A stretch of DNA of 64,000 bases from Candidatus Mediterraneibacter merdipullorum (lineage in GTDB: Bacteria; Bacillota; Clostridia; Lachnospirales; Lachnospiraceae). Position numbers and translations under genes: made by a program. Positions 1-64,000 of the stretch are shown here, piece after piece (the stretch's first letter is position 1; every line of letters starts with the position of its first letter). The stretch covers positions 1 through 64,000 of the forward strand of contig DXAL01000022.1 in the NCBI GenBank assembly GCA_019117125.1, read 5' to 3'. Below the pieces are notes generated by a model. That model made no database searches and was not told the DNA's origin. It was given only the letters and a program-made list of their open reading frames with translations.

Positions 1-912
1 GACGCCAACATTGTGATGAACGAGTGCGCCGGCGTGCTCCAGTATGCGCAGACTGTATTTGAAGGCATGAAAGCGTATACGACAGAAGACGGACGCATCG
101 TGACATTCCGTCCGGACCTGAACGCATCCCGCATGGTGGACTCCGCGAAACGGCTGGAGATGCCGGTATTTCCGGAGGACCGCTTTGTGGACGCGGTTGT
201 GCAGACAGTGAAGGCAAATGCGGCATATGTTCCTCCTTACGGCTCCGGAGCGACGCTCTATATCCGGCCGTACATGTTCGGCATTAACCCGGTCATCGGC
301 GTGAAGCCGGCTGACGAATATCAGTTCCGTGTATTTACGACCCCGGTGGGACCGTATTTCAAAGGCGGCGCAAAGCCGATCACCATCTGCGTATCTGACT
401 TTGACCGGGCGGCGCCCCACGGCACAGGACACATCAAGGCGGGGCTGAACTATGCCATGAGCCTGCATGCCATTGTGACTGCCCATGCAAACGGATTTGA
501 TGAAAATATGTATCTGGATTCCGCAACAAGGACAAAAGTGGAGGAAACCGGCGGGGCAAACTTTATCTTCGTGACAAAGGACAACAAGATCGTGACGCCC
601 CATTCCAATACGATCCTTCCGTCCATCACGAGGAGGTCCATCATGTATGTGGCGGAGTACTACCTCGGACTCGAAGTGGAAGAGCGCGACGTATACTTTG
701 ACGAGGTCAAGGACTTCGCAGAGTGCGGTCTGTGCGGTACGGCTGCGGTTATCTCCCCGGTCGGAAAAGTGGTGGACCACGGCAAAGAGATCTGCTTCCC
801 GAGCGGCATGGAGAAGATGGGTCCGGTTACACAGAAACTCTATGACACACTGACCGGCATCCAGATGGGGCACATCGAAGCTCCGGAGGGATGGCTGAAA
901 GTCATTGAGTAG
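1..912 (+). CDS. ilvE: Branched-chain amino acid aminotransferase (5' truncated by window edge)
   Basis: Frame is open from base 1; class IV aminotransferase motifs (YAQTVFEGMKAY, ATRTKVEETGGANFIFV, ECGLCGTAAVISPVG). Confidence 0.93.
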   Translation, partial: DANIVMNECAGVLQYAQTVFEGMKAYTTEDGRIVTFRPDLNASRMVDSAKRLEMPVFPEDRFVDAVVQTVKANAAYVPPYGSGATLYIRPYMFGINPVIGVKPADEYQFRVFTTPVGPYFKGGAKPITICVSDFDRAAPHGTGHIKAGLNYAMSLHAIVTAHANGFDENMYLDSATRTKVEETGGANFIFVTKDNKIVTPHSNTILPSITRRSIMYVAEYYLGLEVEERDVYFDEVKDFAECGLCGTAAVISPVGKVVDHGKEICFPSGMEKMGPVTQKLYDTLTGIQMGHIEAPEGWLKVIE

Positions 913-942
913 AATCCGGAAGCCCCCGGAAAGGAAGGTTCT

Positions 943-1740
943 ATGTATATCGTAGCTTACAGGCTGATTAATTTGAGAAATAATTCCCGGAGGGATTCTA
1001 CGGATTCGCTTATCGCCCAGACGCTTTTGGAGCACATTCATGAGATTGACCGTCTGTCGATTGAAAATGTGGCGGAGATGTGCAGCGTATCCCCGTCAAA
1101 ATTCTCGAAGTTTGTGAAGCGGCTCGGATTCGACAATTACAAGGAATTCCGCGACCTTGTCAAAAATGAAAAGTACCGGTCCGGTTATTACGGCTATGAG
1201 GATAAATATCCCATGGGACTCTACATTGAGAAGGTGGGCTGGGAACCTTATCTGGACATCCTGCGCTACGACCTGGACCATTTTACCGATAAAACGGACC
1301 TCGATATGGTCCGGAGGCTGGCAGAAGCGCTCAGAGACCACGATGATGTCGCGGCTTTTGGAAGCGTATATTCCCAGACGGCAGCGGTGGACTTTATGTA
1401 CCGCATGGCGGAAGAGGGGAAGAACATCCGGACGTACACTTACGACCTGGAACAGGAAGAGTATATGAAGAACATGGATGAAAATACCCTGGTCATCATC
1501 TTTTCCAACTCCGGACAGTATCTGTACGGCGACGGGATGCGGAAGATTGGATATTTCAAGACTTACCTGAAGCGGACGAAAGGGGAGATCGCGCTCATCA
1601 CGTCCAACGAAGAAGCGGCGCGCGACCCTATCGTGAAATACCCTATTCTGTACAGTTTTACGACAAAAGTCCACAGCCACATGCTGATGGAGCGCCTCAT
1701 CATGGAACTGGTCATCTCAGAGTATAAAAAGCTCGTGTGA
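943..1740 (+). CDS. MurR/RpiR family transcriptional regulator (HTH + SIS)
   Basis: N-terminal HTH_6-like region (IENVAEMCSVSPSKFSKFVKRLGFDNYKEFRD) and C-terminal SIS-like domain. Confidence 0.85.
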   Translation: MYIVAYRLINLRNNSRRDSTDSLIAQTLLEHIHEIDRLSIENVAEMCSVSPSKFSKFVKRLGFDNYKEFRDLVKNEKYRSGYYGYEDKYPMGLYIEKVGWEPYLDILRYDLDHFTDKTDLDMVRRLAEALRDHDDVAAFGSVYSQTAAVDFMYRMAEEGKNIRTYTYDLEQEEYMKNMDENTLVIIFSNSGQYLYGDGMRKIGYFKTYLKRTKGEIALITSNEEAARDPIVKYPILYSFTTKVHSHMLMERLIMELVISEYKKLV

Positions 1741-1830
1741 AAGTTTAGCGTCCGTGTACAAGCGATCGTATTGTCCCTTGTACACGGGCGCTATGTAAAA
1801 TAGAAAACAAAGAATAAAGAACAAAAAGAA

Positions 1831-1862
1831 GCGCCTGGTCTGCTGCGTGCAGACCGGGCGCT
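1831..1862 (-). terminator. Rho-independent terminator for cutC
   Basis: Hairpin GCGCCTGGTCTGC-TGCGT-GCAGACCGGGCGC; on the minus strand it is followed by TTCTTTTTGTTC. Confidence 0.75.
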
Positions 1863-1911
1863 CCGCTTTCCCGGGGCTGTGTATTTTGCGGGAGCCGGTG
1901 TATTGGAAAGA

Positions 1912-2667
1912 TTACCGGAAGGCTTCTCTGAGATATGCGACAGCCGCTTTTACATTTGCGCTGTCCGTGCGCAGCAGCTTGTATTCATCCCGCTCGGGAA
2001 GCCCGAAGCTCGCGCCCTCCATGCGGAATGTCATGGCGCTGTCTGCCTCCACTTTTCCGGACATGTGGTAGGAAGAGATGCCGGTATAGGGGACGAGCTT
2101 CTCTATCACGCTGCGCCCGATGCCGCCGGCAGCAAGTATCTCGATCCGCCCCCGGGCTGCTTCCTGCAGCGCCCGGAGCATGTCGCGTCCTTCCCAGGCA
2201 GTCGCTTTCTGACCGCTTGTCAGGATGGTATCATAGCCAAGCCCGATGACCTGTTCCAGTGCTGTCATTGGGTCTGCGCATACGTCAAAGGCGCGGTGGA
2301 GCGCAATCTCCATCTCTCCCGCAGACTGCCTGAAACGGGCGAGCTGCTCCATATCCAGAGTGCCGTCCGGGTTCAGGGCACCGACGACTACGCCGTCCGC
2401 TCCCTCTTCGCGGAACATCTTCACTTCTTCATCCAGCTCATCATATTCATACCGGTCAAAACAGTAATCGCCATAGCGGGGACGCAGAAGCACCCGTATT
2501 TTCAGGTCCGTATACTTCCGTATCTGGCGGAAGAGCGGGATGGATGGCGACACGCCTCCTATCACCAGGTCGCTGCACAGCTCCACCCGGCTGGCTCCGC
2601 CTTCCTGTGCGGCAAGGGCGGATTCGACACAATCTACGCAAGTTTCAAGGATAAAGTTTTCCATCAT
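1912..2667 (-). CDS. cutC: Copper homeostasis protein CutC family
   Basis: MMENFILETCVDCVESALAAQEGGASRVELCSDLVIGGVSPS is characteristic of CutC; GAGGT SD before the ATGATG start. Confidence 0.9.
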   Translation of the reverse strand: MMENFILETCVDCVESALAAQEGGASRVELCSDLVIGGVSPSIPLFRQIRKYTDLKIRVLLRPRYGDYCFDRYEYDELDEEVKMFREEGADGVVVGALNPDGTLDMEQLARFRQSAGEMEIALHRAFDVCADPMTALEQVIGLGYDTILTSGQKATAWEGRDMLRALQEAARGRIEILAAGGIGRSVIEKLVPYTGISSYHMSGKVEADSAMTFRMEGASFGLPERDEYKLLRTDSANVKAAVAYLREAFR

Positions 2668-2905
2668 CAGTACCTCACTTTTCCGGTGCAGGTGCACCTG
2701 TCTGATTGAAGAGTATAGCACAAGTTGCCCGAAGGAGAACAGGAAAAAACTAAAATTGTATAAAACTCACAAAATGGAAACAATAAAATCAGCAAGATGC
2801 ACAAAGAACTTTCCAAAATGTAAAATTTTAAGAATCAAAAAATGAAAAAACTATAATCTTAGATAGTTGTTATGCATGACAAACCAAATGAAAGGAGAAA
2901 TGAGA

Positions 2906-4255
2906 ATGAAATGCAGGGACATTTATGAGTGGCCGGAAACTTACGGCGACCCGGACTGGTTTATCCATGACCGTTTCGGTATGTTTATCCATTTCGGACT
3001 TTTTTCTGTAGCAGCAAGACATGAATGGGTTATGACGCTGGAGCAGATTGGAGTTGAGGGATATAAGAAATATTTTGACAATTTCAACCCCGACCTGTTC
3101 GATGCGAAGAAGTGGGCAAAGGTGGCAAAAGAGTCGGGATTCCAATATGCCGTCCTGACGGTAAAACACCATGAAGGCTTTGCACTGTGGGATACACAGC
3201 TCTCTGACTACAAGATAACAAACACAAAATTCGGACGGGACCTGGTGAGAGAGTATGTGGAAGCATTCCGGGCGGAAGGACTGAAGATCGGGATTTATTT
3301 TTCCCTTCTTGACTGGTACCATCCGGATTTCCTTGTTGACGGATATCATCCGGAGAGGAGCAATCAGGAATATATCGCAAGCCATCCGGGCGACATGGAG
3401 TCATACAGAAAGTTCATGCACGGTCAGGTGAGAGAACTTCTCACAAACTACGGCAAGATTGATTATCTGTGGTTCGACTTCTCCTATCCGCAGCGCAACT
3501 GGGGAGATTCCGTTGGAAAAGGCAAGGATGACTGGGGCTCGGAAGAGCTGGAGAAAATGATCCTCTCTCTGCAGCCGGACATCATCATCAACGACCGCCT
3601 CGGACTCGGACGCGGCGTGGGAACGCCGGAGCAGTATCAGAAGAGCTCCAAAGCGGACAAGGATGGAAAGCCCATCGTGTGGGAAGCGTGCCAGACGCTG
3701 AACAACAGCTGGGGGTATGACCGTGACAATCTGAACTGGAAATCTTCGGAGATGGTGATAAAGCTCCTCATCGATACGGTTGCCAAAGGCGGAAATATGC
3801 TGCTCAATATCGGACCGAACGGACGGGGCGAGATTGACGCGCGCACAATGAGCATCATGGATGATGTGAAAGATTGGATGCGCCTGCACAGCGAGTCCAT
3901 CTACGGATGCGGACCGAGCAGTTTCGAGGCGCCGGCGGACGCAAGATTCACGCAGAAAGGGAACCATCTGTATCTCCATCTGTTCTCCTGGCCGTACCGT
4001 TCGCTCCTGATAAACGGACTGGGCGGGGAAGTGGAATATGCACAGCTTCTGAACGACCATTCGGAGATTAAGTTCATTCAGGATGAGGGACTTTCCGGAA
4101 AACGGAAATCACACAAGGACCTGAACAAGGAAATCACAGAAATCCATATCAAGGATAAATTCGCAGACAAGGCGATGCTCATCACCCTTCCGGTGCAGAA
4201 GCCGGATGTGGCTGTGCCGGTCATCGAGTTTATCCTCAAAGAACAGGAGGACTAG
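2906..4255 (+). CDS. Alpha-L-fucosidase, GH29 family, no signal peptide (cytoplasmic)
   Basis: WFIHDRFGMFIHFGLFSVAARHEW, AKESGFQYAVLTVKHHEGFALWDT, DYLWFDFSYP and GGNMLLNIGPNGRG motifs. SD AAAGGAG is upstream of ATG 2900/2906; the ORF track extends to a TTG at 2867. Confidence 0.9.
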   Translation: MKCRDIYEWPETYGDPDWFIHDRFGMFIHFGLFSVAARHEWVMTLEQIGVEGYKKYFDNFNPDLFDAKKWAKVAKESGFQYAVLTVKHHEGFALWDTQLSDYKITNTKFGRDLVREYVEAFRAEGLKIGIYFSLLDWYHPDFLVDGYHPERSNQEYIASHPGDMESYRKFMHGQVRELLTNYGKIDYLWFDFSYPQRNWGDSVGKGKDDWGSEELEKMILSLQPDIIINDRLGLGRGVGTPEQYQKSSKADKDGKPIVWEACQTLNNSWGYDRDNLNWKSSEMVIKLLIDTVAKGGNMLLNIGPNGRGEIDARTMSIMDDVKDWMRLHSESIYGCGPSSFEAPADARFTQKGNHLYLHLFSWPYRSLLINGLGGEVEYAQLLNDHSEIKFIQDEGLSGKRKSHKDLNKEITEIHIKDKFADKAMLITLPVQKPDVAVPVIEFILKEQED

Positions 4256-4258
4256 CAC

Positions 4259-5152
4259 ATGTATTATATTATCGCGGGACACGGCGCTTACGCGGAAGGC
4301 TGCAAATCAAGCTGTGAGATGATCACAGGCGCGGCTCCTTCCTTTGTGCCGGTCACATTTACGGAAGACATGACAAAAGAGTCTGTGGAAGAGAAGTACG
4401 CTGCCATCCTCGCAGAAAAAGGGGCGGACGACTGCGCGGCGATCATCGCGGACCTTCCGGGCGGGACGCCTTATAACGCGGCAATGCGCATCGTCGCAGA
4501 GCATAAGAACATCCAGCTTGTGGCAGGTCTCTGCCAGCAGCTCCTCGTACTGCTGAATTCCGGAGAGGATCTGGCAGGTGCGGTTGCACAGACCGGCGAG
4601 ATATTCGGGAACGCGGCAGTAAAGAAAGAGGAAAAGGCGGCAGCGCCCGCAGCGCCGAAGGAACCGGTGGAAAAAAACGGCATCGTGAACTTCCGTCTCG
4701 ACGAGAGACTGATCCACGGGCAGGTTGCCACATTCTGGACCCGTACGCTTCAGGCAGACCGCATCATTGTGGCGGACGACGACGTCCTGAAAGATGCCAT
4801 AGGCGTGGAAGCGCTCAAAGCCGCTGTTCCGTCAGGCGTGCACCTGAGCATCCTCGGCGTCGACAATGCGGCGAAGAGACTGAACGAAGGACGCTACAGC
4901 GGACAGCGGGTGTTCCTCATCGTGAATAAAGTGAGCACCATCAATCGTCTGCTGGATGACGGACTGAAAGTAAAGGAAGTCAATATCGGAAACATGGGCG
5001 AGAAAGAAGGCAGGAAACAAATCAAGAAATCTGTTTACTGCACGGATGCAGAAATCGCTGAGATTGAAAATATTGAGAAAAAGGGCGTAGAAGTATACGC
5101 GCAGATGGTCCCGAATGACGACAAGAAGACATTCCGGTCTTATCTGAACTAG
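4259..5152 (+). CDS. PTS mannose/sorbose family EIIA-EIIB fusion
   Basis: EIIA phospho-His context YYIIAGHGAYAEG, then EIIB context VNFRLDERLIHGQVATFW in one ORF. Confidence 0.92.
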   Translation: MYYIIAGHGAYAEGCKSSCEMITGAAPSFVPVTFTEDMTKESVEEKYAAILAEKGADDCAAIIADLPGGTPYNAAMRIVAEHKNIQLVAGLCQQLLVLLNSGEDLAGAVAQTGEIFGNAAVKKEEKAAAPAAPKEPVEKNGIVNFRLDERLIHGQVATFWTRTLQADRIIVADDDVLKDAIGVEALKAAVPSGVHLSILGVDNAAKRLNEGRYSGQRVFLIVNKVSTINRLLDDGLKVKEVNIGNMGEKEGRKQIKKSVYCTDAEIAEIENIEKKGVEVYAQMVPNDDKKTFRSYLN

Positions 5153-5173
5153 AAGAAGGAGGGTTTATAAAGT

Positions 5174-5977
5174 ATGGAAATACAGGTATGGCAGATTATT
5201 GCACTTACGATTTTATCAATGATCCTGATCTGGGACAGCCTTTCAACAGCGATCTTCGACGGTAAGCCGATGTTCGCGGGCATCCTGGCAGGCATCATCA
5301 TGGGCGACATTACAACAGGTCTTGCCGTGGGCGCTACATTGCAGCTCATGGTACTCGGCGTCGGTACTTACGGCGGTTCATCCATGCCGGACTATCTGAC
5401 CGGAGCAATCGTCGGAACCGTATTCGCAGTGACATCCGGACAGGGCGTTGAATTCGGCATCGGGCTTGCAGTCCCGGTCGGTCTTCTGATGGTAAACCTG
5501 GACGTCCTCGCCAGATTCTGCAACGTATTCTTCGCAAAGAGGGTAGAGGCGGCAATCGACAGACTGGACTATCCGGGCATCAAGAGAAACATCTGGTTCG
5601 GCATGATCCCGTGGGGGCTTTCCAGAGCGCTTCCGGTATTCATCATGCTGATTTTCGGCGAGGATATCGTCAATGCCATCGTAAATCATATGCCTGAGTG
5701 GCTGACGGGCGGACTGAGCGTTGCCGGCGGACTGCTTCCTGCAGTTGGTATCGCGATCCTTCTCCGTTATCTGCCGGTGAAAAAATACATCTCATTCCTG
5801 CTTCTCGGATTCTTCCTGGCAGCGTACCTGTCAGTGCCGATGGTGGGCGTTGCAATCTTCGGTGTTGCAATGGCAGTGATCGAATTTAAAAAGAGTGTAA
5901 ACGGAAACCAGGTAGTAGCTGCAGCAAATGCAGGTGGTTCACAGGAGGGACTGTTAGATGGAGAATATGAAGACTAA
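5174..5977 (+). CDS. PTS mannose/sorbose family EIIC
   Basis: Hydrophobic protein with the family motif ILAGIIMGDITTGLAVGATLQLMVLGVGTYGGSSMPD. Confidence 0.92.
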   Translation: MEIQVWQIIALTILSMILIWDSLSTAIFDGKPMFAGILAGIIMGDITTGLAVGATLQLMVLGVGTYGGSSMPDYLTGAIVGTVFAVTSGQGVEFGIGLAVPVGLLMVNLDVLARFCNVFFAKRVEAAIDRLDYPGIKRNIWFGMIPWGLSRALPVFIMLIFGEDIVNAIVNHMPEWLTGGLSVAGGLLPAVGIAILLRYLPVKKYISFLLLGFFLAAYLSVPMVGVAIFGVAMAVIEFKKSVNGNQVVAAANAGGSQEGLLDGEYED

Positions 5978-6770
5978 CGAAACAAAACTGACGAAAAAAG
6001 ATATCAACAGTGTCAGCAGACGCTGGATCATGGGTTCTCAGATTACATGGAACTATGAAAAACAGATGGCGGTCGGATATCTCTGGGCAATGCTTCCGAT
6101 TATCCGCAAACTTTACAAAGACCCGGAGCAGCAGAAAGATATGTTGAAGACACATGTTCAGTTCTTTAACACGACTCCCCACATGGGCGGTTTCATCTGC
6201 GGTATTGACGCGGCGACAGAGGAACACGAAGGATACAAGGCAAAAGAGACGGTAAGAGGTCTGAAGACCGGTCTTATGGGACCGTTCGCAGGCGTGGGCG
6301 ATACACTGTTCGGCGTGCTCTTCCCGACAATTTTCGGTTCCATCGCAGCATATATGGGACAGGAAGGCAGCATGATCGGTGCGCTCATCTGGCTCCTTGT
6401 CAATATTGCGATCCTGGTGCTCCGTACCTTTACGGCGGGCATCGGATACCGTGAAGGCTCCAAAATCATCACATCCGCAAAGGATAAGCTGGATGCGCTT
6501 ACAGCGGCAGCCACACTCCTTGGTATCACAGTAGTCGGCGCGCTGGTAGCGACGGTGGTAAAGGCAAATGTAACTGCAACATTTACAAGCGGTGAGATCA
6601 GCGTAGCCGGTCAGGACATCCTGAACCAGATCATGCCGTGCCTTGTTCCGGCTGCATTCGTTGGATTCATCTACTGGCTGCTTGGCAGAAAGAAGATGAC
6701 TTCCACCAAAGCCATCATCCTGGTGATGGTGCTGGCGATCTTGCTTCATGTAGTCGGGATACTCGGATAA
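5958..6770 (+). CDS. PTS mannose/sorbose family EIID
   Basis: Family pattern LTKKDINSVSRRWIMGSQITWNYEKQMAVGYLWAMLPIIRKLY ... FFNTTPHMGGFICGI. Confidence 0.92.
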   Translation: MENMKTNETKLTKKDINSVSRRWIMGSQITWNYEKQMAVGYLWAMLPIIRKLYKDPEQQKDMLKTHVQFFNTTPHMGGFICGIDAATEEHEGYKAKETVRGLKTGLMGPFAGVGDTLFGVLFPTIFGSIAAYMGQEGSMIGALIWLLVNIAILVLRTFTAGIGYREGSKIITSAKDKLDALTAAATLLGITVVGALVATVVKANVTATFTSGEISVAGQDILNQIMPCLVPAAFVGFIYWLLGRKKMTSTKAIILVMVLAILLHVVGILG

Positions 6771-6853
6771 TAGAAGGATAATTTTATAAGACAGTTAGAG
6801 AAAATACCGGGCGGATTTTACAGAACGCCCGGTATATCGTATATTTTCGGAAA

Positions 6854-7570
6854 GTGAGACAGCATATGGCACTGGAATTTTTTGACAAAGCTAGAGAAGT
6901 AATGGAAAAACTGGAACAGACACAGGGAGAAAATATACACAGGGCGGCGCTCCTCATATCGGAAGCGATCCGAAGCGGCGGCATTCTCCAGGCATACGGG
7001 AGCGGACATTCCTACGCCGGCGCTATCGAGGTGTGCGGGCGTGCCGGCGGACTGATTCCCTCGAAAGTGATAGGAGAGCCCCAGTTCGGAGAGTTTGAAG
7101 CGGTGGAAGGAAATGCATTCTACCTGATGCGGAAAGTGGACATACGTCCCAATGACGTCTTCATCCTCATCTCCAATTCCGGGCGCAATCCGATGACCAT
7201 CGAGATGGCGGATTATATCCGGAAGAAGGGAAATCCAATCATCGTGGTCACGGCGCTGGATGTGTCGAAGGTGTCGACATCCCGGCACTCTTCGGGGAAA
7301 CTGCTGTACGAATTTGCCGATGTGGTACTGGACAATCAGTCGCAGTTCGGCGATGCAGCGCTGGATATCCGGGGATTCGATGCAAAAGTGTGTGGGACGT
7401 CCTCTTTTGCGGGCTGTCTTCTGCTTCAGCAGACCATGTACGAAGCAATCCGCGATATGGTGGAAAAGGGGTATGTACCCCCGGTCTATAAAAGCGCGAA
7501 CATCGACGGAGGACCGGAGTTCAATCATGCGCTGGAAAACCAGTATGCCGACAGGATATGGCATAAATGA
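6854..7570 (+). CDS. SIS domain sugar-phosphate-binding protein
   Basis: SIS motifs ([53 protein letters not shown]). Confidence 0.85.
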
Positions 7571-7581
7571 CAGGAAAAACA

Positions 7582-7618
7582 GGACCATCTGACGCGGGTT
7601 GTCAGGTGGTCCGTTTTA
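7582..7618 (+). terminator. Rho-independent terminator after the PTS/SIS operon
   Basis: GGACCATCTGAC-GCGGGTT-GTCAGGTGGTCC followed by GTTTT. Confidence 0.8.
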
Positions 7619-7638
7619 ATAGTAAACAACTTTGCCGG

Positions 7639-8970
7639 TTACAGATGAAATAAAACAGTCGCGATATTGAAGTAAATCAGTATCGAGAAGATATCTACCA
7701 GCGTTGTAATGAGAGGCGACGCCATGATGGCGGGGTCAAGATGGATGCGGCTCGCAAGGAGCGGCAGCATGCATCCGATCATTTTGGCCATGATGACAGT
7801 TCCGATCAGGGAGAAAGCGATGACAAGAGCCAGGCTTACGCTCTGATACTGTATCATGATGCGTACGCCGTTGGCGAGGGCAAGCACAGCTCCTACCAGC
7901 AGCGAGATGCGGAACTCTTTGAACATCACGCGGAGAATATCCCGGAACCGTATCTGGGACAGGGCGAGACCGCGGATGATAAGAGCAGAGCTCTGGGCGC
8001 CGCAGTTGCCTCCGGTGTCCATGAGCATGGGGATGAAGGACACCAGGAGAGGGATGGCGGCAAAGGCGTTCTCGTATTTCGTGATGATGGTTCCTGTGAT
8101 GATGGATGTGAACATCAGAATGAGGAGCCACGGGATACGGTTCTTCGCATGTGAAAACACCGAGGTCTCGAAATAGGTCTTTTCACTCGGATTGATAGCT
8201 GCCATTTTTGTGATATCCTCGGTCGCTTCCTCTACCATGACGTCCATGGCGTCGTCGAATGTCACGATGCCGACCATCAGACCGTCTGCATCCAGGACCG
8301 GCATGGCAAGGAAATCGTATTTGGTGAACAGTTTTGCTACTTCTTCTTTGTCTGTATGTGTGCGGACAAAGATAATCTCCGTCTCCATCAGGTCCCGGAT
8401 GAGCACACTATCATCCGTTGTCATCAGGTCCTTGGCTGTGACGATGCCGAGCAGCCTGCGGCGTTCGGTGACGTAACAGGTATAGATGGTCTCCTTGTGT
8501 ATCCCGGTCTGCTTGATATGCGCCATCGCCTGCGCCACGGTCATATTTCCGCGGATATCCACATACTCTGTGGTCATGATGCTGCCGGCGCTGTCCTCGG
8601 GATAGTTCAGGAGCTGATTGATGAGCGCCCGGTCGGATGTGCTGACCGTATTCAGAATGCGGTTCACCAGATTCGCCGGGAGTTCTTCCAGTATATCCAC
8701 CGTGTCATCCATGTACAGGTCATCAAGGAGCTCCCGCAGTTCTTTTTCTGAAAAGATTTCCACCAGATATTTCTGCATGGGGCTGTCCATGTTGGCGAAT
8801 ACTTCCGCCGCCTTGTCTTTCGGGATGAGGCGGAATGCCAGCGCAAGCTCTTTGTCCTCAAGCTCTGAGAGCAGTGAGGCTATGTCCACTTCGTTCATAA
8901 CATTCAGGATGCTCCTCACGGCTTTGTACTGACGCTGCTGGAGAAGCTTTACAAAAATCTCCTTGTTCAT
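7639..8970 (-). CDS. mgtE: Magnesium transporter MgtE
   Basis: MgtE_N plus CBS pair plus membrane domain (MLMDTGGNCGAQSSALIIRGLALSQI). Confidence 0.95.
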   Translation of the reverse strand: MNKEIFVKLLQQRQYKAVRSILNVMNEVDIASLLSELEDKELALAFRLIPKDKAAEVFANMDSPMQKYLVEIFSEKELRELLDDLYMDDTVDILEELPANLVNRILNTVSTSDRALINQLLNYPEDSAGSIMTTEYVDIRGNMTVAQAMAHIKQTGIHKETIYTCYVTERRRLLGIVTAKDLMTTDDSVLIRDLMETEIIFVRTHTDKEEVAKLFTKYDFLAMPVLDADGLMVGIVTFDDAMDVMVEEATEDITKMAAINPSEKTYFETSVFSHAKNRIPWLLILMFTSIITGTIITKYENAFAAIPLLVSFIPMLMDTGGNCGAQSSALIIRGLALSQIRFRDILRVMFKEFRISLLVGAVLALANGVRIMIQYQSVSLALVIAFSLIGTVIMAKMIGCMLPLLASRIHLDPAIMASPLITTLVDIFSILIYFNIATVLFHL

Positions 8971-9060
8971 GATAAGTACCTCTCTTTCTGTGTCTTTCCG
9001 TCATAAAGCTGCATATGTGATGACCGGCACCAGAGTCCATAACCTCACCTCCTTTTACAG

Positions 9061-9098
9061 AAACAAAAGCTCCGTCACTGCCTGAACAATGACGGAGC
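9061..9098 (-). terminator. Intrinsic terminator in the mgtE leader
   Basis: Minus strand GCTCCGTCA-TTGTTCAGGCAG-TGACGGAGC followed by TTTTGTTT, between the M-box and mgtE. Confidence 0.85.
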
Positions 9099-9140
9099 CA
9101 TAAAAATCATCAACCCATGAAAAGAAACATGACCGGATGC

Positions 9141-9300
9141 ATCGTTCAAGCTTTAGCATCACAGGGCATATCAATTGCATTAGGCTGCACCTTCACGACA
9201 CAGCCTGCTGACCATCTCATCGTGTCTCCACGAACTCGCGGCAGCAATCTCCGGGAACTTATCGTATCCTGATCCCTGTGGTAACCTCACCTACCGAATG
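9141..9300 (-). ncRNA. M-box (ykoK) magnesium riboswitch aptamer
   Basis: Minus strand carries the conserved elements CATTCGGTAGGTGAGGTTACCACAGGGATCAGGATACG ... ATGCAATTGATATGCCCTGTGATGCTAAAGCTTGAACGATG, upstream of a terminator and mgtE. Confidence 0.9.
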
Positions 9301-9466
9301 ATGTATTCTGTTTTTGTACGTGTCAATTTTAGAACAACATGGGCTGGGTGTCAAGACCGCATGTGAAAATGGGGAATTTGAGTGAAATCCTCTGGAAAAT
9401 CTGTTATAATCAGAAGGACCCGGAGCGTCTCCGGGTCAAAAAAGGATAAGAAAAGAGGATGACGAC

Positions 9467-10927
9467 ATGGAGTACAGGATTACCGGATACAAGCCGGAAA
9501 AGTTATTTCATTTTTTTGAAGAGGTATGCGCTGTGCCGAGAGGCTCAGGCAACGAGAAGGGAATCAGCGATTTTCTCGTAAAATTTGCAAAAGACAGGAA
9601 CCTGTGGGTATATCAGGATGACAGTTACAATGTCATCATCAAAAAAGCGGGGAGCAAAGGAGCGGAGGACAAGGCTCCGGTGATGCTCCAGGGACACATC
9701 GATATGGTGTGCGACAAGCGCGCAGGCGTGGAACACGACTTTGAGAAGGAAGGCATTGACCTGGTGCTCAGAGACGGCGTGCTCTCTGCGAACGGTACGA
9801 CGCTCGGCGCGGACAACGGCGTCGCCATTGCGCTTATGATGATGGTGCTGGATGATGAGGATATCATCCATCCGCCGGTCGAGTGCGTGTTCACGACGGA
9901 AGAGGAAGTGGGATTAAACGGAGCGCAGGCGCTGGACAAGAGCCAGATTACAGCGCGCACGATGATCAATATGGATTCGGAAGAAGAGGGTGTTGCGACA
10001 GTAAGCTGCGCCGGAGGATTAAGGGTTCAGCTCACGAGACAGGCAGAACGCATTCCGGCAGAGGGGACGCTTATGCAGATTAAGATGGAAGGACTGCTGG
10101 GCGGACATTCGGGCACGGATATCGACAAGGAGCGCCAGAACGCCAATATTCTGATGGCGCGGATGCTGGACAGGCTCCTGAGAGAGACGGACGGAAAGCT
10201 CGTCACCTATGCGGGCGGGACGAAGGACAATGCAATCACGCGGGAGTGCGGCGCTTCCCTGATATATGAGGAAAAAGCAGAGGCAGAGAAGGCGGAGAAG
10301 CTGGCCTGCGATATGGCGGAGATGTTTTCCGATGAGATTTCCTCTTTTGAGCCGGACTTTGCGTGCGAGATATCACTGGAGGATGGACAGTCGGCGGACG
10401 CGCTGAAAGCCGAAGACGCAGAGGCGCTTGTCCATGCGGTGCGGCTTGCGCCCAACGGCGTGCACAGACGCAATATCAAGATGGACGGATTCGTCGTGGT
10501 ATCCTCTAATATAGGGGTTGTCCGGACAGATGAGAAGGAGCTCGTGATCGTCATCTCGCCCCGTTCTTCTGTGGCGTCGCTCCAGGAAGATACGAAAGCC
10601 CGGCTTGCGCTGCTGGCAGAAACGTTCGGATTTGAGATTTCATTCAGCGGGGAATACCCGGGGTGGGATTATAAGGAAGATTCTCAGATACGGCAGGTGT
10701 TTGCGGAGAGTTACCGGGAGCTCTTCGGGACGGAGATGCGCTTTGAGGCGCTCCATGCAGGGCTGGAATGCGGACTTTTCTCCGATGCACTCCCGGGGCT
10801 GGACGCCATTGCCGTGGGACCGACGCTTTACAACGTGCATACACCGGATGAGAATGTGCCGCTGGATTCTTTTGAACGGTTTTACGAGCTGCTGAAGGAC
10901 GTGCTGGCAAGACTGGCAGGAAAGTGA
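9467..10927 (+). CDS. pepD: Aminoacyl-histidine dipeptidase (M20 family)
   Basis: VMLQGHIDMVCDKR, GTTLGADNGVAIALMM, FTTEEEVGLNGA, LLGGHSGTDIDKERQNAN motifs. Confidence 0.92.
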   Translation: MEYRITGYKPEKLFHFFEEVCAVPRGSGNEKGISDFLVKFAKDRNLWVYQDDSYNVIIKKAGSKGAEDKAPVMLQGHIDMVCDKRAGVEHDFEKEGIDLVLRDGVLSANGTTLGADNGVAIALMMMVLDDEDIIHPPVECVFTTEEEVGLNGAQALDKSQITARTMINMDSEEEGVATVSCAGGLRVQLTRQAERIPAEGTLMQIKMEGLLGGHSGTDIDKERQNANILMARMLDRLLRETDGKLVTYAGGTKDNAITRECGASLIYEEKAEAEKAEKLACDMAEMFSDEISSFEPDFACEISLEDGQSADALKAEDAEALVHAVRLAPNGVHRRNIKMDGFVVVSSNIGVVRTDEKELVIVISPRSSVASLQEDTKARLALLAETFGFEISFSGEYPGWDYKEDSQIRQVFAESYRELFGTEMRFEALHAGLECGLFSDALPGLDAIAVGPTLYNVHTPDENVPLDSFERFYELLKDVLARLAGK

Positions 10928-11934
10928 ACGGAATGAATGGATTTTACGCGGAGCTGAAAAAAGCAGTTAAAACTTCAGAATGTACCCTCTATGCAGAGAC
11001 CTGTCTGGAGGGGGAAAGAGCAGGACAAAAGCGCCTGCTTTTTTCCCTGGAAGACCGGGAAACAGATGCGAGAGTGTTCTGTGAGCGCATCGGGCGGACG
11101 CCGAAGCTCATTATCTGCGGAGCCGGGCATGTGTCCATGCCGGTCATCCGGATGGGCAGGATGCTGGGTTTCCGTGTGACGGTGATAGACGACCGGCCGA
11201 AATTCGCGGATGACGCCAGGAGGAGCGGAGCGGACCGCGTTCTGTGCGAGCCCTTCGCGGATGCGCTCTCCCGGATAGAAGGAGACAGGGATTCCTGGTT
11301 CGTTATTGTGACAAGAGGACACAGATTTGACACGCTGTGCCTGGATGCCATTCTGAAAAAGCCGTCCGCATATGTGGGCATGATGGGGAGCCGGCGGAGG
11401 GTGGCGCTTGTAAAAGAGCAGCTCGCCGGACAGGGGGTGAGCCGCGGGAAGCTGGAGCAGGTGCATACCCCCATTGGTCTGCAGATAGGTGCGCAGACGC
11501 CGGAAGAGATTGCGGTGTCCATTCTGGCGGAAATCATTCAGGCAAAGAACAGCAGGAACGGACAGGAGGAAGATGCGGGGGCGGATGTGTGCACGGGCAT
11601 GTATCCGGAAGAAATACTTGCCTGCATCTTCGGTCAGGGGACCGGAGGGACGGAAAAGGCAGGGCAGAAGAAAGTGCTCGCCACCATCATTTCCAGGAAA
11701 GGCTCTGCGCCCCGGGGCGTCGGGACGAAGATGCTGGTTTTTGAGGACGGGAGCACCGTGGATACCATAGGAGGAGGCTGTATCGAGAGCGAAATCATAC
11801 AGAAGGCGCTCCTCATGATGCGCACCGGCGATTCGGATTTTCAGATATGCACCGTGAATCTGACGGCGGATGCGGCAGAAGAGGAAGGCATGGTCTGCGG
11901 CGGTGTCGTGGAAGTAATGCTGGAACGGATATAA
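10924..11934 (+). CDS. XdhC/CoxI family protein, Rossmann domain N-terminal and XdhC_CoxI domain C-terminal
   Basis: N-terminal KLIICGAGHVSMPVIRMGRMLGFRVTVIDDR; C-terminal ATIISRKGSAPRGVGTKMLVFEDGSTVDTIGGGCIES. Overlaps the pepD stop. Confidence 0.85.
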   Translation: MNGMNGFYAELKKAVKTSECTLYAETCLEGERAGQKRLLFSLEDRETDARVFCERIGRTPKLIICGAGHVSMPVIRMGRMLGFRVTVIDDRPKFADDARRSGADRVLCEPFADALSRIEGDRDSWFVIVTRGHRFDTLCLDAILKKPSAYVGMMGSRRRVALVKEQLAGQGVSRGKLEQVHTPIGLQIGAQTPEEIAVSILAEIIQAKNSRNGQEEDAGADVCTGMYPEEILACIFGQGTGGTEKAGQKKVLATIISRKGSAPRGVGTKMLVFEDGSTVDTIGGGCIESEIIQKALLMMRTGDSDFQICTVNLTADAAEEEGMVCGGVVEVMLERI

Positions 11935-12054
11935 CCGGTTGCAGACCGAAACGGATATGACCGGGAGTGCGCCGGGAAGGGAGGGGCATATCCCGGTCTC
12001 TTCCTAAATATATATAGAAGGAACAGTCTGCCGCAGTGGAGCAGGGACAGAGGT

Positions 12055-12816
12055 GTGGAAAATATGGAACAGAACAGAAGGAGAGGACAATTCTATATGG
12101 AGCTCGGACTTGCCGTCCTTCTCGTCCTCACACTGGGACTTGCCGGAGCGAAAGGTCTGTTTGACCGCCCTGCCGGGAAGGAGACGGGACAGACCGCGTC
12201 TGAGAAAGAGGCGCAGGAAGATGCTCCGGAGGCAGACAATGGTTCCGGGAGCGAAGCGGTCCGGGAGGCATCTGCGGACGGGCAGTATCCCATCATGGGA
12301 AGCAGTGACGTGACCGTGCAGGAGATGGTGGACTATTTCCTGACATCCGGAAGGGAGTATCCGGCGGAAGAGCTTGGAGAGGGCGGCGCGGATTCCATCG
12401 AGACGTTCTGCCAGATGTATTATGACGAGGCGCAGGTGGAAGGCGTGCGCCCGGAAGTCGCCTTTGCACAGACGATGAAGGAGACCGGATTCCTCCAGTA
12501 TGGCGGGGACGCATCCATCGGGCAGTTCAACTTCGCGGGAATCGGGACGACGGGGAACGGCGTGCCCGGAAATTCCTATCCGGATGTGCAGACCGGGATA
12601 CGTGCCCAGATTCAGCATCTCAAGGCGTATGCCACGGAAGACGCCCTTGTGCGGGAATGTGTGGACGACCGCTATGAGTATGTAAAGAAAGGCTCTGCGC
12701 CTTATGTGGAATGGCTCGGTCAGCAGGAGAATCCCGAGGGGCTCGGGTGGGCGACGGGCGATGATTACGGATACGATATCGTGGGGATGATCGAGGATAT
12801 GACAGACGAGAGATGA
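12055..12816 (+). CDS. Membrane-anchored glucosaminidase-domain protein
   Basis: N-terminal TM; PEVAFAQTMKETGFLQYGGDASIGQFNFAGIGTTGNG matches the glucosaminidase family. Confidence 0.8.
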   Translation: MENMEQNRRRGQFYMELGLAVLLVLTLGLAGAKGLFDRPAGKETGQTASEKEAQEDAPEADNGSGSEAVREASADGQYPIMGSSDVTVQEMVDYFLTSGREYPAEELGEGGADSIETFCQMYYDEAQVEGVRPEVAFAQTMKETGFLQYGGDASIGQFNFAGIGTTGNGVPGNSYPDVQTGIRAQIQHLKAYATEDALVRECVDDRYEYVKKGSAPYVEWLGQQENPEGLGWATGDDYGYDIVGMIEDMTDER

Positions 12817-12851
12817 ATTTCTAAATGCTTTCTTAAGTTTGCCTAATCTTC

Positions 12852-12880
12852 TTGACAAATCCGTCCTTTACGACTATAGT
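12852..12880 (+). promoter_or_regulatory. SigmaA-type promoter of the valS T-box transcript
   Basis: TTGACA - 17 bp - TATAGT. Confidence 0.75.
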
Positions 12881-12904
12881 ATTTGATAGTTCATTTTTAG
12901 TTAA

Positions 12905-13267
12905 TATTATTGTAACAAAGGTGACGAGGAAGAGGAGTACACTGTTTCTCCCGACAGAGAGGACTGCCCGTATTTCCCGCCGTGACGCCGCACGGACGCC
13001 GTGCGGATGAAGGACGGGAGGCGGCTGGAAGGCGGTCCGGGGGACGGGCAGTGGAAGGTAGCTTTTGAACCGGATGGCTGAATGGCAGGTCCGCCGCAAT
13101 GATCAGGCAGACGCTGCAGGTAAGCTGTCCCGGAGTGGTCCACGTTACAGGACTGAAGAGATGTATTTCATGTCCCGGCGTCTGTCTGCCGGAGAGGGAA
13201 TATGTGAAATAAGGTGGTACCGCGGAATCCTCGCCCTTTACGTGATGTAAAGGGCGTTCGTTTTTTT
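12905..13267 (+). ncRNA. T-box leader of valS
   Basis: T-box sequence AAGGTGGTACCGCGG (13211-13225), terminator GCCCTTTAC-GTGAT-GTAAAGGGC + T-run (13233-13267), putative GTA (Val) specifier at 13058-13060 in GGAAGGTAGCTTTTGAACC. Confidence 0.9.
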
Positions 13268-13365
13268 ACTGTGAAAAAACAGTGAACAGGCAAAAGGGAA
13301 AGAGGCGGACGATAAAGTAAAGTGCAGAAAAGGCAGAGCACAGAGGGAGATAAAAGGAGAATACG

Positions 13366-16014
13366 ATGAGCAGAGAACTGGCAAAGACATACGACCCGAA
13401 GGCAATCGAGGAAAAGCTGTATGAGAAGTGGTGTGAAAACAAGTATTTCCACGCGGAAGTGGACCGGAGCAGGAAGCCGTTTACAACGGTGATGCCGCCT
13501 CCGAACATCACGGGCAAGCTGCACATGGGTCATGCCCTGGACAATACGCTCCAGGATATCCTCATCCGCTATAAGAGGATGGAAGGATATAATGCGCTGT
13601 GGGTTCCGGGGACGGACCACGCCGCGATTTCCACGGAAGTGAAGGTGACGAACCAGCTCAAGGAAGAGGGAATCGACAAGAAGGAACTGGGACGCGAGGG
13701 CTTCTTAAAGCGCACCTGGCAGTGGAAGGAAGAGTATGCAGGCACCATTGAGAACCAGCTCAAGAAGCTGGGGATTTCCTGCGACTGGGACAGAGAGCGT
13801 TTCACCATGGACGAGGGATGCTCCAGGGCAGTCGAGGAAGTCTTTATCAGCCTGTACAAAAAAGGATATATCTACAAAGGCTCCAGAATCATCAACTGGT
13901 GCCCGAAGTGTAAGACTTCCCTGTCTGATGCAGAGGTGGAGCATGAGGAACAGGAGGGACATTTCTGGCACATCAAATACCCCATCGTGGGCACGGACCG
14001 TTTCCTGGAGATTGCGACCACCCGTCCGGAGACCATGCTGGGAGATACCGCCATCGCAGTGCACCCGGATGACGAGCGGTATCAGGACATCATCGGAAAG
14101 AATGTGCTCCTTCCTCTTGTCGGACGGGAAATCCCCATTGTGGCGGACTACTATGTAGATAAAGAGTTCGGGACAGGAGCGGTGAAGATTACGCCGGCAC
14201 ATGACCCCAATGACTTTGAAGTGGGCAAACGCCACAACCTGCCGGAAATCAACATCATGAACGATGACGCCACCATCAATGAGAACGGCGGCAGATATGC
14301 GGGCATGGACCGGTATGAGGCGAGAAAAGCCATTGTGGAGGAACTGGATAAGCAGGGCTATCTTGTCAAAGTCGTTCCACACACTCATGCGGTCGGAACC
14401 CACGACCGGTGCGGCACGACGGTGGAGCCCCTCATCAAGCAGCAGTGGTTCGTGCGGATGGATGAGCTGGCAAAGCCTGCCATCCGTGCGCTGAAGACAG
14501 GGGAGCTTAAGTTTGTCCCGGACCGGTTTGACAAGATTTACCTGCACTGGCTGGAGAATATCAAGGACTGGTGCATCTCCCGCCAGATCTGGTGGGGACA
14601 CCGCATCCCTGCATATTACTGCGACGAGTGCGGGGAGTTCGTCGTGGACCGGCACGCGCCTGAGAAGTGTCCTCACTGCGGATGCACCCATTTCACGCAG
14701 GATGAGGACACGCTGGACACCTGGTTCTCCTCTGCCCTGTGGCCCTTCTCTACGCTGGGCTGGCCCGAGAAGACGGAGGACCTGGATTATTTCTATCCGA
14801 CGGACGTGCTTGTGACCGGATATGACATCATCTTCTTCTGGGTCATCCGCATGGTATTTTCCGGCTATGCCCATACCGGGAGATCACCCTTCCACACCGT
14901 GCTCATACACGGGCTCGTGCGGGATTCCCTCGGGCGCAAGATGAGCAAATCCCTGGGGAACGGCATCGACCCGCTGGAGATTATCGACAAGTACGGCGCG
15001 GATGCCCTGAGGCTGACCCTTGTGACCGGAAACGCGCCGGGCAACGACATGCGCTTCTACAATGAACGGGTCGAGGCGAGCCGGAATTTTGCAAATAAGG
15101 TATGGAACGCATCCCGCTTCATCCTGATGAATATGAAAGAAGAGGCGGTCATCGAAAAGCCGGACGATGCTCTTCTGACGCCGGCGGACCGCTGGATTCT
15201 CTCCGCGGTGAACACGCTGGCAAAAGACGTGACCGAGAACATGGACAAATATGAACTTGGCATCGCGGTGCAGAAGGTCTACGACTTTATCTGGGACGAA
15301 TTCTGCGACTGGTATGTGGAGCTGGCGAAGCACCGCATCTACCGCGCGGAGGAAGACCCGGCGGCTGCCAGCTGCGTGCTCTGGGTGTTAAAGACAGTGC
15401 TCGGACAGGCACTGAAGCTGCTTCATCCGTTCATGCCGTTTATCACGGAAGAAATCTACAGCGCCCTCGTACCGGAGGAAGAGTCGCTGATGATGTCAGA
15501 GTGGCCGCGGTATAAGGAGGCATGGAACTTCCCGGCGGATGAGAACGTGATGGAGCATGTGAAAGCCATTATAAAAGGCATCCGCAACATCCGCTCGGAG
15601 ATGGATGTGCCGAACAGCAGGAAGACAAAAGTCTGCATCGTCTCCGACCAGGAAGCGCTCACCGCCGGCATCCGCGCAGTCAGCGAGTCTGCAAAGCCGC
15701 TGATGATGGCCGGTGAAATCCTGCTCCAGGCAGATCAGACGGGCATCGCGGACAGCGCGGTATCTGTGGTCGTGCCGGATGCGGTGGTCTACCTGCCGCT
15801 GGAAGACCTTGTGGACTTTGAGCAGGAGCGGGAGCGGCTCTTAAAGGAAGAGGACAGACTGAACAAAGAAATCAGGCGGGCGCAGGGGATGCTCTCGAAT
15901 GAGAAGTTCGTGTGCAAGGCGCCGGCAGACAAAGTGCAGGCGGAGCGTGACAAACTTGAGAAGTACACGCAGATGCTCGCACAGGTGAAAGAGAGAATGG
16001 AAGGTCTCGGATGA
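13366..16014 (+). CDS. valS: Valyl-tRNA synthetase
   Basis: [34 protein letters not shown]-terminal coiled coil. Confidence 0.98.
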
Positions 16015-18233
16015 AACAGATTCGTATAAAGAAACCGGATATCAGAGGATTTTTCACAAAAGTCAGAAATCTGAAAAAAGAAGACATCAAACGGCATTTT
16101 AAAGAGAAAAAGGCGCGCAGGCAGCGCATCCTGGAAGAGCGGCGCAACAGCCCTTTCGCCCGGAAGATGCAGCCGGTCTACAAATGGATGAACCGGCTGT
16201 CGCTGCCGCTCCATTTTCTCCTGGCATGCGTCATCAATTTCCTGATTGAGGTCATCTCGCGCCTGTCTGTTTTTGAGGCGTGGGACTATCTGACCGGGAC
16301 GCCGCTGGTGTTTCTGTATAATGCGTTTATGATTTTTGCCACGTTTTCCATCGTATACCTGGTGAGGAGGCGGGTGTTCGTCCGCATCCTGATCAGTGTA
16401 TTCTGGCTGTTCCTGGGGACGTGCAACGGATATCTTCTCACGAAGAGAGTCACGCCGTTTAACGCCCAGGACCTCAAGGTGCTCTCGGACGCACTGGAGC
16501 TGACCGGGAATTATTTTAATGCCTTTGAGCTCATCATGATTATCATCGGCGTGGTGGCGGTGGTCTTCTGGATTGTCTCTATGTGGCGCAGGGGCGGTCA
16601 GTTTACCGGAAAGATGCACCGGGTCATCGCCCTGGGCGGCGTGGCGGTTTCTTTTCTCGCCTGCCTGTGGCTGACTGATGAAGCCATCGACAAGCGGGTG
16701 ATATCCAATTATTTCGGGAACATCGCGTTCGCATACGAGGACTACGGATTCCCCTACTGCTTTTCCGCCAGCCTGTTTAATACCGGCATCAATGAGCCGG
16801 CGGGATACGGTGAGGAGACGATGAACGATATCAGCGGGGACGGAGCCCTCACAGAGAGCTCCACCGGACTTTCGGAAGATGAGATGCCCAATATCATCTT
16901 CGTCCAGCTGGAATCTTTCTTTGACCCGACGGAAGTAGAGTGGCTGAGGTTTTCGGAGGACCCCATCCCGAACCTGAGGAAGCTGTTCAAAGAGTATTCC
17001 ACCGGTTATTTCAAGGTGCCTTCCGTGGGCGCCGGAACGGCGAATACAGAGTATGAGGTGCTCACGGGGATGAGCATGCGGTTCTTCGGCCCCGGGGAGT
17101 ACCCGTACAAAACCTATGCCAAGTTCCATCCGCTGGAGAGCGCGGCTTCCGCGCTGAAGCAGCTCGGGTACGGGGCGGAGGCGCTCCACAACAACGGCGG
17201 CAACTTCTACAGCCGCGCCCAGGTGTTCAACAATATGGGATTCGACCATTATACGAGCAAAGAGTTTATGAACATCCTCCAGACGACGCCCAAAGGCTGG
17301 GCGACAGATGATATCCTCGTGCCGAACATCATGGAGTCCATGGACACCACGGAAGGGCAGGATTTCGTCTTTACCGTCAGTGTGGAGGGACACGGAGAAT
17401 ATCCCACGGAGAAGGTGCTGGACAATCCGGAGATTATCGTCAGCGGTGTTGAGGATGAGGGAGAGCGCAATGCATGGGAGTACTATGTGAATCTGGTCCA
17501 TGAGATGGACAAGTTCGCAGGGGAACTCATCGAGGCGGTGGAATCCAGGAATGAACCGACTGTGCTCGTCTTCTACGGCGACCATCTCCCGACCATGGAC
17601 CTGGAAGCAAAGGATTTGAAGAGCCGTTATCTCTACAATACGAACTATGTGATATGGGACAATATCGGGCTGGAGAAAAAGGACGGCAATATCGCTGCAT
17701 ACCAGATTATGGCGGAAGTCTTTGACCGCCTGGACATCCATTCCGGCACGGTATTCAACTACCATCAGCAGCGAAGGGAGACGAAGGATTATCTTGCGGA
17801 CCTGGAACTGCTCCAGTACGATATGATGTATGGCGACCAGTATGTCTATGAGACGCACGGCGCCCCGCTCATAGAACCCCACATGGTGATGGGCGTGAAA
17901 GATGCGGAGATATCCCAGTTTGTCGTGCAGGCGGACGGGACCACGTATACGGTATACGGAGAAAATTTCACCAAGCAGAGCAAGGTCTATATCAACGGCG
18001 AGAAGCAGGCGACCACGTTCCTGAACAATACGCGGCTGGACCTGAAGGAGTCGGAGATATCGGATGGCGATACGGTCATGGTGGCGCAGGTGGGCTCCAG
18101 CAATACCATTTTCCGGGAGTCGAAAACCTATGAGTACAGCGACGGCGCCCTTACGGAAATCCCGCGGGAGCCGGACGCGCCTGAGAACGGGCGGCAGGCG
18201 TTTGCAGCCCAGGAAGAAGAGCAGGGAGAATGA
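16011..18233 (+). CDS. LTA synthase family sulfatase (membrane), with extra C-terminal domain
   Basis: N-terminal TM helices then [50 protein letters not shown] motifs. Confidence 0.88.
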
Positions 18234-19528
18234 CGTACAGCGAGGCAGCGGATTATATCCTGGGGATTCCCAGGTTCACGAAGAAAAATGATGCAGTCCA
18301 CACGAAAGAGTTCCTGAAGTATCTGGGAAATCCGGAGCGCGGATTAAAGGTCATCCATGTGGCGGGCACCAACGGGAAAGGCTCTGTGTGCGCCTATCTC
18401 ACCGGGATGCTCACGGCGGAAGAGAAGCATGTGGGGCTTTTTACCTCGCCCCACCTGGTCCGGCTGAACGAGCGCATCGCCATCGACGGGAAACCGGTGG
18501 ACGACGGCACATTCTGCCGTGCTTTTGAGCGGACGATGAAAGCGGTCAGGCGGATGGGAGAGGAAGGACTCTCTCATCCGACCTTTTTTGAATTCCTTCT
18601 GGGCATGGCGCTGTGCGCGTTTGATGAGGCAGAGGTGGAATACGCTGTGCTGGAGACGGGGCTTGGCGGGAGGCTGGACGCCACCAGTGCGGTGGAGCCT
18701 CCGCTTGTCTGCGTCATCACATCCATCGGATATGACCATATGAAATATCTGGGAGAGACGCTTTCATCCATCGCAGAGGAGAAGGCGGGCATCATCCGTC
18801 CGGGCGTACCGGTATTCTACGCCCATTCCTCCCGGGAAAGCGACAAAGTCATCGAGCGCACGGCAGAGAAACAGAAGAGTTTCTGTAAAAAAATCGGGAA
18901 AGATGCGTACGAAATTCTCGGAACAGAGGACAAACATATTGCATTTTCCTGTTCCAGTGCTTATTATGGAACTACCACGTGGACACTGAACAATACCGGC
19001 ATCTACCAGCCTCAGAACGCCATGCTGGCGATGGAGGTGATGCGGTATCTGTTCGGGGAAGAAGGCCGTCCGGAAAGGTGGAGGGCTGTGCTTGCCTCCC
19101 TGAAGTGGGAGGGCAGGATGGAGGAAGTGATGCCCGGGGTATGGATTGACGGCGCCCACAATATCAGCGCGGTCGAAGCCTTCGCGCAGAGCATCCCGAA
19201 AGAGGAGAGCGGAAGCATCATTCTGTTTTCCGCAGTGAAAGATAAAGAATATGAGAAAATGGCAGAGTATCTGTGCCGCAGCGTGGACGCCGCGATGTAT
19301 GTCGTGACGGAAGTGGGCGGGGAAAGAGGCGTAAAGGCAGAAGAACTGGAACGCATTTTCCGGAAGTATACAGACCGTCCGGTCGCGGCGGCGGATACAG
19401 TCCAAAAGGCGCTTGAATATGCGCTCGGACACAGGGGCGGACGGAGGATATACTGTCTCGGTTCGCTGTACCTGGCAGGGGAGATAAAGAAACGGATACA
19501 GGAGGTTGGAGAAGATGCTGGATTATGA
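18230..19528 (+). CDS. folC: Folylpolyglutamate synthase / dihydrofolate synthase
   Basis: HVAGTNGKGSVCAYLTGML, GLFTSPHLVRLNERI, ETGLGGRLDATS motifs. Confidence 0.95.
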   Translation: MTYSEAADYILGIPRFTKKNDAVHTKEFLKYLGNPERGLKVIHVAGTNGKGSVCAYLTGMLTAEEKHVGLFTSPHLVRLNERIAIDGKPVDDGTFCRAFERTMKAVRRMGEEGLSHPTFFEFLLGMALCAFDEAEVEYAVLETGLGGRLDATSAVEPPLVCVITSIGYDHMKYLGETLSSIAEEKAGIIRPGVPVFYAHSSRESDKVIERTAEKQKSFCKKIGKDAYEILGTEDKHIAFSCSSAYYGTTTWTLNNTGIYQPQNAMLAMEVMRYLFGEEGRPERWRAVLASLKWEGRMEEVMPGVWIDGAHNISAVEAFAQSIPKEESGSIILFSAVKDKEYEKMAEYLCRSVDAAMYVVTEVGGERGVKAEELERIFRKYTDRPVAAADTVQKALEYALGHRGGRRIYCLGSLYLAGEIKKRIQEVGEDAGL

Positions 19529-19658
19529 AGAAGAATTAAAGAAATTTAAACCGAGCCTCGAGGTTGGAGAAATCGAGGACGCTGTATACCAGGAAGACCT
19601 TTCTGACATGACAGACCTTCTCAAGCAGGTCATGGACCAGAAAAAGACAGAAAGATAG
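19515..19658 (+). CDS. Small 47-aa protein of unknown function
   Basis: MLDYEEELKKFKPSLEVGEIEDAVYQEDLSDMTDLLKQVMDQKKTER; overlaps the folC end and precedes the TPR gene; GGAGG SD upstream. Confidence 0.6.
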   Translation: MLDYEEELKKFKPSLEVGEIEDAVYQEDLSDMTDLLKQVMDQKKTER

Positions 19659-19670
19659 TGGTGGATTCAG

Positions 19671-21035
19671 ATGGATTATACGAAAAAAATCGTATACCAG
19701 TCGAACTACTGGTATAACGACGGGCTGAGGCGGGCACAGATACGTGATATGTCCGGCGCGGTCAGTTCGCTCAGGCGAAGCCTGCAGTTCAACCGGGAAA
19801 ATATCGCGGCAAGGAATCTGCTCGGCCTCGTATATTACGGGGTCGGGGAAGTCCCGGAAGCGCTGGTGGAGTGGATTATCAGCAAGAACCTGCGCCCCCG
19901 CGACAATATCGCGGATTATTATATCCGGACCGTGCAGGCAGCGGCGAAGGAACTGGAGACAGTGGACCTTGCCATCCGGAAATACAATCAGTGCCTTACA
20001 TACTGCCGGCAGAACGGGGAAGACCTGGCGGTCATCCAGCTCAAGCAGGTGACGGCGGCGCACCCCACCTTTTTAAAGGCGCATCAGCTCCTGGCGCTTC
20101 TGTACCTGCATACCGGGCAGTATACGCGGGCAAGGCAGATGGTCAGGCTGGCGCGCAAGCTGGATACAGGCAATGAGATTACGCTGAAATATATGCACGA
20201 GCTGACCCATCAGAGGGGGAAGCAGAGACGCAGGACTGCGAAAAAGAAAGAAGACGCGGTAGAGTACAGTCTCGGCAATGAGACCATCATCCAGCCGAAG
20301 CACTCCCGGATACGGGAGATGGCAAGCCATCTCGCCGTGGCGAATATCTTCATCGGAGCTGCCATCGGAGCGGCTCTCATCTGGTTCCTCGTGGCTCCGG
20401 CAGTGAACCAGTCCGAGAATGAGCGCATGAATGAACAGATGCGGGAGTACAGCGACCAGGTCAAATCCCTGGAAGCCCAGGTCAGCGCCCAGACGAGGAC
20501 GCTGGAGAATTACCGGGCGACCGGCGAGGAAGTGGAGGCGGACGCCAATGTGGCGCAGACGACGCAGGAGAGTTATGAGAACCTGATGTCTGTCGTATCC
20601 CAGTACAGTTCAGGGGAGCAGAGCTACTCGGATATGTCGGACAGCCTTCTTGGCATTGACCGGGATACGCTGGGCGAAAAGGGACAGGAGCGCTACGACG
20701 AGATGACGGAGCTTGTCTATCCTTCCGCATGCAGCAGCAGCTACTCCTCGGGGACAGAGTCTCTTGAGGTTGGAAATTATCAGGCTGCCGTGGATTCGTT
20801 CCACAAGGTTGTCCGGATGGATTCGGAATATAACGGCGGACAGGCGATGTTCCATCTGGCGGAGGCTTATCTGGGGAACGGCGATGACGACAAGGCGGCG
20901 GCATGGTTTGAAAAATTCCTGGAGAAGCACGGAGATTCCGACTCCGCAAAGGAGGCACAGGAACAGCTGGACGCACTTCGCGCATCCGCGGATGAACAGG
21001 CGGACGGGGAAGAAGGAGAAGACGCGTCCGAATAG
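19671..21035 (+). CDS. Membrane-anchored TPR protein
   Basis: N-terminal TPR-like repeats, central TM (ANIFIGAAIGAALIWFLVAPAV), C-terminal TPR-like segment. Confidence 0.75.
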   Translation: MDYTKKIVYQSNYWYNDGLRRAQIRDMSGAVSSLRRSLQFNRENIAARNLLGLVYYGVGEVPEALVEWIISKNLRPRDNIADYYIRTVQAAAKELETVDLAIRKYNQCLTYCRQNGEDLAVIQLKQVTAAHPTFLKAHQLLALLYLHTGQYTRARQMVRLARKLDTGNEITLKYMHELTHQRGKQRRRTAKKKEDAVEYSLGNETIIQPKHSRIREMASHLAVANIFIGAAIGAALIWFLVAPAVNQSENERMNEQMREYSDQVKSLEAQVSAQTRTLENYRATGEEVEADANVAQTTQESYENLMSVVSQYSSGEQSYSDMSDSLLGIDRDTLGEKGQERYDEMTELVYPSACSSSYSSGTESLEVGNYQAAVDSFHKVVRMDSEYNGGQAMFHLAEAYLGNGDDDKAAAWFEKFLEKHGDSDSAKEAQEQLDALRASADEQADGEEGEDASE

Positions 21036-21107
21036 GCGGGCGCAGGAGCAGGACAGACTGCATCAGATAAGAAAACAGACAGAGAGAAGAACAGGTACGA
21101 AAGAAAA

Positions 21108-21146
21108 GGATATGCACAGAAGATGCATATCCTTTTCTTTTTGCGG
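21108..21146 (+). terminator. Rho-independent terminator
   Basis: AAGGATATGCA-CAGAAGA-TGCATATCCTTTTCTTTTT. Confidence 0.85.
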
Positions 21147-21196
21147 CGGCAGCGGGCAAAAAGTCCGTGCATCCTGTTCGGGTGAGGAGGAGCAGT

Positions 21197-21511
21197 ATGA
21201 AATATCAGGTTCAGGAAAACTGCCTTACCGTCTATCTGCCCCGCGAAGTGGACGACCACAACGCGGAGGACATCAAAAGAGAGGCGGACGCAGTGATAGA
21301 CAGGCATCACATCCGGTATGTGATATTTGATTTTGAAAAAACAGACTTTATGGACAGTTCCGGGATCGGGGTCATCATGGGGAGGTATAAGACCATCAGC
21401 CTGCTCGGAGGCGAAGTGTGGGCGGTCCATGCGAACGAACGCATCCGGAAGATACTGACATTGTCGGGAGTGACAAAAATCATGCAGATTTATGAGGAGG
21501 AAACAGTATGA
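21197..21511 (+). CDS. spoIIAA: Anti-sigma F factor antagonist SpoIIAA
   Basis: STAS domain with phosphorylation loop FEKTDFMDSSGIGVIMGRYK; SD GGTGAGGAGGAG. Confidence 0.95.
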   Translation: MKYQVQENCLTVYLPREVDDHNAEDIKREADAVIDRHHIRYVIFDFEKTDFMDSSGIGVIMGRYKTISLLGGEVWAVHANERIRKILTLSGVTKIMQIYEEETV

Positions 21512-21963
21512 AGCATACGAATGAGATGGAAATCATATTTGACAGCAGATCGGAAAACGAGGGGTTCGCGCGGGTCGCGGTGGCGGCCTTCCTGACCCAG
21601 CTCAACCCCACGGTGGAAGAGGTGGCGGACGTCAAGACGGCAGTCTCCGAAGCGGTGACCAATGCAGTGATACACGGCTATGAAAAAGAGGTGCACAAGG
21701 TGCGCATCCGGTGCAGCATCCGGGAAAATCTCTTTACCGTGGAAGTATGCGATACGGGGAAAGGCATCCCCAATGTACAGGAAGCCATGCAGCCCATGTA
21801 CACGACGAAGCCGGAGCAGGACCGTTCCGGAATGGGATTCGCTTTTATGGAAGCCTTCATGGACAGCCTGGAGGTAGACTCTGAGCCGGGCAGAGGGACC
21901 CGCGTGACGATGACAAAGACCATCGGAAAAGGAAGGGAGATATGGACCACACAATCGCTTTGA
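21508..21963 (+). CDS. spoIIAB: Anti-sigma F factor SpoIIAB
   Basis: GHKL ATPase (VKTAVSEAVTNAVIHGYE, VCDTGKGIPNVQEA, RSGMGFAFMEAFMD). Confidence 0.95.
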   Translation: MKHTNEMEIIFDSRSENEGFARVAVAAFLTQLNPTVEEVADVKTAVSEAVTNAVIHGYEKEVHKVRIRCSIRENLFTVEVCDTGKGIPNVQEAMQPMYTTKPEQDRSGMGFAFMEAFMDSLEVDSEPGRGTRVTMTKTIGKGREIWTTQSL

Positions 21964-22661
21964 TAAGAAAATCACACGACGGGGATAAAGAAGCGAGAGA
22001 GCAGCTCGTAAAGGAAAATACAGGGCTGGTCTGGTGCGTCGTGAAGCGGTTTTGCGGCAGGGGGACAGAGGCGGAGGACCTCTTTCAGATTGGGAGCATC
22101 GGGCTTTTAAAAGCAATCGACAAATTCGACCTGTCCTTTGACGTAAAATTCTCCACCTATGCCGTGCCGATGATATCCGGGGAAATCAAACGCTTCCTGC
22201 GGGACGACGGGATGATCAAAGTGAGCCGGTCCTTAAAAGACCTGTCCAGGAAATGCTTCCAGGCAGGGGAGGAGCTGACGCGCAGGCTGGGGAGAGAGCC
22301 GACGGTCGCAGAGCTTTCCGGGGAACTGGGCGTGGAAAAGGAGGAACTGATGCAGGCGATGGAGGCAGGGCTCGAGGTGGAGTCGCTTTACAGACCCGTC
22401 CTGCAGAAAGAGGGGAGCGAGGTCCTTCTGATGGACAAGATTGAAGAAAAAGAAAAACAGGAAGAGAAGCTCCTTGACCGGATGCTTGTCAAAGAACTCC
22501 TGGAAACACTGGACGTCCGGGAACGCCGCCTCATCTGGCTCCGGTACTTCGGGGACCGGACCCAGTCGGATGTGGGGAAGCTTCTTGGGATATCGCAGGT
22601 ACAGGTCTCGCGCATGGAAAAGCGCATCATGTCCGACCTCCGGAAAAAAATCTGCCTGTAG
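21942..22661 (+). CDS. sigF: RNA polymerase sigma-F factor
   Basis: Sigma-70 family (GLVWCVVKRFCGRGTEAEDLFQIGSIGLLKAIDKFDLSFDVKFSTYAVPMISGEIKRFLRDDG) directly after spoIIAB. Confidence 0.95.
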   Translation: MDHTIALIRKSHDGDKEAREQLVKENTGLVWCVVKRFCGRGTEAEDLFQIGSIGLLKAIDKFDLSFDVKFSTYAVPMISGEIKRFLRDDGMIKVSRSLKDLSRKCFQAGEELTRRLGREPTVAELSGELGVEKEELMQAMEAGLEVESLYRPVLQKEGSEVLLMDKIEEKEKQEEKLLDRMLVKELLETLDVRERRLIWLRYFGDRTQSDVGKLLGISQVQVSRMEKRIMSDLRKKICL

Positions 22662-22662
22662 C

Positions 22663-22965
22663 ATGTATAATCCGGGCGCAATGCCGGATAATAAAACTGT
22701 GGAAGAACGAAAAGGCAGGGTGGATGCAATGGAAGACGGAAAGAGAAAGATATGGCTGTGCCTGCTCATCCTCGTGCTGGCAGCGGTGGTGGCAGGGCTT
22801 GCCTGGTATCTGAGCGATGCCCAGGCGCCGTCCGGGGAAGGATTCCTCATCGAGCGGCAGGCGGAAGAAGGGGAAGGATTCCTCATCGAGCGGCAGGCGG
22901 AAGAAAGGGAAGGATTCCTCATCGGGCAGCAGGCGGAAGAAGGGGTGGTCTGCCGTGTCATCTGA
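22663..22965 (+). CDS. Small single-pass membrane protein with 12-aa tandem repeats
   Basis: Open from ATG 22663 (alternative ATG 22729): MEDGKRKIWLCLLILVLAAVVAGLAWYLSDAQAPS + 3x (G/R)EGFLI(E/G)(R/Q)QAEE. Confidence 0.6.
   Translation: MYNPGAMPDNKTVEERKGRVDAMEDGKRKIWLCLLILVLAAVVAGLAWYLSDAQAPSGEGFLIERQAEEGEGFLIERQAEEREGFLIGQQAEEGVVCRVI
22834..22941 (+). repeat. Three tandem copies of a 36-bp repeat
   Basis: GGGGAAGGATTCCTCATCGAGCGGCAGGCGGAAGAA at 22834, 22870 (identical) and 22906 (diverged copy). Confidence 0.95.
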
Positions 22966-23629
22966 GAAGGCGGTGCTCTATATCAGCGGGGGCCGGAACG
23001 TGGAAGTCACATCGCCGGATGTGAAAGCCGGGGATGTGCTGGACATGGAATGCGCAGACCGTTCGCTCCTCCCCGGGATACGTGCGGTGAAGCTGCTGAA
23101 ATTCCAGAAGACCGGGAGACAGCGCTGTGTGGTGTCCATCCTGGACATCATCGCGAAGATACACGGACAATATCCCCGGTTGGATATCCGAAATCTGGGA
23201 GAGACGGATATCATCGTGACCTATGAGGACCAGAAGACGCCGGCGCCTTTCTGGCACATCGCAAAAACGCTGTTTGTGGCGGCGGTGACGTTTTTCGGCG
23301 CCGCTTTTTCCATCATGGCGTTCAACAATGATGTGGACGTGACAAAGCTCTTCGGGCAGATCAGCACCTTTGTCACCGGAGAAGAGACCGATGGCTTCGG
23401 CGTCATGGAAATCTCCTATTCTGCCGGGGTGACGGCGGGCATCCTGATTTTTTTCAATCATTTCGGCAGGAAGCGGTTTACTGTGGACCCCACGCCCATG
23501 GAGATACAGATGCGCCTGTATGAAAATGATATCCAGACCACACTGGCAGAGGATGCGGCGCGGAAAGGAGAGGAGCTCGATGTGGGAAGCGGCGGCACGC
23601 CAGACACTTCTGGCATTCGCAGGGATTAG
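22955..23629 (+). CDS. spoVAA: Stage V sporulation protein AA
   Basis: GTG start 22955: VSSEKAVLYISGGRNVEVTSPDVKAGDVLDMECAD...; position after sigF and before spoVAB. Confidence 0.85.
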   Translation: MSSEKAVLYISGGRNVEVTSPDVKAGDVLDMECADRSLLPGIRAVKLLKFQKTGRQRCVVSILDIIAKIHGQYPRLDIRNLGETDIIVTYEDQKTPAPFWHIAKTLFVAAVTFFGAAFSIMAFNNDVDVTKLFGQISTFVTGEETDGFGVMEISYSAGVTAGILIFFNHFGRKRFTVDPTPMEIQMRLYENDIQTTLAEDAARKGEELDVGSGGTPDTSGIRRD

Positions 23630-24005
23630 CGCGGGCATCGCGTCGGCGGGAGGGCTCTTTGCCTTTATCGTGGAGCTGGGTGTGGTCGCGGATTTCGCCG
23701 ACCGGACGCACACGGGAGACCACATCCTGTTTTATGAAGACTGTGCGGCGCTGGGAGGAATCTTCGGAAGCCTAGTGTATATCTTCCGCTTCCCGGTGCC
23801 GCTCGGGCAGCTCGGACTTGGCGTGGTCGGGCTGTTTTCCGGCATCTTTGTGGGATGTTGGGCGATGGCGCTCTCGGAAATCCTCAATGTGTTCCCCGTA
23901 TTTTTACGCCGTGCCCGGATGGTCCGGTACCTGGCAGCTTTTACGATAAGCATCGCAGTCGGAAAAGGCGCGGGTGCGGCACTTTTTTTCATGGAAGGGT
24001 GGTAA
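23580..24005 (+). CDS. spoVAB: Stage V sporulation protein AB
   Basis: MWEAAARQTLLAFAGISAGIASAGGLFAFIVELGVVADFADRTHTGDHILFYED; follows spoVAA. Confidence 0.85.
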   Translation: MWEAAARQTLLAFAGISAGIASAGGLFAFIVELGVVADFADRTHTGDHILFYEDCAALGGIFGSLVYIFRFPVPLGQLGLGVVGLFSGIFVGCWAMALSEILNVFPVFLRRARMVRYLAAFTISIAVGKGAGAALFFMEGW

Positions 24006-24043
24006 TCTGCCGCCCTTTTTTTGTGTTTTGACAGGAATGAAAT

Positions 24044-24090
24044 GAAAATTAAATTACATTTATTGATTTACGAAAATTTTACTTACATTT
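24044..24090 (+). repeat. Imperfect direct repeats upstream of the ECF operon
   Basis: GAAAATTAAATTACATTT (24044-24061) and GAAAATTTTACTTACATTT (24072-24090). Confidence 0.7.
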
Positions 24091-24154
24091 TATGATATTA
24101 CGCTATCTCTGGAAATGATGGAAAGATATAATGGCTTTGCAGTGAAAGATAACT

Positions 24155-25027
24155 ATGATTAAGAGAGTAATGGAGGAGATAATGATGAATCCGGAAAACA
24201 AAATCACACAGTCGCAGAAACTGATGGTATTTGTTCTTTCCATGTCCCTTTATGGGCTTGCAACTTTGTTCACAGAGCTGATTCCGTCTTTTCAGGTGGG
24301 AATCGTGGAATTTTCGGTTGAGTACTTCCTGTTCATACCACTGACACTGGCGATGCTGTTTGACCCGCTCTCGGCAGGTCTGGGTGCGGCGACAGGAGAA
24401 CTGGTCTTCAGTGAGATTATGCTGGGACAGTTCGGCGGGCTCGGAGAGCTGGAGAAATTCCTGACTGTGACGATTGGCGTGTACATTGCAGGCCGTCTGG
24501 CGAAAAATCCGCTGAACAGAGCAGTAGTAGCCGGTGCAGCAATCCTTGGCGTGATCGTGCAGCAGTTCATGGGCTGCGTGGTGGACATTCTGAAAGTTCA
24601 GTTCGCGGTGGAGGAGTTTGAGGCAGTTCCCGGACTGCCGGAGAGCGTATTCTTCACAGAAGGTTTTGCATTCCTCAATGACGTCCTGTTCTCAGGTATT
24701 CTGTTCTGTATGCTTCCGACGCTGTTCCTCGTGCCGAAGCTGTACGGGAAGATTGAACCTCTGCTCGGCATGAAGCCGCGTAACGCAGAGAACATGTCCG
24801 CGTCTCCGATCCCGGTAAAGGGCGTCGTATTGAGCATCGTCGGATTTGCTGCTGCAATCGCCGCAGAACTGCTGGCGTCCGGCGGATACGAACTGATCGA
24901 CTGGGAAGCGGCATGGGCGGAAAGCAGCAGCGCAATCATCGTCGCAATCATCGTCGCGGCAGTTATCGCTCTGATTACGATTGGCGTAATCCGCAGCAAA
25001 GCAGCTTCATCGAAAGAAACCGTGTAA
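24155..25027 (+). CDS. ECF transporter S component-like membrane protein, substrate unknown
   Basis: Multi-TM protein immediately upstream of duplicated ECF ATPase and EcfT. Confidence 0.75.
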   Translation: MIKRVMEEIMMNPENKITQSQKLMVFVLSMSLYGLATLFTELIPSFQVGIVEFSVEYFLFIPLTLAMLFDPLSAGLGAATGELVFSEIMLGQFGGLGELEKFLTVTIGVYIAGRLAKNPLNRAVVAGAAILGVIVQQFMGCVVDILKVQFAVEEFEAVPGLPESVFFTEGFAFLNDVLFSGILFCMLPTLFLVPKLYGKIEPLLGMKPRNAENMSASPIPVKGVVLSIVGFAAAIAAELLASGGYELIDWEAAWAESSSAIIVAIIVAAVIALITIGVIRSKAASSKETV

Positions 25028-25039
25028 GAAGGTGCAGAA

Positions 25040-26749
25040 GTGAACATAATCGAAATCAGAGACCTGACATTTACATATCCAGGAGCATCGTCTCCCACAC
25101 TGAAACATCTGACGGCAGATATTGAGAAAGGGGATTTCCTTGCAGTTGTAGGCAACAATGGCTGCGGGAAATCTACTCTTTGTAAGACAATCAACGGATT
25201 GATCCCTCATTTTATCGCGGGGGATATGACGGGCGAGGTACTGGTTGACGGAATGAATACGAAGGAGCAGGAGATCGGCACGCTCGCAAAAAAAGCAGGC
25301 TATGTGTATCAGGATTTTGAGAATCAGATCGTCTGTCCCACCGTGCTGGAAGACGCTTCGTATGCCTGTCTGAATTATGCAATGGAAGATTATGAGGCAA
25401 AGGGGAAAGAGGCGCTCAAGGTCTGCGGGCTGGAATCGAAAACAGATGATTACGTATGGCAGCTCTCCGGTGGACAGAAGCATCTGCTGGCGCTCGCTGG
25501 CACAACGGCGTTGAGCCCGGATATCCTGATCCTTGACGAGCCGATTGCACAGCTGGACCCGGCGCATGCGGACGGAATCTATGAAGTGCTCAGAGAATTG
25601 AATGAAACGTTCGGCAAGACGATCATTGTGATTGAACACCATACAGAATATATTACTAAATACTGCAAGAACGTCCTTCTGATTAAAGATGGCGCCGCGC
25701 AGTGGAAGCTCCCGGCAAAGGAGGCGATGCGGCGCACGGAAGAACTGAGGAAGTGCAACATCTTCCCGCCTCAGGTCGCAGTCGCTGCGGAACGGCTGAA
25801 GAAGGAAGGGCTGCTCTCCCTTGAAGAGCGGCTTCCTGTAGACATCGGGGAAGGAGTCGGGATATTTGCTCCTATCCTCCGGAAGAAAGGCGCTGTGAAG
25901 CGGTATACGCAGCAAATGGCCGCAGAGCGGGAGCTGACCGCCGGGTTTGAGAACGTGACGGTGACGTACCGCGCTGTCAAGGGAGAGCCTCCGAAGATTT
26001 TCGACGGATTTTCCCTGAAGATTGGAAAGGGAGAGAAGATTGCCCTGATCGGTTCCAACGGCGCCGGAAAATCTACCATGCTCAAGCTTCTGATGGGACT
26101 GATCCGCCCGGAAGAGGGCAGGGTGCTTTTAAACGGCGTCCCGGCTGCGGATATTCCGAAGGAGGAGATGGGACGGACGATTTCCATGGTCTATCAGAAT
26201 CCGGAGGAAATGTTCATCAAAGATTCCATTCGCAGAGACATCGAGTACGCGATGCAGGTTCGGAAGACGGAGAATTATGAGAAGAGGACCGAGGAACTTC
26301 TGGAAATGTTCCGTCTCACGGAACTTGCAGACCGGGACGGACGGCTCCTGTCCGGCGGACAGATGCGCAGGGCGTCGCTGGCAGTCGGGATCGCGCTTAA
26401 TCCGGAGATTCTTCTACTGGACGAGCCCACGGCGAATCTGGATATCGCCACGAGGCGGGAGATTATGAAGACGCTGCAGATGCTCAAAGGCGTGACGGAT
26501 ACGGTGGTGATCGCGACGCATGACATGCAGCTTGTCTGTGACTGGGCAGAGCGCATCATCGTCCTTTCGTCCGGATATGTCATCGCGGATGGACCGAAGG
26601 AGGATATCTTTGCAGACATGTATGTACGCCGGCAGGTTGGAATCCGTCCTCCGCAGATTTACGATATGGCGAGGGAACTGGGAATCGAGGATTCCTGTTT
26701 CACGATCGATGATTTTACGGAATATTTCCGGGGTGAAAAATATGCGTAA
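25040..26749 (+). CDS. ECF transporter ATPase, two fused ATP-binding domains
   Basis: Two Walker A motifs (VVGNNGCGKSTLCKTI, LIGSNGAGKSTMLKLL) and two LSGGQ motifs. Confidence 0.93.
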   Translation: MNIIEIRDLTFTYPGASSPTLKHLTADIEKGDFLAVVGNNGCGKSTLCKTINGLIPHFIAGDMTGEVLVDGMNTKEQEIGTLAKKAGYVYQDFENQIVCPTVLEDASYACLNYAMEDYEAKGKEALKVCGLESKTDDYVWQLSGGQKHLLALAGTTALSPDILILDEPIAQLDPAHADGIYEVLRELNETFGKTIIVIEHHTEYITKYCKNVLLIKDGAAQWKLPAKEAMRRTEELRKCNIFPPQVAVAAERLKKEGLLSLEERLPVDIGEGVGIFAPILRKKGAVKRYTQQMAAERELTAGFENVTVTYRAVKGEPPKIFDGFSLKIGKGEKIALIGSNGAGKSTMLKLLMGLIRPEEGRVLLNGVPAADIPKEEMGRTISMVYQNPEEMFIKDSIRRDIEYAMQVRKTENYEKRTEELLEMFRLTELADRDGRLLSGGQMRRASLAVGIALNPEILLLDEPTANLDIATRREIMKTLQMLKGVTDTVVIATHDMQLVCDWAERIIVLSSGYVIADGPKEDIFADMYVRRQVGIRPPQIYDMARELGIEDSCFTIDDFTEYFRGEKYA

Positions 26750-27572
26750 ACTGACAGAAAACATACTGGATAAGTTTTCGATAGACTACCTGAGAAATCA
26801 GGTGCTGAAAAACGCTTATGGCAACGACGATACCGTGATCGCAGGACTGGACCCGAGGGTGCTTCTTGTCTGGTACCTGTTCTTCGGGCTGGTGCCGTGG
26901 TTCTTAAATGATGTTGTGTTCCTGCTCGGTCTTTTTCTTTTTGTCGTCATGACGACAAAGGCGGCAAGGATCGCGCCTCTGGTGCTGTTCTTATTCTGCC
27001 TGGGTGTGTTTTCGCAGACCGGGTATCTGTTTATCGCTGCTCTGTTTTTCGGGGGCAGCCTGGATACTGCGGCTCCGCTCCTTGTGATGACGCTGAAGGT
27101 CGCGATCGTGTCTCTGGCGTCCATTACGGTATTTTCCGGGCTGAATCCGGACCGGCTTGCCAACGGGATGCTCTGGTTCGGCTGTCCCGGGCAGCTCTCT
27201 TTTTCCATCTCGTTTGCATACCGCATCCTTCCGGTCCTGATGGAAGAGTTCCAGAATATTCTTCTTTCCTACAGACTGCGGGGATGCCCGCCGAAGAAAG
27301 AAGGCTTTATCGGAAAAATCCGGTATCTTGGCTATCAGGTCAAAATGATTATCCAGTCGTTCTATCCGCTGATGCTCAACACGGCGAAGCGTTCCAGGAC
27401 TACGGTTGAGGCGCTGGAACTGCGGGGCTACCGCTATTCCATACAGAATCCGGCGGTCCGGAGGATGAAGCTTTCCATGCTGAAAATCACGCGCGCAGAT
27501 TTGATGTTCATCGGAATTTCGGCAGTGTGGGTGTGCGCGGACCTTTTGCTGTCAGTACTGATATCGAGGTGA
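26742..27572 (+). CDS. ECF transporter transmembrane protein EcfT
   Basis: ATG 26742, MRKLTENILDKFSIDYLRNQV...; RLRGCPPKKE and RTTVEALELRGYR are EcfT-type coupling motifs. Confidence 0.88.
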   Translation: MRKLTENILDKFSIDYLRNQVLKNAYGNDDTVIAGLDPRVLLVWYLFFGLVPWFLNDVVFLLGLFLFVVMTTKAARIAPLVLFLFCLGVFSQTGYLFIAALFFGGSLDTAAPLLVMTLKVAIVSLASITVFSGLNPDRLANGMLWFGCPGQLSFSISFAYRILPVLMEEFQNILLSYRLRGCPPKKEGFIGKIRYLGYQVKMIIQSFYPLMLNTAKRSRTTVEALELRGYRYSIQNPAVRRMKLSMLKITRADLMFIGISAVWVCADLLLSVLISR

Positions 27573-27579
27573 GCAGAAC

Positions 27580-28377
27580 ATGAAAATTGATTTCCATACG
27601 CACGGGAAGCTGGCAAAAAAGCTTCCCTTTTCAAGAGAATACACAGACTGGCTTTTCCGGGAAGCAAAAAGAGCCGGACTGGACGCGCTCTGCCTGACCG
27701 AACATTTCAATACGCTCGGGTTCTCAGAATTATACCGGTACATATCCGGGCAATGCGACCGCGACGGGGACAGTCTGGTCACAGAGGACGGCTTCCGCAT
27801 CTTTCCGGGGATGGAGACGGATATTCTGGAGGGCGGTCACACGCTTGTAATCGGACCTGTGGAGTGCATCCTGGAGATGAACCGCCGGTTGGAGCCGCAC
27901 AAGGAAAAGGACCGATTCCTTCCGTTCGCACAGCTTGCGGAGATGGTCGGGGAATACCCGGTAATTTTCGGGGCAGGACACCCCTATCGGGCGGGCGGTC
28001 GCATCCCGGAACTTCCCGCGGACATGCTGAAGCGCTTCTTTTTCCTCGATGTGAACGGAAAAGATCTCGCAAGGGACCGAGAAGGGACGATGTGTCAGAT
28101 GAAAGCGCTGTCAGAACGCCTGCACAAACCGCTCGTGGCTGGAAGTGATACCCATCAGTCTTTCCAGTACGGCTGCGTGTACAACGAGTTCGAGCGGACG
28201 GTAAACACCGTACAGGACCTCTCCGAAGAGATCGCGGCAGGAGCGTACCGGATTGAACTGTCGGGGATGTTGGACTTCAAAGTGGAGACGGCCGGCATCC
28301 TGAAGCGGGCGCTCAAGGAGATTGACACCCTCGGCGGGGATTATGTGTCCGTGCTGCTCAAAGGCGCGGAAATCTGA
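27580..28377 (+). CDS. PHP-domain phosphoesterase-like protein
   Basis: MKIDFHTHGKLAKKLPF, GLDALCLTEHFNT, VIFGAGHPYR, LVAGSDTHQ metal-binding motifs. Confidence 0.85.
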   Translation: MKIDFHTHGKLAKKLPFSREYTDWLFREAKRAGLDALCLTEHFNTLGFSELYRYISGQCDRDGDSLVTEDGFRIFPGMETDILEGGHTLVIGPVECILEMNRRLEPHKEKDRFLPFAQLAEMVGEYPVIFGAGHPYRAGGRIPELPADMLKRFFFLDVNGKDLARDREGTMCQMKALSERLHKPLVAGSDTHQSFQYGCVYNEFERTVNTVQDLSEEIAAGAYRIELSGMLDFKVETAGILKRALKEIDTLGGDYVSVLLKGAEI

Positions 28378-28437
28378 GTGTGATAGAACCGGAGCAAAAA
28401 ACAGGAAAAGAAATACAGTAGAGAAAGAAAAACAGAA

Positions 28438-28490
28438 AAAAAGCGGAAATCCCGCGCGGTGATACAAATCACCGTGGGATTTCCGCTTTA
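28438..28490. terminator. Bidirectional hairpin between the convergent PHP gene and RpiR gene
   Basis: AAAGCGGAAATCCCGCGCGGTGAT-ACA-AATCACCGTGGGATTTCCGCTTT; overlaps the rpiR-family stop codon. Confidence 0.8.
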
Positions 28491-29311
28491 TAATGTTCCT
28501 TCAGCCGGTAGAGATTTTCCAGATATTCTGATGACTGAGCGCCCATCTGAGCGCCCAGCAGCACCACGAGCGCGTCCAGCACTGCGGCGGGAGCCGCCAT
28601 GGAATGGTACTCCGAAGGCTCGCCCCGGTACACGTACAGCGGGATTACGGTCTCCGGGTCCAGCGTGCTGTAGAGGCGGCTCGTAAAAAAGATGCAGCGG
28701 CAGCGGATTTTTTTCTGGTAATCCAGCAGCACCTGCGCTTCCCTGGACGTCTTCTGGAATCCGAAGAGGATCAGAAGGTCCTTCTCCGTAAAGAAATTCA
28801 TATATTCAAACAGTTCGGAGCTTCCGGAGGGGAGTAGTATTGTCCGTTTTCCGAAGCGGCTGACCCGGAAACGCAGCAGCTCGCCCATGGACACCGCCGC
28901 ACCTTTGGCGTAGATATAGATATTTTCTGCTTCTCCGATGGCGCGCGCGGCGTTATCAAGAGCAGCGCTATCAAGAAATTCCAGCGTTTTCTCAATGCAG
29001 TACTGCTGCCGTCTGAGAAAACCGCACGGTGTGCCGGAATCCCCGCTTTCCAGCGTGAAGTTCAGTTTGCCCGCTGGGGGATTCTCCTCTGTCAGGTGGG
29101 TGCAGATACGGTGTTTGAGTTCCTTGAAGTCCGAGTAACCGCAGTGCCGGGCAAATCGGGAGACTGTAGGTTCGGAGCTTCCAATGGTCCGGGCTACGTC
29201 CCCAATCGTCATGCGGATAAATTGAGCAGGATTTGCGATGATGAAATTAATCAGTTTTTTTTCGGTTTTTGTAAAATCAGCATCTGTCTGAATAAAATAA
29301 ACATCTGTCAT
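28469..29311 (-). CDS. MurR/RpiR family transcriptional regulator
   Basis: MTDVYFIQTDADFTKTEKKLINFIIANPAQFIRMTIGDVARTIGSSEPTVSRFARHCGYSDFKELK plus SIS domain. Confidence 0.88.
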   Translation of the reverse strand: MTDVYFIQTDADFTKTEKKLINFIIANPAQFIRMTIGDVARTIGSSEPTVSRFARHCGYSDFKELKHRICTHLTEENPPAGKLNFTLESGDSGTPCGFLRRQQYCIEKTLEFLDSAALDNAARAIGEAENIYIYAKGAAVSMGELLRFRVSRFGKRTILLPSGSSELFEYMNFFTEKDLLILFGFQKTSREAQVLLDYQKKIRCRCIFFTSRLYSTLDPETVIPLYVYRGEPSEYHSMAAPAAVLDALVVLLGAQMGAQSSEYLENLYRLKEHYKAEIPR

Positions 29312-29543
29312 AAAAACCCTCTTTTCTGTATGTTCTGACTGCCGCCGACAGTTCCGCGCGGAAGTCTTCTGTTTTTCAATATCTTTATCATACCATAAAT
29401 CAATCCTTAAAAGATAAAATGCAGATGCGAAGTATGTAAAATTTGTGTATTTCGGTGACAAAACAGCGGATATCCGCTATAATAACACCGACAGGAAGCG
29501 CGGCGCGCGGACGGCGCCTGACATCGGAAAGGGGAACTTTTGC

Positions 29544-32500
29544 ATGCTTCAGATGAAAGACATCTGTAAGGAATACCGGACAGGAAGCCTCATCCAGAAG
29601 GCGCTGGACCATGTGAGCCTGAACCTGCGAGACAACGAATTCGTCGCTATACTGGGTCCCAGCGGCTCGGGAAAGACGACGCTGTTAAATATCATCGGAG
29701 GGCTGGACCGCTATGACAGCGGCGCCCTTATCATCAACGGCATTTCCACGGAAAAATACAAAGACCGGGACTGGGATTCCTACCGGAATCATACGATTGG
29801 ATTTGTGTTCCAGAGCTATAACCTGATCCCCCATCAGACCATCCTCGCCAATGTGGAACTGGCGCTCACCATATCCGGAATCGGGAAGTCAGAGCGCAGG
29901 AGACGCGCGCAGGAAGCCCTGGAGCAGGTGGGGCTGGGCGAGCAGGCGCACAAGAAGCCGAACCAGCTCTCCGGCGGGCAGATGCAGCGGGTCGCCATTG
30001 CCAGAGCTCTTGTCAACGACCCGGACATCCTGCTGGCGGATGAACCCACAGGAGCGCTGGACAGTGAGACGAGCGTGCAGGTCATGGAGCTGTTAAAAGA
30101 AGTGGCAAAGGACCGTCTCGTAGTCATGGTCACCCACAATCCGGAGCTGGCGCATGCGTACGCCACCCGCATCGTGAACCTCAGAGACGGGAAGATACGC
30201 TCGGACAGCAATGCTTATATGCCTAAGACAGAGGCGGGAGAGCCGGAGCACCGGAATATGGGAAAGGCTTCCATGTCTTTTCTCACTGCCCTGTCCTTAA
30301 GTTTTAACAACCTGAAGACCAAGAAGGCGAGGACGCTTCTGACTTCTTTTGCCGGCTCCATCGGCATCATCGGCATCGCGCTCATCCTTTCCCTCTCCAC
30401 GGGAGTCAGCGATTATATCGAGCGCATCGAGGAGGAGACGTTCTCCGAGTATCCCCTGCAGATACAGAGCACAGGATTCGATTTCTCTTCCGTCATGACA
30501 GGAGGGGATGCAGCCGGGGAACTTAAGGAGAGCGGGGACGTCTATGTGGTGGACATGGTGACGGATATGTTCTCTACGATGGATTCCAACGACCTGGAAG
30601 CCCTGAAGGCATATCTGGACAGCGGGGAGAGCGGCATGGAAGCGTACACCAATGCCATCGAGTATTCCTACAGTACAGAGCCGTGCATCTATAAAGAAAA
30701 CGGGGATGATATCCGGCAGGTACATCCGGATACTTCCTTTTCTTCCATGGGGCTTGGCAGTTCGGGCAGTTCCAGCAGCATCATGTCCTCGATGATGAGT
30801 ACGGATGTCTTTTACGAGATGCCGGAAAACGAGTCGCTCTACAAAGGGCAGTACGATGTAAAGGCGGGACGCTGGCCAAAAGATTACAACGAATGTGTGC
30901 TCGTGCTTACATCCGGCGGGGGCATGAGCGATTTCCTGCTCTACACGCTGGGACTGCGGGACCCGCTTGAACTGGATGAGATGGTAGAGCAGTTTATCAA
31001 TGAGGAACCCATCCAGGTCCCGGAAGATACAGGTACTTATGATTATGACGATATCCTGGGGACCACGTTCAAGCTGGTAAATACAGCGGACCTCTATGAG
31101 TACGACAGCCGGTACGGCGTCTGGACCGACCGGTCCGGGGACGAGGCGTTCCTGAAGACCCAGGTGGAAAACGGGGAAGACCTTACCATCGTCGGCATCG
31201 TCCAGCCATCGGAAGATGCGGCTGCCTCCGCCCTCAGCGCCGGGATCGGCTATCCGGCGTCTCTCACCGTACATATGTCAGAGTATGCGGCGGGTACAGA
31301 TATCGTGGAACAGCAGCTATCAGAGCCGTCGGTCAATGTATTTACCGGGGAGCCGTTCGGGGAGGACAGCGGGGAAGCATTTGACATGGAGTCTCTTGTC
31401 ACGGTGGATGAGGAGAAGCTGCAGGAGGCATTCGGATTTGATGAAAGCGCTTTTTCCGACCTGTCGGATTCCTTTGATTTTTCCAGCGTATTTCAAAGCG
31501 CGGGGGACACCCTGGACCTTTCCGGACTGGTGGATTTAAAGGGAATCTCCGTGGACCTGCCGCAGATGGAGGCGGCGGACCTGGGAGAGATGGCGGACAG
31601 CCTGGACATCTCCCTTTCTTCCGAAGATGTTTCCCGCATCGCGGGAGCGCTCCTGGAAGGCTATGAAGCCTATGCAAAAGACCATCCGGAGGCGGATGTT
31701 TCCGGGCTTTCCGAGAGCTTTCGGGAGTATCTTGTGACAGAGCCCGCGCAGGAGATGATACGGGGCGCGGTCCTGGATATCATCCGGGGAGAGGACGGGA
31801 AAGGACTCCGGGTCACCGGGACCCAGATAAAAGACATGTTCAGCCGGTTGGAGAGCGGCTTCCGCGTCCATCTGGGCTCCAGGGCAGAGGATAATAACTG
31901 GACCGCAGAGGACCTGTATGATGAACTGGAATCCTATGTGCAGACACAGGACGCCCTGGATGTCATCAATGACTGGATGGACGGAATATTTGCAGAACGG
32001 CTGGAAGACGTTACAATCAGCGACCGGGAGCTGGCATCTCTGGCGGCGTCCCTTGCTGCAGGCTATGAACAGTATGCGGAGGAAGAAGGCGCCCCGAACC
32101 CGGTCCGCATCGGGGAATATTTTGCAGAGTATCTGCAGACAGAGGAAGCGCAGGAAATCCTGACCGGCGGCATCGCCTCCGCAGTCGATACGGACAGTCT
32201 GGAAGCCCAGCTTACCTCCGCAGTGGAAGGCTACATGAGAGACGTCATGTCCTCCTATGGAAGCGCGCTGAGCAGCGCCATCTCCAGGGAGATATCTTCC
32301 GCCATGGAGCAGGTGATGAGCCGGCTCGCCTCCGGCATGGAGGAAGCGATGGGCAGCGCCCTTTCCGACGTCGGGACCGCCCTTGCAGATGCAGTGGATG
32401 TGGATGCAGAGGCGTTTGCAGATGCCTTTCAGATGAACATGACGGAAGAGGAACTGACGGAACTGATGATGTCCATGAGCGCGGAAGAGGGGGCTTCTTA

Positions 32501-33119
32501 TGAGAACAACCTGAAGACGCTGGGCTATGTGGACTTTGATAATCCCAGCAGGATTGATATCTATCCGAAAGACTTCGAGAGCAAAGAAGAGGTTGTCCGC
32601 ATCCTGGATGATTATAACAGCCGTATGGAAGCGGAAGGGAAGGAGGAGCAGGTTATCACCTACACGGATATGGTGGGGACGCTTATGTCGTCGGTGACAG
32701 ATATCATCGATATCATCAGCTATGTCCTCATCGCGTTCGTCGCCATCTCCCTTGTGGTCTCTTCCATCATGATTGGCGTCATCACATATATCAGCGTGCT
32801 CGAGCGGAAGAAAGAGATTGGCATCCTGCGCGCCATCGGGGCGTCGAAAGGGAATATCTCACAGGTGTTCAATGCGGAGACATTTATCATCGGGCTGTGC
32901 GCGGGCGTGCTCGGCATCCTTATCACACTGCTCCTGCTCATCCCGGGGAATGCCCTCATCCATTTCCTTGCAGGGACCAGCGAGGTCAGTGCGGTGCTCC
33001 CGGCTGTGCCGGCGGTGGTGCTCATCCTGCTCAGCATCCTGCTGACAGTGGCGGGCGGGCTCATCCCGTCAGGAAAAGCGGCAAAGAGCGACCCGGTGAC
33101 CGCGCTGCGCACGGAATGA
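29544..33119 (+). CDS. Fused ABC transporter ATPase + FtsX-like permease with very large extracytoplasmic region
   Basis: LolD/MacB-type ATPase (LGPSGSGKTTLLNIIGGLDRYDSG, LSGGQMQRVAIARAL), TM, long Asp/Glu/Ser-rich region, C-terminal three TM with EIGILRAIGASKGNISQVF. Confidence 0.88.
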   Translation: MLQMKDICKEYRTGSLIQKALDHVSLNLRDNEFVAILGPSGSGKTTLLNIIGGLDRYDSGALIINGISTEKYKDRDWDSYRNHTIGFVFQSYNLIPHQTILANVELALTISGIGKSERRRRAQEALEQVGLGEQAHKKPNQLSGGQMQRVAIARALVNDPDILLADEPTGALDSETSVQVMELLKEVAKDRLVVMVTHNPELAHAYATRIVNLRDGKIRSDSNAYMPKTEAGEPEHRNMGKASMSFLTALSLSFNNLKTKKARTLLTSFAGSIGIIGIALILSLSTGVSDYIERIEEETFSEYPLQIQSTGFDFSSVMTGGDAAGELKESGDVYVVDMVTDMFSTMDSNDLEALKAYLDSGESGMEAYTNAIEYSYSTEPCIYKENGDDIRQVHPDTSFSSMGLGSSGSSSSIMSSMMSTDVFYEMPENESLYKGQYDVKAGRWPKDYNECVLVLTSGGGMSDFLLYTLGLRDPLELDEMVEQFINEEPIQVPEDTGTYDYDDILGTTFKLVNTADLYEYDSRYGVWTDRSGDEAFLKTQVENGEDLTIVGIVQPSEDAAASALSAGIGYPASLTVHMSEYAAGTDIVEQQLSEPSVNVFTGEPFGEDSGEAFDMESLVTVDEEKLQEAFGFDESAFSDLSDSFDFSSVFQSAGDTLDLSGLVDLKGISVDLPQMEAADLGEMADSLDISLSSEDVSRIAGALLEGYEAYAKDHPEADVSGLSESFREYLVTEPAQEMIRGAVLDIIRGEDGKGLRVTGTQIKDMFSRLESGFRVHLGSRAEDNNWTAEDLYDELESYVQTQDALDVINDWMDGIFAERLEDVTISDRELASLAASLAAGYEQYAEEEGAPNPVRIGEYFAEYLQTEEAQEILTGGIASAVDTDSLEAQLTSAVEGYMRDVMSSYGSALSSAISREISSAMEQVMSRLASGMEEAMGSALSDVGTALADAVDVDAEAFADAFQMNMTEEELTELMMSMSAEEGASYENNLKTLGYVDFDNPSRIDIYPKDFESKEEVVRILDDYNSRMEAEGKEEQVITYTDMVGTLMSSVTDIIDIISYVLIAFVAISLVVSSIMIGVITYISVLERKKEIGILRAIGASKGNISQVFNAETFIIGLCAGVLGILITLLLLIPGNALIHFLAGTSEVSAVLPAVPAVVLILLSILLTVAGGLIPSGKAAKSDPVTALRTE

Positions 33120-33141
33120 CGCGGCAGTACGGAGGAGAAAC

Positions 33142-35409
33142 ATGAACGAAAAGACTTTGAAGAAAAAGCTGGACCGTCTGACCGTGATGGTCGTCATCAT
33201 CAGCATCGCCATCCTTGCGGGCGGCAGTATCGCGTCCTATTTCCTCCGGACCATGCTGGAAGACGCTCTTGCCGGGCAGATGCAGAGCGAGACTGAACAG
33301 TACGAAATCAATATCAACCGGCAGCTCGATGCGGATATCCAGACCCTGAACACGCTGGCGAGTTTTCTGAGCTTCGGGACGATGGATACGGAGTCTTTCA
33401 TGCGCGGTCTGGTCGTATCCAGAGAGTACAATGATTTTGACCGGATGGGCTATTTCTGGAAATCCGGGGACGGCGTCACGGTGACGGCGGATTCGGATAT
33501 CCGTATGGATGTGCCTTTTGAAGTCCTGGATGAAAATGTCCGGGACGCTGTGCAGAAGGCATGGCAGGGGGAGAGCGCCATATCCAGGATCTATCCGGCG
33601 TCTGACGGCAGGGAGAATGTCTTTGCCTATGCGGTGCCCGTGTATGCGGGAGAGGACGTGGCGGGAGCCCTTGTGGCGGATGTGAGTACGGACGTTTTTG
33701 CCGGCGTGCTGGAGGACCGGTCCGTCCTGGGCGGTCAGGGATATATCCACCTGATATCCGATACCGGGAAGCTGCTCGTGCGCTCAGAGGATCGGGTCGT
33801 GGAAGAAGAGCTGGACAAAATCTATGACCATGACTACATCTCTCCGGAGGAGCAGGAAAAGATACAAAAGGCAATGAAAGCCGGGGAATCCTGTTTCTCG
33901 GAATTTACCTATGACAATGTGACTTACCAGGTGTATCTGGACCCGATCGGGGTGAACGGCTGGTACCTGTTCTGCGTCCAGACGGCCCAGAGTGTGAACG
34001 GGAGCATCTACCGGCTCATGGTGAATACCCGTATTATCACGGTCGTTGTCCTGTTCATCCTGCTCATCATCATTGCATACGGATACCGGATGATTTACCG
34101 CAGCAACCGGAGCCTGATCCGGAGTGCGTGGTACGACCCGCTGACCGGAGCTTACAATACGGCGCGGTTTGTAAATGAGATTTCCGGCATCGTCGAAAAG
34201 ACCCGGGAGTACAGCCTGGCGGCGCTCAATGTCCGCCAGTTCAAGTTCATCAATGAGATATTCGGAAGCCGGCAGGCGGATATGCTTCTGTGCCACATCA
34301 AAGATGTCCTGGATGACCGTATCAGGGACGGGGAATATTTCTGCAGGAGCACAGATGATATGTTCTATCTGTTCTTCCGGGAGACGGACCGGGAGGCGCT
34401 CCGGAAAAGAGTGCAGGACATCATGGATGATATCAGCAGGCATGCCGTCAGCAATAACCGGAATTACCAGATCATGCTCTACTGCGGCATCGTGATAGGA
34501 ACGGATGTGGAAGACGTGCCGCCGACGGTGCAGAAAAGCATGACCCATGTCCGCTTTGCGCTGGATACGGCGAGGCAGTCCATGAAGAAACACATCTGGT
34601 TCTACGACACCAGCCTCCACGAATACGAGAAGCTGGAGAACTATGTGGAGAGCCACATGCATCAGGCGCTGGCGGACCGGGAGTTCCGGATGTTCCTCCA
34701 GCCGAAGGTCAGCCTGGAGACCGGGAAGATATCGGGCGCCGAGGCGCTTGTGCGGTGGGTGCCCCGGACGGGACAGATGATTTATCCCGGACAGTTCATC
34801 CCCATGTTTGAGAATAACGGATTCTGTGTGGAGCTGGACCTGTATATGGTGGAGCAGGTGTGCGCCCGGATACGCGCCTGGCTTGACGAAGGAGTCAGAC
34901 CGGTCCCGCTCTCGGTCAACCAGTCGAAACTGCTGTTTTATGAGGCGGACTATATCGATAAGCTGAAGGCGCTGCTGGAGGAGTACCGGGTGCCCGCGCC
35001 GCTCATTACCCTGGAGATACTGGAGGGGCTGGCGATGGAAAATGTGGATGCCCTCAATGAGAAGATACGGTGCCTCAGAGAGATTGGATTCCGGATATCC
35101 ATGGATGACTTCGGAAGCGGCTATTCCTCCCTGAATACGCTGGCGAACCTGAAGATAGACGAGATTAAATTTGACCGGGGATTCCTGCTGAACCTGAAAG
35201 ATTCCGCTGCAGATTATGACCGTCAGATCATCATCATGAAAGAAATCGTGGAGCTCACGAAGAAGCTGGATATCAGCACCGTGGTCGAGGGCGTGGAAAC
35301 GGCGGAGAACGAGGCGCTTATCCGGAGCCTCGGCTGCGAACTGGGGCAGGGATACTATTACGGCAGGCCCGTGAGTGAGGAAGAATTTTCGGAAACTTAT
35401 GTGAAGTAA
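33142..35409 (+). CDS. Membrane sensor with periplasmic sensor region, degenerate GGDEF and intact EAL domain
   Basis: Two TM; GGDEF site replaced by RSTDD; EAL motifs GAEALVRW, MDDFGSGYSSL, VVEGVETAENEALIRSLGCELGQGYYY. Confidence 0.88.
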   Translation: MNEKTLKKKLDRLTVMVVIISIAILAGGSIASYFLRTMLEDALAGQMQSETEQYEININRQLDADIQTLNTLASFLSFGTMDTESFMRGLVVSREYNDFDRMGYFWKSGDGVTVTADSDIRMDVPFEVLDENVRDAVQKAWQGESAISRIYPASDGRENVFAYAVPVYAGEDVAGALVADVSTDVFAGVLEDRSVLGGQGYIHLISDTGKLLVRSEDRVVEEELDKIYDHDYISPEEQEKIQKAMKAGESCFSEFTYDNVTYQVYLDPIGVNGWYLFCVQTAQSVNGSIYRLMVNTRIITVVVLFILLIIIAYGYRMIYRSNRSLIRSAWYDPLTGAYNTARFVNEISGIVEKTREYSLAALNVRQFKFINEIFGSRQADMLLCHIKDVLDDRIRDGEYFCRSTDDMFYLFFRETDREALRKRVQDIMDDISRHAVSNNRNYQIMLYCGIVIGTDVEDVPPTVQKSMTHVRFALDTARQSMKKHIWFYDTSLHEYEKLENYVESHMHQALADREFRMFLQPKVSLETGKISGAEALVRWVPRTGQMIYPGQFIPMFENNGFCVELDLYMVEQVCARIRAWLDEGVRPVPLSVNQSKLLFYEADYIDKLKALLEEYRVPAPLITLEILEGLAMENVDALNEKIRCLREIGFRISMDDFGSGYSSLNTLANLKIDEIKFDRGFLLNLKDSAADYDRQIIIMKEIVELTKKLDISTVVEGVETAENEALIRSLGCELGQGYYYGRPVSEEEFSETYVK

Positions 35410-35411
35410 AA

Positions 35412-35454
35412 AGAGCCCCCTTCCGGTACATGGCATGAACCGAAAGGGGGCTCG
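35412..35454. terminator. Bidirectional terminator between convergent genes
   Basis: GAGCCCCCTTCCGGT-...-ACCGAAAGGGGGCTC. Confidence 0.85.
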
Positions 35455-35460
35455 TGTATC

Positions 35461-36405
35461 TTACAGATGGATTCTTGTCCCGGTTTTTCCGAGGATTCCG
35501 TCTTTCGCTTTTTCCAGCAGTGTGATGAGCGCCTGTCTGCCGGGCTTTGAACCTGCAAAGTCCACAGCGGCCTGGACTTTCGGCAGCATGCTGCCGGGGG
35601 CAAAGTGCCCTTCGGCGATGTACTGTTTCGCCTCGTCCACTGTGATGTCGTCCAGCCACCTCTCATCCGGTTTGCCGTAGTTGACTGCCGCCTTTTCCAC
35701 GGCGGTCAGGATGATGAGGAAATCCGCATCCAGCTCTTTTGCCATCAGGCAGCTTGCGAAGTCCTTGTCGATGACTGCGCTGGCGCCTTTTAAGTGGTTG
35801 CCCTGCCGTGTGACGGGGATGCCGCCTCCACCGCATGCGATGACGACGTCGCCGGAATCCACCATGTTGCGGATGGTCCCGATTTCGATGATTTCCTGAG
35901 GCTTCGGGGAGGCCACTACACGGCGGTAGCCGCGTCCGGCGTCTTCCTTCATGATGTAGTCATATTTCTCAGCCATCTCATCCGCCTGCTCCTTTGTGAG
36001 AAAGCGTCCGATGGGTTTGGACGGATGCTCAAACGCCGGGTCGTCAGGGTCGACTCTCACCTGGGTAATCATGGTTGCCACCGGGATGTCTGTGATGCCC
36101 CGGTTTAAGAGCTCTTCACGGAGGGCGTTCTGCAGGTCATATCCGATGTATGCCTGGCTCATGGCTACGCAGACAGACAACGGTGTGTTGGGCTGCAGCG
36201 GGTCTTCATGGGTGAGGGCGAGCATGGCATTGTTCACCATGCCGACCTGGGGACCGTTCCCGTGCGCCACGACGACCTCACATCCCTCCTGAATCAGGTC
36301 CACGATGGCGCGGGACGTAATCTTTACAGCCTTCATCTGCTCCGGGAGCGTGTTGCCGAGGGCGTTTCCGCCCAGGGCGATGACGATACGTTTCTTCTTT
36401 TTCAT
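35461..36405 (-). CDS. arcC: Carbamate kinase
   Basis: RIVIALGGNALGNTLPEQMKAV, VVAHGNGPQVGMVNNAM, VVASPKPQEIIEI motifs. Confidence 0.96.
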   Translation of the reverse strand: MKKKKRIVIALGGNALGNTLPEQMKAVKITSRAIVDLIQEGCEVVVAHGNGPQVGMVNNAMLALTHEDPLQPNTPLSVCVAMSQAYIGYDLQNALREELLNRGITDIPVATMITQVRVDPDDPAFEHPSKPIGRFLTKEQADEMAEKYDYIMKEDAGRGYRRVVASPKPQEIIEIGTIRNMVDSGDVVIACGGGGIPVTRQGNHLKGASAVIDKDFASCLMAKELDADFLIILTAVEKAAVNYGKPDERWLDDITVDEAKQYIAEGHFAPGSMLPKVQAAVDFAGSKPGRQALITLLEKAKDGILGKTGTRIHL

Positions 36406-36417
36406 ATCCGTCCTCCA

Positions 36418-36801
36418 CTACGCTCCGCTGACAGCGGCGATTACCTCTACTTCGCAGAGGACGCCCTTGGGAAGCGCTTTTACGGCAACGCAGGAGCGCG
36501 CCGGTTTTCCGGTGAAATATTTTGCATATACTTCATTGAATGCAGCAAAGTCTGCCATGTCCGCAAGGAAGCAGGTTGTCTTTACCACATCGGTGAATGC
36601 TGCGCCCTGGCTTTCCAGGAGCGCTCCTATATTCTGCATGACCTGTTCTGCCTGTTCTTCGATGGTCGTTCCGACGACCTCTCCTGTTTCCGGTGAGAGC
36701 GGTATCTGACCGGAGAAGAAAGCGATGCCGTTCAGGACGATGCCCTGGGAGTAGGGACCGATGGCAGCAGGTGCGTTTTTTGTGTCAACATATTTCAACA
36801 T
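36418..36801 (-). CDS. ridA: RidA family enamine/imine deaminase
   Basis: [69 protein letters not shown]. Confidence 0.92.
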
Positions 36802-36817
36802 AGTCCGTTCTCCTCCT

Positions 36818-38011
36818 TTACTGAAAAATCCTCGGCGTTCCTTTTTCTTCCAGCTTCTTCAGGATGTCCGCCGGGTCGGCGAATTTCGCCAGGAAGATCA
36901 TCGCCGCGATGATGTACGGTTTGTAGCTCGCTTCTTTGTAGAGCGGGTCTCTGTAGCGGTCAAATACGCTGGCATCCACTTCGCCTTCCTCGCAGCTCAC
37001 GCCTGTGATGTCCGCCGGCAGGCAGTGCATGTAGAGGGCTTTTCCGTCTTTCGTCGTCTTCATCAGCTCCTCGGTGCATGCCCAGTCTTTGTGCTGCGCA
37101 TTCTGGGCGAGCAGTTCTTTTTCCAGTTCTTTGATGCCCTCGAAGTCACCGTTCCCGTACAGCTCGGTGCGCTTTTCCATCGCTGCGAAGGGAGCCCAGC
37201 TCTTCGGATATACGATGTCCGCGTCTTTGAACGCCTCTGTCATATTGTTTGTCTTTGTGAAAGTACCGCCGGATTTTTTCGCGTTTTCAGCGGCTACTGC
37301 CTCGACTTCCGGGAAGACCTCGTATCCTTCCGGGTGAGCCAGCACAACGTCCATACCGAAGCGGGTCATCAGTCCGATGATGCCCTGGGGAACGGAGAGG
37401 GGTTTCCCGTAAGACGGGGAATACGCCCATGACATGGCAATCTTTTTGCCTTTGAGATTTTCGACTCCCCCAAATTCATGGATGATGTGGAGCATATCCG
37501 CCATCGCCTGGGTCGGGTGGTCGATGTCGCACTGCAGGTTGACAAGGGTCGGCTTCTGCTCGAGGATGCCGTCTTTCTTTCCCTGGGTCACGGCGTCAAC
37601 CACTTCATGCATGTAAGCGTTTCCTTTGCCGATGTACATATCGTCACGGATGCCGATGACATCCGCCATGAAGGAAATCATATTTGCAGTCTCGCGCACC
37701 GTCTCGCCGTGCGCCACCTGGGATTTGCCCTCGTCCAGGTCCTGTACTTCAAGACCGAGCAGGTTGCAGGCAGATGCGAAGGAAAAGCGGGTGCGGGTGG
37801 AATTGTCCCGGAAGAGGGAGATGCCGAGCCCGCTCTCAAATACTTTTGTGGAGATGTTGTTCTCTCTCATGAAGCGAAGCGCGTCCGCAACGGTGAATAC
37901 GGCTTCCAGCTCTTCGTCGGTCTTCTCCCAGGTCAGGAAGAAGTCGCCTTCGTACATGTCTTTGAAGTTCAGTCTGTTCAGCTTATCGATATAATCCTGT
38001 AATGTTTTCAT
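36818..38011 (-). CDS. ygeW: Knotted carbamoyltransferase YgeW
   Basis: [53 protein letters not shown]-type site; [17 protein letters not shown]. Confidence 0.93.
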
Positions 38012-38089
38012 TTTAGTTTGTCCTCCTTGCTCTTGAAATGCGGTATATACGGTTATGTAGTTCCTCTGACCCGGTGCTTCCGGGTGTTC

Positions 38090-39400
38090 TTATTCACAGT
38101 AGCAGTTCGGCAGCGCCGCGTAGACCGCCGCGCAGGTCACCAGGTCCTGTTTCCATGTCTTCTCGTTGGGCGCGTGCGCCTGTGCCTCGGCGCCGGGGCC
38201 GAATCCGATGCAGGGGATGCCGTTCCTTCCCATGATGGATACGCCGTTTGTGGAGAAAGTCCACTTGTCTGTGAGCGGGCGGCTCTGGCGCATTTCCAGC
38301 GTCTCGGGAGCGCCGATGCGCTTCTCGCCGTAGAGGGAAGTATAAGCCTTCTCAAGGGCTTTTGTCACTTTGTGGTCTTTCGGGATCGCCCAGGTCGGGA
38401 AATAGCACTCAATCTCGTAAACGCATCCGGTGTAGGACGGCCGGTCGTAGTTGTACATGGATACGACCACGTCGTCCCCGTATTTCTGTACGCTCGGGAG
38501 TGCGCGTATCTCGTCCAGGCAGCTCTCCCATGTCTCGCCGAAGGTCATGCGGCGGTCCAGGGATACCGCGCAGGAATCCGCCACCGCGCAGCGGCTCGGG
38601 GAGGTGTAGAAGATCTGGGATACGGTTACCGTACCGCGACCCAGGAATCGTGCTTCCTCCCAGTCCGGATTGTATTTCGGGTTGAGCATCTTGACGAGCC
38701 CTTTGATTTCCGTTTCGTCCGCGTCATCATTCTCATTGAGGGCGCGCACATCCTGGAGGATGTCCGCCATCTTGTAGATGGCATTGTCGCCGCGCTCCGG
38801 AGCGGAACCGTGGCAGGAGACGCCTTTGACGTCCACGCGTATTTCCATGCGTCCGCGCTGTCCGCGGTAGATGCCGCCGTCCGTGGGTTCTGTGGATACG
38901 ACGAACTCCGGACGTACCTTGTCTTCGTTGATGATGTACTGCCAGCACAGCCCGTCGCAGTCTTCCTCCTGGACGGTCCCGACGACCATGATCCTGCATC
39001 CTTCGGGGATGAGGTCCATGTCTTTCATGATTCTTGCACCGTAAACGGCAGATACGAGGCCGCCGCACTGGTCGGACACGCCGCGCCCGCCGATTTCCGT
39101 GTCGTTTTCGTATCCCTCGTACGGGTCGAAGTCCCAGTTGTCGATGTTGCCGATGCCGACGGTATCGATATGTGCGTCGTAGGCGATGATTTTATCGCCG
39201 GTCCCCATGTAGCCGATGACATTTCCCTGGGGGTCGATGACGACTTCATCGAAGTCCAGTTTTTTCATCTCGGCGGCGATGGTGTCGATGTGAGCCTTTT
39301 CATCACAGCTCTCGCCCGGGTTTCTCACGATGGCGCGAAGAAATGCGGTCATGTCTTTTTCGTAAGCCTGTGCGGCTTCTTTGATTTTGTTGAAGTCCAT
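38090..39400 (-). CDS. ygeY: YgeY family selenium metabolism-linked M20 hydrolase
   Basis: M20 peptidase motifs ([31 protein letters not shown]) and operon context with ygeW/ygeX. Confidence 0.92.
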
Positions 39401-39445
39401 GATTGTTCTCTCCTTTTCTTTTTCTGAATCTATACATCTGTTTCG

Positions 39446-40651
39446 CTATCTGTCGTTTCCGCCCCACACGATGGATTCGTACCGTTCGGGGTCCGTGTCT
39501 CCTTCGGTGGAGAAGAGCAGGACTCTTGCATTTTCGTCCAGCCCCAGGTGTTCTCTTAAGGGGTGGTATTCGTCCATCGTCATGATGCATGCCAGTGTGC
39601 CGAAGGGGGCGGCTCCGGATTCTCCGGATGTCACCGGCCGGTCGCCTTTTACGGGCGCTGCCAGCATGCGCATGCCTCGTGCCGCCACCCAGTCGGGAGA
39701 GGCGACGAAGGTATCCACGTGATTCTTCAGGATGTCCCAGGAGATGGTGTTCGGTTCGCCGCAGGCGAGCCCCGCCATGATGGTCACCATGTCGCCGTCC
39801 ACGATGCGGATGCCGCCGTCTCCTGCCACTGCGCCTTTATAGAGGCAGGCAGCTGCCTCTGCCTCCACGACGATGACTTTGGGCGGGTTGTCCGGATAAC
39901 GGTTGGCAAAATATCCCTGGACCGCGCCCGCAAGGGAGCCGACGCCTGCCTGGATGAATACATGGGTCGGGCGTTCGCAGTCACAGTCGTGGAGCTGTTC
40001 GTCCGCCTCCATCGCCATGGTCCCGTAGCCCTGCATGATCCAGGACGGAATCTCCTCGTATCCGTCCCAGGCGGTATCCTGCACCATGACGCCGTTTTCG
40101 GTCTTTTCCGCCATGGCGTTCGCCATGCGGACACATTCGTCGTAATTGCATTCCTCGATGGTCGCCTGTGCGCCCTCGGCGAGGATGTTGTTCAGCCTTG
40201 TCTGTGTGCTTCCTTTCGGCATGAGGACGACTGCCTTCTGTCCCAGTTTATTGGCAGCCCAGGCCACGCCCCGCCCGTGATTGCCGTCTGTGGCGGTGAA
40301 GAATGTCGCCTGTCCGAATTCCCTCCGCAGTTCATCGGAAGTGAGCACGCTGTAGGGGAGTTCGGACACATCCCGTCCGGTCTGCTTTGCGATATAGCGC
40401 GCCATGGCGAATGAACCGCCGAGCACCTTGAAGGCGTTGAGTCCGAACCGGTAGGACTCATCTTTGATGTAGATTTCTCCCAGTCCGAGGCGGGACGCCA
40501 TGCGGTCGAGTTTTACGAGGGGCGTTACGCTGTACTGCGGGAAGCTCTCGTGAAAAGCGCGGGCTTTGCGGATTTCATCGAGTCCCATCACCTTCAGGTT
40601 TGCGTCTTCGGTCTTCGGCATGTTGTTCACTGCCCATTTGATTGTTTCCAT
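39446..40651 (-). CDS. ygeX: Diaminopropionate ammonia-lyase
   Basis: PLP fold type II: YIKDESYRFGLNAFKVLGGSFAM, TATDGNHGRGVAWAA, VIVVEAEAAACL. Confidence 0.94.
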   Translation of the reverse strand: METIKWAVNNMPKTEDANLKVMGLDEIRKARAFHESFPQYSVTPLVKLDRMASRLGLGEIYIKDESYRFGLNAFKVLGGSFAMARYIAKQTGRDVSELPYSVLTSDELRREFGQATFFTATDGNHGRGVAWAANKLGQKAVVLMPKGSTQTRLNNILAEGAQATIEECNYDECVRMANAMAEKTENGVMVQDTAWDGYEEIPSWIMQGYGTMAMEADEQLHDCDCERPTHVFIQAGVGSLAGAVQGYFANRYPDNPPKVIVVEAEAAACLYKGAVAGDGGIRIVDGDMVTIMAGLACGEPNTISWDILKNHVDTFVASPDWVAARGMRMLAAPVKGDRPVTSGESGAAPFGTLACIMTMDEYHPLREHLGLDENARVLLFSTEGDTDPERYESIVWGGNDR

Positions 40652-40677
40652 CGTGGAACCTCCTTATTGATATTATG

Positions 40678-40899
40678 ATGAACATGCCAGCTCGAATCCG
40701 CCGCTTTTATATCGAAGATACTCCTCGTATACTTCGGAGTATCTGCTTTCGCTCTAGGCTCGGAAAGACCTCGCCAAGTGCTCAATGCATCGCTGATGGC
40801 GTTCGCCATATATCGGCTCAGCATATGCTGCCATCTGAGAGTAAACTCTCATGGCAGATATGCTGCCCGCTGCATGTTCGCACTTGTTCGCATGTTCAT
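40678..40899 (-). repeat. 222-bp intergenic element bounded by 10-bp inverted repeats with internal hairpins
   Basis: ATGAACATGC (40678-40687) and GCATGTTCAT (40890-40899); internal AGATACTCC...GGAGTATCT (40716-40744) and GCATATGCTGCCATCTGAGAG-TAAA-CTCTCATGGCAGATATGC (40821-40863). Confidence 0.6.
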
Positions 40900-40907
40900 A
40901 CTTTTGT

Positions 40908-41555
40908 TCATCCTTTGTCCATGTAGCTATACAGTGTGAATTTTGATATTCCCAGCAGGGATGAGACTTTGTCGCCGGATTTTGTGATGAGGAAGGCGCC
41001 GGCGCTGTTTAAGTACTGTACCACCGCGACTTTGTCATCTTTTGTCATGAGCGCCACCGGCTTGCCGACTTTTGCCACAGCCTGGTCTATCAGCATGTCC
41101 AGGAGCTCTGTGACGTTGTGCGTGATTTTCTGCGGGGAATCCGCAGGGATTTCCGTCTCCTCCCCGGAGGACGCGGTATGCACCAGCCCCCGGATGGAAG
41201 CCTCCGCCGCCAGCAGGGTGGTGATGTCATAATTAATAGAAAAAATGTAGCTGATGCGTCCTTTTTCATCCCGGATGAACAGGGTGCTGGACTTGAGTAT
41301 CCGTCCGTCTTCTGTCTTGGTCAGGTAGGCGAGCCGGTCCCGCAGCTTATCCGGGTCGGTGCGGAGCGTCTCCAGCACGATGCCTGACGGTCCGTCGCCG
41401 GCATGGCGATCGGACACATGTCCGTTTTCAATATAGACGATGGAATTCTCCAGGTCTTTTTTCTTCAGGTCATGGATGACGACCTCGCAGGAGCTGCCGA
41501 ACTGCGCGGTCAGACCGTGTGCGAGCTGTTTTAAAAATTCCAGGTCCTGCTGCAT
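40908..41555 (-). CDS. YheO-like PAS + HTH transcriptional regulator
   Basis: PAS-like N-terminus (SSCEVVIHDLKKKDLENSIVYIENGHVSDRHAGD) and C-terminal HTH (KVAVVQYLNSAGAFLITKSGDKVSSLLGISKFTLYSYMDK). SD AAAGGCAGGTG precedes ATG 41555. Confidence 0.85.
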   Translation of the reverse strand: MQQDLEFLKQLAHGLTAQFGSSCEVVIHDLKKKDLENSIVYIENGHVSDRHAGDGPSGIVLETLRTDPDKLRDRLAYLTKTEDGRILKSSTLFIRDEKGRISYIFSINYDITTLLAAEASIRGLVHTASSGEETEIPADSPQKITHNVTELLDMLIDQAVAKVGKPVALMTKDDKVAVVQYLNSAGAFLITKSGDKVSSLLGISKFTLYSYMDKG

Positions 41556-41619
41556 TTTTTCACCTGCCTTTCCTGAATCCATAGGGAAAAACGCTTTTAA
41601 AATCCTTGTCTCTAACCCC

Positions 41620-41647
41620 ATCATAGCATAAAAAAATGCGGTGTCAA
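41620..41647 (-). promoter_or_regulatory. SigmaA-type promoter for regulator-ygeX-ygeY-ygeW-ridA-arcC
   Basis: Minus strand TTGACA - 16 bp - TATGAT. Confidence 0.65.
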
Positions 41648-41655
41648 TCCTTTTT

Positions 41656-41690
41656 CTAAAAAATTTTTAGGCACTCTAAAAAATATTTAG
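41656..41690. promoter_or_regulatory. Twin palindromic operator candidate between divergent purine operons
   Basis: CTAAAAAATTTTTAG (41656-41670) and CTAAAAAATATTTAG (41676-41690), 20 bp centre to centre. Confidence 0.7.
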
Positions 41691-41698
41691 AAACCTTG

Positions 41699-41727
41699 TT
41701 GCATTTATACATTATTAATGGTATTCT
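41699..41727 (+). promoter_or_regulatory. Putative promoter of the ssnA operon
   Basis: TTGCAT - 17 bp - TATTCT. Confidence 0.5.
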
Positions 41728-41823
41728 ATAGTCAGTGACAGGGTCTGGTGTGCGAATTGCACAGAAGCAGGCAGGGGCGCACCGGAAAAGATATGTGAAA
41801 AATAAATAAAAGGAGAACAGGAC

Positions 41824-43155
41824 ATGCTGGTTTTAGGAAACGGAACAGTCATCACCCGGGATGCAGCCTGCCCGTTGGTTAAGGACGGAGCAGTGGCAAT
41901 CGACGGGACTGCGATATGCAGGGTCGGTGACACGGCGCAGGTCCGGGCTGCATATCCGGACGCAGAGTATATCGATGCAAAGAGCGGTCTGATTATGCCG
42001 GGGTTCATCAATGTGCATGAACACATTTACAGTTCCTTTGCAAGAGGGCTTTCCATAAAAGGATATGCCCCGAAGGGATTCCTCGACATCCTGGACGGGC
42101 AGTGGTGGACCATTGACCGGAACCTTACGCTGCACGACACTTACTTAAGCGCCATGGCGACTTACATCGAATGCATCCGGAACGGCGTGACGACCATATT
42201 TGACCATCACGCAAGTTTCGGCGCCATCCGGGGCTCCCTTTTTGAGATTGGGAGAGCGGCGGAAGAGACGGGCGTGCGGTCCTGCCTGTGCTATGAAGTC
42301 TCGGACAGGGACGGCATGGACAAGGCGCGGGAAGCCGTACTGGAAAATGCGGAATTCATCCGCCATGCCCAGGCGGATGCAGGCGGCATGCTCGCCGGGA
42401 TGATGGGCATGCACGCACAGTTTACGATTTCCGATGAGACATTTGAGTTCGCTGCGGCGAACAAGCCGGATGGAGTTGGTTATCACATTCATGTGGCGGA
42501 AGGCATCGAGGACCTCCATCACTGTCTGGCACATTACGGCAAGCGCATCGTGGACCGGCTGATGGACCACGGCGTCCTGGGAGAGAAGACGCTGCTCGGG
42601 CACTGCATCTATATCAACCCGCACGAGATGGACCTGATAAAGGAAACGGACACCATGGTCGTGCACAATCCGGAGTCCAATATGGGCAATGCCTGCGGCT
42701 GTCCGCCGACCATGGAGCTGGTCCACAGGGGGATACTCACCGGGCTCGGGACCGACGGTTATACCCACGATATGATGGAATCCTGGAAGGTGGCGAACAT
42801 CCTCCACAAGCACCATCTCTGCGACCCGAATGCGGCGTGGGGCGAAGTGCCGCAGATGCTCTTTGAGAACAATGCAAAGATAGCGGGGCGGTATTTCCCG
42901 CAGGAGCTGGGCGTCCTGAAGGAGGGCGCGGCGGCGGATGTCATCATCGTGGACTACGACCCGCTCACCCCGCTCACGGCGGACAATATCAACGGACATC
43001 TTTTATTCGGCGTGACCGGGCACGATGTGGTGACAACGGTGGCGAACGGCGAAGTGCTGATGAAAGACCGGCGCCTTACAAAGACCGATGTCGAAAAGGT
43101 CATGGCAGACTGCAGACAGGCGGCAAAAGAACTGGCAGACAGAATCAATGCATGA
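41824..43155 (+). CDS. ssnA: SsnA-type aminohydrolase
   Basis: Amidohydrolase motifs (GLIMPGFINVHEHIYSSFARGL, GVTTIFDHHAS, LLGHCIYINPHEMDLI, GLGTDGYTHDMMESWKVANILHKH) with ygeX/ygfK context. Confidence 0.93.
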   Translation: MLVLGNGTVITRDAACPLVKDGAVAIDGTAICRVGDTAQVRAAYPDAEYIDAKSGLIMPGFINVHEHIYSSFARGLSIKGYAPKGFLDILDGQWWTIDRNLTLHDTYLSAMATYIECIRNGVTTIFDHHASFGAIRGSLFEIGRAAEETGVRSCLCYEVSDRDGMDKAREAVLENAEFIRHAQADAGGMLAGMMGMHAQFTISDETFEFAAANKPDGVGYHIHVAEGIEDLHHCLAHYGKRIVDRLMDHGVLGEKTLLGHCIYINPHEMDLIKETDTMVVHNPESNMGNACGCPPTMELVHRGILTGLGTDGYTHDMMESWKVANILHKHHLCDPNAAWGEVPQMLFENNAKIAGRYFPQELGVLKEGAAADVIIVDYDPLTPLTADNINGHLLFGVTGHDVVTTVANGEVLMKDRRLTKTDVEKVMADCRQAAKELADRINA

Positions 43156-43170
43156 AAGGAAAAATGAACG

Positions 43171-44601
43171 ATGAACGACACAAGACAGAAACGCGATAAT
43201 GCAGAATTATTCAAATGGGACGGGAAACCGTCATTCGGTCAGGTATTCCCGCTGGCAGCCCAGCACGTGCTCGCCGCAGTAGTCGGATGCGTGACTCCGG
43301 CAATCCTGGTGGCAAATGCGGCGAACAATGCGGGCGGAAATGTGGACATGGGGCTCCTCATCCAGGTATCCCTCGTGTTCGCAGCGCTGTCCACCCTGCT
43401 CCAGCTCTATGCATCTAAAATCAAACTGGGAAGCGGGCTCCCGGTCATTATCGGCGTCAGCTTCGCCTATGTGCCGACCATGACAGCCATCGCCGCGCAG
43501 GCAAAAGATGTCAATACCATTTTCGGCGCCATGGTCATCGGCGGCGTGGTCGCCATCCTGGTGGGCCTTTTTATCCGCCAGATACGAAGGGTATTCCCAC
43601 CCCTTGTCATCGGCACGGTCATTCTTGCCATTGGGCTTTCCCTTTACAGCACCGCAGTCAATTACATGGCGGGCAATTCTTCCAATACATATGAAGTCAT
43701 CGTGGAACAGCAGGGCAGGACGGCTGCCCTCGTCTACGGGTCCTGGCAGAACTGGCTGGTGGCATTCGTCACACTGGCCATCGTTGTCCTTCTGAACCAT
43801 TACGGAAAAGGGCTTTTCAAACTGGCGTCCATTCTCATCGGTCTGCTCTGCGGCTATGTAGTTGCTCTGTGCTTCGGCATGGTGGACTTCTCCGCACTGT
43901 CCTCCGCAGGATGGTTCCAGGTTCCGATGCCGCTGGCATTTGGCATGAAATTTGATATTTCGGCGATCCTGCCCCTTGCCATCCTCTTCCTGGTCAATTC
44001 CATCCAGGCCATGGGTGATTTCTCAGCGACGACGACAGGCGGCATGGACCGTCTTCCCACGGATGATGAGCTCAACGGCGGTATCATCGGATATGGTGTG
44101 AGCAATATGGTATGTGCATTCTTCGGCTGCCCGCCGACGGCGACCTACAGCCAGAACGTGGGCATCGTAGGCTCCACCAGGGTCGTTGCCAGACGGGTGT
44201 TCTCCGCAGCGGCAGTCATCCTGCTCATCGCCGGACTCATCCCGAAGTTCTCGGCGCTTCTGCGGACCATTCCCCAGTGCGTGCTGGGCGGCGCGGTTGC
44301 ATCCGTATTCGCATCCATTGCCATGACCGGCATCAAGCTGCTCGTAACCGAGAAACTGACTTACAGAAACACGACTGTGGCAGGACTTTCCATCGCCATC
44401 GGCATGGGCGTGACGCTCAATGACGGATGCCTGAACCAGATGACCCAGAGCATCCACAGTGCGCTGAACATGAGCATGAGCCTGGAGAGCTTCCAGTCCA
44501 TCATCAACAATACATTCGCATCTTCGCCGGTTGTCCTTGCGACCATCTTCGCGGTCGTACTGAACCTCATCCTTCCAAAGGATAAGCCGGAAGCAAATTA
44601 G
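43171..44601 (+). CDS. Nucleobase:cation symporter-2 family purine (xanthine/urate) permease
   Basis: Multi-TM; QHVLAAVVGCVTPAILVANA; QAMGDFSATTTGGMDRLPTDDELNGGI; CPPTATYSQNVGIVGSTRV. Confidence 0.92.
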   Translation: MNDTRQKRDNAELFKWDGKPSFGQVFPLAAQHVLAAVVGCVTPAILVANAANNAGGNVDMGLLIQVSLVFAALSTLLQLYASKIKLGSGLPVIIGVSFAYVPTMTAIAAQAKDVNTIFGAMVIGGVVAILVGLFIRQIRRVFPPLVIGTVILAIGLSLYSTAVNYMAGNSSNTYEVIVEQQGRTAALVYGSWQNWLVAFVTLAIVVLLNHYGKGLFKLASILIGLLCGYVVALCFGMVDFSALSSAGWFQVPMPLAFGMKFDISAILPLAILFLVNSIQAMGDFSATTTGGMDRLPTDDELNGGIIGYGVSNMVCAFFGCPPTATYSQNVGIVGSTRVVARRVFSAAAVILLIAGLIPKFSALLRTIPQCVLGGAVASVFASIAMTGIKLLVTEKLTYRNTTVAGLSIAIGMGVTLNDGCLNQMTQSIHSALNMSMSLESFQSIINNTFASSPVVLATIFAVVLNLILPKDKPEAN

Positions 44602-44628
44602 ACGCGGCGGAGAACAGGAGGAAATGCC

Positions 44629-47625
44629 ATGAGTGATATCATGAGACCAATGTCATTCGCCCAGCTTTTAAACTGGACACTGACGGAATGGAAAAAGAGC
44701 GGGACTGTATTCGGGGAGCACCATCCCTATCATGCAGATGCCGGATATGCCCGCACGATATTCGGGCGCACCCTGGAGACTCCGGTGGGTCCGGCGGCTG
44801 GTCCGCACACACAGCTCGCCCAGAATATCGCGGCAGCCTACTATACCGGAAGCCGGTTTTTCGAGCTGAAGACCGTGCAGGTCATGGACGGGGCGGAACT
44901 GTCCGCGTGTGTGAACAAGCCCTGCATCAAGGCGGACGACGAGTGCTACAACTGCGAGTGGTCCACTGAGCTTTATGTGCCCCAGGCAATGGAAGAGTAC
45001 ATCAAGGCGTGGTTCCTGTGCAAGGTGATGGCAAAGGAATTCGGTCTTGGCAGCATGGACGGCTTCCAGTTCAACATCAGCGTGGGCTACGACCTGGAAG
45101 GCATCCGTTCGGAAAAGATTAACAACTTCTTAAATACAATGCAGCACGCCCGGGAATCGGAGATCTTCCGGGAATGCAGGGCGTACCTGCTGGCGCATGC
45201 GGACCTGTTTGAGAAGGTGACGAAAGAGGATATCGAAGGGATTTCCGGAGATATCTGCAACTCCGTGACCATCTCCACCCTGCACGGATGTCCGCCACAG
45301 GAGATCGAGCGCATCGCCATGTATCTGATTACGGAGAAAGGATTCCACACATTCATCAAATGCAATCCCACGCTTCTTGGCTATGAGTATGCGCGGAAGA
45401 TGATGGACGACATGGGTTACGATTATGTGGCGTTCGGAGATTTTCATTTTAAGGACGACCTGCAGTACAAGGACGCCGTGCCCATGCTGGAGCGCCTGAT
45501 GAAAGTCTGCGAAGAGCGGAACCTGGAGTTCGGCGTGAAGATTACCAATACGTTCCCGGTGGATGTAAAGCAGAATGAACTGCCCAGCGAGGAAATGTAT
45601 ATGTCGGGCAAGTCGCTGTATCCGCTGTCTATCTCTGTGGCGGCGAAACTGGCGAAGGATTTTGACGGAAAGCTGCGCATCTCCTATTCGGGCGGCGCGG
45701 ATTACTACAATATCAAAGACATCGTGGAGGCGGGCATCTGGCCGGTAACAGTGGCGACGACGCTGCTCAAGCCCGGCGGATATGACCGGATGCACCAGAT
45801 GGCGTCTGTTCTGGAAGAAGAGGGAGCCGTATTCTCCGGCGTGGATGCAGACGCAGTACAGCGCCTTGTGGATGCGGCAAAGACCGACCCCCATCATGTG
45901 AAGGCGGTGAAGCCGCTCCCGTCCAGGAAGATGAAGAAACAGATGCCGCTTCTGGACTGCTACACTGCGCCCTGTAAGGAAGGATGCCCTATCCGTCAGG
46001 ATATCCCCGCTTATCTGCAGCTCGTAAAGGCAGGGAGATACGAAGAGGCGATGGAAGTCATCACAGAGAAGAACCCCCTTCCGTTTATTACGGGAACAAT
46101 CTGCGCCCATCCGTGTATGGGCAGATGCACCCGCAATTTCTATGAGGAATCCGTCTACATCCGGGGCATGAAGCTGACTGCGGCAGAACACGGATACGAT
46201 GCGCTGATGGAGAAGATGGAGGCGTCTCCGGTGACAAGGAGCGGCAGGGCAGCCGTGATCGGAGGCGGTCCGGCAGGAATGGCGGCGGCTTATTTCCTGC
46301 GAAGGGCAGGCATGGAGACGACCCTGTTTGAGAAGACCGGCGCCCTGGGCGGCGTGGTGCGCCACGTCATCCCGGAATTCCGCATCCCGGGAAGCGCCGT
46401 TGACAAAGACGCCGCACTTCTGGAGAAGATGGGCGTCCAGGTGTGCCTTGATACGGAAATCACGGATTTGGATATGCTGAAAAACGCGGGATACACGGCA
46501 GTCATCCTTGCAGTGGGCGCGTCTGAGCCGGGCGTGCTCCGCCTCGAGAAGGGCGAGCCGGTGAACGCACTGGAATTCCTGGCAGAGTTCAAGGCAAAAG
46601 AGGGGAACCTTAATATTGGGAAAAATGTTGTCATCATTGGCGGCGGAAATACCGCCATGGATACCGCCCGGGCGGCAAAACGCACGAAGGGCGTGGAACA
46701 CGCGTACCTGGTATACCGGCGGACGAAGCGGTACATGCCGGCGGACGAGGAAGAACTTGTGATGGCAGTGGAAGACGGCGTGGAATTCATGGAGCTGCTC
46801 TCTCCGGTGAAGCTGGAGAACGGAACGCTTCTCTGCAAAGTGATGAAGCTGGGTGACTATGACGCGTCCGGCAGGAGAGGCGTGGTGGAGACCGGGGAAG
46901 AGAAAGAAATTCCGGCGGACACCGTAATCGCCGCAGTGGGCGAGCGCGTGCCTACCGCATTCTATGAGTCCTGCGGCATCCGTGTCAATGACCGGGGACG
47001 CGCCGTTGTAAACGAAGAAACCTGTGAATCCAGCCGTGCCGGCGTATACATTGTGGGCGACGGCATGGGCGGTCCGGCGACGGTGGTCGAGGGCATCCGG
47101 GATGCACGCAAAGCCGCAGAGGCGGTGGCAGGAGAACCGCTGGTGCGGGATTACGAGCCGGAGACGGACGAGGATGTGATATACGCAGGAAGAGGAAATC
47201 TGGAAGAGCGCAGGAAAGACCGGGAAGAGGGAGGCAGATGCCTCGGATGTTCCGGTATCTGCGAGAACTGTGCGGAAGTCTGTCCGAACCGGGCGAATAT
47301 CGCCATCCGCGTGCCGGGCATGGAGAAGCATCAGATTCTCCATGTGGATTACATGTGCAATGAATGCGGCAACTGCAGGAGCTTCTGCCCTTATGACAGC
47401 GCTCCGTATCTGGATAAGTTCACCCTTTTTGCCGACGAGAAAGATATGGATGACAGCAAAAACCAGGGCTTTACCGTACTGGACCGGGAGCAGGTGAAAT
47501 GCAGGGTCCGGTTCTTCGGAGAGACCACGGTCTGGACAAAGGGCGAAGCGACCGGGATACCGGAAGGGCTCCGGAAGATGATGGAGGCGGTCTGCACGGA
47601 ATATGCGTATCTTTTGAGAGACTGA
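44629..47625 (+). CDS. ygfK: YgfK family (annotated putative selenate reductase) multidomain Fe-S flavoprotein
   Basis: N-terminal TIM-barrel-like region, GltD-like Cys cluster CYTAPCKEGCPIRQDIPAYL and NAD/FAD motifs, C-terminal ferredoxin-like CLGCSGICENCAEVCPNRANI ... CNECGNCRSFCPYD. Confidence 0.92.
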   Translation: MSDIMRPMSFAQLLNWTLTEWKKSGTVFGEHHPYHADAGYARTIFGRTLETPVGPAAGPHTQLAQNIAAAYYTGSRFFELKTVQVMDGAELSACVNKPCIKADDECYNCEWSTELYVPQAMEEYIKAWFLCKVMAKEFGLGSMDGFQFNISVGYDLEGIRSEKINNFLNTMQHARESEIFRECRAYLLAHADLFEKVTKEDIEGISGDICNSVTISTLHGCPPQEIERIAMYLITEKGFHTFIKCNPTLLGYEYARKMMDDMGYDYVAFGDFHFKDDLQYKDAVPMLERLMKVCEERNLEFGVKITNTFPVDVKQNELPSEEMYMSGKSLYPLSISVAAKLAKDFDGKLRISYSGGADYYNIKDIVEAGIWPVTVATTLLKPGGYDRMHQMASVLEEEGAVFSGVDADAVQRLVDAAKTDPHHVKAVKPLPSRKMKKQMPLLDCYTAPCKEGCPIRQDIPAYLQLVKAGRYEEAMEVITEKNPLPFITGTICAHPCMGRCTRNFYEESVYIRGMKLTAAEHGYDALMEKMEASPVTRSGRAAVIGGGPAGMAAAYFLRRAGMETTLFEKTGALGGVVRHVIPEFRIPGSAVDKDAALLEKMGVQVCLDTEITDLDMLKNAGYTAVILAVGASEPGVLRLEKGEPVNALEFLAEFKAKEGNLNIGKNVVIIGGGNTAMDTARAAKRTKGVEHAYLVYRRTKRYMPADEEELVMAVEDGVEFMELLSPVKLENGTLLCKVMKLGDYDASGRRGVVETGEEKEIPADTVIAAVGERVPTAFYESCGIRVNDRGRAVVNEETCESSRAGVYIVGDGMGGPATVVEGIRDARKAAEAVAGEPLVRDYEPETDEDVIYAGRGNLEERRKDREEGGRCLGCSGICENCAEVCPNRANIAIRVPGMEKHQILHVDYMCNECGNCRSFCPYDSAPYLDKFTLFADEKDMDDSKNQGFTVLDREQVKCRVRFFGETTVWTKGEATGIPEGLRKMMEAVCTEYAYLLRD

Positions 47626-47689
47626 GCGGGAGCGTGAGTGAGAAACGGAACGGAAGAGTGAGTCAGAGACTGAGAAAGAAGGGACAGCG

Positions 47690-49057
47690 ATGAAACGGTT
47701 GTTAAAAGGCGGAACAGTTGTGAGCGGAGAAGGGAGACGCCGGCTCGACATCCTGATAAAGGGTGAGAAGATACTCGCCATGGGGGAAGACCTGGAGTAT
47801 CGGGACGCCGAGGTCGTGGACGTGACGGGGAAACTTTTGTTCCCGGGATTTATCGACGCGCATACGCATATGGCGCTGGAAGTAAGCGGCACGGTCACTG
47901 CGGACGGGTTCGATACGGGAAGCAAGGCGGAACTGGCAGGCGGGACCACCTGCATCATCGACTATGCCACCCAGTATCCCGGCGAGAGCCTGAGGGAAGC
48001 CCTGGCGAACTGGCATGCAAAGGCAGACGGACAGTCCTCCTGCGACTATGCCTTCCATCTGGCGCTCACGGACTGGAATGAGGACGTCAGCCGGGAACTG
48101 GAAGAGATTGTCCGGGAAGAGACCTGCTCTTTCAAACTGTACATGACATACGATACGATGGTGGACGACGAGACGATGTATGAGATACTCTCCCGGCTCA
48201 AGGAGCTGGGCGGCATCGCCGGCGTACACTGTGAAAATGACGGCATCATCCGGGCGCGGTCAAAAGAACTGCATCGGACAAAGGGGAGCCGAACGGATGT
48301 ATCGGATTACCCGTGGACGCGTCCGAAGGAAGCGGAGGCAGAAGCGGTATCCCGGCTTTTGAAGATAGCCAGATGCGTGGATACTCCGGTTATCATCGTC
48401 CATCTGAGCACGGCGGCGGGCTACCGGGAAATCCTCCGGGCGAGAGAGGCGGGACAGACCGTCTATATCGAGACCTGCCCCCAGTATCTCGTGATGGATG
48501 AGAGCCGGTATTCCCTTCCGGCAGAGGAGGCGAGGCATTTCATGATTGCGCCGCCGCTGCGGAAAAAGAAAAACCAGGAAATCCTCTGGCAGGCGTTAAA
48601 AGAAGGACGCATCCAGACCATTGCCACAGACCACTGCAGCTTCACAAAAGCGCAGAAGATGGCGGGAGAAGGAGATTTCACAAAGACGCCGTGCGGGATG
48701 CCGGGGGCACAGGAGCGCCCGGCGCTGGTCTGGAAGTTCGGCGTGTGCGAAAAGCGGATTACCGCGGAACAGATGTGCACGTATCTGTCGGAGAATCCGG
48801 CAAAGCTCTATCAACTCTACCCGGAAAAGGGAGCCCTCATTGCCGGGGCGGATGCGGACATCGTCGTCTGGGACCCGGAGGCAGCGTGGACGATGACGGC
48901 ATCGGATATGCAGTCCGCCTGCGATTACTGCCCCATGGAAGGCACAGAGGTGACCGGAATGGCGCAGCAGGTGTATCTGCGGGGAAAGCTGGTGGCGGAA
49001 AACGGAAACATACTGGACGAAAAGAATGGCGTGTATGTGCGCCACGGTGTGAAATGA
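47690..49057 (+). CDS. Dihydropyrimidinase / hydantoinase family amidohydrolase
   Basis: LLFPGFIDAHTHMALEVSGTVTADGFDTGSKAELAGGTTCIIDY; VHCENDGII; TIATDHCSF. Confidence 0.93.
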   Translation: MKRLLKGGTVVSGEGRRRLDILIKGEKILAMGEDLEYRDAEVVDVTGKLLFPGFIDAHTHMALEVSGTVTADGFDTGSKAELAGGTTCIIDYATQYPGESLREALANWHAKADGQSSCDYAFHLALTDWNEDVSRELEEIVREETCSFKLYMTYDTMVDDETMYEILSRLKELGGIAGVHCENDGIIRARSKELHRTKGSRTDVSDYPWTRPKEAEAEAVSRLLKIARCVDTPVIIVHLSTAAGYREILRAREAGQTVYIETCPQYLVMDESRYSLPAEEARHFMIAPPLRKKKNQEILWQALKEGRIQTIATDHCSFTKAQKMAGEGDFTKTPCGMPGAQERPALVWKFGVCEKRITAEQMCTYLSENPAKLYQLYPEKGALIAGADADIVVWDPEAAWTMTASDMQSACDYCPMEGTEVTGMAQQVYLRGKLVAENGNILDEKNGVYVRHGVK

Positions 49058-49058
49058 G

Positions 49059-49859
49059 ATGATATCGGTCTACAGAGACGGGAAGCTGTGTGAGACGGCT
49101 TCCCTCAGACAGGCGGTATCCCGGGGGATGGTCCGGGACAAAAGGCGTCCGGTCATATCGGCAGTGGGCGCAGGAGGCAAGACGACGACGCTGCGCCGGC
49201 TGTCAGATGCGTATATCCGGGAGGGCGTTCCGGTCATCGTGACGACGACGACGCACATCCTGTGGGAAGAGCGTCCCTATTTCTTATCCGGGTATTCCGG
49301 GGAGGACATCCGGGAAATATTAAAAACATACGGACAGGTCTGGGTGGGGCAGCCCGCGCCCGGCGGGAAGCTGGGGCGGCTCCCGGACAGGGAGCTGGAA
49401 CGTTTGCTGGAGATTGCCGGCAGGCTCCCCTTTCGGGACGAAGAGAGGGCAGAAGGCATCCCGGTCCTGGTGGAAGCGGACGGGGCGAAGGGGTTCCCGC
49501 TGAAAGTCCCGGCAGGGCATGAGCCGGTCCTGCTCCCGTGCACGACCCAGGTGCTCTCCGTGTACGGTCTGGACGCCATCGGGAAAAAGATAGAAGATAC
49601 GGTGTTCCGGCCGGAACTGGCGGAGCGGATACTAAACAGGAAGAGGACAGAACGTGTAACGGCAGAGGACATCGCCCGGCTCGCCGCATCCGGGGAGGCG
49701 GGGAGAAAAGGCTGTCCGGCGAATGCCGGGTACACGGTTGTTTTAAATAAAGCAGATGATGAGGCGGGCAGGGCTGCAGCGCTTTCCATCTGCCGGATGC
49801 TCCGGCAGGCGGATGTCCGGAATATCATCGTGACCGGAGGAGGTCAGAGAAGCTTATGA
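49059..49859 (+). CDS. yqeC: Selenium cofactor biosynthesis protein YqeC
   Basis: SAVGAGGKTTTLRRLSDAY P-loop, VIVTTTTHI, VLVEADGAKGFPLKVPAGHEPVLL. Confidence 0.9.
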   Translation: MISVYRDGKLCETASLRQAVSRGMVRDKRRPVISAVGAGGKTTTLRRLSDAYIREGVPVIVTTTTHILWEERPYFLSGYSGEDIREILKTYGQVWVGQPAPGGKLGRLPDRELERLLEIAGRLPFRDEERAEGIPVLVEADGAKGFPLKVPAGHEPVLLPCTTQVLSVYGLDAIGKKIEDTVFRPELAERILNRKRTERVTAEDIARLAASGEAGRKGCPANAGYTVVLNKADDEAGRAAALSICRMLRQADVRNIIVTGGGQRSL

Positions 49860-51253
49860 AGATTTTAATCCGGGGGGCAGGGGACCTGGCTACAGGCATC
49901 GCATCCCGGCTGTACCGGGCAGGGCACCACATCCTGATGACAGAGATTCCGGTGCCCCTTACCGTGCGCAGGAGCGTGGCATTTTCCCGCGCGGTCTGTG
50001 AAGGACGCGCGCAGGTGGAAGATATGACGGCAGTGCTGGCAGAGGACCGGACAGCCGCAGAACGGGTGCTCTCAGAGGGCGACATCGCGGTCCTGGTGGA
50101 CGAGACGGCATCCTGCCGGAGCTGGTACAGACCGGATGTGGTCGTGGACGCCATACTTGCCAAGAAAAACCTGGGGACCCGCATCACGGACGCGCCCTTT
50201 GTCATCGGCGTCGGACCGGGATTTATGGCAGGGGCTGACTGCCACTGTGTAGTGGAGACAAAGCGGGGGCATACCCTGGGGAGCGTCATTCAAAAAGGAA
50301 GCGCCATCCCCAATACCGGCGTGCCCGGAAATGTAGGCGGGTACACTACCGAGCGCCTTATCCGGGCGGAAGGAGACGGCATGCTGGAGCCCAAAGCATG
50401 CATCGGGGATTTTGTGCAGAAGGGGCAGGTCGTCGCCGTGACCGGCGGCATCCCCGTGTACGCACAGATGAGCGGCATCCTGCGCGGCATGCTCCAGGGC
50501 GGCGTGAACGTGTGGAGGGGGCTGAAGATTGGGGATATCGACGCCCGGGCGGAACGCTCCCACTGCGAGACCATCTCCGATAAGGCGCGCGCCGTGGGAG
50601 GCGGCGTCCTGGAGGCAGCGGCGTCCTTTGAACGGATGAAGGACCGCTATGCCATCGTGGTCCTGGCAGCAGGCGGCGGCAGCCGGTTCGGCGGCGATAA
50701 GCTGTGCGTTCCGGTAAAGGGAAGACCGCTCTATGAGCATACCCTGGAAAAGGTGCAGGCATTTGGCGCATTTCCGGCTTTCATTGTGACCGGCTCTGAA
50801 AAGATTGCACGGGCGGCGGAAAGCAGGGGCATCTGCCCGGTAAAGAATACAGAGCCTGAAAAAGGCATCGCTCATTCGGTAAAGCTGGGGCTGGGAAAAG
50901 CGCTGGAGAGTACGGACGGGTTAAGAGGCGTGCTCTTTCTGGTGTGCGACCAGCCGGAAATCCAAATCCCGACAATCGGGGAAATCTTCCGCACGGCGGC
51001 GCGCCATCCGGGCAGCATCGTCTGCGCGGGGAACGGGGACCGGAAAGGGAATCCGGTCTGCTGGGACGCGGCGTATTTTCCGGAGCTGATGGAGCTGTCC
51101 GGGGATGAAGGAGGACGCCGGGTCATGAGAAACCACAGGGAGAAGATACGGATTGTCCAGGCGGATATCAGGGAACTCAGAGACATCGACCGGAAGGAAG
51201 ACCTTCAGGACCTTCAGGAGAGGATTCTCCGGGAAGAACAGGTGACGACATGA
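49856..51253 (+). CDS. yqeB: YqeB (EF2563-type selenium-dependent molybdenum hydroxylase accessory protein) fused to MocA-like nucleotidyltransferase
   Basis: N-terminal KILIRGAGDLATGIASRLYRAGHHILMTE; C-terminal YAIVVLAAGGGSRFGGDKLCVPVKGRPLYEHTL. Confidence 0.9.
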   Translation: MKILIRGAGDLATGIASRLYRAGHHILMTEIPVPLTVRRSVAFSRAVCEGRAQVEDMTAVLAEDRTAAERVLSEGDIAVLVDETASCRSWYRPDVVVDAILAKKNLGTRITDAPFVIGVGPGFMAGADCHCVVETKRGHTLGSVIQKGSAIPNTGVPGNVGGYTTERLIRAEGDGMLEPKACIGDFVQKGQVVAVTGGIPVYAQMSGILRGMLQGGVNVWRGLKIGDIDARAERSHCETISDKARAVGGGVLEAAASFERMKDRYAIVVLAAGGGSRFGGDKLCVPVKGRPLYEHTLEKVQAFGAFPAFIVTGSEKIARAAESRGICPVKNTEPEKGIAHSVKLGLGKALESTDGLRGVLFLVCDQPEIQIPTIGEIFRTAARHPGSIVCAGNGDRKGNPVCWDAAYFPELMELSGDEGGRRVMRNHREKIRIVQADIRELRDIDRKEDLQDLQERILREEQVTT

Positions 51254-53844
51254 AAGAAACGTATACATTTATAGTAAATGGAGTGGAGCGCACGGTCAGT
51301 GAGGACAAGCCGCTGCTCCGGTATCTGCGGGACGACCTGCATCTTCATTCTGTCAAGGACGGGTGCAGCGAGGGCGCCTGCGGGACCTGTACCATTATCG
51401 TGGACGGCAGGGCGGTCCGGTCCTGCGTCCTCTCCACCAGACGTGCCGTGGGGAAGACGATACTCACGACAGAGGGACTCTCGGAAAAGGAGAAGGAAGC
51501 GTTCGTCTATGCGTTCGGCGCAAAAGGCTCCGTGCAGTGCGGGTTCTGCATTCCGGGCATGGTCATGGCAGGGAAGGCGCTCATCGACCGGGTGCCCGCT
51601 CCCACAGAGGAAGAGATCAAGGCGGCGCTGAAAGGAAATATCTGCCGCTGTACAGGATATAAGAAAATCATCGAGGGCATCCAGCTCGCCGCAGCCATCC
51701 TGCGCGGGGACGCAGAGACAGACCCGGAGCTGGAAAAAGGCGATGCATACGGAGTGGGACAGAAAGCATTCCGGCTGGATGTGCGTGAGAAAGTGCTCGG
51801 ATACGGCGAATATCCGGACGACGTGGAGATGGAAGGGATGGTCTATGCATCGGCGGTCCGCTCCGCATATCCCCGCGCCCGCATCCTGGATATCCATGCA
51901 GAGGAGGCGCTGGCGCTGCCCGGCGTGCTCGCCGTGCTGACGGCGGAGGACGTGCCGAATAACAAGGTCGGCCACCTGCAGCAGGACTGGGATGTGATGA
52001 TTGCAAAAGGCAGCGTCACCCGCTGTGTGGGGGACGCCATCTGCCTGGTGGTGGCAGAGACAAGGGACATCCTGGAACAGGCGAAAAAGCTCATCCGGAT
52101 TGACTACGAAGAGCTCAGACCCGTGACCTGTGTCCGGGAAGCCATGGCGGAAGATGCGCCGAAGGTTCATTCCGGCGGGAATCTGTGCCAGAAGCGGCAT
52201 GTGACAAGGGGAGATGCGAAGAAAGCCCTTGCCGGCTCCAAATATGTGGTGACTCAGACTTACCGGACGCCCTTTACGGAGCACGCATTCCTGGAGCCGG
52301 AGTCCGCAGTGGCGTTTCCGTACAAGGACGGGGTGAAGGTCTACTCTTCCGACCAGGGCGTCTATGACACCAGGCACGAGATATCCATCATGCTCGGATG
52401 GGAGCCGGAGCGCGTGGTCGTGGAAAACAAGCTGGTAGGAGGCGGTTTCGGCGGGAAAGAGGACGTGTCTGCCCAGCATATCGCGGCGCTGGCCGCGCTG
52501 AAAGTAGGACGTCCGGTGAAGGTCACATTTTCCCGGCAGGAATCCATCAATTTCCATCCGAAGCGCCATGCGATGGAAGGCACCTTTACGCTGGGCTGCG
52601 ATGAGAACGGGATATTTACGGGACTGGACTGCGAAATCTACTTTGACACAGGCGCTTACGCATCCCTCTGCGGACCGGTGCTGGAACGCGCCTGCACCCA
52701 TTCTGTGGGACCGTACTGCTATCAGAACACCGATATCCGTGGGTACGGATATTATACGAACAACCCGCCGGCAGGGGCATTCCGGGGGTTCGGCGTGTGC
52801 CAGAGCGAGTTTGCCCTGGAATCCAACATCAACCTCCTGGCGGAGAAGGTGGGAATCTCTCCCTGGGAGATACGCTACCGCAATGCCATCGAGCCGGGAA
52901 AAGTCCTGCCGAACGGGCAGATTGCCGACTGCTCCACCGCACTGAAGGAGACCCTCCTTGCGGTAAAGGAAGCCTACGAGAGCAATCCCGGGCGCGCGGG
53001 GATCGCCTGCGCGATGAAAAACGCCGGCGTCGGTGTGGGGCTGCCGGATAAAGGCAGGGCAAAGCTGGTCGTACAGGACGGGAAGGTGGAGCTCTACAGC
53101 GCTGCATCTGATATCGGACAGGGCTGCAGAACGGTGTTCGTGCAGATGGCTGCAGAGGCCACCGGGCTTGGGAAAGAACAGATTATCAATATGGGCGCCA
53201 ACTCCGAAGTGGCGCCGGATTCCGGGACCACATCCGGTTCCAGGCAGACGCTCATCACCGGGGAAGCGGTGCGAATGGCTGCCGAAGACCTGAGGAAAGA
53301 CCTTGCGGCAGCAGACGGCGACCTGGGGAAACTGGAAGGCAGAGAATATTTTGCAGAATTCTTCGACCCCACCGACAAGCTGGGCGCAGATGTACCTTAT
53401 CCGAAGAGCCATGTGGCGTACGGCTTTGCGACCCATGTGGTCATCCTGGATGACGACGGACAGGTGAAGGAAGTCTATGCGGCGCACGATTCCGGAAAAG
53501 TCGTCAACCCCATCGCCATCCAGGGACAGATTGAAGGGGGCGTGCTCATGGGACTGGGCTATGCGCTGACGGAAGATTTCCCCCTCAAAGACTGCGTGCC
53601 CCAGGCGCGGTACGGAACGCTGGGGCTGATGCGCGCGACCCAGATACCGGATATCCACGCCATCTATGTGGAAAAAGAGGAACTCCTTCCCTTCGCGTAC
53701 GGCGCCAAAGGAATCGGAGAGATTGCTACGATACCGACGGCTCCGGCGGCACAGGGCGCGTACTATGCAATGGACCATGTGCTGCGGACGAAGCTGCCGA
53801 TGGAAGATACCTTCTACTCGAAAAAGAAGAAACCGGCGAAATGA
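51250..53844 (+). CDS. Selenium-type xanthine dehydrogenase: fused [2Fe-2S] and molybdopterin-binding domains
   Basis: [2Fe-2S] motifs KDGCSEGACGTCTIIVDG and QCGFCIPGMVMAG...GNICRCTGYKKI; Moco motifs GGGFGGKEDVSAQH, PAGAFRGFGVCQSEFALE, DIGQGCRTVF. Confidence 0.92.
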   Translation: MKETYTFIVNGVERTVSEDKPLLRYLRDDLHLHSVKDGCSEGACGTCTIIVDGRAVRSCVLSTRRAVGKTILTTEGLSEKEKEAFVYAFGAKGSVQCGFCIPGMVMAGKALIDRVPAPTEEEIKAALKGNICRCTGYKKIIEGIQLAAAILRGDAETDPELEKGDAYGVGQKAFRLDVREKVLGYGEYPDDVEMEGMVYASAVRSAYPRARILDIHAEEALALPGVLAVLTAEDVPNNKVGHLQQDWDVMIAKGSVTRCVGDAICLVVAETRDILEQAKKLIRIDYEELRPVTCVREAMAEDAPKVHSGGNLCQKRHVTRGDAKKALAGSKYVVTQTYRTPFTEHAFLEPESAVAFPYKDGVKVYSSDQGVYDTRHEISIMLGWEPERVVVENKLVGGGFGGKEDVSAQHIAALAALKVGRPVKVTFSRQESINFHPKRHAMEGTFTLGCDENGIFTGLDCEIYFDTGAYASLCGPVLERACTHSVGPYCYQNTDIRGYGYYTNNPPAGAFRGFGVCQSEFALESNINLLAEKVGISPWEIRYRNAIEPGKVLPNGQIADCSTALKETLLAVKEAYESNPGRAGIACAMKNAGVGVGLPDKGRAKLVVQDGKVELYSAASDIGQGCRTVFVQMAAEATGLGKEQIINMGANSEVAPDSGTTSGSRQTLITGEAVRMAAEDLRKDLAAADGDLGKLEGREYFAEFFDPTDKLGADVPYPKSHVAYGFATHVVILDDDGQVKEVYAAHDSGKVVNPIAIQGQIEGGVLMGLGYALTEDFPLKDCVPQARYGTLGLMRATQIPDIHAIYVEKEELLPFAYGAKGIGEIATIPTAPAAQGAYYAMDHVLRTKLPMEDTFYSKKKKPAK

Positions 53845-53920
53845 TTTACAATCCAAAGCGTCTGTGGTATCATACGGAAGTTATCAGATACACACCGGCA
53901 TGAAGGAGAGTTTGGGCAGG

Positions 53921-54481
53921 ATGAAAACGGCAGAAAAGAAGTACCGGACGGCAGACCTTGTCTATATCGCGCTGGGAGCAGTGCTTATCACGATATGTTC
54001 CTGGATCAGCATCCCTGCGGCAGTACCTTTTACGATGCAGACATTCGCGGTGTTCTTCGTGCTTTCCGCCATGGGCGGGAAGCGCGGGACCGCATCGGTC
54101 ATCGTCTATGTGCTGCTGGGCGCTTTTGGAGTGCCGGTATTCTCGCAGTTCAACTCCGGTCCCGGAGCCCTGCTGGGGAATACCGGTGGATATATCATCG
54201 GATTTATCTTTACCGGACTGGTCTATCAGCTGATTACCGGAGTATTCGGGAAAAAACGCCGGACAGAGGTTCTCGCGCTCCTGGCAGGGCTGGCGGCGCT
54301 GTATGCCTTTGGGACCGCTTGGTTCCTGGCCGTCTATACGCGGACGCAGGGCGGCATCGGGCTGACGGCAGTGCTCGCATCCTGCGTCGTCCCGTTTCTC
54401 ATCCCGGATGTGGTCAAGCTGTTTCTTGCGCTGTCGCTTTCAAGGAGAGTTGGTCCGCTGACCGGGAGGGCTGAACTGTGA
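53921..54481 (+). CDS. bioY: BioY family transporter (ECF S component)
   Basis: ISIPAAVPFTMQTFAVFFVLSAMGGKRGTASVIVYVLLGAFGVPVFSQFNSGPGALLGNTGGYIIGF is diagnostic; SD AAGGAGAG. Confidence 0.92.
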   Translation: MKTAEKKYRTADLVYIALGAVLITICSWISIPAAVPFTMQTFAVFFVLSAMGGKRGTASVIVYVLLGAFGVPVFSQFNSGPGALLGNTGGYIIGFIFTGLVYQLITGVFGKKRRTEVLALLAGLAALYAFGTAWFLAVYTRTQGGIGLTAVLASCVVPFLIPDVVKLFLALSLSRRVGPLTGRAEL

Positions 54482-55419
54482 GGATTGGAGCAGTCATCGC
54501 TGCCGCCGGCGTGCCCGGCGGCTTTCGCGCATATGAAAAGCTGGAACATACGGACCGCAATGCCATGCTCGCCAGAATGATCGAGACATTCCGGCGCGCC
54601 GGGGCAGGGGATATTGCCGTGGTGACCGGATACCGGGCGGAGGAGACGGAGAGAGGGCTGGCAAGACTGGGCGCTGCATTCCTGCGCTATGAAGATTACG
54701 GACATGCCCAGATGCTGGATTTTGCCGTGGCGGGTCTGGAATATCTGAAGAAATGCAGCTACATCTTTTTCTGCCCGGCAGATGTCCCGCTGTTTGCCGA
54801 CGCCACCCTGCGTCAGATGCTGGACTGTGCGATGGAGAAAGACGCTCCGGTGGTGATACCGGTCTTTGGCAAAAGGAGAGGTCATCCGGTGCTGATTCGG
54901 TCGGACCTGACCGGACCGGTCGCGGCGTACCGCGGCGGAGACGGGCTGAAAGGCGCGCTGGATGAAGCCCTGGACAGGATGGGGGAAGCGCCCGTTCTGC
55001 TCCCGGTAGATGATGCGGGCGTGCTCGTGCGCGCGCGCCGGGAGGATCGCTTTGAAGAGCTGGCGGCAAAGGAGAAGCAGGCGGAAATCTACCCGAAAGT
55101 AAAGGTGCGGCTCACCCGGAACGTGCCCTTCTTCGGACCGGGAATGATGGTGCTCTTAAAGCAGATTGAAGCTCTCGGCAGTGTGCGGGAGGCGTGTGAA
55201 AAAGCGGGGATGTCCTACAGCAAGGGATGGTCCCTGATACGGACGGCGGAACAGGAGCTGGGGCAGCCGGTGGTGGAGCGCAGTCCCGGCGGGAAAAACG
55301 GCGGGAGGGCGCAGGTGACCCCGGCAGGATATGAACTGATGGAACGGTATGAACGGCTGGAGCGGGAAGTACAGGAGTTCGCACAGGAGAGATACCGCCG
55401 GATATTCGGAAAAGAATGA
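54478..55419 (+). CDS. Nucleotidyltransferase-like domain fused to ModE-type winged HTH
   Basis: GTG start 54478 overlaps the bioY stop; N-terminal VRIGAVIAAAGVPGGFRAYEKLEH...FFCPADVPLFAD; C-terminal GPGMMVLLKQIEALGSVREACEKAGMSYSKGWSLIRTAEQELGQPVVERSPGGKNGGRAQVTPAGYEL. Confidence 0.88.
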   Translation: MRIGAVIAAAGVPGGFRAYEKLEHTDRNAMLARMIETFRRAGAGDIAVVTGYRAEETERGLARLGAAFLRYEDYGHAQMLDFAVAGLEYLKKCSYIFFCPADVPLFADATLRQMLDCAMEKDAPVVIPVFGKRRGHPVLIRSDLTGPVAAYRGGDGLKGALDEALDRMGEAPVLLPVDDAGVLVRARREDRFEELAAKEKQAEIYPKVKVRLTRNVPFFGPGMMVLLKQIEALGSVREACEKAGMSYSKGWSLIRTAEQELGQPVVERSPGGKNGGRAQVTPAGYELMERYERLEREVQEFAQERYRRIFGKE

Positions 55420-55445
55420 GTTTCGTTTGAGACTCATTTTTCTTC
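55416..55445 (+). terminator. Rho-independent terminator overlapping the preceding stop codon
   Basis: ATGAGTTTC-GTTT-GAGACTCAT then TTTTCTT. Confidence 0.7.
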
Positions 55446-55449
55446 CAAA

Positions 55450-55482
55450 CCGATTGTTTTTTAAAAAATAATCGGATATACT
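55450..55482 (+). promoter_or_regulatory. modABC promoter overlapped by a 26-bp palindrome
   Basis: CCGATTgTTTTTTAAAAAAtAATCGG (55450-55475); -35 TTGTTT (55454-55459), 17 bp, -10 TATACT (55477-55482). Confidence 0.7.
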
Positions 55483-55533
55483 GGGGACAGACAGAAATAC
55501 ACGACAGAGCGATATACGAGGAGGAAACGAGGT

Positions 55534-56364
55534 ATGAAAAAGAAGATGACAGCGGCAGTCCTGGCAGGGGTCCTTGTACTGACTGCGGCCGGATGCTCCG
55601 GCAGAACGGCGGAAGAAACCGAGATACAGGTCTTCATCGCGGCAAGCCTGAATACCGTGATGACCGAACTTGCGGAACAGTATCAGGAGGAACACCCGGA
55701 AGTAAAGATTACATTGAATGCCGACAGCTCCGGCACGCTTCTGACCCAGATACGGGAAGGGTATGAGTGCGATATCTTCTTTTCGGCTGCGCAGAAGCAG
55801 ATGGACGACCTGGAAGCAGACGGGCTGCTCATGGAAGGGACGAGGGCGGATGTGGTCAATAATCAGGTGGTCGTCGTGACGTTAAAAGACAGCGGCACGA
55901 AAGTGACCGGTCTGGAGGACCTGGACCAGGCGGAGAGCATCGCGCTGGCAGGCGGAAGCGTCCCGGTAGGCAGATACACCAGGCAGGCGCTCCAGAATCT
56001 CGGCATCCTGCCGGAGACCGGGGAGCCGGATGCCATCACCACGGAAGAAGTATCCGAAGCCTTGGGCGGCGTGGAAATCAGCGAGCAGGATAATGTGAGC
56101 AAGGTGCTCACAGCGGTGGCGGAAGGCTCCTGCGAGGTGGGGACGACATACTATTCCGACACATACGGATTTGAGGACGACCTGGAAATCCTGGAGACGG
56201 TAAGCTATGACCTGACCGGCAATGTCATCTATCCCATTGCCCGGGTCGTCAATGAAGAGGCGGATGAAGCGCAGGCGGAAGCGGCAGACGATTTCCTTGC
56301 GTACATCCTGTCAGAAGAAGCAGAGGAAGTATTTGCATCGTATTATTTTGATACCGATGTGTGA
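55534..56364 (+). CDS. modA: Molybdate ABC transporter substrate-binding protein
   Basis: Lipoprotein signal (LTAAGCSG), IQVFIAASLNTVMTELAEQYQEEHPEVKITLNADSSGTLLTQIREG. Confidence 0.93.
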   Translation: MKKKMTAAVLAGVLVLTAAGCSGRTAEETEIQVFIAASLNTVMTELAEQYQEEHPEVKITLNADSSGTLLTQIREGYECDIFFSAAQKQMDDLEADGLLMEGTRADVVNNQVVVVTLKDSGTKVTGLEDLDQAESIALAGGSVPVGRYTRQALQNLGILPETGEPDAITTEEVSEALGGVEISEQDNVSKVLTAVAEGSCEVGTTYYSDTYGFEDDLEILETVSYDLTGNVIYPIARVVNEEADEAQAEAADDFLAYILSEEAEEVFASYYFDTDV

Positions 56365-56380
56365 CTGCCGGAGGTGGGGT

Positions 56381-57085
56381 ATGGAAACAATGATGGAAAT
56401 CCTGGATGAGCTGGACTGGAGTCCGCTCTTTATCTCGCTGAAGACCGGAGCCGCAGCGACCGTGGTCTGTTTCTTCCTCGGGATATTTGCCGCCCGCAGG
56501 GTGGTGAAGATGAGCCCGAAGAAGCGGGCGGTTGTCGACGGCATCCTGACCCTGCCCATGGTCCTGCCGCCTACGGCGGCGGGCTTCTTTCTTCTGCTTC
56601 TGTTCAGCAGGCGCCGCCCGCTGGGGGAATTTCTGTACGGGCAGTTTGACCTCAAAGTCGTCCAAACCTGGCTTGGATGCGTGATCGCGGCTTCCGTCAT
56701 CGCCTTTCCCCTGATGTACCGGAATGCCCGGGCGGCGATGGAGCAGATTGACAGCAATCTGGTCTGTGCGGGGAGGACATTGGGCATGTCGGAGGCAAAG
56801 ATATTCTGGACGGTCGTTCTCCCGACGGCAGGACCGGGCATCGCCTCCGGAACAGTGCTGACATTTGCCCGGGCGCTGGGCGAGTATGGCGCAACCTCCA
56901 TGCTGGCGGGGAATATCCCGGGGAAGACCGGGACCATATCCCAGAAGATTGCCATGGTCATCCAGGACGGCGATTATCTGACAGCGGGGATATGGGTGGG
57001 CATCGTGATGCTTATCGCCTTTCTCGTCATCGTTCTTCTGAACCTGATATCCGGAAATAAAATGAAGCACATCAGGAGGTGGTAG
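56381..57085 (+). CDS. modB: Molybdate ABC transporter permease
   Basis: DGILTLPMVLPPTAAGFFLLLLF; FARALGEYGATSMLAGNIPGKTGTI. Confidence 0.95.
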   Translation: METMMEILDELDWSPLFISLKTGAAATVVCFFLGIFAARRVVKMSPKKRAVVDGILTLPMVLPPTAAGFFLLLLFSRRRPLGEFLYGQFDLKVVQTWLGCVIAASVIAFPLMYRNARAAMEQIDSNLVCAGRTLGMSEAKIFWTVVLPTAGPGIASGTVLTFARALGEYGATSMLAGNIPGKTGTISQKIAMVIQDGDYLTAGIWVGIVMLIAFLVIVLLNLISGNKMKHIRRW

Positions 57086-57088
57086 CCG

Positions 57089-58144
57089 GTGGCACTGACA
57101 GTGGACATCCGAAAAAAACTGGGGAAGTTCCGGCTTGACGTCCGCTTCCGGAGCACTTCCCGGCGCATCGGCATCCTGGGCGCGTCCGGGAGCGGAAAGA
57201 GCATGACATTAAAGTGCATCGCAGGCATCGAGCAGCCCGATGAGGGACGGATCGAATCGGACGGGAAGGTATTCTATGACAGCCGGGAGAAGACGGTCTG
57301 GAAGCCGCAAAAGAGGAATATCGGGTATCTGTTCCAGAATTACGCCCTGTTCCCCACTATGACGGTGGAGAAAAATATCGCCGCCGGCTTAAAAGGCAGC
57401 AGACAGGAGAAAGAAGCCCGCGTCCGCGAGATGATACAGAAGTTCCGGCTGCAGGGGCTGGAGAACCATCTTCCGGGAGAACTCTCAGGCGGGCAGCAGC
57501 AGCGGACTGCGCTGGCGCGCATCCTGGCGTACCGGCCGGAGATGCTTCTTCTGGATGAGCCTTTTTCCGCGCTGGACATGCATCTGAAAGACCAGCTTGA
57601 GCGGGAACTGTCCGAAATGCTGGAAGACTATCCGGGCACTGTGATACTCGTATCCCACAGCAGGGATGAAGTGTATCGTTTCAGCAGGGAGCTGCTGGTG
57701 CTTGACCGGGGACAGATTGCGGCGGCGGGAGAGACGAAAGAACTGTTCCGTAATCCCGTGAGCTGTGAGGCGGCGCGGCTGACCGGATGCAAAAATCTCA
57801 CAAAAGTCCGCAGGATAGACAGCCATACCGTAGAAGCCCCTGACTGGGGGCTCACCCTGCATCTTAAGCGGGAAGTCCCGGAGTGGACAGCGTGGCTCGG
57901 ATACCGAGCCCATGACTTCATCCCGGTGTGGGACGGGCAGACGGACGAAAAAGAGAGGAACCGTATCCCATGTGAGCCGGAGAGCGTCGCGGAGCTGCCC
58001 TTTGAGAAAAACTACTATATCCGGACAAAGACCGGTGGGAAGATATGCTGGTTCGTCCAGCGGGAACAGCTCCGCGGGATGGAAGAAAAAGGCATGCCGG
58101 ACGCGCTGGCATTTGCGGAAGAAAAGATTCTTTTCCTGAAATGA
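57089..58144 (+). CDS. modC: Molybdate ABC transporter ATP-binding protein
   Basis: Walker A GASGSGKSMTLKCIAG, LSGGQQQRTALARIL, adjacent to modB. Confidence 0.92.
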   Translation: MALTVDIRKKLGKFRLDVRFRSTSRRIGILGASGSGKSMTLKCIAGIEQPDEGRIESDGKVFYDSREKTVWKPQKRNIGYLFQNYALFPTMTVEKNIAAGLKGSRQEKEARVREMIQKFRLQGLENHLPGELSGGQQQRTALARILAYRPEMLLLDEPFSALDMHLKDQLERELSEMLEDYPGTVILVSHSRDEVYRFSRELLVLDRGQIAAAGETKELFRNPVSCEAARLTGCKNLTKVRRIDSHTVEAPDWGLTLHLKREVPEWTAWLGYRAHDFIPVWDGQTDEKERNRIPCEPESVAELPFEKNYYIRTKTGGKICWFVQREQLRGMEEKGMPDALAFAEEKILFLK

Positions 58145-58186
58145 CAGCGCCTTTGAAAAAGGCATGAAAAAACAGTGTAAATGGTA

Positions 58187-58215
58187 TTTACAAGACGCCT
58201 CTTCTGGTATATAAT
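58187..58215 (+). promoter_or_regulatory. SigmaA-type promoter of the MATE gene
   Basis: TTTACA - 17 bp - TATAAT. Confidence 0.7.
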
Positions 58216-58252
58216 CTGCCATTGGATTTTATAGCGGGAGAGGTAGTTTTTT

Positions 58253-59611
58253 ATGAAGACAGTACAGCTTGACATGACATCCGGGCGCCCGATGAAGCTC
58301 ATCATCGACTTTACACTGCCCATCTTTATCGGAAATGTATTTCAGCAGTTTTATAATATGGCGGATGCGGTCATCGTCGGCAAATTTGTCGGGACAAAAG
58401 CGCTGGCTGCGGTGGGGAGCACCGGCACGATCATGTTCCTGATATACGGCTTTGTCGTCGGGATGACGGCGGGGTTCACGGTGCTTACGGCACAGAAGTT
58501 CGGCGCGGGGGACCTGCCTGCCATGCGCCGGACCGTGGCGGGGGCATCCATCCTGTCCCTGGTGGTCGGGCTCATCCTCACAGCGGCGTTCATGGCCCTG
58601 ATGCGGCCCTGGCTTACCGCGATGAATACGCCGTCGGATATCTTTGCGGACGCTTATGCCTACATCATGATTATCAGCGGCGGGATTCTCGCGCAGATGC
58701 TCTACAACCTGCTGGCAAGCATCTTAAGGGCGCTGGGCAACAGCAGGGTGCCGCTGTATTTCCTCATCCTGTCCGCACTGCTCAACGTCGTCCTGGACCT
58801 GGTCCTCATCATCGTCTTCCACATGGGAGCTGCAGGAGCGGCTGTCGCCACGGTCATCTCACAGGGGGTGTCCGGGGTCCTGTGCTTTGTCTATATCGTA
58901 AAGAAAGTCCCGGTGCTCCACATGAGCAGGGAAGACTGGCACCCCACGGGAGCGCTCCTGAAAACACAGGTCCGGATTGGCATCCCCATGGCGCTGCAGT
59001 ATTCTATCACCGCGATTGGGTCGATGATGGTGCAGTCCTCCCTGAACATCCTTGGTTCTACGCTGGTCGCCGCATTTACTGCCGCAGGCAAGATTGAACA
59101 GGTCGTGACACAGGCATATGTGGCGATGGGGACGACGATGGCGACCTACGGCGCCCAGAATATGGGAGCCGGAAATGTGTCCCGCATCCGTCAGGGATTC
59201 CGCGCATCCACGGTGATTGGCATCGTTTATTCCTTTATCGCCGCTGCGCTCGTGATGACAGTGGGCAAATATATGAGCTATCTCTTTGTATCGGAAGATG
59301 TGGGACTTATCATGGATTCGGTGGATGTGTATCTGAGATGTGTGGGACTGTTTTTCATCCCCCTGGCAGTCGTAAATATCTACCGGAACGGCATCCAGGG
59401 GCTTGGCTACGGACTGCTGCCGATGATGGCGGGTGTGGCGGAACTGGTCGGAAGAGGAGTGGTGGCGGTGATCGCCGCCGGTCAGAAGAGTTATCTCGGT
59501 GTCTGCCTGGCAAGTCCGGCTGCCTGGGTGCTCGCATCCGCCCTCCTGCTCGGCATGTATTACTATGTCGTAAAAGTCGACCTCAGAAAAATTTTTCCGG
59601 ATAAACATTAG
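58253..59611 (+). CDS. MATE family efflux transporter
   Basis: 12-TM-type protein; LPIFIGNVFQQFYNMADAVIVGKFVGTKALAAVGSTGTIM. Confidence 0.95.
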   Translation: MKTVQLDMTSGRPMKLIIDFTLPIFIGNVFQQFYNMADAVIVGKFVGTKALAAVGSTGTIMFLIYGFVVGMTAGFTVLTAQKFGAGDLPAMRRTVAGASILSLVVGLILTAAFMALMRPWLTAMNTPSDIFADAYAYIMIISGGILAQMLYNLLASILRALGNSRVPLYFLILSALLNVVLDLVLIIVFHMGAAGAAVATVISQGVSGVLCFVYIVKKVPVLHMSREDWHPTGALLKTQVRIGIPMALQYSITAIGSMMVQSSLNILGSTLVAAFTAAGKIEQVVTQAYVAMGTTMATYGAQNMGAGNVSRIRQGFRASTVIGIVYSFIAAALVMTVGKYMSYLFVSEDVGLIMDSVDVYLRCVGLFFIPLAVVNIYRNGIQGLGYGLLPMMAGVAELVGRGVVAVIAAGQKSYLGVCLASPAAWVLASALLLGMYYYVVKVDLRKIFPDKH

Positions 59612-59764
59612 GCGAAGGCCAATGGCCATGCGGACCGCTGCCTGCACAGCCATTGTCTTCTTTGTTTTACACGTTCATGATACCAGTGAAATGTGAATCC
59701 ACTGTGTCAATATCCGGAAAAAACCTTAAAGATTCTAAAAAGTGTATAAACAGGCAGGAGCGGT

Positions 59765-60082
59765 TTAAATTTCCGGTCCGGACACCGCTGTGTGCATCAT
59801 GTCACGGGCTGCCTGCTCCCACCGGTCCTGCTCTGCTTCATACCGTTCCTTCAGCCATGCGACCGCCTGGTCCATCCCCTCATCTGAGAGCGGGAAGACA
59901 GCGTGTTCTTTCTGCTCATCCGGCGTCTGTTCAAAACACCACGGCTCCGGATAGACCCAGACCGAAAAGGTGGTGCTTTCCTTTCCGTCATCCCCGTTGA
60001 AGAGATAGCGCATGCCGCGGTGGCTTCCTGAAAAAGGTTCTTTTTTCAATCCCGCATACGGGATGAGTAGTTTGTCAATCAT
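59765..60082 (-). CDS. Hypothetical protein
   Basis: MIDKLLIPYAGLKKEPFSGSHRGMRYLFNGDDGKESTTFSVWVYPEPWCFEQTPDEQK...; start chosen at ATG 60082 with an AGGATG SD. Confidence 0.7.
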   Translation of the reverse strand: MIDKLLIPYAGLKKEPFSGSHRGMRYLFNGDDGKESTTFSVWVYPEPWCFEQTPDEQKEHAVFPLSDEGMDQAVAWLKERYEAEQDRWEQAARDMMHTAVSGPEI

Positions 60083-60179
60083 GTCGGTTTCAACATCCTT
60101 TCCTGTATCTGTCCGGAACATGCCGGCGCTGCTTCTGTCGACAACACTGTTTTTAATGATGTCACTGGTTCTGATTATA

Positions 60180-61253
60180 TCACCGGGCGGCAATGGCTGC
60201 AAACTCTGTCGTCACCAGGTCGTCATAGGGCACCCGTTCCTCCAGCTCCCCGGCGCTTTCCAGGATATCCTGGAGAAGTTCAAAGCTGTCCTGCTCGAAG
60301 ATGAGGTTACTCTTCCATGTATCCTGCCCGTAATAGCGGGTCACGATGGTGGTGATGGTATCCAGGTCTGTTTCCGGGAACTGGGGCTCTATCACAGCGG
60401 CAATCTCTTCCGGTGTGTGTGTCTGCACATAGTCCATGCCTTTCTGGAGCGCATTGGTAAATCCCTGGATAATTTCGGGATTTGCGTCGATATAGCTCTC
60501 CTTTGCACTGAACGCAGTGTAGGGCACGTAACCGCTGTCCTCGCCGAGAGAGGCGACCACATAGCCTTTGCCTTCGGATTCCAGTGTGGTGGCGCCCGGT
60601 TCAAATTCGACCGTGAAATCTCCCTGGTTTTCCGCAAATGCTGCGGCGGTCGAACCGAAATCGATGTTCTGATTTATCTCCAGGTCCGTCTCCGGGTCAA
60701 TGCCGTTCTGCTTTAAGATATACTCAAAGACCATTTCAGGCATGCCGCCCTTGCGCCCGCCGAGCACAAGGTGACCTTTTAAGTCCTCCCATGTGAAATC
60801 CGGCATTTCTTCCCGGGCGACAAGGAAGTTCCCGGCGCGCTGCGTCAGCTGTGCAAAATTCACGACATAGTCGGTTGCGCCTTCCGCATACGTGTAGATG
60901 GATGCCTCAGAACCCATGAACCCGATGTCCGCCTCGCCGGAAATGACGGCGGTCATGGTCTTATCTGCGCCAAACCCGCAGACCAGTTCCAGGTCGATGC
61001 CCTCCTCTTCAAAATACCCCTCTTCCACAGCGACATACATCGGCGCGTAGAAAATAGAATGTGCGACTTCGTTTAAGGTGACTTTGACCGCTTCGCTGTT
61101 TTCCTGCCCGCCTGCTTCAGATTCCGTGCTCCCGGCTGTTTTGGAAGAAGAGCCGGAGTCTGCAGGATCAGAGCCTGCTGTCTGTGCGCATCCTGCGAGC
61201 AGCATAAGGACGAGCGCAAGTGCAGTCAGGCTTGTGATGAATTTCTTTTTCAT
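60180..61253 (-). CDS. NMT1/SsuA-like ABC transporter substrate-binding lipoprotein
   Basis: MKKKFITSLTALALVLMLLAGCAQT signal; NEVAHSIFYAPMYVAVEEGYFEEEGIDLELVCGFGADKTMTAVISGEADIGFMGSEA. Confidence 0.9.
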   Translation of the reverse strand: MKKKFITSLTALALVLMLLAGCAQTAGSDPADSGSSSKTAGSTESEAGGQENSEAVKVTLNEVAHSIFYAPMYVAVEEGYFEEEGIDLELVCGFGADKTMTAVISGEADIGFMGSEASIYTYAEGATDYVVNFAQLTQRAGNFLVAREEMPDFTWEDLKGHLVLGGRKGGMPEMVFEYILKQNGIDPETDLEINQNIDFGSTAAAFAENQGDFTVEFEPGATTLESEGKGYVVASLGEDSGYVPYTAFSAKESYIDANPEIIQGFTNALQKGMDYVQTHTPEEIAAVIEPQFPETDLDTITTIVTRYYGQDTWKSNLIFEQDSFELLQDILESAGELEERVPYDDLVTTEFAAIAAR

Positions 61254-61363
61254 AGTTCCTCCCATGAATCGTTTCTTAATACTATATGGAAAGAACCGGG
61301 AAGTGTGACTGGACTGGAGCGTGTGACCGGAGTGGGGAGGTGGCCGGGATGGGGCGCAGTACG

Positions 61364-61405
61364 CAAAAAAACGCCGCACCCGGAACGGTTCTTTCCGGAT
61401 GCGGC
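61364..61405 (-). terminator. Rho-independent terminator of the zinc-ribbon gene
   Basis: Minus strand GCCGCATCCGGAA-AGAACCG-TTCCGGGTGCGGC then GTTTTTTT. Confidence 0.85.
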
Positions 61406-61419
61406 ATATGCCTTTTTAC

Positions 61420-62730
61420 TCAGTCTTCAAATTCTTCGTCGGCATAATCATCTTCAAATGCCTCGTCATAGTCGTCTTCCTCTTCATAGCCGCCCCGTGA
61501 TGTGATGGCGAGTATGAGGGAGATGACTGCCAGCACGGCGCCGGCGACTGCTGCGATGAGCAGCTCCAGGCTGTCCCCTCTCTGGAGGAAGGCAAATACT
61601 GCGCTTCCAAGATAAAAGAGCATGGGCAGCAGGAATGCGAATACCGTGTTTTTCTTCTGCATGATGAAATACAGCAGGGCAGATACGAGCATGCAGAGGG
61701 CGAGCACGATAAAAGTCGTTCCGGAGGAAATACTGCCGCCTTCTGAGGTGTCCGCAAGACCTGTCACAAATCCTTTGTAAATAAAATATCCAAATGCTGC
61801 CAGAGACAGGATGCCGAGAAGGATGCGCATGGGGCGGAACCTCGGTTCGTCATCATAGTAGTCGTCCTCGTAAATGTCCGGTTCCGGCTCGTATTTTCTG
61901 GAAGCAGATTTTACCGGCGTACTGCGGCGTTCGGGAGTGCCTTTGCCGGAAGATTTTCTCCGGATTTCGCCGGTCTCATTTTCCTCCGCTGCCTTTTTCC
62001 TTTTTACCGGTGTCTTTCCAATCGTTCCGGTCGCAAGCATCTCTTCATAGCTTTTGCGTGCCGCGTTCCCGCGCTTTGTCCGCACCTTTTCCGGCGGAAG
62101 GTTGCTGTAACGCTTTTCTTCTTCCGGTCTGGCGCCTTCCGGGTGACGCTTCCGGACCGGCTTCTTTGCCGGAGCAGCCTCTGCGCCGCCTTCCGGGCGG
62201 TGTTTCCGGACCGGTTTTTTCGCGGATGCAGCAGCCTCCCTGTCCTTTCCCGGGGTGCGTTTCCGGACGGGCGCGCCGTCCCCCGGCGTGGGCTTCTTCG
62301 CCGGAGCGCCGTCTCCTGGAGCCGGCTTCTTCGCCGGAACGCCGTCTTTAGGAGCAGGCTTCTTCGCCGGAGCGCCGTCTTTAGGAGTCGGTTTCTTCGC
62401 CGGAGCGCCGTCTCCTGGAGCAGGCTTCTTTGCCGGAGCGCCGTTTCCGGGAACTGGTTTTTTCGCCGGGGCTTTCTGCTCCGGGGCTTTTTTAACCGGG
62501 GCTTCCTGCTGTTTTGCCGGAGCCGGAGCCTCTTTTTCCTTTGGCGCTTCCGGAGCAGCCGCGTGTTTTGCAGCGGCTTTCTTTGCCCGCTGTTTGTCCA
62601 GGTTCCACTGTTTCCGGCAGTCGCGGCAGACTGCATATTCGTTAAAGACCGGCTCGCCGTTTTCGGCGGTGCCGACCTGTCGCTTCTTTATCTCGAGTTC
62701 TTTTCCGCATATTGGGCACTTCATCGTCAT
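61420..62730 (-). CDS. Zinc-ribbon membrane protein with Lys/Ala/Pro tandem repeats
   Basis: N-terminal CPICGKELEIKK...CRDCRKQW, low-complexity GAPAKKPxPxD repeats, C-terminal TM helices and acidic tail. Confidence 0.75.
   Translation of the reverse strand: MTMKCPICGKELEIKKRQVGTAENGEPVFNEYAVCRDCRKQWNLDKQRAKKAAAKHAAAPEAPKEKEAPAPAKQQEAPVKKAPEQKAPAKKPVPGNGAPAKKPAPGDGAPAKKPTPKDGAPAKKPAPKDGVPAKKPAPGDGAPAKKPTPGDGAPVRKRTPGKDREAAASAKKPVRKHRPEGGAEAAPAKKPVRKRHPEGARPEEEKRYSNLPPEKVRTKRGNAARKSYEEMLATGTIGKTPVKRKKAAEENETGEIRRKSSGKGTPERRSTPVKSASRKYEPEPDIYEDDYYDDEPRFRPMRILLGILSLAAFGYFIYKGFVTGLADTSEGGSISSGTTFIVLALCMLVSALLYFIMQKKNTVFAFLLPMLFYLGSAVFAFLQRGDSLELLIAAVAGAVLAVISLILAITSRGGYEEEDDYDEAFEDDYADEEFED
62273..62472 (-). 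repeat. About six tandem 33-bp coding repeats
   Basis: Encodes repeated GAPAKKP(A/T)P(G/K)D units. Confidence 0.85.
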
Positions 62731-62901
62731 GTACTCCTCTCTTTTTCTGATCAGAATTTACAACATCCCTATTATAACATCATGGGAGCGTGAGAACAAT
62801 AAAAAATGCAAGATATATACGAAATTTTGCTGATTTGGAGCACTTGGGCACAAAATGTGCTATAATGTCTGCAATGTCGGATTGAAATGAGGTGCAGAAA
62901 A

Positions 62902-63633
62902 ATGAGACTGATTGCAGATACACATTCCCATACGCTTGCCAGCGGGCATGCATACAGCACGATAAAGGAGATGGCGGCAGCCGCGAAAAAGAGAGGGGTG
63001 AAAGCGCTCGCCCTGACAGAGCATGCTCCGGAGATGCCTGGCACGTGCGGGCTGTTCTATTTCCAGAACCTGGATGTCGTGCCCCGCGAGGCTTCCGGCG
63101 TGCGGCTTCTGATGGGGGCGGAAGTGAATATCATGGCGCCGGACGGGACGGTCGACCTGCCGGAAAAGACGTGCAGGGAACTGGATATTGTTGTGGCAAG
63201 CCTCCATACTCCCTGTTACGGTACAGAACATACGGCGGAAGAAAATACCCGCGCATATGTGGAAGTGATGAAAAAACCCTGGGTCAATATCATCGGACAT
63301 CCCGATGACGGCAGGTTCCCGTTTGATTATGAAGTGCTGGTAAAAACGGCAAAAGAGACGGGCACCCTGCTGGAAGTCAATAATTCTTCCATGCGCCCTG
63401 CCAGCAGCAGGGTCGGAACAAGAGAGAATATCCTGACGATGCTGGATTTGTGCCGGCAGTATGAAGTCCCTGTGACGACCGGAAGTGATGCACATGTAGA
63501 TGCGGATGCCGGTAAATTCTTCTATATAGAAGAACTCTTCCAATACTGTGCGTTTCCGGAGGAACTGGTGGTCACGACTGATATGGAGAAACTGAAACCT
63601 TACCTGAACTGCTTCAAAAATGGTGGACTTTAA
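62902..63633 (+). CDS. PHP-domain phosphatase (YcdX-like)
   Basis: MRLIADTHSHTLASGHAYSTIKEMAAAAKKRGVKALALTEHAPEMPG; NIIGHPDDGRFPFDYE; VTTGSDAHVD. Confidence 0.9.
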   Translation: MRLIADTHSHTLASGHAYSTIKEMAAAAKKRGVKALALTEHAPEMPGTCGLFYFQNLDVVPREASGVRLLMGAEVNIMAPDGTVDLPEKTCRELDIVVASLHTPCYGTEHTAEENTRAYVEVMKKPWVNIIGHPDDGRFPFDYEVLVKTAKETGTLLEVNNSSMRPASSRVGTRENILTMLDLCRQYEVPVTTGSDAHVDADAGKFFYIEELFQYCAFPEELVVTTDMEKLKPYLNCFKNGGL

Positions 63634-63698
63634 AAATTTAGTGTGGTAAAATGTAACAGTAGCCGGTCAGGGCATGTCAAAAAGGAGACGGAGACATC

Positions 63699-64000
63699 AT
63701 GAGCAAGAAAATACACACAGAAGCAGTTGACAGTCTGTTTGAGGCAGTACTCAGTCTGAAAAATAAGGAAGAGTGTTACATTTTTTTTGAAGATATCTGC
63801 ACGATCAATGAACTTCTTTCGCTGTCGCAGCGGTTTGAAGTGGCAAAGATGCTCCGCGAGCAGAAGACCTATCTTGAGATTGCAGAACAGACAGGCGCTT
63901 CCACCGCTACCATAAGCAGGGTGAACCGTTCGCTGAATTACGGAAACGACGGGTATGATATGGTGTTCGAGCGTATCGGCAAGGAGAAGGATGCCGGTGA
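63699..64000 (+). CDS. YerC/YecD family TrpR-related protein (3' truncated by window edge)
   Basis: Reads MSKKIHTEAVDSLFEAVLSLKNKEECYIFFEDICTINELLSLSQRFEVAKMLREQKTYLEIAEQTGASTATISRVNRSLNYG..., open to the window end. Confidence 0.88.
   Translation, partial: MSKKIHTEAVDSLFEAVLSLKNKEECYIFFEDICTINELLSLSQRFEVAKMLREQKTYLEIAEQTGASTATISRVNRSLNYGNDGYDMVFERIGKEKDAG

Follow-up and report, generated by a model that had tools for sequence, protein, structure and literature searches.

Divergent catabolic operons that share an operator for a local one-component regulator of the LysR, AraC or IclR type are textbook systems. In such loci the regulator gene heads one arm, the binding sites lie between the two promoters and one pathway is coordinately controlled. 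The locus analysed here resembles them in these respects, whereas it differs by a mirror-symmetric pair of complete palindromes that offers an identical geometry to both promoters, and by a regulator combining PAS_6 and HTH_22 domains. This domain architecture is shared with the YheO/DauR family. A member of this family, DauR of Pseudomonas, represses its target, D-arginine catabolism; unlike DauR, the regulator studied here has urate or cyclic-amide catabolism as its predicted target. Host uric acid is broken down anaerobically by gut bacteria through enzymes that have been elucidated only recently. The genes of both arms of the locus belong to the reductive route of uric acid degradation (PMC12507026), and like the E. 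coli and C. difficile clusters described there they comprise homologues of ssnA, ygfK, hyuA, ygeW, ygeX, ygeY, carbamate kinase and XDH. The word 'regulator' is absent from the main text of that paper; by contrast, a regulator and an operator are predicted here for the clostridial version. In the open-access literature we found neither an operator for the YheO family nor a regulator of this cluster. Since shared operators between divergent operons are well established, and since the domains of the regulator define a known family whose operator is undescribed in that literature, we regard the operator as new and the kind of system as ordinary.

The window, i.e. the whole stretch of 64,000 nucleotides that was analysed, belongs to a Mediterraneibacter-type Lachnospiraceae genome, and relatives with this locus bear the name Mediterraneibacter. 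It holds a reductive urate degradation cluster in which ssnA, ygfK, ygeW, ygeX and ygeY all scored above the curated cut-offs of their family profiles. On the minus strand, the gene for the YheO-type regulator (40908-41555, start ATG 41555; PAS_6 + HTH_22), the proposed binder, is followed by ygeX, the first enzyme gene of this operon, encoding diaminopropionate ammonia-lyase (39446-40651, TIGR03528), the ygeY hydrolase gene (38090-39400, TIGR03526), the ygeW carbamoyltransferase gene (36818-38011, TIGR03316), a RidA-family deaminase gene (36418-36801, TIGR00004) and the carbamate kinase gene (35461-36405, TIGR00746). The plus-strand operon starts with the aminohydrolase gene ssnA (41824-43155, NF005540 and TIGR03314) and continues with an NCS2 xanthine/uracil-family permease gene (43171-44601), the ygfK oxidoreductase gene (44629-47625, TIGR03315), hyuA of the dihydropyrimidinase/hydantoinase family (47690-49057, TIGR02033), yqeC, a MobA-like fusion and a xanthine dehydrogenase-type molybdenum hydroxylase gene (xdh, 51250-53844). 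The gap between yheO and ygeX (40652-40907) measures 256 bp in the window versus about 30 bp in several relatives and contains an inverted repeat at 40717-40743, present as a single copy in the window; this repeat-bearing gap is probably an insertion inside the operon. Elsewhere in the window, an M-box (magnesium) riboswitch was detected at 9131-9305 on the minus strand (78.9 bits).

Between the divergent yheO-ygeXYW and ssnA promoters lie two near-identical 15-bp palindromes spaced 20 bp centre to centre: site A, CTAAAAAATTTTTAG (41656-41670, centre 41663), is proximal to the yheO promoter and site B, CTAAAAAATATTTAG (41676-41690, centre 41683), to the ssnA promoter. The minus-strand yheO promoter (41620-41647) consists of a -35 element TTGACA (41647-41642), a 16-bp spacer and the extended -10 element TG-N-TATGAT (41625-41620); it scored 11/12, with the extended TG noted alongside. 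On the plus strand, the ssnA promoter (41699-41727) has the -35 element TTGCAT (41699-41704), a 17-bp spacer and the extended -10 element TG-N-TATTCT (41722-41727). Both palindromes with their spacing, and both promoters, had been proposed in a sequence-only reading of this DNA; upon re-check of the window sequence the coordinates and the 20-bp distance of the palindromes were exact, the promoter positions were confirmed, and an extended TG was seen at each promoter. The mirror symmetry is exact: at both promoters the proximal palindrome is centred 16 bp from the -35 element, counted to its first base. Dinucleotide shuffling of the 268-bp intergenic region, repeated 20,000 times, never produced a twin of similar 15-bp palindromes. 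No third CTAAAN5TTTAG site exists in the 64-kb window beyond sites A and B, and no further twin was found in the 2.3-Mb genome, where the next best matches carried two mismatches and were fewer than those of the control pattern; no operator sites acting in trans were found outside the main locus of this genome. The preference for ATG 41555 over the start of the longer open reading frame also held, as ATG 41624 falls inside the -10 element (TATGATG) and an AGGTG ribosome site, kept in nearly all relatives, precedes ATG 41555.

The twin proved to be conserved in orthologous divergent regions, a point named beforehand as a refutation test. All 54 distinct yheO-ssnA regions hold the twin with at most two arm mismatches, and its distances to the promoters are fixed. 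The regions stem from relatives of the Mediterraneibacter type, from Faecalicatena and from one Oscillospiraceae MAG, with YheO identities down to 57%; the M. catenae region L181 likewise has the twin. The spacing of the two palindromes was 20 bp in 53/54 regions, and the proximal centre lay 16 bp from the -35 element at 53/54 yheO promoters and 49/54 ssnA promoters, the remainder showing 15 or 17 bp. The promoters themselves are likewise conserved. On the yheO side, the 16-bp spacer was kept in 53/54 regions, the TG in all and TTGACT or TTGACA as -35 element in 48/54; on the ssnA side, TTGCAT occurred in 46/54 and TATTCT in 52/54, and the 17-bp spacer and TG were invariant.

The A/T-rich cores, the 20-bp spacing of nearly two helical turns and the place just upstream of the -35 elements could also suit phased A-tracts, acting as bent DNA or UP elements instead of a protein site. 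However, the palindrome arms (C/T/A) reached nearly 2 bits across the 54 regions, and the outer letters ranked with the best-kept positions (C 98-100%, G 100%). By contrast, A and T are interchangeable at the centre, and the 5-bp spacer is free to vary. Moreover, moved pathway genes and genes of regulator paralogues carry CTAAA...TTTAG, which is more than plain A/T. The A-tract explanation is therefore highly improbable and, judged from these sequence comparisons, the twin palindrome is almost certainly a real operator. Three natural experiments argue for an operator over an A-tract background, namely duplicated twins, moved genes with a twin of their own and the paralogues.

In seven regions (L018, L019, L045, L058, L078, L080 and L086) extra DNA separates the promoters and two complete twins are present, so that every promoter has its own complete twin 16 bp away. 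The spacers of the duplicated twins differ (e.g. GTTAT/ATGCT, GTAAT/GGGTT and GTAAT/GGCGT) while the arms are preserved. Because a complete twin per promoter is kept in these regions, it seems that a promoter requires the pair and that the distal palindrome is more than the other promoter's site. In L018 and L019, the DNA between the operator copies contains a promoter-like stretch with a terminator-like hairpin behind it, which may represent a short transcript or the remnant of an insertion.

Sites outside the main locus were found at three kinds of target. Cuneatibacter sp. NSJ-177 retains the divergent yheO-ssnA arrangement, with a slightly decayed twin in between, and ygeX-ygeY-ygeW-arcC lies about 45 kb from yheO; this moved operon has its own twin, CTAAAACTTTTTTAG-ATTTC-CTAAAAATTTTTTAG, 16 bp from the -35 element TTGCAT. 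The Mediterraneibacter genome G008 has an ssnA operon without xdh; on another contig it encodes a selenium-dependent XDH, 53% identical to that of the window, preceded by its own twin CTAAAATATTTTTAG-GTGT-CAAAAACTTTTTTAG 16 bp from TTGCTT. An NCS1 permease operon of genome G025, which lacks a yheO nearby, also carries a site at this 16-bp distance. Taken together, duplications and relocations illustrate clearly, in a natural setting, what an operator has to retain.

For specificity, one genome per species was scanned for pairs of CTAAAN5TTTAG blocks separated by 4-6 bp, which yielded at least 80 stretches. Among the 80 matches listed, 46 had the 20-bp spacing and 40 of these belonged to loci of this pathway; among the same matches, only one of the 34 with 19- or 21-bp spacing did. 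Matches in Bacteroidetes, Campylobacter, Nostoc and others were set aside as chance hits or other repeats, having mostly 21-bp spacing and no cluster genes. Across 392 genomes of the order, the pair was confined to the genus of the window. Four of the 58 genus members lack ssnA, and these also lack a close yheO and an exact twin. G078, which at first sight had lost YheO and kept ssnA, merely reaches a contig end there, and its operator is still present. The single-site matches G064:C34, G008:C5:63318 and G008:C14 were rejected as chance, since the second site, a pathway gene and a correctly spaced promoter were all absent. Among 30 wider ssnA loci of the phylum, one (G708) has a YheO gene (48%) inside the 1.5-kb flanks examined; its palindrome CTAAAAAATATTTTTTAG was not counted as a twin, being one longer palindrome.

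The YheO protein of the window combines an N-terminal YheO-like PAS_6 domain (PF08348, 125.2 bits against a Pfam cut-off of 27) with a C-terminal HTH_22 domain (PF13309, 72.9 bits, cut-off 29.6). Structure prediction gave a PAS fold followed by helices, and a sequence search retrieved no homologue of solved structure. The recognition-helix region GISKFTLY is conserved within the YheO clade, which was found mainly in Lachnospiraceae. Ten close paralogues (56-62% identity) adjoin other genes, and nine of them keep a twin, with 19-bp spacing, an often degenerate site B and mostly 16 bp to the -35 element; none of 200 shuffles was as good. In the remaining paralogue region, L210, no twin was found, and YheO genes of 25-48% identity showed no convincing twin. 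Four paralogues (L209, L214, L215 and L042) are divergent from dihydropyrimidinase operons, to which L209 and L214 add a permease of the NCS1 allantoin/nucleobase type; these would represent a second regulon of this regulator clade, one for cyclic-amide catabolism that is apparently undescribed.

The adjacent YheO gene had been put forward as the source of the binder. Its candidacy gains support beyond adjacency because the motif accompanies both the paralogues of another operon and pathway genes away from yheO, and YheO very probably binds the twin palindrome. Another protein might bind, with YheO a mere neighbour: gains and losses of yheO coincide with those of the pathway genes, so that co-occurrence alone does not separate YheO from another binder. 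This explanation is improbable, however, as the motif precedes YheO paralogues of another operon and is absent at more distant YheO genes, and as exact 20-bp-spaced pairs occurred, among the matches listed, almost only in these loci. What counts against the reading proposed below is that site and regulator have a common ancestry wherever the regulator adjoins its target.

With YheO as the binder, we propose a shared operator occupied by two YheO dimers, through which both halves of the urate pathway are co-controlled, probably by activation; we assign this whole reading a probability of roughly 0.6. The two dimers, a stoichiometry that we infer, would sit on the pair of 15-bp palindromes, separated by about two helical turns. 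Owing to the mirror symmetry, which places the centres near -50 and -70 of both promoters and 16 bp from each -35 element, the bound complex would face RNA polymerase identically in both directions. By virtue of this identical geometry, yheO-ygeX-ygeY-ygeW-ridA-arcC and ssnA-permease-ygfK-hyuA-...-xdh would be switched together, and such symmetric control is sensible as the enzymes of the pathway are split between the two arms. The PAS domain is the presumed sensor of a metabolite of this pathway, with urate, xanthine and later intermediates as candidates, and ligand-loaded, bound YheO would most likely activate.

The direction of control deserves separate consideration. The sequence-only reading had called the arrangement a classic activator geometry. 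Class I or II activator sites are centred at -61.5 or -41.5 in textbook cases, and the centres near -50 and -70, counted from estimated start sites (near 41613 and 41734), do not match these positions. What stood of that claim is that such centres fit an activator; the geometry is compatible with one and not by itself proof. Activation is favoured on the grounds that both sites lie upstream of the -35 element, the distance to it is near-exact at unrelated targets and the target cores are weak; on this sequence evidence YheO probably activates rather than represses. A counterpoint is the yheO promoter, which is near consensus (9-11/12) and thus odd for an activator-dependent promoter.

The same operator and binder could instead serve repression, with YheO barring the alpha C-terminal domains of RNA polymerase from A/T-rich upstream DNA until a ligand releases it. 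This would suit the yheO core promoter, TTGAC(T/A)-16-TATGAT at 9-11/12 across the 54 regions, which is strong unaided, and the run of T residues that separates site A from the yheO -35 element and resembles an UP element; DauR, too, is a repressor. The syntenic yheO-ssnA regions of family f211 (L279 and L280) carry, upstream of yheO, another repeat of 20-bp spacing that is CTAACAAATYRTTTG-like, at about 2167-2202 in L279 and 2160-2195 in L280; it lies downstream of the yheO -10 element, a repressor-like place. On the other hand, neither site of the window overlaps a core promoter, the 16-bp distance to the -35 element is near-exact at all promoters, the moved ones included, and the ssnA core is uniformly weak (7-8/12 in the 54 regions). 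Repression is the main rival, yet a possibility of lower standing, and we regard it as rather doubtful.

With a regulator named, its putative operator sharply defined and several targets located at a distance from the regulator gene, the predicted regulon can be tested directly. It could help to foresee which gut strains are able to turn on the urate pathway, and it offers a candidate natural purine-responsive promoter pair.

Separate from the twin, the ssnA leader contains a covarying 9-bp helix around an invariant CGA-NN-TGCACAG (41738-41790, plus strand). Its motif TRTGCGAANTGCACA was matched exactly in 36 of the 58 genomes, essentially once per genome and at ssnA, the exception being G069 with an exact match at another place; the control gave 0. 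Seven of the nine helix pairs showed two-sided changes, and the covariation score was 0.58, versus 0.39 when shuffled and at most 0.23 when slid. The ssnA leaders matched no Rfam family, and a model built from the element matched close relatives only. The element is a candidate for a cis-regulatory RNA or for a DNA site. A two-layer control of the ssnA operon, with initiation governed via the YheO twin and a new leader RNA sensing urate, xanthine or an intermediate, is conceivable, though we consider it unlikely. In L159, L185 (Faecalicatena) and L039, the ssnA leader has, in place of the 41738-41790-type element, a conserved long hairpin, ATACAAAATATAGTGCGACGTGCA(A/G)GG...CCTTGTAGAATTTGTATAC, that shares the GTGCGANNTGCA core. 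The L185 leader gave no Rfam match.
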